This document shows, piece by piece, positions 1 through 33,621 of a stretch of 33,621 nucleotides of DNA. A model generated the notes under the pieces. It saw nothing but the letters and a program-made list of their open reading frames with translations, was not told where the DNA came from and ran no database searches. The stretch is from Acidobacteriota bacterium (lineage in GTDB: Bacteria > Acidobacteriota > Vicinamibacteria > Vicinamibacterales > UBA2999): NCBI GenBank assembly GCA_030650395.1, contig JAUSDY010000082.1, positions 1 to 33,621 of the forward strand. Reading direction: 5' to 3'. Numbering within the stretch: the stretch's first letter is position 1; every line of letters starts with the position of its first letter. A program made the position numbers and the translations under genes.

Positions 1-1
1 C

Positions 2-124
2 GCCGGCGCGGGCCGATTTCGCGGGAAAACGCCGGTTCTGTGGGTCTTTCGGCGCCTTCGGACCGACGGTCGGTCGCTTGACGAGGGCGAGATGCTGTCC
101 AAGTTGCAAATCCTCAAAAGCTAA
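2..124 (+). CDS. possible C-terminal fragment of an unidentified protein (partial, 5' end outside window)
   Basis: An open frame enters from the left edge and runs 40 codons to a TAA at 122-124. About three quarters of its codons end in G or C, which fits the coding style of the window, and its last residues (ending EMLSKLQILKS) look like an amphipathic helix. I recognise no family. Another frame is also open here for a similar length, so this is only a candidate gene tail. An inverted repeat follows within 20 bases of the stop, the same arrangement seen after several clear genes in this window. Confidence 0.35.
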   Translation, partial: AGAGRFRGKTPVLWVFRRLRTDGRSLDEGEMLSKLQILKS

Positions 125-142
125 TTTGGACAAGAGTGATAG

Positions 143-199
143 CCAATAACCAATAACGAAACCGGAATCTTGGGTTGGTCCTTGGTTATTGGTTATTCG
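143..199. repeat. inverted repeat built from AATAACC heptamers
   Basis: The left arm (143-160) reads CCAATAACCAATAACGAA and the right arm (182-199) is its reverse complement with two mismatches. A 21-base loop separates them. Each arm holds two copies of a 7-base unit (AATAACC or its complement GGTTATT), and a further GGTTATT copy lies at 214-220. The arms could fold into a hairpin of about 16-18 bp. It may act as a terminator for the upstream gene, but no U-tract follows it. The design matches the other heptamer arrays in this window. The rest of the leader up to 302 shows nothing further that I recognise. Confidence 0.75.
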
Positions 200-302
200 T
201 AATATTCGTAATTGGTTATTCTCTTGATCAAACGACCCAAGGTAGCAACGACCGCGCCGCCCTGTCAATTTGCTATCTGGCGCTCAAACCTCCAGCAAGT
301 CT

Positions 303-308
303 TATAAT
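303..308 (+). promoter_or_regulatory. candidate -10 box (TATAAT) for the acyl-CoA mutase operon
   Basis: A perfect TATAAT lies 10 bases before the ATG at 319. No good -35 is visible 16-18 bases upstream. Transcription from this box would begin at about 314-316 and leave almost no leader, in which case the GAGG at 311-314 would not act as a ribosome-binding site. Either the mRNA is leaderless or the box is fortuitous. Confidence 0.4.
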
Positions 309-318
309 TAGAGGCGAC

Positions 319-1994
<1,676 letters not shown>

Positions 1995-1998
<4 letters not shown>

Positions 1999-2405
1999 GC
2001 CAGAAGATCAGGGTCGTGATCGCGAAGCCGGGGCTTGACGGCCACGACCGTGGCGCCAAGGTGATTGCGCGCGCGCTGCGCGACGCCGGCATGGAGGTGA
2101 TCTATACCGGCCTTCGCCAGACGCCGGAAATGATCGTGGCCGCGGCCCTGCAGGAAGACGCCGACGTGATCGGCCTGTCGATCCTGTCGGGCGCCCACAT
2201 GCACATCTGCCCACGGGTCATGACTCTGTTGAAAGAGAAGGGCCTGGACGATGTCGAGGTCGTGATCGGCGGCATCATTCCGGATGTGGACCTGCCGAAG
2301 CTGAACGCGATGGGGATTCGCGGCGTATTCCTGCCGGGCACCCCCATGCAGCACATCATCGATTTCATCGCGGCCAACGCCCGCGCCCGCGTGGAGCCCG
2401 TCTGA
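1995..2405 (+). CDS. icmB: B12-binding small subunit of the acyl-CoA mutase
   Basis: This 136-residue Rossmann-like cobalamin-binding domain carries the base-off/His-on signature DGHDRG near residues 15-20. Its His displaces dimethylbenzimidazole and ligates cobalt. The downstream SGAH and GGIIP segments also belong to this fold. It pairs with the preceding large subunit to form the active mutase. Its ATG overlaps the stop codon of the large subunit (ATGA at 1995-1998), which indicates translational coupling and equal production. The length equals that of Streptomyces IcmB (136 residues). An in-frame upstream start at 1944 would lie inside the large-subunit gene and add non-conserved residues, so I chose 1995. 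Confidence 0.9.
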
Positions 2406-2460
2406 GCGCCGGGCTGTTGACGCCGGCTCCTCCGGCCGATACGCGAAAGTAGCCTGGCCC

Positions 2461-3948
2461 ATGCGCACTCTGCTTCTCGCCGACGACAGCATCACCGTCC
2501 AGCGAGTGATCGGGTTGACGTTTTCGACCGAGGACTTCCGGGTCGTGACCGTGTCGGATGGGCAGGCCGCCATCGATCGCATCAAGTCGCAGCCGCCCGA
2601 CATCGTGCTGGCGGGCACGACGATGCCGAACGTCAACGGGTATGAGGTGGCGAGCTTCGTTCGTAGCCAGCCGTCGTTGAAGAGCCTGCCGGTGCTGTTG
2701 CTGACCGGCGCGTTCGAAACCGTCGATCCGGCCACGCTGAAAGCGAGCGGCGCCAGCGGAGTGCTCGAGAAGCCACTAGACCCCACGAACGTGATCAGCC
2801 GCGTCAAGGATCTCCTCGGCATCAAGGGCGATGCGCGTCCCACCCCGGCACCGGCACCGCCAGCGGGAATGGGACGGCTGGTTACCCCTGCGGCGACGCC
2901 CGCCGACAGGAGAAAGCCATTGCAGCGCGAAGCGCCGGCGTCCTCGCAGGCGCGCACCAGCGGGCCGCCGCCGGTCCGGGCGTCGAAGGCGGCGAGTTGG
3001 GACGAGCTCCGCGAATCGTCGGGCCTTGCGCCGGATGCGCGCTCCGTCGAGAGTGACAATGGCTCGGGCCCCGAGGATTATCTCGACACGCTGGATGCCG
3101 CGTTCGATTCGCTCGATCGGAAGCTGTCCCTGCGCGGCGACAACCAGCGTCAACATGAGCGCCGCGAACACGAGCGGCGCAACGCCGCGCCGCCGCTGGC
3201 GCACCACGGCACCGCGGTCGATCCCCGGGAGCCGAGCCGGCGTCCGGTGGCGCCGGTGGCTCAGGAAGCTCTAAAATCACCGTCCATTTCCGAAGTAGAC
3301 GATGACTGGTTTGCCGAAGACGAACCGGCTGGCGAGCAACGATTGGCCGAACAAAAACTGCTTGCTGCCGAAATGGGTATCCGCAACGTTGAAGTGCCCG
3401 CCGATCCGGAACCGTTCGGTGCCGGCGCCGCCGACTCCGATCTGAATTTCGAGTTTGGGCCGGACGGCGAGCCGAAGCCGATCGACGCGCCGGCATCCGA
3501 ACCCGAACCAGCACCCGTGGAGCCGCCGCTGCCTGCCGCGGTCGCGCCGATGCCGCCGCGGCCTCAGGAAGCCCGCGCGTCTGCCGTGCGCCCGCCCGCG
3601 CCGCCCTCGTCTGCGGCCGCGTCGTCACGGGATGTGGCCGACGATTTCGCCGCGCTCCTGGCGTTCGAGCAAGGCGAACATCCGCATCCGCCTGGACACT
3701 CGGAGCCGGCGCCCGCTCCCGTCATCGTGCACGCGGCGGCTCCTGAGATCACTGACGGCATGCTCGATCAGATCGCCGAGCGCGTGGCCGATCGCCTCAA
3801 TGCCGGATCGTTCGCAGAGCATCTGCGCGAGGCCATGACCGCAACCGTGCGCGAGACGGTGCGCGCCGTCGTATCGGATACGTCGGAGCGCCTCGTGCGC
3901 GACGAGATCGCCCGCCTCAAGGCCCAGGCCGAGCGCGATACGCACTAA
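2461..3948 (+). CDS. receiver-like domain protein with degenerate phosphorylation site and long Pro/Ala-rich region
   Basis: Residues 1-120 form a CheY-like receiver with the acidic pair Asp8-Asp9, the switch Thr82 (LLLTG) and Lys104 (LEKP). The expected phosphoacceptor Asp is Gly52 (DIVLAGTTMP in place of the usual DIVLAD..MP), so normal phosphorylation looks impossible. Residues of about 121-420 are low-complexity, rich in Pro, Ala and Glu, with acidic patches. The last 70 residues are predicted helical and end with an LVRDEIARLK motif. That tail faintly recalls the C-terminal helices of PopZ-like scaffold proteins and of some delta-proteobacterial/acidobacterial receiver proteins; this is a weak resemblance only. 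The 495-residue protein has no DNA-binding or enzymatic output domain that I recognise. It stands alone between the mutase operon and valS. Possible roles are polar scaffold or signalling adaptor, both inferred. Confidence 0.75.
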   Translation: MRTLLLADDSITVQRVIGLTFSTEDFRVVTVSDGQAAIDRIKSQPPDIVLAGTTMPNVNGYEVASFVRSQPSLKSLPVLLLTGAFETVDPATLKASGASGVLEKPLDPTNVISRVKDLLGIKGDARPTPAPAPPAGMGRLVTPAATPADRRKPLQREAPASSQARTSGPPPVRASKAASWDELRESSGLAPDARSVESDNGSGPEDYLDTLDAAFDSLDRKLSLRGDNQRQHERREHERRNAAPPLAHHGTAVDPREPSRRPVAPVAQEALKSPSISEVDDDWFAEDEPAGEQRLAEQKLLAAEMGIRNVEVPADPEPFGAGAADSDLNFEFGPDGEPKPIDAPASEPEPAPVEPPLPAAVAPMPPRPQEARASAVRPPAPPSSAAASSRDVADDFAALLAFEQGEHPHPPGHSEPAPAPVIVHAAAPEITDGMLDQIAERVADRLNAGSFAEHLREAMTATVRETVRAVVSDTSERLVRDEIARLKAQAERDTH

Positions 3949-3949
3949 C

Positions 3950-4040
3950 AAGGCAGAAGGCAGAAGGCACAAGGCAGAAACAGCGTTCTGCTTTTGCGTC
4001 TTGCGCTCTTCGTTTTGCCTTTTGCCTTCTGCCTTTTGCC
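3950..4040. repeat. two-armed heptamer array (AAGGCAG / TTTTGCC)
   Basis: The left arm consists of four consecutive heptamers (AAGGCAG, AAGGCAG, AAGGCAC, AAGGCAG; 3950-3977). The right arm consists of four heptamers in the opposite sense (TTTTGCC, TTTTGCC, TTCTGCC, TTTTGCC; 4013-4040). The 35 bases between them contain more degenerate 7-base units (TTCTGCT, TTTGCGT, CTTGCGC, TCTTCGT). The array fills nearly the whole gap between the receiver-like gene (stop 3946-3948) and valS. It can fold into a long imperfect hairpin. Confidence 0.9.
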
Positions 4041-4043
4041 TTT

Positions 4044-4049
4044 CATAAT
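4044..4049 (+). promoter_or_regulatory. candidate -10 box (CATAAT) for valS
   Basis: CATAAT sits eight bases before the valS ATG at 4058 and directly after the heptamer array. The array occupies the region where a -35 would lie, and no TTGACA-like hexamer is visible there. Initiation from this box would give an mRNA starting at or within a few bases of the start codon. Confidence 0.3.
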
Positions 4050-4057
4050 AGAGAGAA

Positions 4058-6631
4058 ATGTCGGTCCCCGAAAAGCCCGCACTCGAAGGCCTGGAAGATA
4101 CCCTGGCCGCGCGCTGGGAGCGTGACGGCACCTACCGCTTCGATCGCACCAAGTCACGCGACCAGATCTATTCGATCGACACGCCGCCGCCGACGGTAAG
4201 CGGGTCGCTGCACGTCGGGCATGTCTTCTCCTACACGCACACCGACCTGATCGCGCGCTTCCAGCGCATGCGCGGCAAGGAAGTGTTTTACCCGATGGGG
4301 TGGGACGACAACGGGCTGCCCACCGAACGGCGCGTCCAGAACTACTTCGGTGTGCGCTGCGATCCGTCGCTGCCGTACGACCCGTCGTTCGTGCCGCCGG
4401 AGAAACCGGACAAGCACCCGATCTCGGTGTCGCGGCCGAACTTCATCGAGCTGTGCCTTAAGCTGACCGTTGAAGACGAGAAGGCCTTCGAGCATTTGTG
4501 GCGCTACCTCGGCCTGTCGGTGGATTGGTCGATGACCTACGCCACCATTAGCAAGCAGGCGCAGCGCGTCTCGCAGATGATGTTCCTGCGCCACCTGAAG
4601 CGGGGCCTCACGTATCAAGTTGAAGCGCCTACGCTGTGGGACGTCGACTTTCGCACCGCCGTCGCGCAGGCCGAGCTTGAAGACCGCGAGCAGCCGGGCG
4701 CGTACCACAAGATTCATTTTGGCAAGACCGGCCCTTCGACTGCGCTCAGGGCAGGCGGCTCGGAATTTGTCACCATCGAAACCACGCGCCCTGAGCTGAT
4801 CCCGGCGTGCGTGGCGCTGGTGGCGCATCCCGACGACGCGCGCTACCAGCCGTTGTTCGGCACCGACGTCGTCACGCCGATCTTCGGCGTGCGGGTACCG
4901 GTGAAGGCGCACGCCCTGGCCGATCCCGAAAAGGGCAGCGGTATCGCGATGATCTGCACGTTCGGCGACACGACGGACGTGACCTGGTGGCGCGAGCTGA
5001 AGCTGCCGGTCCGCGCCATCGTCCAGACCAACGGCACGCTCGGGCCGGTCACCTGGGGCGCCGAAGGATGGGAGTCGGCCGATCCGGCGCGCGCGCAGCA
5101 GGCCTACGATCAACTCGCGGGGCTGTCGGCGAAGAAGGCGCAGGCGAAGATCGTGGAGCTGCTGCGTGACAGCGGCGACCTGCAAGGCGATCCGAAACCG
5201 ATCACCCATAACGTCAAGTTCTACGAGAAGGGCGACCGTCCGCTCGAGATCGTCACGAGCCGCCAGTGGTTCATCAAGACCATGGACCACCGCGAGGCGT
5301 TCATCAAGCGCGGGCAGGAAATCGCGTGGCATCCCGAGTACATGCAGGCGCGCTACGAGAACTGGGTCAACGGCCTCAACGGCGACTGGTGCATCAGCCG
5401 GCAGCGCTTTTTCGGCGTGCCGTTTCCGGTGTGGTACCCCGTTCGCGCCGACGGATCCACGGACTATGTGCATCCCATCCTGGCGGATGAGTCTCGCCTT
5501 CCAATCGATCCGTCCACCGATGTGCCGGACGGCTTCACCGCCGCTCAGCGCGGGCAGGCCGGCGGGTTCACGGGCGATCCGGATGTGATGGACACCTGGG
5601 CCACGTCGTCGGTGTCGCCGCAGCTGGTGACGCAGTGGGAGACCGACCAGGACATTGTCATGCGGACGTTCCCGATGGACCTGCGGCCGCAGGCGCACGA
5701 CATCATCCGGACCTGGCTGTTCTCGTCCGTGGTCCGCGCGCACTTCGAGAACAAGTCGGTGCCGTGGACCAACGCGGCGATCTCCGGCTGGGTGCTCGAT
5801 CCTGACCGCAAGAAGATGTCGAAGTCGAAGGGCAACGTGGTGACGCCGCTCGGCCTGCTGCAGGAGTACGGCTCCGACGGCGTGCGCTACTGGGCGGCGC
5901 GCGGCGGGCCCGGCGTCGACACGGCGTTCGACGTCGGCCAGATGAAGATCGGCCGCAAGCTCGCCATCAAGGTCCTCAACGTCTCGAAGTTCGTGCTGGC
6001 CGGCGATCACGCCGACGGCGCGGTCAGCGAGGCCCTCGATCGCGGCATGTTGCTGAATCTGGCGAACCTCGTGGACGATGCCACGGCGGAGCTGGAACGA
6101 TACGAGTACGCGAAGGCCCTCGCGAAAATCGAGTCGTTCTTCTGGGATTTCTGCGACAACTACATCGAGGCTGCCAAGTCGCGCCGTTACGGCGACTTCG
6201 GTCCCGAGGCGGCGTCATCGGCATCCACGGCAATGCGACTGGCGTTGTCGGTGTTGCTGCGCCTGCTTGCGCCGTACCTGTCGTTTGCATGCGAAGAAGT
6301 GTGGTCGTGGTGGAACGACGGTTCGGTGCATCGTTCGGCGTGGCCGAAGCGGGCCGAGTTGACCGCGCTCGCCGGTGATGACGCGGCCGCGCAGAAGGCG
6401 GTGCTGCGCCTCACCGAGGCGCTGAATGCCATCCGCAAGGCGAAGACCGATCAGAAGCTGTCGGTCGGCACGCCGGTGAAGGATGTGATCTATTCGGCGT
6501 CGGAGGAGGCGGTGACGGGCCTGAAACTCGTCGAGCGCGATCTGAAGGCGGCGTGCCGGGCGGATTCGCTGGTGCTCAGGGAAGCTGCCGAGCCGGGCGT
6601 CGCGATCACGCCGAAGCCCGCTGAGGCGTAA
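4058..6631 (+). CDS. valS: valyl-tRNA synthetase
   Basis: This class I synthetase charges tRNA-Val in the cytoplasm. The HIGH motif appears as HVGH (residues 52-55, in SGSLHVGH) and the KMSKS loop as KKMSKSKG near residue 587. The editing (CP1) domain lies between them, followed by the anticodon-binding helical domain. At 857 residues, with blocks such as GWDDNGLPTERRVQNYF, it belongs to the actinobacterial/archaeal-like ValS type rather than the longer E. coli type with a C-terminal coiled coil. Residues of about 224-235 (TGPSTALRAGGS) in the editing domain are encoded by a palindromic element (4730-4757) and look like an insertion before the conserved IETTRPE strand. The TAA stop shares one base with the nadC ATG (TAATG). 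Confidence 0.96.
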   Translation: MSVPEKPALEGLEDTLAARWERDGTYRFDRTKSRDQIYSIDTPPPTVSGSLHVGHVFSYTHTDLIARFQRMRGKEVFYPMGWDDNGLPTERRVQNYFGVRCDPSLPYDPSFVPPEKPDKHPISVSRPNFIELCLKLTVEDEKAFEHLWRYLGLSVDWSMTYATISKQAQRVSQMMFLRHLKRGLTYQVEAPTLWDVDFRTAVAQAELEDREQPGAYHKIHFGKTGPSTALRAGGSEFVTIETTRPELIPACVALVAHPDDARYQPLFGTDVVTPIFGVRVPVKAHALADPEKGSGIAMICTFGDTTDVTWWRELKLPVRAIVQTNGTLGPVTWGAEGWESADPARAQQAYDQLAGLSAKKAQAKIVELLRDSGDLQGDPKPITHNVKFYEKGDRPLEIVTSRQWFIKTMDHREAFIKRGQEIAWHPEYMQARYENWVNGLNGDWCISRQRFFGVPFPVWYPVRADGSTDYVHPILADESRLPIDPSTDVPDGFTAAQRGQAGGFTGDPDVMDTWATSSVSPQLVTQWETDQDIVMRTFPMDLRPQAHDIIRTWLFSSVVRAHFENKSVPWTNAAISGWVLDPDRKKMSKSKGNVVTPLGLLQEYGSDGVRYWAARGGPGVDTAFDVGQMKIGRKLAIKVLNVSKFVLAGDHADGAVSEALDRGMLLNLANLVDDATAELERYEYAKALAKIESFFWDFCDNYIEAAKSRRYGDFGPEAASSASTAMRLALSVLLRLLAPYLSFACEEVWSWWNDGSVHRSAWPKRAELTALAGDDAAAQKAVLRLTEALNAIRKAKTDQKLSVGTPVKDVIYSASEEAVTGLKLVERDLKAACRADSLVLREAAEPGVAITPKPAEA
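4730..4757 (+). repeat. intragenic palindromic element, family A (inside valS)
   Basis: A GCCCT...AGGGC palindrome (4731-4752, flanked by G and AGGC) lies in the valS reading frame and encodes the peptide GPSTALRAG. A related element with the same GCCCTTCG start and GCTCAGGGCAGG end lies in the kinase gene at 19998-20022. Neighbouring valS sequence shows no other low-complexity stretch, so this looks like a discrete in-frame insertion. Confidence 0.7.
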
Positions 6632-7503
6632 TGTCCCACCTTTGCCAAGGCTACGGTGGGCAAGGCCCGAAGCTGCCGCCGGAGGCGTATCGCGATCTGG
6701 TCCGCAGCGCGCTGGCCGAGGATCACGGCCGCGGCGACGCCACCAGCGCCGCGACCATTGCGGCCGGGCAGCGCAGCCGGGGAACGATCGTCGCAAAATC
6801 AGAACTGGTTGTCGCCGGCATCGACGTGGCGGCTGAGGCGTTTCGCCAGACCGACCCTTCGTCGGTGTTCGAGGTGCGATGGGGCGACGGCTCCCATGTC
6901 GAGGCCGGAGAAACCGTCGCGATCGTGTCGGGCGACGCGCGCGCGCTGCTGGCCGCCGAACGCACCGCGCTGAACTTCCTCCAGCGGTCATGCGGTATCG
7001 CAACGCTGACGTGGCGCTTCGTTGATGCCGCCCGCGGCCGCATCACCATTCTCGACACGCGAAAGACCACGCCGGGGTTTCGCGCGCTCGAGAAATACGC
7101 GGTCCTCTGCGGCGGCGGCAGCAACCATCGTCAAGGGCTGGATGACGGCATCCTGATCAAGGACAATCATAAGCGGCTCGCCGGGGGCGTTCGCGCCGCG
7201 GCCGAGCGCGCGATGAAAGAGGCCCATGGGCTGCCGGTGGAAGTGGAGGTCGAAACGCTCGCAGAGCTCGAGGAGGCGCTCGCCGCGGGCGTGCCTCGCG
7301 TGCTGCTCGATAACTTCACCACCTACGACATCCGCGAGGCGGTCAAGCGAGTGGCCGGCCGGGCCGAGATCGAGATCTCGGGCGGCGTCACGCTCGAGCG
7401 GATACCGGAGCTGGCGACGACGGGCGCGCAGTACGTGTCGGTCGGCGCGCTGACGCATTCGGCGCCATCCGCGGATCTCAGCTTCGAACTTGAGCCCGAC
7501 TGA
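6631..7503 (+). CDS. nadC: nicotinate-nucleotide diphosphorylase (carboxylating), quinolinate phosphoribosyltransferase
   Basis: This enzyme converts quinolinate and PRPP into nicotinate mononucleotide, CO2 and pyrophosphate in de novo NAD synthesis. The 290-residue protein shows the N-terminal EDHGRGDAT segment, the LDTRKTTPG active-site block, GGGSNHR, and IKDNH with its catalytic Lys and His. The GGVTLERIPE and VSVGALTHS blocks form the end of the barrel. The ATG overlaps the valS stop by one base. The first 12 or so codons (MSHLCQGYGGQG) come from a palindromic element (6634-6660). The usual family N-terminus begins near LPPEAYRDLVRSAL, so the element appears to have supplied the present start. 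nadC is followed one base later by birA, suggesting a valS-nadC-birA transcription unit. Confidence 0.95.
   Translation: MSHLCQGYGGQGPKLPPEAYRDLVRSALAEDHGRGDATSAATIAAGQRSRGTIVAKSELVVAGIDVAAEAFRQTDPSSVFEVRWGDGSHVEAGETVAIVSGDARALLAAERTALNFLQRSCGIATLTWRFVDAARGRITILDTRKTTPGFRALEKYAVLCGGGSNHRQGLDDGILIKDNHKRLAGGVRAAAERAMKEAHGLPVEVEVETLAELEEALAAGVPRVLLDNFTTYDIREAVKRVAGRAEIEISGGVTLERIPELATTGAQYVSVGALTHSAPSADLSFELEPD
6634..6664 (+). repeat. intragenic palindromic element, family B (start of nadC)
   Basis: Arms CCCACC (6635-6640) and GGTGGG (6655-6660) enclose a centre reading TTTGCCAAGGCTAC, and CAAG follows. A second copy with the same layout lies at 9451-9480 (TCCACC...GGTGGA, centre TCCGCTAAAGCTAC). 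Both are translated in frame. Confidence 0.75.
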
Positions 7504-7504
7504 C

Positions 7505-8281
7505 ATGCTTCCTGACGAAGTCAGCGCGGCTTTGTCGGCGCTACGTGCCAGGCGTCCAGACGTGCAGATCGATCTGCGTTGGCACGCGTCGGCGACCTCG
7601 ACGATGGACCTGGCGTCGGAGCTGGCGTTGAGTGGAGCGAGTCACGGTGTTGTGGTCGGCGCCGACGAGCAGTCGGCCGGCCGTGGTCGCCGCGGCCACG
7701 AGTGGCAATCGCCGGCAGGGGCGGGATTGTATTTCTCCATGGTGACGCGGTCCTCGCTGGTGTCTACGTCGCTGCCGTTGCTGACGCTGGCGGCCGGCGT
7801 CGGCGTGCGCGAAGGCATCCGTGCGGCCACCGGTCTGGCGGCCGATCTGAAGTGGCCAAACGACGTGATGATCGGCCGGCGCAAGCTCGCGGGCATCCTC
7901 GCTGAGGGACTGGCCCTTGGGACACGCGAGCAAGCCGTGATCATCGGCGTCGGCCTCAATCTGCAACCGGCGGCGTACTCGCCCGACGTGGCCGCGCGTG
8001 CCACGTCACTCGAGGGCGAACTCGGGCGCGCGATCGATCGCGGCACGGTGCTGGGCGACGTGCTCGCCGGGTTGTGGGACAGCTTGGCGGCGCTCGAACG
8101 GAACCGCGATGATATCCTGCAAGCCTGGCGCGCGGCGTCGCCATCCTCGACCGGAACGCGTGTCGAGCGGGACATGACACACGGCACTACGGCGGGCATC
8201 GACGACGCCGGCGCGTTACTCGTCCGCACCGCAGATGGAATGGAACGGATTATCGCGGGTGAATTGCAGTGGCACCTTTAG
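7505..8281 (+). CDS. birA: biotin--[acetyl-CoA-carboxylase] ligase, class I (no HTH)
   Basis: This 258-residue enzyme activates biotin as biotinyl-AMP and attaches it to the carboxyl-carrier protein. The signature SAGRGRRGHEW (about residues 57-67) is the biotinyl-AMP-binding loop; KWPND and RKLAGILAEG are the conserved central strands with the catalytic Lys. It lacks the N-terminal winged helix of E. coli BirA, so it should act only as a ligase and not as a repressor. I chose the ATG at 7505, one base after the nadC stop; an in-frame TTG at 7490 overlaps nadC and adds only five residues. The final codons (WHL and TAG) merge into a short-unit repeat array that fills the gap to coaX. Confidence 0.93.
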   Translation: MLPDEVSAALSALRARRPDVQIDLRWHASATSTMDLASELALSGASHGVVVGADEQSAGRGRRGHEWQSPAGAGLYFSMVTRSSLVSTSLPLLTLAAGVGVREGIRAATGLAADLKWPNDVMIGRRKLAGILAEGLALGTREQAVIIGVGLNLQPAAYSPDVAARATSLEGELGRAIDRGTVLGDVLAGLWDSLAALERNRDDILQAWRAASPSSTGTRVERDMTHGTTAGIDDAGALLVRTADGMERIIAGELQWHL

Positions 8282-8338
8282 CACTTAGGCACTAGACGCA
8301 CCGTAGGCACTCAAGGCACCGTACGCACCAGGCACCCT
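8271..8338. repeat. short-unit array with GGCAC/CGCAC core, about 9-base period
   Basis: From the last codons of birA to just before coaX, nearly every 9 bases ends in GGCAC or CGCAC (for example CGTAGGCAC, TCAAGGCAC, CGTACGCAC). Units vary more than in the heptamer arrays and no inverted arm is evident. The array covers the place where the coaX ribosome-binding site would be, and it supplies the birA stop. Confidence 0.7.
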
Positions 8339-8344
8339 ATTTTT

Positions 8345-9115
8345 ATGCTGCTAGCCATAGATGTCGGCAATACCAACATCGTGATCGGCGTGTTTCGAGA
8401 CACCGATCTGATTCACAACTGGCGGCTCACGACCAGTCGCGAGCGCACCTCCGACGAGCTCGGCGTTCTCGTCACCAGCCTCTGCGATCGCCATGGCGTC
8501 CGCCGCCAGGAGATCACCGGCATTGTCGTCGCGTCGGTGGTGCCGCCGCTGACCGCGACGCTGATGACAATGGCGGCCGACTACTTCGGGCAGACGGCGA
8601 TGTTGTTCGAGCCGGCCGTGAACGGGACCATGCCCGTTCTGATTGACAAGCCGGCTGAAGTGGGCGCCGATCGCGTGGCGAATAGCATTGCCGCCTTCGA
8701 GACCTACGGTAAAGGCCTGCCCCTCATCGTCGTCGACTTCGGCACGGCGACGACCTTCGACGCGGTGTCGGCGAAGGGGGAGTATCTCGGCGGCGTGATC
8801 TGTCCCGGGCCAAAACTGTCGGCCGAGGCCTTGTTTCAACGTGCCGCGCGACTACCGCGCATCGACGTGACGAAACCGTCCCGCGTGATCGGCACGAATA
8901 CCGTGGCCGCGATGCAGTCGGGATTGTTCTGGGGCTACGTCGACATGGTCGAAGGCCTGGTGCGGCGCATCAAGGCGGAGCTTGGCGGCGCGGCCGTGGT
9001 GGTGGCGACCGGCGGCCTCGCGTCGGTGGTCGCGCCGGAGTCGAGCGAAATCGAGCACGTCGACGAGGAGCTGACCCTGCGCGGCCTTCGCCTGATTTGG
9101 GAACGCCGGCAGTGA
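8345..9115 (+). CDS. coaX: type III pantothenate kinase
   Basis: CoaX performs the first step of CoA synthesis: phosphorylation of pantothenate. The 256-residue protein has the ASKHA-fold phosphate loop DVGNTN (residues 5-10), the GADRVAN block around 100-106, and DFGTATTFDAVS (about 127-138) with the catalytic Asp. The late GGLA segment completes the second nucleotide-binding motif. The birA-coaX order is common in bacteria. There is no Shine-Dalgarno sequence before the ATG; the preceding bases are CCTATTTTT and a repeat array. Its TGA overlaps the GTG start of the next gene. Confidence 0.95.
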   Translation: MLLAIDVGNTNIVIGVFRDTDLIHNWRLTTSRERTSDELGVLVTSLCDRHGVRRQEITGIVVASVVPPLTATLMTMAADYFGQTAMLFEPAVNGTMPVLIDKPAEVGADRVANSIAAFETYGKGLPLIVVDFGTATTFDAVSAKGEYLGGVICPGPKLSAEALFQRAARLPRIDVTKPSRVIGTNTVAAMQSGLFWGYVDMVEGLVRRIKAELGGAAVVVATGGLASVVAPESSEIEHVDEELTLRGLRLIWERRQ

Positions 9116-9873
9116 TCGATGTTGAATCCTACTGCCGAGACCTCGAAGCGTATCTCTGCCGCAAGAACGATGGCCATCTGATTCGCATCACCGGTCCCGC
9201 GTTCGAGCAGGTGATCGGGTGGGCCCGCCGGGGTATTCCCCTCAAGCTCGCAGAAGCCGGCATCGATCGCTATTTCGAGCGCTACTACCGCAAGGGTCCG
9301 CGCCGGCGCCCGGTTCGCATCGAGTTCTGTGAAGCCGACGTGTTCGACGCCTTCGACGCGTGGCGCCGTGCGGTCGGCGTGGCGGCGGTCGCGCCCGATG
9401 CCGCGGGCGGGCCTGATGTTGAAGAGCCAATCCAGGCGAGCGGCCGCTCGTCCACCTCCGCTAAAGCTACGGTGGACAGGAAGCGGTCGCTGGCGTCGCG
9501 CATCGAAGGCGCGCTGGCGCGGCTGACCGTGCTTCGTGGCAGCGACAAAGCCGGTCCCGTGATCGGTCCGGCGCTCGATGCGGCCGTTCGATCGCTTGAT
9601 GCCATTGATGCGGAGGCGGCACGCGCGCGCGGCGACGCCCGCGAGGCGTTGCTCGCGCGCATTGCCGGCGTTGAAGCGACGCTTGTCGCGGCAGCGGCAG
9701 CGGCGGTTTCCGAGGCGCAACGCGCGGCCTTCGAGAAGGAAGCCGACGCCGAGCTCGCGCCCTTCCGGCAACGCATGACCGCCGAGGCCTACGCGCAGTC
9801 GCGGCGCGCCGCGGTCGAGCGCCTCGTGCGCCACCATTTCGGTTTGCCGGAGATCGGTGACATAGGGGTCTGA
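9112..9873 (+). CDS. conserved protein of unknown function
   Basis: I do not recognise a named family. The 253-residue protein has two parts. Residues 1-90 are dense in aromatic and basic residues (YCRDLEAYLCRKNDGHLIRI, then RYFERYYRKGPRRRP) and look like a compact folded domain. Residues of about 125-250 are Ala/Arg/Glu-rich and probably helical. Between them is a peptide (SSTSAKATVDRK) encoded by a family B palindromic element, so the insertion falls in a linker. I chose the GTG at 9112, which overlaps the coaX stop (GTGA), over an in-frame TTG at 9097. The TGA stop lies inside a GGGGTCTGACCCC palindrome. Position between coaX and an RNA methyltransferase gives no firm clue; basic patches could suggest nucleic-acid contact, which is speculative. 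Confidence 0.75.
   Translation: MIDVESYCRDLEAYLCRKNDGHLIRITGPAFEQVIGWARRGIPLKLAEAGIDRYFERYYRKGPRRRPVRIEFCEADVFDAFDAWRRAVGVAAVAPDAAGGPDVEEPIQASGRSSTSAKATVDRKRSLASRIEGALARLTVLRGSDKAGPVIGPALDAAVRSLDAIDAEAARARGDAREALLARIAGVEATLVAAAAAAVSEAQRAAFEKEADAELAPFRQRMTAEAYAQSRRAAVERLVRHHFGLPEIGDIGV
9451..9480 (+). repeat. intragenic palindromic element, family B (unknown gene after coaX)
   Basis: TCCACC (9451-9456) and GGTGGA (9471-9476) form a 6-bp stem around TCCGCTAAAGCTAC, followed by CAGG. The central CTAC and the arms match the copy at the start of nadC. It is read in frame as SSTSAKATVDR in the linker of the protein. Confidence 0.75.
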
Positions 9874-9907
9874 CCCCGAGCAAGAAGTGCCGAGGGGTCT
9901 GACCCCT
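9865..9907. repeat. pair of GGGGTCTGACCCC palindromes
   Basis: Two identical 13-base palindromes lie at 9865-9877 and 9894-9906, 16 bases apart. Each has a 6-bp stem with a single central base. The first supplies the TGA stop of the upstream gene. The second ends 12 bases before the ATG of the RNA methyltransferase. Confidence 0.85.
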
Positions 9908-9918
9908 GCGTATCGATC

Positions 9919-11178
9919 ATGAAAAGAGGAGATCTACTCACGCTCACCATCGAACGGCCAGCCGCGGGCGGCCGGATGATCGCCCGACACGAGGGCGCGA
10001 TCGTCTTTGTCGCCGGCGCGATCCCGGGCGAGGTCGTCGATGCCGAGGTCGAGAAAGTGCAGCGCGGCACCGGGTGGGCAATCACGCGCGAGGTCACGAG
10101 CGCGTCGCCCGATCGCCTCGCCGACGCGCCCGACGGCGCCTGCGGCGGTTCGGTGCTGGCCCACATTCGTTACGAGCGCCAACTCGAGCTGAAGATCGCG
10201 ATCGTCGAAGACACGCTGCGGCGCCTCGGCCGCATCACCCTCGATGCCCGGCCGCCGATCACCGGGTCGCCGGTCGATGGCTACCGGATGCGCGCGCGGC
10301 TGCACGTCCGCAACCGCAGGATCGGGTTCTTTCGCGAAGGCACGCACTCCCTCTGCGATGCGGCGCAAACGCGCCAGCTCCACCCGCGTGCCATTGACAT
10401 GCTGCGCTCGCTCGAAACATCGCTCGCGACGCTCGAACGCGACCCGGTGTCTGAGATCGAGCTGTCGGAGAACATCGATGCATCCGAGCGGGCCGTGCAC
10501 TTCGAGCTCGTCGAGGGCGGCGATCCGTCGCGCCTTGCCACCATTACGAACGTGGCGGGACTGATGGGTGCGTCGTGCGCTCCGCCTGACAGCCGGCGTA
10601 CTCAGGAGCTCTGGGGATCGACGACGGTGGCAGACACCATTGGCGGGGTCAGGCTCGAACGGCACGCCCGCTCGTTTTTCCAGGGCAACCGCTTCCTGCT
10701 GCAGCCATTGGTCGATCACGTGCTGTCACAAATCACGGGCACGCCTGTCCTCGATCTCTATGCCGGCGTCGGATTATTCAGCGTGACCGCCGCAGCCGCA
10801 GGACGCGGCCCGGTCACCGCAATCGAAGGCGATCGTTTCGCCGCGGCCGACTTGCGGAGAAACGCCGCCGAGCGCGATGACGTCGCGGTCGAGGCGGATG
10901 CGGTGGAGAATTATCTGAAGCACGCGCAGCCGCGGGCGGGCACCGTGATTCTCGATCCGCCGCGCACGGGACTGTCGAAGGCAGCCCTGGCCGGCGCCAT
11001 CGCCGTGCGGGCGCCGCGGCTGGTGTATGTGTCGTGCGATGTGGCGACGCTGGCGCGCGACGCCAGGTCATTGATCGATTCCGGCTACGAGATCGCGAGC
11101 GTGCGCGCCTTCGATCTGTTTCCGACGACCGCCCACGTCGAGACGGTCATCGCTTTCTCGCGTTCGCAGCCTCGATAA
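9919..11178 (+). CDS. class I SAM-dependent RNA (uracil-C5) methyltransferase, TrmA/RlmD family
   Basis: The 419-residue protein starts with a TRAM-type RNA-binding domain (about residues 1-60) and ends with a Rossmann methyltransferase domain containing LDLYAGVGLFS (SAM loop), the catalytic-site block ILDPPRTG, and LVYVSCDVATLARD with the nucleophilic Cys. Family members methylate U54 of tRNA or uridines of 23S rRNA; the exact target cannot be read from sequence. E. coli RlmD/RumA binds a 4Fe-4S cluster through four Cys. Here only two equivalents remain (in GACGGS and SLCDAAQ), so the cluster is probably absent. Its last 32 bases overlap the convergent PuuD-like gene. Confidence 0.9.
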   Translation: MKRGDLLTLTIERPAAGGRMIARHEGAIVFVAGAIPGEVVDAEVEKVQRGTGWAITREVTSASPDRLADAPDGACGGSVLAHIRYERQLELKIAIVEDTLRRLGRITLDARPPITGSPVDGYRMRARLHVRNRRIGFFREGTHSLCDAAQTRQLHPRAIDMLRSLETSLATLERDPVSEIELSENIDASERAVHFELVEGGDPSRLATITNVAGLMGASCAPPDSRRTQELWGSTTVADTIGGVRLERHARSFFQGNRFLLQPLVDHVLSQITGTPVLDLYAGVGLFSVTAAAAGRGPVTAIEGDRFAAADLRRNAAERDDVAVEADAVENYLKHAQPRAGTVILDPPRTGLSKAALAGAIAVRAPRLVYVSCDVATLARDARSLIDSGYEIASVRAFDLFPTTAHVETVIAFSRSQPR

Positions 11179-11839
11179 AGCCTTCGAACAGCGACCGGAA
11201 CTCGCCGGTGCGCCAGAAGTTCTCGGGATGCCACTGCACCGCGACGCAGAACCCGTTGCCGGGCTTTTCCATCGCTTCGACGACGCCGTCGGGCGAGGTC
11301 GCCGTGACCTCGAACCCGCTCGCCACCCGTTGCACCGACTGGTGGTGCCGGCTGTTGACGTGGCACGTTTCGCCGTCTTCCATGTGATCGGCCAGCAGCT
11401 TCGACAGCAGCGAGTCTGTCGCGACCCAGACCTCATGCGCGATCGCAAACCGCGGCTCGGGCACGGTGTGCTGCAGCGCGCCGGGGACCTGGCTGGGAAT
11501 GTCCTGGATCAACGTGCCGCCCATCGCGACGTTGAGGAGCTGCATGCCCCGGCAGATCGCCAAGTAGGGAATACCGGCGGCGATCGTGGCCTTGGTCAGC
11601 GCGATCTCGAAGCCATCGCGGCCCGACTCGGCGGCATCGAACGTGGCGTGGCGGGCTTCGCCGTACAGATCGGGGTCGACGTCGCCACCCCCGGTCAGCA
11701 GGATGCCGTCGACGCGCGCCAGGATGTGTTCGGGGGCCTCGCCGTCGGCGCCGACCTCGATGGGCTCACCGCCGGCGCGGCGGACCGATTCCAGATAGTC
11801 GGACATCCGCCGGTTCTGCGCGATCGCAATCAAGGCCAT
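11147..11839 (-). CDS. class I glutamine amidotransferase, gamma-glutamyl-GABA hydrolase (PuuD)-like
   Basis: A peptidase C26-type hydrolase of 230 residues. It shows the oxyanion segment LLTGGGDVDP, the nucleophile block AICRGMQLLNV and the catalytic WHPE near the C-terminus. The family cleaves gamma-glutamyl amides, PuuD acting on gamma-glutamyl-GABA in putrescine degradation, but no other putrescine gene is nearby, so the substrate is open. I chose the Met at 11839 (MALIAIAQNRR), which begins at the first strand of the fold; an upstream in-frame start at 11875 would overlap argS. It starts 13 bases after argS ends and is probably cotranscribed with it. Its 3' end overlaps the convergent methyltransferase gene by 32 bases. 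Confidence 0.88.
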   Translation of the reverse strand: MALIAIAQNRRMSDYLESVRRAGGEPIEVGADGEAPEHILARVDGILLTGGGDVDPDLYGEARHATFDAAESGRDGFEIALTKATIAAGIPYLAICRGMQLLNVAMGGTLIQDIPSQVPGALQHTVPEPRFAIAHEVWVATDSLLSKLLADHMEDGETCHVNSRHHQSVQRVASGFEVTATSPDGVVEAMEKPGNGFCVAVQWHPENFWRTGEFRSLFEGFIEAANARKR

Positions 11840-11852
11840 ATGGTCAAGCGTC

Positions 11853-13874
11853 CTACATTCGAGGGGGAACGGCAACGCCCATCAGATCGAGCACGCGGGT
11901 GAGCTGCTGGCGGAAATACGCGACCGCGGCGGCGCGCCACCGCCGCACGTCGTCGCGCTCTTCATTGAGGATCGGCGCGCGATGATAGAACGCATTGAAG
12001 AGCTGGGCCAGTCCGAACCCGTACTTGGCCAGCACCGCGAACTCGAGCGTGCGCACCACCTGTTCGACGACGTCGTCCAGGCGTGAGGCTTCGAGCACCA
12101 GTCCCCAGAGCTCGTGATCGCCGTCGGCGCCGTTGATCGCGTCGGGCGGAGCAGCCGGCAGGGGCGCGAGCAGCGACGCCTCATCAAGCCCGAGCCGGTC
12201 CTGCAGTTTCTGGAAGATGTTGTTCGCGCGCACCACCGCGTACTGCAGGTACGGGCCGCTTTCGCCTTCGAAGCTGAGCGCTTCGTCGATGTCGAAGGCG
12301 ATCACCTTGGTGCGCGAGTACTTGATCAGGAAATAGCGCACCGCCGCGATGCCGATGTATTCCGCGATCGTCCGCGCGTCGGCGGCGGGTAAGTCCGGTT
12401 GCCGCCGCGCCACTTCGACGCGCGCCTTCTCGATCACGCGATCGATCAGGTCGTCCGCTTTCACGCCCTGGCCCTTGCGGCCAGACACTTCAACAAACGG
12501 CCGCCTGGCGTCGTCCGATCCCGGCGGGGGAGCGATGCCGAGCTCCGTCGCGGTGGCGTGCGACAGCGCCACCATCTCGTACGAGAAGTGGGTGAGCCGC
12601 TCGGCCTCCGCGCTGTGTCCGATCGCCGTCAGTGCCTGCTTGAGCAGCTTTTGCAAGTACGCCTGGCGCACGTCGATGACGTTATAGGTGGCTGCGGCGG
12701 CGCCGAATTGCGGATGCGTCGGTACCGCAAGCGCCGGATCGCTTGTGGTCGCCCACAGCGTGTCGCCCGTCATGCGGGTCGCGAACTTGCGATAGTAGAA
12801 ATCGTGACCGAGCAGCCCTGATTTCCAGAACTGATAGGCCATGTCCTTGCCGACGTAGGTCACGGTGCCATTCGAGCGCACGATGACCTTCTCGCGCTCC
12901 TCTGCTTCGCCGGCGCCGTCAGCTTCCGCGGTGTCACCTTCGACAGCGGGCGAGTCGTCATCGATCTTCATTACCCAACAGCCCGCCAGCCGTCCCTCGG
13001 CCTGGAGGAACACCGCGCCGGTCTGCTTGAGCACCTCGAAGGCGCGCGCCCAGAACTTGAGGCGGAGGATGTCGCCTTCCCACGTCAGCAACTGGTAATC
13101 GATGTTGAGCCGCGCCATCGTTGTCAGGTGGCAGCGCACCACGGTGTCGGCGATGAACGCGGCAAGGCTCGCGGTGGGCTCGGTGCCGTGCTCGATGTCG
13201 TGAAGGGTGGCGGCGCGGATCTTCAGCCGCTCCGTGTCGGTGCCGTACCACTCGGTGACCCGCGCATACAGATCCCAGCAGTAATAGTCGAACCGCGTCG
13301 ACGCCGCGATGGTCCTGGCGCCCGCGAGGTCGGTCTGTTCGAGCACCTGGAAACCGACCACGACATCCGCGACCTGGACGCCGGTGTCGTCGATGTAGTT
13401 CTGCACCTCGACCGGGTTGCCACGGAACGTCAGCACACGCACGAGCGTGTCGCCGAGCGCGGAGTTTCTCAGGTGGCCGATGTGGGCCGCCTTGTTGGGA
13501 TTGATCGCGGTGTGCTCGACGATGGTCTTCTCGGTGCGGACCGGCGCCGGTGGCAGCGTGCCCGCGACGCCCAAGCGCGACAGCAGGAACGAGGGGCGAT
13601 CGAGGAACAGGTTGAGGTAGCCGTTCGGCGCGGCGCTCACCGACACGATGCCTGGCATCGGACCGAGCGCGCCGGCGATCTCCTGCGCGATCGCGCGCGG
13701 CGCCTTGCGCAACCGGCGGGCGAGGTCGAAGGCGACCGGCGTGCCGAGATCACCGAGCGTGCGATTCGGTGGGTATTCAATCGACACGGTGGCGTCGGCG
13801 TCGGTCAGCCCATACAGCTCGGAGAGCACCGCGTGCACACGCACCCTGACCTGTTCATGTAGCGGAAGAATCAT
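11853..13874 (-). CDS. argS: arginyl-tRNA synthetase
   Basis: This class I synthetase charges tRNA-Arg. It has the N-terminal Add-1 domain (residues 1-100), the HIGH motif in AAHIGHLRNS, the block NYIDDTGVQVADV, a KMSK-like loop as SGRKGQGVKADDLID, and a C-terminal DALR anticodon-binding domain. At 673 residues it is longer than the usual 550-600. Part of the excess is an acidic, low-complexity stretch after KIDDDSPA (about residues 300-325, rich in Glu, Ala and Gly) that looks like a surface loop expansion. It is the first gene of a minus-strand pair with the PuuD-like gene and diverges from the gene starting at 13944. Confidence 0.96.
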   Translation of the reverse strand: MILPLHEQVRVRVHAVLSELYGLTDADATVSIEYPPNRTLGDLGTPVAFDLARRLRKAPRAIAQEIAGALGPMPGIVSVSAAPNGYLNLFLDRPSFLLSRLGVAGTLPPAPVRTEKTIVEHTAINPNKAAHIGHLRNSALGDTLVRVLTFRGNPVEVQNYIDDTGVQVADVVVGFQVLEQTDLAGARTIAASTRFDYYCWDLYARVTEWYGTDTERLKIRAATLHDIEHGTEPTASLAAFIADTVVRCHLTTMARLNIDYQLLTWEGDILRLKFWARAFEVLKQTGAVFLQAEGRLAGCWVMKIDDDSPAVEGDTAEADGAGEAEEREKVIVRSNGTVTYVGKDMAYQFWKSGLLGHDFYYRKFATRMTGDTLWATTSDPALAVPTHPQFGAAAATYNVIDVRQAYLQKLLKQALTAIGHSAEAERLTHFSYEMVALSHATATELGIAPPPGSDDARRPFVEVSGRKGQGVKADDLIDRVIEKARVEVARRQPDLPAADARTIAEYIGIAAVRYFLIKYSRTKVIAFDIDEALSFEGESGPYLQYAVVRANNIFQKLQDRLGLDEASLLAPLPAAPPDAINGADGDHELWGLVLEASRLDDVVEQVVRTLEFAVLAKYGFGLAQLFNAFYHRAPILNEERDDVRRWRAAAVAYFRQQLTRVLDLMGVAVPPRM

Positions 13875-13886
13875 GATGCTGGTTCG

Positions 13887-13915
13887 TTGACTCGTTCGAA
13901 GGCGTGCGGTACGCT
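13887..13915 (+). promoter_or_regulatory. candidate sigma70-type promoter
   Basis: TTGACT (13887-13892) and TACGCT (13910-13915) are separated by 17 bases, in the short gap between divergent argS and the gene at 13944. Initiation would fall near 13922 and give a leader of about 20 bases. Confidence 0.45.
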
Positions 13916-13943
13916 CACGGTATCAGATCCTCACGCCTTCGTC

Positions 13944-14537
13944 ATGGTTGACGCTGGAATCGGTCGGCTGCTCATCTCGAGCCTTCATCAAGGCATTGCC
14001 GACGTGTCGCCCATGCGGCTCGAGTTCTACGAGAACTGGCTCAGCCCCGCGGGCATGCGTGACGGACGAATCGGCCTGGCGCCGCTCGGCGCGGTGTTGA
14101 GTTTTCTCCACCGCGAAGAGCCGCCCGCCAATGATGCCATCGCCCGTCGCGCCGGCACCTGCGCCGCGGACTGGACCTACGAGGAAATCTCGGCGCTGCG
14201 CCGCTGGTTCATCCGCCAGTTGCCGGCCAACCTGCGGGTGCGCGCCGCACTCGGGCTCGGCAAGCGGTTGGTCATGGCCACCGTGCGGCGATCGAAGGTC
14301 AAGACCAGGATGCTGGGCGAGGGCGCGATCGTCGAGATCCATTCGGCGCTGTTCGAGCAGCTTCGCGACCCGGCGTCGGTGCCGATGCGTGGATTCTATG
14401 CCGCGGCATTACAACGCCTGATGTCCCTCTGTGGGGTCGACGCGGACGTGCATGTTGCCAACGAACATGAAGCGGGGTGGAGCCTGGCCGTGACGGTCAG
14501 GGGAGCCGCGCCGGCAGCAGCCAGCGGCGCGGTATGA
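13944..14537 (+). CDS. conserved protein of unknown function
   Basis: This 197-residue soluble protein has no signal peptide or clear membrane segment. The sequence alternates helices and short hydrophobic strands (IGRLLISSLHQGIAD at the start, GEGAIVEIHSALFEQLRD near residue 130, YAAALQRLMSLCGVDADVHV towards the end). The C-terminal third loosely resembles V4R/heme-NO-binding-like ligand-binding folds, but I cannot identify any motif that proves it. I chose the ATG at 13944, behind the candidate promoter; an in-frame TTG at 13887 would coincide with the -35 box. Its stop overlaps the start of the TPR gene (ATGA), which implies coupled translation and perhaps a shared process. Confidence 0.7.
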   Translation: MVDAGIGRLLISSLHQGIADVSPMRLEFYENWLSPAGMRDGRIGLAPLGAVLSFLHREEPPANDAIARRAGTCAADWTYEEISALRRWFIRQLPANLRVRAALGLGKRLVMATVRRSKVKTRMLGEGAIVEIHSALFEQLRDPASVPMRGFYAAALQRLMSLCGVDADVHVANEHEAGWSLAVTVRGAAPAAASGAV

Positions 14538-16153
14538 CGCGCGCGGCCCGGATCATCGCGTGCTCGATCGTCGGCGCTGCGATGTTCGCGGGCGCCGCCG
14601 CGCCGCAGGTCCCGTCCGACGCGCGCATCATCGTGCTCCCGTTCGACAACCTCAGGCAGGAACCCCGTCTCGCGTGGATGCGTGAGGGGGCCGCGGTGCT
14701 GTTGACGGATCTGCTCGAGGCCAGCGGCGAGTCGACCGTCGATCGTGAGGACCGCCTGCAGGCCTTCGATCGCCTGCAATTGCCCGCGCCGGCATCGCTC
14801 AGCCGCGCGTCGTCGATCAAGGTCGGCCACGCCGTGGGCGCAACCGTGGTGGTGTTGGGCGGCGTCGAGCTGAGCGGCGATCAGCTGGTGGCGCGCGCCC
14901 GTCTCATCCGCCTTGATACGGGCCGGATCCTTCCCGACGTCCAGGCCAGCGGCGCGCTCACCGACGTGTTCGGCGTGTTCGGCCGCCTCGCACAGCAGCT
15001 GCGCGGCACCGGCGAGGTCGTGCGCGCCTCGGAGCACCTGCCGCCCTCGCCGCAGGTGTTCGAGCTGTATGTGAAAGGGCTGGTCGCCGAGACGCCGGCC
15101 ACGGCGCTCGGGTTTCTCGAGCAGACCCTCAAAGCCGCGCCGCAGTTCGATCGCGCGCGGATCGCGATTTGGGAAATTCATACCGATGCCTCCGAACACT
15201 CGCGCGCGCTCGACGTGGTGTCGGCGATTCGCCCCGAAAGCCGTTTGGCGCGCGACGGGCGGTTCCGCAAGGCCTTGTCGCAGTTGAGCCTGAAGCGGTT
15301 CGACGACGCGCTGGTGACGCTTCGAGCGTTGCAAACGGAAGAGCGCTCGGCGTCGGTGGCCAACGCGATCGGTGTCGCGGAGCTGCGTAAGGCGGCGTCG
15401 CCGACGCCTGGCCGGGCGACCTATTACTTCAGCCAGGCAACGGAGCTGAACCCGGCGGACGGCAATCTCTTTTTCAACCTTGGCTACGCTTACTGGCTCG
15501 ATAAGGATCCGCCCGCGGCGATCTATTGGCTGCGCGAAGCCGTGCGGCGCGATCCCGGTGACGGCGACGCGCACTACATTCTGTCGGTCGCGCTGCAGCA
15601 GACCGGCGCGCCCGCCGAGGCCGCGCGCGAGCGCGAGCTGGCGACGCGCCTGTCATCCAAATACGCCGGATGGGAAGCGAAGGCGGCCGGCGGCTCGCCG
15701 GTGCCTCGCGGTCTCGAGCGCCTGGATGAAGAGCTGACCCCGTCAACCAGCCGCGTCAACGAGATCATGACGACCGCAGGGCAGCGCGATCAGGACTCGC
15801 TCGCGGCATTTCATCTCGATGCCGGCCGGCGCGCCTACCAGCGCGAGGCCGATCGCGAAGCGATCCAGGAATTGCGTCGCGCCCTGTATCTCTCGCCTTA
15901 CCTTGCGGAGGCGCACCTGCTGATGGGCCGCCTGCATCTGCGCGGCGGGCGGCCCGGCGATGCCGTCGAAGCCCTCAAGATCGCGCTCTGGAGCGAAGAG
16001 ACCGTCGGTGCGCACCTCGCGCTCGCCGAGGCGTACCTGATCGTGCAGGATGCCGCCGCCGCGCGCGCCGAAATCGACCGCGCCCTCGCGCTCGACCCGA
16101 AGTCGGAGGAGGCGCAGAAGCTCAAGGTCAAGATCGGCGGACCGGCGTGGTAA
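14534..16153 (+). CDS. secreted or periplasmic TPR-repeat protein with FlgO/TolB-like N-terminal domain
   Basis: Of 539 residues, the first 22 or so form a signal peptide (MTRAARIIACSIVGAAMFAG). The next part, IIVLPFDNL... through AVGATVVVLGGVEL, follows the pattern of the alpha/beta N-terminal domain seen in FlgO/TolB_N-type proteins. The rest is helical, with tetratricopeptide units that are clearest around residues 310-370 (NLFFNLGYAYW, DAHYILSVALQQTG) and 430-535 (AEAHLLMGRLHLRGG, GAHLALAEAYLI, ALALDPKSEEAQ). Such proteins usually scaffold envelope complexes. It overlaps the upstream unknown gene by four bases and lies 22 bases before the SPOR-domain gene, so an envelope-related unit is plausible. 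Confidence 0.78.
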   Translation: MTRAARIIACSIVGAAMFAGAAAPQVPSDARIIVLPFDNLRQEPRLAWMREGAAVLLTDLLEASGESTVDREDRLQAFDRLQLPAPASLSRASSIKVGHAVGATVVVLGGVELSGDQLVARARLIRLDTGRILPDVQASGALTDVFGVFGRLAQQLRGTGEVVRASEHLPPSPQVFELYVKGLVAETPATALGFLEQTLKAAPQFDRARIAIWEIHTDASEHSRALDVVSAIRPESRLARDGRFRKALSQLSLKRFDDALVTLRALQTEERSASVANAIGVAELRKAASPTPGRATYYFSQATELNPADGNLFFNLGYAYWLDKDPPAAIYWLREAVRRDPGDGDAHYILSVALQQTGAPAEAARERELATRLSSKYAGWEAKAAGGSPVPRGLERLDEELTPSTSRVNEIMTTAGQRDQDSLAAFHLDAGRRAYQREADREAIQELRRALYLSPYLAEAHLLMGRLHLRGGRPGDAVEALKIALWSEETVGAHLALAEAYLIVQDAAAARAEIDRALALDPKSEEAQKLKVKIGGPAW

Positions 16154-16175
16154 AATTCTTCTCAGTCCAGCTCTA

Positions 16176-16862
16176 ATGGCATCCACACACGACGACGCCT
16201 TTCGCGAGATTCAGCTGAGCGGGAAACAACTGGTGTTCCTGTTCATGGCCGTGGTCGTCATCGCGGTGGTGATTTTTCTGACCGGCGTGCAGGTCGGCCG
16301 TGGTGTACGAGCCGAGCGTGGTGGGTTGCCGGAAGGCACGTCAGCGGCGGGTGCCGCCGCGTCCGGAACCGAAGCGCCGCCGGCTCCCGCATCGGCCACT
16401 TCAGGGTCGAGCACATCGCCAGTCACCGCCGGAGAGAAACTGAGTTACGCCGAGCGTCTCGGTGGCGCCGCGCCGCCGGCCGATCCACTCAAGGCTTCCG
16501 GAGCGCCGCCGCCGACGAGTGAAGAGACCACGCCGACGCCGAAACCCGAGGCGCCGGTTCCGGCGGAACCGGCACAGCCTGCTCCTGCGTCCGCGCCCGC
16601 AGCGGCCGTCGCCACAACGACCGAGCCTGCCGGCACCGGCTTCACGATTCAGGTCGCCGCGCTGCGCGAACGTGACGAAGCCGACACGATCGTGAAGCGG
16701 CTGGCAGGCAAGGGCTACCCGGCGTACGTGCTGGCCCCGGTGAAGGGCGCGCCTGCCGTCTATCGCGTGCGCGTTGGCAAGTTCAAGGAGCGCCGCGAAG
16801 CCGACACGGTCGCCGCCCGCCTGCAAAAAGAGGAACAGTTCAAACCCTGGGTCGTCCGCTAA
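16176..16862 (+). CDS. SPOR-domain inner-membrane protein
   Basis: This 228-residue bitopic protein has a short cytoplasmic N-terminus, one membrane helix at about residues 18-40 (LVFLFMAVVVIAVVIFLTG), a long Pro/Ala/Thr-rich periplasmic linker (about 45-150) and a C-terminal SPOR domain (about 155-228) with its two pseudo-repeats (FTIQVAALRERDEA and YRVRVGKFKERREA). SPOR domains bind denuded septal peptidoglycan, so the protein probably localises to the division site. I chose the ATG at 16176 because it directly precedes the amphipathic and transmembrane segments. A TAAAAT at 16151-16156, overlapping the TPR gene stop, may be a -10 box. The GTG of lnt follows eight bases after its stop. Confidence 0.87.
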   Translation: MASTHDDAFREIQLSGKQLVFLFMAVVVIAVVIFLTGVQVGRGVRAERGGLPEGTSAAGAAASGTEAPPAPASATSGSSTSPVTAGEKLSYAERLGGAAPPADPLKASGAPPPTSEETTPTPKPEAPVPAEPAQPAPASAPAAAVATTTEPAGTGFTIQVAALRERDEADTIVKRLAGKGYPAYVLAPVKGAPAVYRVRVGKFKERREADTVAARLQKEEQFKPWVVR

Positions 16863-16870
16863 CGCGGCCG

Positions 16871-18472
16871 GTGTTGTCGACGTCAACTGCTCCACCCCAC
16901 CACGCAAAGTCCGCGTGGCGGGGGCCCCGGTCTGCCGCACTCGCCTCGGGCGTTCTGCTCGCGCTGTCATTTCCCAAGTTCGGTCACGGCGCTGTCGCGT
17001 TTGTCGCGCTGGTCCCACTCTTCGTTGCCCTGAGCGGCTGGAACGGCCGCCCCGGTCATTATCCTGGCGTCACGACTCGCCGCGGCTTCGCGCTCGGCCT
17101 GATCGCGGGCTTCATCCACTTTGCCGGAACGGTCTACTGGACCGGCGCCACCGTGCAGACCTTCGGCGGATTGCCGTGGCCGGTCGCCGTGTTCGTTGCC
17201 GGCCTGCTCGCACTCTACATGGCGACCTTCATCGGCGGAGTGGGCGCGGTCACCGCGCTGTTCATTCGCAGCTTCGGGCTTCCGGGATTGCTGCTGGCGC
17301 CGCTCGTGTGGGTCGCACTCGAGTACTTACGCGGCCACTTGTTCGGCGGCTTCCCGTGGATCCCGCTCGGCAACACCATGATCACGCTGCTGCCGGTCGC
17401 ACAGCTCGCCAGCCTGCTCGGGGTCTACGGGCTCTCGCTCTTTGTTGGACTGGTCAACGCCGGCTTCGCCGCCGTCGCCCTGGCATCCGGCCGGACCAGG
17501 CTGATGGCCGCGGCGGCAACGCTGGTGATGATTGCGGCCGTGTCGGTGTGGGGCGGACAGCGGCTGGCCGCCAACGCGCTCGTCGCCGGCGGGACGCCGA
17601 TTCGCGTGGGCTTGATCCAGGCCAACATCGCGCAGGTCGACAAGTGGAACCCCGCGCGCGAAGGGATGATCGTCGAGCGCTACTTGCAGCTGACGCGCCA
17701 GGCTGCGGAGGCCGGCGCTGAATTCCTGCTGTGGCCGGAATCCGCGGTGCCGTTTGAATTTGACGAAGACCCGAAAGCGGAGGTGATCCGCGCTCTGGTG
17801 CGGGCGGCAGGGAAGCCGCTGCTGCTTGGGAGCGACGAGTTCGAGACGGGTGCAGCGGGCCAGTCCTACAATTCCGCGTTCATGCTCGATTCCGGCGGCG
17901 CCACGGCCGCCGTCTATCGAAAGATTCACCTGGTGCCGTTCGGTGAGTACGTCCCCTTTCAGCAAGTGCTCTTCTTCGTTGGGCCGCTGGTCGAAGCGGT
18001 CTCGGCCTTTACCGCCGGGACGGTCGTGACCATGCTGCCGGTCAATGGCCACATGGCGAGCACGGCGATTTGTTACGAGGTGACCTATCCGGAGCTGTCG
18101 CGCGAGGCCGTTCGCAACGGCAGCGAGCTGCTGACGACCATCACCAACGACGCGTGGTACGGCGAGTCGTCTGCGGCCTATCAGCACTTCGAGATGGCCG
18201 CCATGCGCGCCGTCGAGCAAGGGCGCTACCTGGTGCGCGCCGCCAATACCGGCATCAGCGGCATCGTCGATCCGTACGGCCGCGTTCTGATCCGCACGCG
18301 CCTGTTCGAGACCGCGGCGGTGGTCGGCGAAGCGCGGTTCGTGCAGGAGAAGACGCTGTATGCCAGAATTGGAGATCTCGTCGCGTTCGTCTCAGCCGCA
18401 CTGACCGTGTTCGTGCTGGCCGTGGCGCTGATGCGCCGGACGCGTAGCGGCGGGTCTTTAGACCGCATTTGA
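16871..18472 (+). CDS. lnt: apolipoprotein N-acyltransferase
   Basis: Lnt transfers a third acyl chain to the N-terminal Cys of lipoproteins in the inner membrane. The 533-residue protein has six or so N-terminal membrane helices (about residues 20-230), a periplasmic nitrilase-like domain and a last membrane helix. Its catalytic triad blocks are visible: Glu in LLWPESAVP, Lys in RKIHLVPFGEYVPF and Cys in STAICYEVTYPE. A GTG start at 16871 is used; a TTG at 16874 is an alternative. The first 20 codons include a CCACGC/GCGTGG palindrome. The final residues (RSGGSLDRI) are encoded by a GTAGCGGCGGGTCT repeat that also supplies the context of the stop. Confidence 0.95.
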   Translation: MLSTSTAPPHHAKSAWRGPRSAALASGVLLALSFPKFGHGAVAFVALVPLFVALSGWNGRPGHYPGVTTRRGFALGLIAGFIHFAGTVYWTGATVQTFGGLPWPVAVFVAGLLALYMATFIGGVGAVTALFIRSFGLPGLLLAPLVWVALEYLRGHLFGGFPWIPLGNTMITLLPVAQLASLLGVYGLSLFVGLVNAGFAAVALASGRTRLMAAAATLVMIAAVSVWGGQRLAANALVAGGTPIRVGLIQANIAQVDKWNPAREGMIVERYLQLTRQAAEAGAEFLLWPESAVPFEFDEDPKAEVIRALVRAAGKPLLLGSDEFETGAAGQSYNSAFMLDSGGATAAVYRKIHLVPFGEYVPFQQVLFFVGPLVEAVSAFTAGTVVTMLPVNGHMASTAICYEVTYPELSREAVRNGSELLTTITNDAWYGESSAAYQHFEMAAMRAVEQGRYLVRAANTGISGIVDPYGRVLIRTRLFETAAVVGEARFVQEKTLYARIGDLVAFVSAALTVFVLAVALMRRTRSGGSLDRI

Positions 18473-18498
18473 TGTAGCGGCGGGTCTTCAGACCCGCC
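18444..18498. repeat. pair of GTAGCGGCGGGTCT hairpin elements
   Basis: Copy 1 (18444-18466) lies in the last lnt codons. Copy 2 (18474-18498) lies in the gap before prfB and contains the perfect palindrome GGCGGGTCTTCAGACCCGCC (18479-18498). Copy 1 has a one-base loss in the right arm and T for C in the loop. The intact copy can form an 8-bp stem with a TTCA loop, five bases before the prfB Shine-Dalgarno sequence, so it might affect prfB expression. Confidence 0.85.
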
Positions 18499-18513
18499 TG
18501 TCAGGAGATCAAC

Positions 18514-19660
18514 GTGGCCGTCGTCATCGAAGAACTTGTCCGCCGATCCACCGACCTGCTCAAGCGGGCCGCCGACATGCGGAGCTATCTTTGACGGGGC
18601 GCACGATCCCAGCGAGCTAGCCCAACTCGAACAAAAGGTCGCGGCGCCGGATTTCTGGAACCACCAGGCCGAGGCGCAGAAGACCCTCCAGCGCCAGCGC
18701 CGGCTCGCCGAAGACATCGAGCTGCGCGACAGCTTCGTAAAAAAGATCGACGACATCGGCGTGCTGCTCGAGTGGGCGCAGGCGGGCGAAAGCGTCGCCG
18801 CCGACCTCGACAAAGCGCTCGATGCGCTCGAGGCCCAGGTCGAAGCCGCTGAAACCAAGAAGATGCTCGGCGGCGAGCACGACAACGCCAACGCGATCGT
18901 GACGATCCACCCGGGCGCCGGCGGCACCGAGTCGCAAGACTGGGCCGAGATGCTGCTGCGGATGTATCTGAAGTGGGCGGAGCGCAAGGGCTTCAAGCGC
19001 GAGATTCTCGATTACCAGCCCGGCGAAGAAGCCGGTCTCAAGAGCGTCACCTTCACGCTGAACGGCGACTACGCTTTCGGGCTGATGTCGGCCGAGGCCG
19101 GCGTCCACCGGCTGGTGCGGATTTCGCCATTCGACCAGGCCGCCCGCCGCCATACCTCGTTTGCGTCGCTCTATGTGTGGCCCGAGTTCGACGATGAGAT
19201 CGAGATCGATATTCCTGAGAAGGATCTGCGCATCGACACCTTCCGGTCGAGCGGCGCCGGCGGCCAGCACGTCAACGTCACGGATTCCGCGGTCCGCCTC
19301 ACCCACCTGCCCACCGCCATCGTCGTGTCGTGCCAGAACGAGCGGTCGCAGCACAAGAACCGGGATGTCGCGATGAAGGTGCTGAAGGCGCGGCTCTACG
19401 ACCTCAAGCAGAAAGAGCAGCAGGACAAGCTGTCGCAGATCGGCGGCACCAAGAAGGACATCGCGTTTGGCAGCCAGATCCGGAGCTATGTGCTCCAGCC
19501 GTACCAGATGATCAAGGACCATCGCACCAAGTACCAGGAAGGGCAAGTCGAGAAGGTGTTGAACGGCGACATCGACCCGTTCATCAAGACTTACCTGATG
19601 CAGAAATCTTCAGGGACTCTTGGGGCTTCGGCCACTGAGGACGACGATCTCAGATCCTAG
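18514..19660 (+). CDS. prfB: peptide chain release factor 2, with programmed +1 frameshift
   Basis: RF2 ends translation at UGA and UAA. Translation starts at GTG 18514, eight bases downstream of the AGGAG core (18503-18507), and meets an in-frame TGA at codon 27 (18592-18594) in the sequence TATCTTTGAC. A +1 shift at CTT continues as GAC (18593) to the TAG at 19658-19660. The coding parts are therefore 18514-18591 and 18593-19660, giving 381 residues. The mature protein shows the SPF anticodon-like tripeptide (RISPFDQ, about residue 204) and the GGQ catalytic motif (GAGGQHVN, about 249-251). The shift lets RF2 control its own level, as in most bacteria. The last residues (DLRS) and the stop come from a GATCTCA heptamer array. 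Confidence 0.95.
18581..18595 (+). promoter_or_regulatory. prfB programmed +1 frameshift signal
   Basis: The slippery CTT and TGA-C are preceded by GGAG (18581-18584), an internal Shine-Dalgarno-like stimulator four bases before CTT. The E. coli site is AGGGGGTATCTTTGAC; here the equivalent reads GCGGAGCTATCTTTGAC, so the stimulator is shorter and one base further away, while TATCTTTGAC is identical. Confidence 0.93.
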
Positions 19661-19690
19661 ATGTCAGATCTCAGATCAATTGCAGATCTT
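19646..19690. repeat. GATCTCA heptamer array at the 3' end of prfB
   Basis: Five consecutive 7-base units (GATCTCA, GATCCTA, GATGTCA, GATCTCA, GATCAAT; 19646-19680) are followed by degenerate GATCTTG/GATCC. The first two units are translated and carry the prfB stop. The same unit recurs at 22563, 23031 (inverted), 27496 and, within a longer unit, at 33486. Confidence 0.88.
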
Positions 19691-19736
19691 GGATCCGGGG
19701 ATTGGATGAACTGGCGCGCGGTCACCGCCCCTGCCG

Positions 19737-19742
19737 TATAAT
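19737..19742 (+). promoter_or_regulatory. candidate -10 box (TATAAT) for the kinase gene
   Basis: A perfect TATAAT lies 11 bases before the TTG start at 19754. No matching -35 at 16-18 bases is clear. Initiation would give a leader of about five bases or less. Confidence 0.4.
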
Positions 19743-19753
19743 CCACGCGAACC

Positions 19754-22555
19754 TTGGCCCTCACTCCTGGCACACGTCTCGGCTCGTACGAGATCCTCTC
19801 CCCCCTTGGGGCGGGCGGGATGGGCGAGGTGTATCGCGCCCGTGACACCAAGCTCGGTCGCGACGTCGCGATCAAAGTCCTGCCTGACTCGTTCGCGAAT
19901 GATCCGGAACGCCTCGCCCGCTTTCAGCGGGAGGCGCAAGTGCTCGCGTCGCTGAACCACCCGAACATCGCGCACATCCACGGCCTCGAAGAATCGGGCC
20001 CTTCGCAAGGCTCAGGGCAGGCGAGGGTGGGCGCGCTCGTCATGGAGTTGGTCGAAGGCGACGACCTATCGGTGCTCATCGCGCGCGGACCGATGCCGCT
20101 CACCGAGACGCTGCCGATCGCGAAGCAGATCGCGGACGCGCTGGAAGCGGCGCACGAGCAGGGCATCATCCATCGCGACCTGAAACCCGCGAACATCAAA
20201 GTCCGCGCCGACGGCACGGTGAAGGTGCTTGACTTCGGGTTGGCGAAGGCGCTGGATCCGGCCGCCTCATCGAGCGCGGAGGCGATGAACTCGCCGACGC
20301 TCACCGTCCGCGCGACGCAGATGGGCCTGATCATCGGGACGGCGGCCTACATGGCGCCCGAACAGGCACGGGGCAAGGCCGTCGATCGGCGCGCCGACAT
20401 CTGGGCCTTCGGCGTGGTCCTCTACGAGATGCTCACAGGCCGGCGCGCGTTCAAGGGCGAAGACATCTCGATCACGCTCGCGAGCGTGCTCAAGGAGGAT
20501 GTGAGCTGGCAGGCGCTGCCCCCCGATCTGCCCGAGCCGGTGCGCCGGTTGTTGCGGCGCTGCCTCGAGAAGGATCCGAAGCGGCGGTTGCGCGACATCG
20601 GCGAAGCGCGGCTCACACTCGAGGACCCGGCGTCGTCTGAGCCCGCGACGAGCGAGCCGGTCGCGGCCGCGACTGCCCCTCCCGCGGCCACACCATTCTG
20701 GCGTCGCGCGCTCCCCGCTGTGGCCGTTGTCGTCGCAAGCGCCCTCACGGGTCTTGCCGTGTGGACCGCGACGCGCCCCGCGCCTGCGATACCACTGCCC
20801 GTACAGCGCTATCCGATCACGCTGCCGGCGTCCGCCCCGTACGTCGGCGAGAACGGAGGCGAGCTGGCGGTGTCTCCCGATGGGATGCGCCTTGTGTACG
20901 CTGGGTTCGACGCGGGGAAACGGGTCTTGTATCTCCGTAACCTGGATCAGCTCGAGGCCCAGCCGATCCGCGGCACCGACGACGCGTTCAACCCGTTCTT
21001 TTCGCCGGATGGCGAATGGATCGGTTTCTTCACCGCGGCTGGATCCCCGGCCGGCAAGCTCAAGAAGGTGTCAGTTAGAGGAGGTCCGCCGCTCACGCTG
21101 TCCGACGCAAGCATTCCGACCGGTGCCTGGCTCGCGGACGACACGATCGTGTTCACGCGCTCGACCGGCACCGTGTGGTCGCTTTTTCGCGTGCCGGCCG
21201 CGGGTGGCCTGGCCACAAATCTGACCACTCCTGACCCGGCAAAAAAAGAGGTCAGGCACGCATGGCCGGAGGCGCTGCCCGGCGGGAACGACATCCTGTT
21301 GACCATCTCTGCTACGGGGTCGTTCGACGACGCGCGTATCGCGGTCTTGTCGCTCGCCACCGGTAGCTACCACACGGTCGTCGAGCAGGGGTATCACGCA
21401 CGCTACGTGCCGACCTGGTTTGCATCGCTGAAGCGCCCTTCGCGCGAAAGCGGGCACCTCGTCTACGTATTGAGCGGCAACCTGATGGCGGTACCGTTCA
21501 ACGTCAAGCGCCTCCAGGCCACAGGGCCACCGGTCCCGATCGTCGAGGGCGTTCGTGGACGATCGGGCACGGGCGATGCTTCCTTCGCCGTCTCTCGCAC
21601 TGGGTTCCTAACCTACGCGCCTGGAACCACGATAGGCGGCATCCAGCGAACGCTGGTCTGGGTGGATCGAAACGGGCGCGAGGAGCCGATCGCCGTGCCA
21701 ACGAGGACATACACCTATCCTCGACTGTCTCCCGATGGCACGCGCGTCGCGCTGGACATCCGCGATCAGGAGAACGACATCTGGGTCTGGGATCTCGCGC
21801 GGCAGAACCTCACGCGCCTGACGTTCGATCCAGGGAGCGACATATCACCGGTGTGGACGCCCGACGGACGACGGATCTTTTTTGCCTCGCAACTCACCGG
21901 CACTACCCAGCATGTGTTCTGGCAGGCGGCCGACGGCACGGGCCAGGCCGAGCGGCTGGTGGAAAGTCCCAATCAGCAACTGCCTCAGGCCGTCTCTCCT
22001 GACGGGAAGCGGCTGCTGTTCAGGGACACCAATCCCAAGACGTCTGTGGACGTCGACATGCTGTCGCTCGACGATCGCAAGGTGACACCGCTCTTGCACA
22101 CGACCTTCGCGGAGCAGAACCCGGAAATCTCGCCGGACGGCCGTTGGATCGCGTACGAGTCGAACGAATCGGGTGTGGGCCAGATTTACGTGCGTCCGTT
22201 TCCCGGCGTCGACAGCGGCCGCTGGCAGGTGTCGATCGCCGGTGGCACGCGCCCAATGTGGGCGCGCAGCGGACGTGAGTTGTTCTATGTCGTTAGTGGC
22301 GACGCGGTCCGCATGATGGCGGTGCCCATTCAGGCCGGCGCGACATTCTCGGCCGGCAATCCCCGCGTGCTCTTCGAAGGACGGTACGTCGCGTCGTCCG
22401 ACAGAAGTGCTCGTACCTACGACGTCGCCGCGGACGGCCAGCGGTTCCTGATGATCAAGAACGCGGCCACCGACGTCGCCACGGCCACCGGCCCGTCCTT
22501 CATCTTCGTCCTGAACTGGTTCGACGAGCTCAAACGCCTCGCGCCGGCGAAATAG
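19754..22555 (+). CDS. transmembrane serine/threonine protein kinase with TolB/WD40-like propeller domain
   Basis: The N-terminal Hanks-type kinase (about residues 10-290) has the Gly-rich loop GAGGMGEVY, Lys41, the catalytic loop HRDLKPANIK (140-149), DFG (160-162) and AYMAPEQARG. One membrane helix follows (about 312-332, ALPAVAVVVASALTG). The extracytoplasmic part (about 345-933) contains PD40/TolB-like propeller blades (SPDGEWIGFF, SPDGTRVALD, TPDGRRIFFA, SPDGRWIAYE). Such receptor-like kinases are strongly expanded in Acidobacteriota; ligand and substrate are unknown. The TTG start gives MALTPGTRLGSYEIL, the usual beginning for this group. Residues of about 81-92 (SGPSQGSGQARV) between kinase strands 4 and 5 are an insert encoded by a family A palindromic element. 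Confidence 0.93.
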   Translation: MALTPGTRLGSYEILSPLGAGGMGEVYRARDTKLGRDVAIKVLPDSFANDPERLARFQREAQVLASLNHPNIAHIHGLEESGPSQGSGQARVGALVMELVEGDDLSVLIARGPMPLTETLPIAKQIADALEAAHEQGIIHRDLKPANIKVRADGTVKVLDFGLAKALDPAASSSAEAMNSPTLTVRATQMGLIIGTAAYMAPEQARGKAVDRRADIWAFGVVLYEMLTGRRAFKGEDISITLASVLKEDVSWQALPPDLPEPVRRLLRRCLEKDPKRRLRDIGEARLTLEDPASSEPATSEPVAAATAPPAATPFWRRALPAVAVVVASALTGLAVWTATRPAPAIPLPVQRYPITLPASAPYVGENGGELAVSPDGMRLVYAGFDAGKRVLYLRNLDQLEAQPIRGTDDAFNPFFSPDGEWIGFFTAAGSPAGKLKKVSVRGGPPLTLSDASIPTGAWLADDTIVFTRSTGTVWSLFRVPAAGGLATNLTTPDPAKKEVRHAWPEALPGGNDILLTISATGSFDDARIAVLSLATGSYHTVVEQGYHARYVPTWFASLKRPSRESGHLVYVLSGNLMAVPFNVKRLQATGPPVPIVEGVRGRSGTGDASFAVSRTGFLTYAPGTTIGGIQRTLVWVDRNGREEPIAVPTRTYTYPRLSPDGTRVALDIRDQENDIWVWDLARQNLTRLTFDPGSDISPVWTPDGRRIFFASQLTGTTQHVFWQAADGTGQAERLVESPNQQLPQAVSPDGKRLLFRDTNPKTSVDVDMLSLDDRKVTPLLHTTFAEQNPEISPDGRWIAYESNESGVGQIYVRPFPGVDSGRWQVSIAGGTRPMWARSGRELFYVVSGDAVRMMAVPIQAGATFSAGNPRVLFEGRYVASSDRSARTYDVAADGQRFLMIKNAATDVATATGPSFIFVLNWFDELKRLAPAK
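19998..20022 (+). repeat. intragenic palindromic element, family A (inside kinase gene)
   Basis: Arms GCCCT and AGGGC enclose TCGCAAGGCTC (19998-20018), followed by AGGC. It shares both ends with the valS copy at 4730-4757 but has a shorter centre. It is read in frame and adds a Gly/Ser/Gln-rich loop to the kinase N-lobe. Confidence 0.7.
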
Positions 22556-22562
22556 CATCGCA

Positions 22563-22608
22563 GATCTCAGATCTTGGATCTCAGATCAATTATAGATCTC
22601 AGATCGAA
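22563..22608. repeat. GATCTCA heptamer array, left arm flanking the S23-like gene
   Basis: Units GATCTCA, GATCTTG, GATCTCA and GATCAAT run from 22563 to 22590. After TATA come GATCTCA and GATCGAA (22595-22608). The array begins within ten bases of the kinase stop and ends three bases before the stop of the S23-like gene. The facing arm in inverted sense is at 23031-23153. Confidence 0.9.
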
Positions 22609-22611
22609 GGA

Positions 22612-22959
22612 TTAGCGCTTTGCCGTCTTCAGCGACGCGACGAATATCGCCGTGAGCTCATCGGCTTCTTTGAGGAGCTTCTCGGTTCTCGCCGCCGTCA
22701 CTAAGTGGGAATCAATCATCAATTCCAGCCAAAAGAGGGACTCATCCGCCTCTTCGAGAACGATACCGAGCTTCGAGATGAACTCTGCACGAGACCGTGC
22801 CCTGCAAGAGGCGCGGTAGTTTGCAGCCACCGACGTGCCACTGTCGATCAGTTGCTGGCCCAGACGACGTCCGTCGAGTGTTGGAGGTAGTTCGCGACAC
22901 AGGCCGATCACGTCAACGGCGAATCGCTTGGTTCGGTCTTTGAGTTCTTTCGGCGTCAT
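22612..22959 (-). CDS. four-helix-bundle protein, S23 / 23S rRNA intervening-sequence protein family
   Basis: This 115-residue, all-helical protein has the characteristic family pattern: KELKDRTKRFAVDVIGLCRELP, then GRRLGQQLIDSGTSVAANYRASCRARSRAEF and KLGIVLEEADESLFWLELM. Family members were first described inside intervening sequences of 23S rRNA genes and are also found free-standing and in relation to Avd of diversity-generating retroelements. The biochemical role is not settled. I chose the Met at 22959 (MTPKELKDR) over 22989 because the conserved helix starts there. The gene is enclosed by heptamer arrays of opposite sense on its two sides, so gene and arrays may form one unit. Its GC content appears lower than in the neighbouring genes. 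Confidence 0.85.
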   Translation of the reverse strand: MTPKELKDRTKRFAVDVIGLCRELPPTLDGRRLGQQLIDSGTSVAANYRASCRARSRAEFISKLGIVLEEADESLFWLELMIDSHLVTAARTEKLLKEADELTAIFVASLKTAKR

Positions 22960-23030
22960 GCCGGCAAGTAGCTGCAGCCGGAATGCCAACGCGAAACAGG
23001 TCGATTTCCACGGGTTCGGGGCAGGCTCCC

Positions 23031-23153
23031 AATCTGAGATCGCAAAATCTTCAATCGATCAAGACGTTCCGGCAGGCAAAATCCTCCAATCTGAAATCTT
23101 CAATTGATCTGCAATCTGAGATCTGCGATCTGAGATTCTTGAGACCTGAGATC
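23031..23153. repeat. TGAGATC heptamer array, right arm flanking the S23-like gene
   Basis: Units of the reverse-complement sense (TGAGATC and variants TGAAATC, TGCGATC, TGAGATT) occur at 23035, 23092, 23117, 23124, 23131 and 23147. Those at 23117-23137 are directly consecutive. A unique stretch of about 35 bases (around 23060-23085) interrupts the array. It ends six bases before the stop of the class A PBP gene. Confidence 0.85.
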
Positions 23154-23159
23154 GACAGG

Positions 23160-25421
23160 TCACTGTCTGATTGGCTGCGTGCCAGAGATGAACACTTCAT
23201 TGACGACAGCGCCGCTGCCGCCGTACGCGGGCTCGCCAGTGCTTCGATCGACGGGCATGAAGACGATGTTGCCGGGTGACTCGAATTCGGGTGGGTGCTC
23301 GCGGTTGCCGTAGAGGTCGATGTAGACCTTCATGAAGTCGATCCACGTCGGCAGCGCCGCCGTCGTTCCTGTTTCACCGGGACCGATCGGCTTTTTCTCG
23401 TCGTTGCCAATCCAGACACCGACCGTGATGTTGGGGTCGAAGCCGACAAACCACGCGTCGGTGTAGTCGTCCACCGTGCCGGTCTTGCCGGCCAGCGGCC
23501 AGTTGAGCGACAGCGCGGCCGCGCCGGTGCCGCGCTGGATCACACCCTGCATCAGGTTGGTGAGCACGTAGGCCGTGTCAGCGCGGATCGCGTCTTTGGG
23601 CTGCGGCCGGCGCTCTTCGAGCAGCGTACCTTCGCGGTCGGTGATGGCCTTCGCCAGGAACGGGTCCATGCGGATGCCGTGATTCGGGAACGCGGAGAAC
23701 GCGCTCGTCAGCTCCATCAGCGTCACTTCCTGAGCCCCGAGCGCCATCGAGAGAAAGGGGCGGAAGTCGGTGGAGAAGCCGAACTTCTTCGCGTACGAGG
23801 CGACCTGCTCCGGGCCGAGCATCGCCATGACCTTCACGGCAGGAATATTGCGCGACTGCTCGAGCGCGTGGCGCAGCGTCATCGCGCCTTGGTACTTGCG
23901 GTCGTAATTGCCGGGGCGATACGGCGGCTGCCCCGCGCCGGCGTCGAAGGTGGTCGGTTCGTCAACCAGGATCGTCGTCGGCGTCAGCCCGCGATCGATC
24001 GCGGCGGTGTAGAGCAGCGGCTTCACCGTGGAGCCCATCTGCCGATACGCCTGCGTGGCGCGGTTGAACTTGCTGCGCGCAAAACTATAGCCGCCGACCA
24101 TCGACAGCACCTGGCCGGTGTGGTTGTCGATGGCGACCAAGGCGCCCTCGACGAGCGGCGTCTGTTCGAGCAGCACGGTCGCGGCTTTGCGGCCGTCCTC
24201 GATCGCCACGAGCTCGACCTCGATCAGATCGCCGGGCTTGAGCACGTCCTTCAGCGAGGGCTTGCGCGGCCACTTGTCCAGGCTGGCCTTGGTCACGTCG
24301 GCGGTCATCGCGCCGATGCGCACGTGCGCGCCGGCATCGCTCACCGACACCACGACGGCTGGAACGATGTTGCCCGCTGCCATTCTTCGGAGCCAGCGAT
24401 CGTGCTTGAAGCCGGCGATAGTGGCGCCTTCACCGATCACGTTGCGGCGCTGCCGGCGGAAGCCGCGCCGCTTGTCGACGCGCCTCAGGCCGCGATCGAC
24501 GGCGTCGTTGGCGGCCTGCTGCAGACGTGCGTCGAGCGCCGTGCGCACCGTGAGCCCGCTTTCATAGAGAGCCTTGGCGCCGTAGCGGGCCTCGAGGTAC
24601 TTGCGCACCTCTTCGAGAAAGTACGGCGCGATGGTCGGGATCTGGGCCGGGTCGCCACGCGTGACGATCGGCTTCTTGATCGCGGCCTCGGCTTCGTCGC
24701 GCTTGATATAGCCTTCCTCCGCCATCCGCGTCAGCGCGTAGTTTCTGCGCCGCAGCGCCGCGTCCGGATGGATGTAGGGGCTTTGCTTGGCGTTGCCCTG
24801 CAAGATGCCCGCAATCATCGCGGCCTCTTCGAGCACAAGGTCTTTCGCGTGCTTGCCAAAGTAGATCTGCGACGCGGCCTCGACACCGTAGGCGCCATGC
24901 CCGAAATACATCTGGTTGGCGTAGAAGGTGAAGATCTCCTGCTTGGTGTAGCGCTTCTCGATCTGGACCGCGAGGAGCTGTTCCTTGACCTTGCGCTCCC
25001 AGGTTTTCTCGTCGGTGAGAAACAGCTTGCGGGCCAGCTGCTGCGTCAGCGTGCTCGCGCCGCCGACCTTGCGTCCGGCGAGCGCGTTCTTCATCACCGT
25101 CCGCATGATGCCGGTCGGGCTCAGCCCGAAATGCGAAAAGAAGTCCGCGTCTTCGGCCGAGAGGATCGCCTGCCGCAGCCGCTCCGGAATGTCGTTGTAG
25201 TGCAGGACGACGCGGCGCTCGACGGCAAACTCGCCGACGAGTTGATCGTCGCGGCCAAGCACTCGCGTGATCGTGTTCGGCGCGTACTGATCCAGCGCAC
25301 TGACAGCAGGGAGGTCGTCGGAGTAGGCGAAGAGCACGCCGCTCAGCGTGCCGAGGAGCGCCGCGGCCACAAAGAGCGCCACCACGCCGGCACGACGGGC
25401 GAACCGCAGGGAAATCTTCAT
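23160..25421 (-). CDS. mrcA: penicillin-binding protein 1A, bifunctional class A peptidoglycan synthase
   Basis: This 753-residue type II membrane protein polymerises and cross-links peptidoglycan. A signal-anchor helix is at about residues 10-31. The glycosyltransferase (GT51) domain has the catalytic Glu in [14 protein letters not shown], with [16 protein letters not shown] and [12 protein letters not shown] following. An OB-like insert of about residues 290-420 separates it from the transpeptidase, which has SxxK as GSTVK (Ser about 463), SxN as SRN (about 523) and KTG as [10 protein letters not shown] (about 645). It is divergent from dnaK, with 120 bases between the start codons. The opposite strand of the gene is free of stop codons in one frame for most of its length, which is a shadow and not a gene. 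Confidence 0.95.
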
Positions 25422-25442
25422 GTCGATCGGACGCTAAGTCCC

Positions 25443-25451
25443 AGTATACCA
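25443..25451 (-). promoter_or_regulatory. extended -10 promoter candidate for mrcA
   Basis: On the minus strand the sequence reads TGGTATACT, an extended -10 (TG-N-TATACT). It lies 21 bases upstream of the mrcA ATG. No -35 match is evident, which is compatible with extended -10 promoters. The leader would be about 15 bases. Confidence 0.45.
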
Positions 25452-25505
25452 GCAGTTTCCCGCCTTCGCGGCGACCGGCCGCTTCGGCGGGCACCAAAGG
25501 TTCAG

Positions 25506-25535
25506 GTTGACTGTGATTTACTCAGATTTCATACT
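25506..25535 (+). promoter_or_regulatory. candidate dnaK promoter overlapping a HAIR-like HspR operator
   Basis: GTTGACT-N7-ACTCAGA (25506-25526) matches the HAIR consensus CTTGAGT-N7-ACTCAAG at 5 of 7 positions in each half, with the exact 7-base spacing. The same TTGACT (25507-25512) can serve as a -35, with CATACT (25530-25535) as -10 after 17 bases. HspR binding would cover the -35. Initiation would be at or near the ATG at 25542. An hspR gene lies in the same operon, which supports the reading. Confidence 0.45.
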
Positions 25536-25541
25536 AAGAGC

Positions 25542-27488
<1,947 letters not shown>

Positions 27489-27495
27489 TGCCGTC

Positions 27496-27589
27496 GATCT
27501 CAGATCTCAGATCTCAGATTTCAGATCAATTTGATCGAAGATCTGAAATCTGCGATTGATCTGCAATCTGAGATCTGAGATCTGAGATT
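27496..27589. repeat. two-armed GATCTCA / TGAGATC heptamer array between dnaK and dnaJ
   Basis: The left arm holds GATCTCA three times, then GATTTCA and GATCAAT (27496-27530). The right arm holds TGAAATC (27543-27549), TGCAATC, TGAGATC, TGAGATC and TGAGATT (27562-27589). The arms are inverted complements and could form a hairpin of 30 bp or more. The last unit ends one base before the dnaJ ATG, leaving no room for a normal Shine-Dalgarno sequence. Confidence 0.92.
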
Positions 27590-27590
27590 C

Positions 27591-28673
27591 ATGGATCTTT
27601 ATATTGTCCTGGGAGTTGAGCGGGGAGCGCCGACGGGCGAGATCAAGCGGGCGTATCGCCGGCTGGCTCGCCGGCTGCATCCCGACATCAACCCCGGCGA
27701 TCGTGAGTCGGAGGCGCGCTTCCGCCAGGTCCTCGATGCCTACGAAACGCTGATGGATCCGGATCGGCGGCGCCGCTACGACGCCGGCCAGTTGGTGGGC
27801 ATCACCGAAGAAGACGCCGCGTCGTTCGGGTTTGCCGGCTTCGACTTCTCGAACCGCGTGCACGCCGAGCGGACGACCACGTTCGGCGAGCTGTTCGAAG
27901 AGGTCTTCGCGCGGCGCACCGGCCGCGAGCCGGGCGAGGCTCCCGACCGTGGCGCCGACATTCACGCCAAGATGACGCTGACGTTTGAAGAAGCGTGGCG
28001 CGGCGTGCAGCGCGCGGTGACGGTGACGCGCCAGGACAGCTGCCGGGTGTGCGCGGGCAGCGGCTTTCACCGTGTCACCGAAACGCGCTGCGTCGGGTGC
28101 GAGGGCACCGGCGCCGTGCGATCGGTCCGCGGCCACATGGTGTTTGCGAAGAACTGTCCGACCTGCGGCGGGTCCGGCCGTCTCAAGCAGGAAGAGTGCG
28201 GACCGTGCGGCGGCCAGGGCGTGGCGCCGCGGTCCGAAACGCTGGCCGTGCGGGTGCCGGCCGGCGTGGCCGACGGGGCGCGCGTGCGGATCGGCGGCAA
28301 GGGCCACGCCGGCGTGCGCGGCGGCATTCCAGGCGACCTGTTCATCGACGTGGCAGTGCTCGAGCATCCCGTCTACCGGCGCGAGGGCGACGAACTGCAC
28401 ATGACCGTGCCGATCGCCGTGCACGAGGCCGGGCTCGGCGCCAAGATCGACATCGACACGCCGGATGGCTCCGTGCGACTGCGCGTCCCGCCGGGGACGC
28501 AGTCGGGCCAGCGCTTTCGGCTGCGCGACCGCGGCGCGGTCTCGAAAACCGGACAGCGCGGCGACCTCGTCGTCGAAGTCCGCATGCGATTACCGAAGGT
28601 GCTGGACGAGCGATCCAAGGAGCTGCTGCGCGAATTTGGCCGCCTCAATGGCGAGAGCGTCAGGGAGCAATGA
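27591..28673 (+). CDS. dnaJ: chaperone protein DnaJ (Hsp40)
   Basis: DnaJ stimulates DnaK ATPase activity and hands over substrates. The 360-residue protein has the J-domain (1-65) with HPD at residues 30-32. A short linker replaces the usual long Gly/Phe region. The zinc-binding domain has four CxxCxGxG repeats (CRVCAGSG, CVGCEGTG, CPTCGGSG, CGPCGGQG), followed by the C-terminal substrate-binding and dimerisation domains. The ATG follows the repeat array directly, so translation may be coupled to dnaK or initiate in an unusual way. The stop overlaps the hspR start (ATGA). Confidence 0.95.
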   Translation: MDLYIVLGVERGAPTGEIKRAYRRLARRLHPDINPGDRESEARFRQVLDAYETLMDPDRRRRYDAGQLVGITEEDAASFGFAGFDFSNRVHAERTTTFGELFEEVFARRTGREPGEAPDRGADIHAKMTLTFEEAWRGVQRAVTVTRQDSCRVCAGSGFHRVTETRCVGCEGTGAVRSVRGHMVFAKNCPTCGGSGRLKQEECGPCGGQGVAPRSETLAVRVPAGVADGARVRIGGKGHAGVRGGIPGDLFIDVAVLEHPVYRREGDELHMTVPIAVHEAGLGAKIDIDTPDGSVRLRVPPGTQSGQRFRLRDRGAVSKTGQRGDLVVEVRMRLPKVLDERSKELLREFGRLNGESVREQ

Positions 28674-29113
28674 CCAAGCGATCGGGCAAGGCGTATTTCA
28701 TGATCAGCGTGGTGGCGCAGCGCTACGACATCCACCCGCAGACGTTGCGCCTGTACGAACGGGAAGGGTTGCTCAAGCCGTCGCGCACCGAGGGCAACAC
28801 CCGGCTCTATTCTGAAGAGGATCTCGAACAGCTGGAAACAATTCTGGCATTGACCCGAGACCTCGGCGTCAACCTGGCCGGGGTGGAAATCATCCTGAAT
28901 ATGCGCCGCAAGATGGAACAGATGCAGGGCGAGGTCAACGAGTTCATGGAATACGTGAAGCGCGAGCTCGCACGCGGCATCGACGACTGGGAGCAGCGTC
29001 TTGGCACGGCGCTTGTCAAGGCGTCGCCGACGGATCTCGTACGCGCATCGCATCACGGGCCCGATGCCACGGTCAGTAAACCGGACACCACAAAAAAAAC
29101 GCGCGGCGCGTAG
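28670..29113 (+). CDS. hspR: MerR-family heat-shock repressor HspR
   Basis: The 147-residue protein has an N-terminal winged-HTH of MerR type (about residues 12-60: ISVVAQRYDIHPQTLRLYEREGLLKPSRTEGNTRLYSEEDL) followed by a coiled coil (RRKMEQMQGEVNEFMEYVKREL) and a polar tail. HspR binds HAIR inverted repeats and represses dnaK operons, with DnaK as corepressor in Streptomyces. Its ATG at 28670 overlaps the dnaJ stop by four bases, the arrangement known from actinobacterial dnaK operons. A HAIR-like site lies in front of dnaK at 25506-25526. The tail after residue 110 is not conserved in an obvious way. Confidence 0.9.
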   Translation: MTKRSGKAYFMISVVAQRYDIHPQTLRLYEREGLLKPSRTEGNTRLYSEEDLEQLETILALTRDLGVNLAGVEIILNMRRKMEQMQGEVNEFMEYVKRELARGIDDWEQRLGTALVKASPTDLVRASHHGPDATVSKPDTTKKTRGA

Positions 29114-29133
29114 CGATCGGCGCGGAAAAACTG

Positions 29134-29161
29134 TTGGCCGGTCTCGGCAAAATGTTAATAT
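29134..29161 (+). promoter_or_regulatory. candidate promoter for the sigma-like gene
   Basis: TTGGCC (29134-29139) and TAATAT (29156-29161) are separated by 16 bases. Initiation would be at about 29168, next to the GTG at 29169. This would give the gene its own, possibly leaderless, transcript in addition to read-through from hspR. Confidence 0.35.
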
Positions 29162-29168
29162 TCGCGTC

Positions 29169-29798
29169 GTGGTGAGGAAGTTCGATTCGCTCGCATCTGA
29201 ATCCGCAACACTGCACGCTTACCTTCGCGAGATTGCCAGCTTCCCCAGCCTCTCTCCAGACGACGAGCGGCATCTCGGCCGCCAGATCCAGCAACACGGC
29301 GATGAAGACGCGCTTGGGCGCCTCGTGCAGTCGAACCTGCGCTTCGTCGTGACCTACGCCAAGCGCTTTCGCCGCCTGGGCGTGCCGCTGCTCGATCTGA
29401 TTCACGAGGGCAACCTCGGGATGATCGAAGCCGCGCGCCGCTACGATCCGTCGCGCGGGCAGAATTTTCAGAGCTCAGCGGTGTGGTGGATTCGCCAGGC
29501 TGTCTTGCATTTGTTGACGGAAGCCGCGCGCACGCCGGCGGTGAGCGCGTCGGGCTTGCTGGCCGCGGCCGTGGCCGGGCGCCAGGTCGAGGCCATCCGC
29601 GTCGCGCTCGAGCACGCCCAGGGCGCCACCATCCCCGAAAGCCAGGAACACTCGGACTTACTGACGACTCTGCAGGACGACGCCAAGCGTCGTCGATCGT
29701 CGCGCAAGGGCCGCAAGGGCGGCGCCGGGCTGCCGTTCGACGTCACCACCCTTCAGGCCGCGCGCTACCCCAGCGTGCTTCGCGGATATCTGAACTAA
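29169..29798 (+). CDS. sigma70-like protein with regions 1.2 and 2 only
   Basis: The 209-residue protein begins like a primary-type sigma factor. Region 1.2 is at residues 15-46 (LHAYLREIASFPSLSPDDERHLGRQI), the core-binding helix is VQSNLRFVVTYAKRF, then LLDLIHEGNLGMIEAARRYDPSRGQNF, and region 2.3-2.4 is VWWIRQAVLHLL (105-116). E. coli Gln437, which reads the -10 element, is kept (Gln110), but Thr440 and Arg441 are Leu113 and His114. After this, regions 3 and 4 are missing: residues 120-209 are Ala-rich, then basic (KRRRSSRKGRKGG), and no other frame restores a sigma3/sigma4 domain. The protein cannot contact a -35 box in the normal way. The start is uncertain; GTG 29169 is chosen, with GTG 29172 next. 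It follows hspR by 55 bases. Confidence 0.72.
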   Translation: MVRKFDSLASESATLHAYLREIASFPSLSPDDERHLGRQIQQHGDEDALGRLVQSNLRFVVTYAKRFRRLGVPLLDLIHEGNLGMIEAARRYDPSRGQNFQSSAVWWIRQAVLHLLTEAARTPAVSASGLLAAAVAGRQVEAIRVALEHAQGATIPESQEHSDLLTTLQDDAKRRRSSRKGRKGGAGLPFDVTTLQAARYPSVLRGYLN

Positions 29799-29839
29799 GA
29801 GTTCAGAGTTCAGAGTTCAGAGTTCAGAGTTAAGAGTTC
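29798..29839. repeat. AGAGTTC heptamer array (six units)
   Basis: Six consecutive heptamers: four AGAGTTC, one AGAGTTA and one AGAGTTC. The first base is the last base of the sigma-like gene's stop codon, and the last unit ends five bases before the ATG of the DnaC-like gene. No inverted arm is present. Confidence 0.95.
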
Positions 29840-29844
29840 ACGGT

Positions 29845-30732
29845 ATGGACTGCGAGATTTGCCACGGCACCCGCTGGAAGAGCGTCGAGATCGACGGCGC
29901 CGAGCGCCTCGTCCGCTGTGATTGCTGGCGTGCCACGATGGTCGAGCGGCTGCTCGTGGATGCTGGTATTCCGCCAAAGTTCAAGCGCGCCGAGTTGTCG
30001 ACCTTCGAACACGACATGGATACGCAACGCGCCGCGTATGGCAAGGCTATTCGATTCGTAGAGGCGTTTCCGATCGTCGACCGAGGGTTGCTATTACACG
30101 GACGTCCGGGTGTTGGAAAGACTCACTTGGCGATTGGCATCTTGAAAGAGGTCATTCGGAAGGGGTTCAAGGGTCATTTCTTTGAGACGATGAAGCTCCT
30201 GGCGCAAGTCCGCGACACCTACAATCGCTCTGTTGAGAGTACCGAGATGGGCGTGCTTTCACCGGCGCTCGACGCTGACTTGCTCGTTTTGGACGATCTT
30301 GGTGCCGGTCCGAATGATTACTCGGCTTGGGCCAAGGAAATGCTGGGCCTGGTCGTGAACACTCGTTACAACAACAGTAAGGCCACGATTTTCACAACCA
30401 ACCTGAGGGACTCACCAGACAGCACTGACCGCAATACGCTGGTCTTTCAGCTTGGCGTGAGAACTCGTTCCAGACTGCTCGAGATGTGTGAGTTTGTTGA
30501 GATTCAGGGCGCAGACGTCCGCGAGGTTGGCGAGCATGCTAGTGCCGAAGACATCGCAAGATGGAAGAAAGACTCGCCCGGATCGCCCGAGAACATCGCA
30601 AAGGCGCAGGAAAAATCAGAAGCGTACGGCGGCTTACTACCATCCAAGACAAAAGGCACGGCTAGAGCAAAGCTAAAGGAAACGGGCCAGTTCGAACTAA
30701 ACTGGTCCGGGGGCAAGGCCGGGAGCAAGTAG
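29845..30732 (+). CDS. DnaC/IstB-like AAA+ ATPase (helicase-loader type)
   Basis: This 295-residue ATPase has an N-terminal Cys-rich segment (CEIC...CDCW, residues 3-28) that may bind zinc, Walker A GRPGVGKT (86-93), Walker B LLVLDDL (146-152), a sensor segment ATIFTTNL, and an arginine-finger-like RTRSRL. This resembles DnaC/DnaI helicase loaders; IstB of IS21 is the close alternative, but no IstA is nearby, so a chromosomal loader is more likely. The C-terminal 70 residues are polar and low-complexity. The second half uses more A/T-ending codons than neighbouring genes, which may indicate a different history. Its TAG overlaps the hemW GTG by one base (TAGTG). Confidence 0.85.
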   Translation: MDCEICHGTRWKSVEIDGAERLVRCDCWRATMVERLLVDAGIPPKFKRAELSTFEHDMDTQRAAYGKAIRFVEAFPIVDRGLLLHGRPGVGKTHLAIGILKEVIRKGFKGHFFETMKLLAQVRDTYNRSVESTEMGVLSPALDADLLVLDDLGAGPNDYSAWAKEMLGLVVNTRYNNSKATIFTTNLRDSPDSTDRNTLVFQLGVRTRSRLLEMCEFVEIQGADVREVGEHASAEDIARWKKDSPGSPENIAKAQEKSEAYGGLLPSKTKGTARAKLKETGQFELNWSGGKAGSK

Positions 30733-31886
30733 TGCCGCCCGATGCGATCGGCATCTATTTACATATTCCGTTCTGCGCGGCGATTTGCAACTACTGCAAT
30801 TTCAACCGCGGACTCCACGACGACGGCTTGCGGCGGCGCTACGTCGACGCGCTGGTCACCGACATCCGGCGTTCGGCCGAGCCCGCGGTCGCCGCCGACA
30901 CGATTTTCTTCGGCGGCGGCACGCCGTCGCTGCTTGACCCCAGTGAAGTCGAGCGTCTCGTCACCGCGTGCCGCGAGAGTTTTGACCTCGCGCCCGACAG
31001 CGAGATCACGCTCGAAGCCAACCCCGAGTCGGCGAGCGCGGCCACGCTCGACGGGTATTTTGCGGCCGGCGTCAATCGACTGAGTTTCGGTGTCCAATCC
31101 TTTCGGGACGAAGAGCTGAAGCGGCTGGGGCGCCTGCATTCCGCCGCGGCCGCGCGCGACGCCGTCCGCCTCGCGCGACAGGCCGGCTTCGACAACCTCA
31201 GCCTGGATCTGATGTTGTGGCTACCGGGGCAGCGGCCTGCGGACTGGCTCGAGTCGGTCGATGCGCTGATCGAGGTCGAACCCGACCACGCGTCGCTGTA
31301 TCTGCTCGAGATTTATCCCAACGCGCCGATCAAGGACGAGATGGCGCGGGCGGGGTGGTCGGTGGCGCCGGATGACGATGCTGCCGAGATGTACTTGGAA
31401 GGTTTGGCGAGGCTGGATCGCGCGGGGTTCGAGCAGTATGAAATCTCGAATGTGGCCCGGCCGCGGACGCGCCGGGCGCGTCACAATCTTAAGTACTGGC
31501 AGGAAGGGCAGTGGCTTGGCTTCGGCTGCGGCGCCCATTCGACCTACCGGGGCGAGCGGTGGCGGACCATCAGCTCGACGACCGATTACGTGGGCCGCAT
31601 CGGCGAGGGGGCTGAAGTCACCGTCGACCGCCGCGCGCTTGGCGCCGAAGAACGACTGGAAGAAGCCCTGTTCATGGGCCTTCGCCTGGCCGACGGTCTT
31701 GACCTCGAGTCCCTGCGTCTGCGACATTCCGTTGATATCTGGACTCAATACGGAAGAGACTTGGAGCGATATGTCGGCGCGGGGCTCCTCGTGCACGAGC
31801 CGGGCCGGCGCCTGGCCCTGACGCGGGCTGGCATGCTTCTGGCTAACGATGTGATGACGGTTTTCATCGGCCGTCCGGTACGGTAA
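30732..31886 (+). CDS. hemW: radical SAM heme chaperone HemW
   Basis: The 384-residue protein has the radical SAM cluster motif CAAICNYC (Cys15, Cys19, Cys22) and FFGGGTPSLL for SAM binding. RLSFGVQSF, SLDLMLWLPGQ and the late HNLKYWQEGQWLGFGCGAHS are characteristic of HemW. HemW was once annotated as oxygen-independent coproporphyrinogen III oxidase (HemN) but is now regarded as a heme-binding chaperone that delivers heme to respiratory enzymes. The HNxxYW block supports HemW over HemN. The GTG start overlaps the previous stop by one base. A C-terminal wHTH-like HemN_C domain is present (ALFMGLRLADGLDLESLR). Confidence 0.93.
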   Translation: MPPDAIGIYLHIPFCAAICNYCNFNRGLHDDGLRRRYVDALVTDIRRSAEPAVAADTIFFGGGTPSLLDPSEVERLVTACRESFDLAPDSEITLEANPESASAATLDGYFAAGVNRLSFGVQSFRDEELKRLGRLHSAAAARDAVRLARQAGFDNLSLDLMLWLPGQRPADWLESVDALIEVEPDHASLYLLEIYPNAPIKDEMARAGWSVAPDDDAAEMYLEGLARLDRAGFEQYEISNVARPRTRRARHNLKYWQEGQWLGFGCGAHSTYRGERWRTISSTTDYVGRIGEGAEVTVDRRALGAEERLEEALFMGLRLADGLDLESLRLRHSVDIWTQYGRDLERYVGAGLLVHEPGRRLALTRAGMLLANDVMTVFIGRPVR

Positions 31887-31913
31887 AGTAGCGACCTTTT
31901 GGAGGGCTGATCA

Positions 31914-32363
31914 ATGCTTCGAGGATTGCGGATCGTCGTGTCGGGGGTAGTGCTGGCGGGCTTCACGCTGGCAGGGGCGAGTCTGGCTTCTGCGCAGGAA
32001 ACCCCAAAACCACCTCCGGTCATGTCGTTGGACGGGGATGCGGCGGTGATTACGATTCTCATCCAGCCGGATCAGACGGCGGCGTTTGAAAGTGTGCTGG
32101 AGAAGTATAAGGAAGCCCTCGCCAAGAACGACAACGCGGTGCGGAAGACGCAGTTGGCCGGAATGAAGTTCTTCAAGTCGCCCACCTCGGCGCAGGGTAA
32201 AGCGATGTACATGGTCCTCGTCGACCCCGTCGTCAAGGGCGAAGAGTACGACATCACGCGCGTGGTGACGGAAGTCTTCCCGGTGGAAGTGAAGGAGATC
32301 TACGAGAAGTACAAGGCCGCCTATGCCGGCCGCCAGATCATCCTCCTGAACAAGGTTCCGTGA
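31914..32363 (+). CDS. secreted protein of unknown function, paralogue 1
   Basis: This 149-residue protein begins with a clear signal peptide (about residues 1-27, ending SLASAQ) and has a good Shine-Dalgarno sequence (GGAGGG, 31901-31906). The mature part is a small alpha/beta domain: AAVITILIQPDQTAAFESVLEKYKEALAK, then MKFFKSPTSAQGKAMYMVLVDPVVKGEEYD, and a C-terminal helix with EIYEKYKAAYAG. I recognise no named family. The next gene encodes a second copy of the same domain, so the two probably arose by tandem duplication and may interact. The product should be periplasmic or extracellular. Its TGA overlaps the next start (GTGA). Confidence 0.78.
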   Translation: MLRGLRIVVSGVVLAGFTLAGASLASAQETPKPPPVMSLDGDAAVITILIQPDQTAAFESVLEKYKEALAKNDNAVRKTQLAGMKFFKSPTSAQGKAMYMVLVDPVVKGEEYDITRVVTEVFPVEVKEIYEKYKAAYAGRQIILLNKVP

Positions 32364-32920
32364 GTTTGGTTCGTCGGGGGCCCCGAAGCGCCGGCTTCGG
32401 GGCTGTCCTCGTGTTTGTTCTTGTTGCGCTGACGCCCTCGTCCACCGACGCGCAGACCTCCACCAACCAGTCGTCTTCGGCCGTGACACCCGCGCCGGTG
32501 TCGGTCGATCCCGCCACGGCGTCGTTTACCGGCCAGGCCGGGGTGATCCTGATCACCATCAAGCCGGCGATGACCGACGCCTACGAGTTGGTGATCCACA
32601 CCTTGCAGGGTGCGCTCGCCAAAGATACCGACGAGGCGCGGCGCGCGGCCACGAAAGGGTGGCGGGTGTTCAAGGCGTCTGAAGGTGACGCGAAGGGCAA
32701 CGCCGTGTACGTGCACCTGTTCCTGCCGGCGGTGCCGGGCTTCGATTACCGGCCGTCGCTGCTGATCGATGCGCTCGTCAAGGACCTCGCGCCGGACCTG
32801 CTGACCAAGTACCAGGAGTCGATCGCCGGCGCGCCCAGCAAGCTGAGTCTGACCGAGCTCGCCAACATGGCCGTGGCTCCGGTTGTCGCGCCCGCAGTCA
32901 AGAAACCCGGCGGCCGCTGA
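32360..32920 (+). CDS. secreted protein of unknown function, paralogue 2
   Basis: The 186-residue protein starts at GTG 32360, overlapping the stop of paralogue 1. A signal peptide (about residues 1-32, ending STDAQ) precedes a Ser/Thr/Pro-rich spacer, and then the same domain as in the upstream protein. AGVILITIKPAMTDAYELVIHTLQGALAK corresponds to AAVITILIQPDQTAAFESVLEKYKEALAK, and WRVFKASEGDAKGNAVYVHLFLPAVPGFDY corresponds to MKFFKSPTSAQGKAMYMVLVDPVVKGEEYD. A basic, Pro/Val-rich tail (VVAPAVKKPGGR) is added at the end. Function unknown. Confidence 0.76.
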   Translation: MSLVRRGPRSAGFGAVLVFVLVALTPSSTDAQTSTNQSSSAVTPAPVSVDPATASFTGQAGVILITIKPAMTDAYELVIHTLQGALAKDTDEARRAATKGWRVFKASEGDAKGNAVYVHLFLPAVPGFDYRPSLLIDALVKDLAPDLLTKYQESIAGAPSKLSLTELANMAVAPVVAPAVKKPGGR

Positions 32921-32947
32921 CCCGTTTGAACACGCGTTCGATTGCCC

Positions 32948-33451
32948 TCAGAAAGCAATGTTGCCCCCGGCGTAGAACCGCTGATAGGTCGAAAACAGCG
33001 GCGAGCCGCGAAGCTGGAACACGCGGTAGTCGAGCCTGATCCGCAGCGGCCCGAGCAGCCGGATCTTGGCGCCGCCTCCGAGGTTGATCCCGACGTGTGT
33101 TTCTTCCGCATCGCCGAGCGTTTCGCGGTACGCGCCGGCGCCCGCCGTGGCGTACAGCTGCGTGCCCTTGATTTCAATCGGCGTTTGCGCAAAGACGTTG
33201 CCTGAGTAGGTCTTGAGCCCTGGCAGGTGATCGAGCTCGTCTTCGCCCAGGTGGCTGAACTCGAACTCGAAGCCGACCACCAGAAATGACAGGCCACCGC
33301 TGAACCCTTTCACCATGTGCCGTTCGGGAGTTGGTGACAGGCCGAGAAACGCGGTGATGTCGGCGCGCGCCGGCCGCGCGCTGCCGGCCAGGAACAGGAC
33401 GGTCAGTGCCATCACGGGCGCGAGCGTGCGGGTTCGTGCAACAGGGGTCAT
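32948..33451 (-). CDS. small outer-membrane beta-barrel protein
   Basis: This 167-residue protein has a signal peptide (about residues 1-31, ending ARPARA) and a mature part of alternating strands (GLSFLVVGFEFEFSHLG, LYATAGAGAYRE, GINLGGGAKIRLLG, LRIRLDYRVFQL) that ends in Phe (YAGGNIAF), the usual beta-barrel assembly signal. This is typical of small OmpA/OmpW-like eight-stranded porin-family barrels. I chose the ATG at 33451, preceded by GGAGG four bases upstream (minus strand); an upstream in-frame start at 33505 would lie in the repeat array. It is convergent with the paralogue pair, with 27 bases between stops. Confidence 0.82.
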   Translation of the reverse strand: MTPVARTRTLAPVMALTVLFLAGSARPARADITAFLGLSPTPERHMVKGFSGGLSFLVVGFEFEFSHLGEDELDHLPGLKTYSGNVFAQTPIEIKGTQLYATAGAGAYRETLGDAEETHVGINLGGGAKIRLLGPLRIRLDYRVFQLRGSPLFSTYQRFYAGGNIAF

Positions 33452-33485
33452 TCCGCCTCCGGATGCTATGATCTCACGTCCTACA

Positions 33486-33621
33486 ATCTCACTATTAGAT
33501 CTCACTATTAGATCTCACTATTAGATCTCACTATTAGATCTCACTATTAGATCTCACTATTAGATCTCACTATTAGATCTCACTATTAGATCTCACTATT
33601 AGATCTCACTATTAGATCTCA
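33486..33621. repeat. 13-base tandem array ATCTCACTATTAG, truncated by window end
   Basis: Ten complete identical copies of ATCTCACTATTAG run from 33486 to 33615, and six bases of the next copy reach the window edge. Each junction contains GATCTCA, the same heptamer as the arrays at 19.6, 22.6 and 27.5 kb, alternating with CTATTA. Perfect copies suggest recent expansion. The array lies upstream of the beta-barrel gene, where its promoter should be. Confidence 0.97.

Follow-up and report, generated by a model that had tools for sequence, protein, structure and literature searches.

S23-family genes and the inverted tandem arrays around them apparently form a widespread kind of bacterial mobile element

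The window analysed here is the whole 33,621-nucleotide contig JAUSDY010000082.1 (C71 in our numbering) of the Acidobacteriota assembly GCA_030650395.1. It carries an S23-family gene (22612-22989, minus strand) for a four-helix-bundle protein of 125 aa, counted from a TTG start within an open frame of 148 aa, that matches the PF05635 and TIGR02436 profiles with 53.8 bits (cut-off 33.8) and 83.1 bits (cut-off 24), respectively. The gene is free-standing, flanked by convergent kinase and penicillin-binding-protein (PBP) genes, and GATCTCA arrays occupy the gaps on both of its sides up to these neighbours. The left arm of the cassette, a GATCTCA-type heptamer array (22557..22612, plus strand), lies 1 bp from the kinase stop codon (22553-22555; the kinase gene ends at 22555). 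The right arm (23081..23136, minus strand) is its inverted copy and continues in degenerate units to about 23150, close to the PBP stop codon (23160-23162). Between the right arm and the gene lies the 5' leader (22990..23080, minus strand), in which more degenerate GATC-type units can be read from the sequence. As reverse complements the two arms are alike at 45 of 56 positions, a non-repeat ATCAATT linker included, and they score 30 as inverted flanks, against an off-diagonal median of 9.5 in the comparison of the S23 loci of this genome. Thus, the sequence-only reading of this locus, an S23 gene between mutually inverted GATCTCA arrays that fill the space up to the neighbouring genes, was accurate.

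In a fold of the minus-strand RNA of the cassette, the arms form one long stem and hold the gene in the loop (z = -5.5, compared to 20 shuffles). Complementary ends with an ORF in the loop of the stem are also a feature of the rRNA intervening sequences (IVS), of which ORF-less forms are known in other bacteria. A search for an rRNA location of the gene found no Rfam family at gathering score anywhere in the window. Since the protein matches S23 families only, in two profile libraries, no catalytic domain was recognised, and this includes any transposase domain inside the cassette. Note that no clean pair of empty and filled sites was obtained for this cassette among the eight other genomes of the genus: the PBP gene was matched to or near its end in seven of them and partly in the eighth, and the kinase gene does not lie beside it in the sequences read from these genomes. 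For this reason, an array located between dnaK and dnaJ and another cassette of the same genome (L004) were compared instead.

The array between dnaK and dnaJ (27496..27588), identified in the array listing and by RNA folding, is a two-armed, gene-less GATCTCA derivative that shares the ATCAATT linker and the heptamer unit with the cassette, and it folds to -58 kcal/mol (z = -7.6, 200 shuffles). It had been read as something like an empty site; its two arms, its unit and the absence of a gene stand, but it is better described as a derivative made of arrays alone. None of the eight other genomes of the genus has the GATCTCA array at this junction. The junction measures about 0-12 bp in G004, G005 and G007, carries an array of a different unit, AAGGCTG, in G001, and has, by eye, short heptamer-like stretches in G002 and G006. 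A one-armed array-only GATCTCA copy (19636..19690) lies over the prfB 3' end, upstream of the kinase gene. In the annotated frame of prfB (18536-19660), the GATCTCA units at 19636-19660 encode the final residues and the stop codon. Two more array-only elements of the window carry the units of other S23 cassettes: a two-armed one with the unit AAGGCAG of cassette L012 (3950..4043), and one with the units ATAACCA and TTGGTTA, the unit of cassette L013 (139..220). The unit of a one-armed AGAGTTC array (29798..29840) was seen in none of the arms of the genome's 15 S23 loci. Finally, 10.5 perfect tandem copies of a 13-bp unit (ATCTCACTATTAG) occupy 33486-33621 and reach the edge of the contig; they may have arisen in the assembly, or the assembly may have stopped here because the array is long.

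The 5.41-Mb genome of the window contains 15 S23 matches, 11 of them above the Pfam cut-off; L012-L015 are below it yet above the TIGR02436 cut-off of 24 (38.1, 37.8, 38.1 and 25.3 bits, respectively). In all pairings of these loci, the 350-bp flank from one side was compared to the 350-bp flank from the opposite side, taken as its reverse complement. The median flank score was 31 for own partners and 9.5 for mismatched pairs. Own pairs exceeded the 95th percentile of the mismatched pairs in 14 of 15 cases and the 99th in 13, and 13 ranked first; their observed sum was reached in 0 of 20000 permutations. The two loci not ranked first were L014, which has a one-sided array, and L004, whose best partner was its sister copy L005. 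The period of the arms is 7 bp in L008 (the window cassette), L012, L013 and L014, 8 bp in L006, L010 and L011, 9 bp in L007 and L015, 10 bp in L003, 13 bp in L004 and L005, and 18 bp in L001 and L002; L009 has no clear period. Paralogues at least 55% identical to their nearest relative share its period (L001/L002, L004/L005, L007/L015, L010/L011 and L012/L013).

Inverted arrays accompany S23 genes well beyond this genome. S23 loci were taken from relatives, from the phylum, from named genomes that were scanned (with Planctomycetota, Bacteroidota, Clostridia, Proteobacteria, Acidobacteria and candidate phyla among their titles), from 15 of those named genomes, and from gammaproteobacteria; they are the best-scoring matches of each search and not a random sample. 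Inverted flanks scored above the 99th percentile of mismatched flanks at 22 of 30 loci of the relatives, 17 of 29 of the phylum and 47 of 76 of the named genomes (76 of 80 loci were used, four having less than 150 bp on one side). In the remaining set, made up of the 15 genomes and the gammaproteobacteria and partly overlapping the named set, they did so at 17 of 46 loci (46 of 50 used). The pooled set held 184 of the 204 loci, six being too short and the others duplicates. A joint criterion (summed periodic-array score of at least 24 and inverted-match score of at least 15) picked out 137 of these 184 distinct loci and 1 of 336 control windows, which were taken 500 or 900 bp further out at the same loci. 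A looser, either/or criterion picked out 165 of 184 loci and 32 of 336 control windows. The earlier suggestion that protein and arrays make one unit came with a proposal to look for flanking inverted short-period arrays at S23 genes, and S23 genes in array-free contexts were to count against it. The survey bears the suggestion out, since 137 of the 184 loci are arrayed and 19 have no array by either rule.

The period of the arrays varies from 7 to 18 bp overall; among the 159 loci with a clear one, it is 7 in 120 and 8 in 27. On a tree of the S23 proteins that takes in 182 of the 184 loci, 158 of them labelled with a period, the period class changes 21 times, whereas 500 shuffles of the labels gave 33.9 changes on average and never fewer than 28. 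Array period follows the S23 protein lineage. The arms have a polarity, as in 124 of the 137 loci the upstream arm, read on the coding strand, contains more G than C. With mechanically called ORFs, the median distance of the arms is 2 bp to the 3' end of a gene (n = 138) and 17 bp to a 5' end (n = 111); the closeness to 3' ends may reflect a choice of target, or merely selection against harm. A mirrored order of units between the arms, with native exceeding shuffled order in 94 of 120 loci, was not retained, because the region is picked by the alignment itself and the comparison is biased.

S23 genes are patchily distributed, being present in 43 of 60 relatives and in 46 of 99 genomes of the phylum, and at some loci the frame contains stop codons. 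One query gave zero S23 matches in phages. Among the matches listed for 321 gammaproteobacterial genomes, there was no close homologue of the crystallised S23 protein XCC0516 (identity at most 60%), and a link between XCC0516 and the published GGGAATC arrays is offered as a prediction. Most of the gammaproteobacterial S23 loci that could be tested have inverted heptamer arrays of other units. Two of these, L187 and L191, from two gammaproteobacteria, have by eye an alike flank beside the cassette, with an adenosylhomocysteinase-like gene; if common to both, this flank would suggest older, inherited copies.

Evidence of movement came from junctions that are filled in one replicon and empty in relatives, five of which were found on cyanobacterial plasmids. 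At site 1, in Calothrix brevissima, S23 lies between an integrase gene and the next gene, and the junction is empty in Aulosira, Tolypothrix and Nostoc carneum. At site 2, in Nostoc edaphicum, it lies between nrdB and nrdA, and the junction is empty in Calothrix NIES-4105, a single relative with 85% identity. Sites 3 and 4 are two different junctions within one operon of Nostoc plasmids. Site 5 is a reversed S23 gene on Aulosira plasmid 2 (TIGR02436, 93.6 bits), where the start of the next gene differs too. In the annotated plasmid cassettes, S23 is the sole gene between the neighbours. Moreover, one S23 element was found at three unrelated sites (L218; L210; L205 with L211), and the homology between these copies (78-81% identity with blastn) reaches from one array to the other and ends with them. 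Of the eight cyanobacterial plasmid S23 loci, four (L205, L209, L210 and L211) initially had no matched arms. Once the copies were aligned, L205, L210, L211 and L218 (which is at the position of L209) proved to have short arms, and therefore short or diverged arms escape the Smith-Waterman test.

The same was seen in the chromosome. Two copies in the genome of the window, L004 and L005, are 82.5% identical over 560 bp, from array to array, and their flanks have no match. The L004 junction could be compared in four of the eight other genomes (the flanks are about 1.8 kb apart in G008, on split contigs in G001 and G002, and both missing in G005). The genome of the window (G000) has S23 between the arms at this junction, G006 and G007 are clean, and G003 and G004 have an array only. 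No consistent target-site duplication was observed at the five plasmid sites and one chromosomal site; the candidate repeats TTCTA (site 4) and ATG (site 3) are both ambiguous. The gain and loss of whole cassettes between related plasmids, and the two arm-to-arm copies at unrelated sites of one genome, agree with the one-unit suggestion, and we are nearly certain that arms and gene travel together as a mobile unit.

Arrays without a gene, often two-armed, are dispersed through this genome. In 945 kb, 128 arrays of period 7 were found (score of at least 12). The same 945 kb held 1, 1, 25, 40, 63 and 8 arrays of periods 4, 5, 6, 8, 9 and 10, 4, 27, 28, 97, 20 and 24 of periods 11 to 16, and 4 and 3 of periods 17 and 19, counts in which 14 is twice 7, 8-10 and 13 are S23 arm periods as well, and coding DNA is expected to give multiples of three. 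At a slightly looser cut-off, 131 of 138 period-7 arrays did not lie within 450 bp of an S23 gene. The units of 76 of these 131 are at most one mismatch away from the arm unit of L008, L012, L013 or L014, compared to a chance mean of 15.5 and maximum of 26 (200 letter shuffles); the other 55, AACTCTT and AGGGATC among them, lack a matching S23 arm of period 7. When neighbouring arrays have similar units, they are mostly inverted (35 of 40 pairs).

These array families are unevenly amplified within the genus. In whole-genome BLAST counts, which take in conserved-flank and nested matches, the dnaK-dnaJ GATCTCA query gave 94 matches in G000, 27 in G001, 25 in G007 and 2-6 in each of the remaining six genomes. 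The period-13 query (L004) gave at least 100 in G000, 34 in G001 and 1-4 in each of the seven remaining, and the period-10 query (L003) gave 59 in G000 and 1-10 elsewhere in the genus (eight genomes). Period-7 arrays numbered 37 in 400 kb from ten S23-bearing genomes and 4 in 317 kb from ten S23-free genomes of the same order, in stretches that hold no S23 match among the matches listed and with units of two letters or fewer left out; the two groups are unmatched by kinship, since four of the S23-bearing ones belong to the same genus as the genome of the window. Two S23-bearing genomes (G007 and G038) had zero period-7 arrays in the 40 kb sampled, and two S23-free ones (G039 and G049) had some. 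A strict cognate rule, by which GATCTCA arrays would be found only beside a close S23 gene, was rejected: G001 and G007 have GATCTCA arrays and no near-full-length S23 protein more than 50% identical to that of the window, which counts against strict dependence. The related S23 loci in these two genomes carry other arms, for example 8-bp units with GATCT in L307 and L313. At the junction occupied in G000 by the period-10 cassette L003, G004, G006 and G008 have arrays of a longer, GTCGGGAGGGCACTGCTT-like unit (L388, L377 and L389, respectively), so unrelated array families use one intergenic gap.

The S23 protein of the window is predicted by AlphaFold2 to form four helices (pLDDT 93.3). The nearest solved structures in a fold search were the S23 proteins 2rld and 2gsc; the latter is described, in the part of the source available, as a ring of five four-helix bundles, that is, a pentamer. 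The retroelement protein Avd (4dwl, 8ub7) aligned with TM 0.74-0.75 and Foldseek E 0.14-0.19 (8ub7: TM 0.75, E 0.14). Plant pectin methylesterase inhibitors (E 0.016) rank above it, so the likeness to Avd is not specific by fold alone. Against the Avd profile, the protein of the window gave no match at E 0.001, and the plasmid proteins L207 and L210 scored 28.5 and 27 bits, far under the cut-off of 80. A resemblance between S23 and Avd is noted in the text available from PMC10053308, and in 8ub7 Avd is part of a retroelement reverse-transcriptase complex. A search of the genome for a reverse transcriptase beside S23 gave a single RVT_1 match, at a contig end (C113:127-528), 10.5 kb away from the nearest S23 gene of that contig. 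Taken with the fold, the weak sequence matches to Avd and the way in which period tracks the protein tree make it plausible that the S23 protein acts on the repeat hairpins, as the sequence-only reading had proposed.

Several known systems resemble these elements in part. As summarised in the available text of PMC3116915, REPINs are dispersed extragenic inverted doublets that form hairpins, with each family tied to a cognate single-protein gene. The dispersed inverted doublets described above, which carry the flanking sequence of a cognate gene, are of this kind. The ends differ, since those of REPINs are single palindromes whereas those of the S23 cassettes are tandem arrays of 7-18 bp units with a lineage-dependent period. 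The cassettes also carry S23 (PF05635) while RAYT is a Y1 tyrosine transposase, and because the protein inside is not a Y1 transposase, they fall outside REPIN/RAYT. With the 23S rRNA IVS, as far as these are described in the accessible parts of PMC4990558 and PMC11270868, they share an S23 ORF within a long stem of terminal inverted repeats; in the Coxiella IVS, GACAGAT heptamers in variable number even precede the S23 ORF (PMC4990558). In contrast to the IVS, they are free-standing between protein genes, have tandem-array ends and are accompanied by dispersed array-only copies. The Avd protein of diversity-generating retroelements (DGR) shares its fold class with the protein of the window, and is likewise a small protein of a nucleic-acid element; the differences are the distance of S23 from the Avd cut-off and the location of the sole RVT_1 match of this genome on another contig.

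Intergenic heptamer arrays themselves have long been known. They include the STRR arrays of cyanobacteria (PMC2670836), whose features (a 7-bp tandem unit, intergenic position, hairpin formation) are found in the arrays of this genome, and they have been surveyed across 7006 genomes (PMC6344855). Going by the excerpts of these sources, they share with the S23 arrays the 7-base period, the intergenic location, a partly inverted pairing and a position close behind the upstream gene. Two cases differ. The GGGAATC repeats of Xanthomonas form 70 and 75 convergent pairs in two species; 90% lie between the same ORFs in both, which makes them stabler than control regions, and they are generally apart from mobile elements, according to the portions available of PMC4692102. 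The TAACTGA sets of a Beggiatoa relative are nearly all direct, with one inverted (PMC4679880, as excerpted). Here, arrays are identified as the ends of S23 cassettes and as their derivatives. In the open-access literature, as far as its text was available and with subscription papers and preprints outside, we found no link between S23 and heptamer arrays; priority is therefore uncertain. Two further reports touch on the subject: a reverse transcriptase and a 23S rRNA IVP protein are both named in a figure legend about CRISPR adaptation modules (PMC10910872, in part), and the title of Vioque 1997, as cited in PMC2858038, places STRR repeats within the RNase P RNA genes of cyanobacteria, which may parallel the rRNA intervening sequences.

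We conclude that there are mobile S23 elements, comprising an S23 gene, its cognate tandem-array ends and array-only derivatives, in an economy like that of REPIN/RAYT that is run with an unrelated protein; this kind of element is apparently widespread and undescribed. In our proposal, an element consists of a single S23 gene with an array of a short tandem unit on each side, the two arrays being inverted relative to one another; the unit is mostly of 7 bp and sometimes of 8-18 bp. The arms look like arrays of putative binding sites, in inverted orientation and with a period that tracks the protein. The S23 protein, whose homologue 2gsc is pentameric, would recognise its own unit, probably within the long hairpin formed by both arms, as RNA or as single-stranded DNA, and would mobilise its own cassette and, in trans, the array-only copies. 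That the protein is the mover or an essential cofactor we regard as probable. With less confidence, and because Avd, which partners the reverse transcriptase in DGR, is the known protein closest in fold as well as in sequence, we propose that the element may move as an RNA hairpin, which a reverse transcriptase or a polymerase of the host, provided in trans, would copy back. The RNA form, which is put forward tentatively, is favoured by the kinship with Avd, by the long stem that the arms form as RNA and by the rRNA intervening sequences. The main alternative to it would be a single-stranded DNA hairpin, as for REPINs.

A different kind of array-bearing element was also observed. An element of about 180 bp (L222:1441-1622, and L225-L230) occurs with fixed ends at seven unrelated plasmid sites, abutting GATAA, and the L222 copy interrupts an S23 gene. 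GATAA is the kind of fixed target used by IS200/IS605 transposases. This element looks like a non-autonomous one of IS200/IS605 type that carries S23-type heptamers. The L222 insertion was dropped as direct proof of S23-driven movement, since GATAA at seven copies suggests an IS200/IS605-type mover, and some array-bearing elements may therefore be moved by other enzymes.

Could S23 then be a passenger in general, binding or regulating array hairpins that another enzyme, a Y1/HUH transposase such as TnpA or RAYT, moves? The array-only L222 element and its six copies, with their fixed ends beside GATAA, speak for this, as does the one Y1 transposase match in the whole genome of the window (contig C1). 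That single transposase would, however, need to serve six arm periods, and the tie between period and the S23 tree, the roughly sevenfold higher density of sampled period-7 arrays in S23-bearing genomes and the plasmid cassettes with S23 alone between their neighbours all argue against a passenger role, which we consider unlikely. Less likely by some way is that S23 and its arms are a host-beneficial, mainly vertical structure, for example a regulator or a parS-like site, spread by recombination and not selfish. Dispersed arrays could serve as binding sites for it, L205 and L211 lie in one operon, and L187 and L191 apparently have a common neighbour (by eye); yet the patchy presence among relatives and in the phylum, 15 S23 matches with six array periods in one genome, the uneven amplification within one genus and the stop codons in some S23 frames are hard to reconcile with such a role. 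Least probable of all is that the arrays are host terminators or mRNA-stabilising hairpins grown by slippage in which S23 genes are tolerated: the arms do lie 2 bp (median, n = 138) off gene 3' ends and make strong hairpins, such roles have been suggested for the cyanobacterial 7-bp repeats (PMC2670836, in the text available) and the Xanthomonas arrays are stable in position (PMC4692102, likewise), but arms gained or lost together with the gene at junctions empty in relatives, units specific to each S23 lineage and arms common to copies at unrelated sites contradict it as the sole explanation. A host role could nonetheless be gained later.

The mobile S23 element is thus our preferred reading, and it may have wider consequences. 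In its broadest form, S23 elements would be pan-bacterial, would spread as cassette and hairpins probably via RNA and would be the source of most prokaryotic heptamer arrays, the IVS being tolerated S23 elements. We hold this to be possible rather than probable, a shade less doubtful than the RNA route of movement taken by itself, and the positional stability of the Xanthomonas arrays limits the part that concerns the origin of heptamer arrays; the almost wholly direct sets of the Beggiatoa relative lower its probability too. S23 elements may explain where the widespread seven-letter repeats between bacterial genes come from, and a relation between S23 elements, Avd-dependent retroelements and rRNA intervening sequences is suggested. 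If S23 reads a unit that varies between lineages, it would be a naturally diversified and very small sequence-reading protein.
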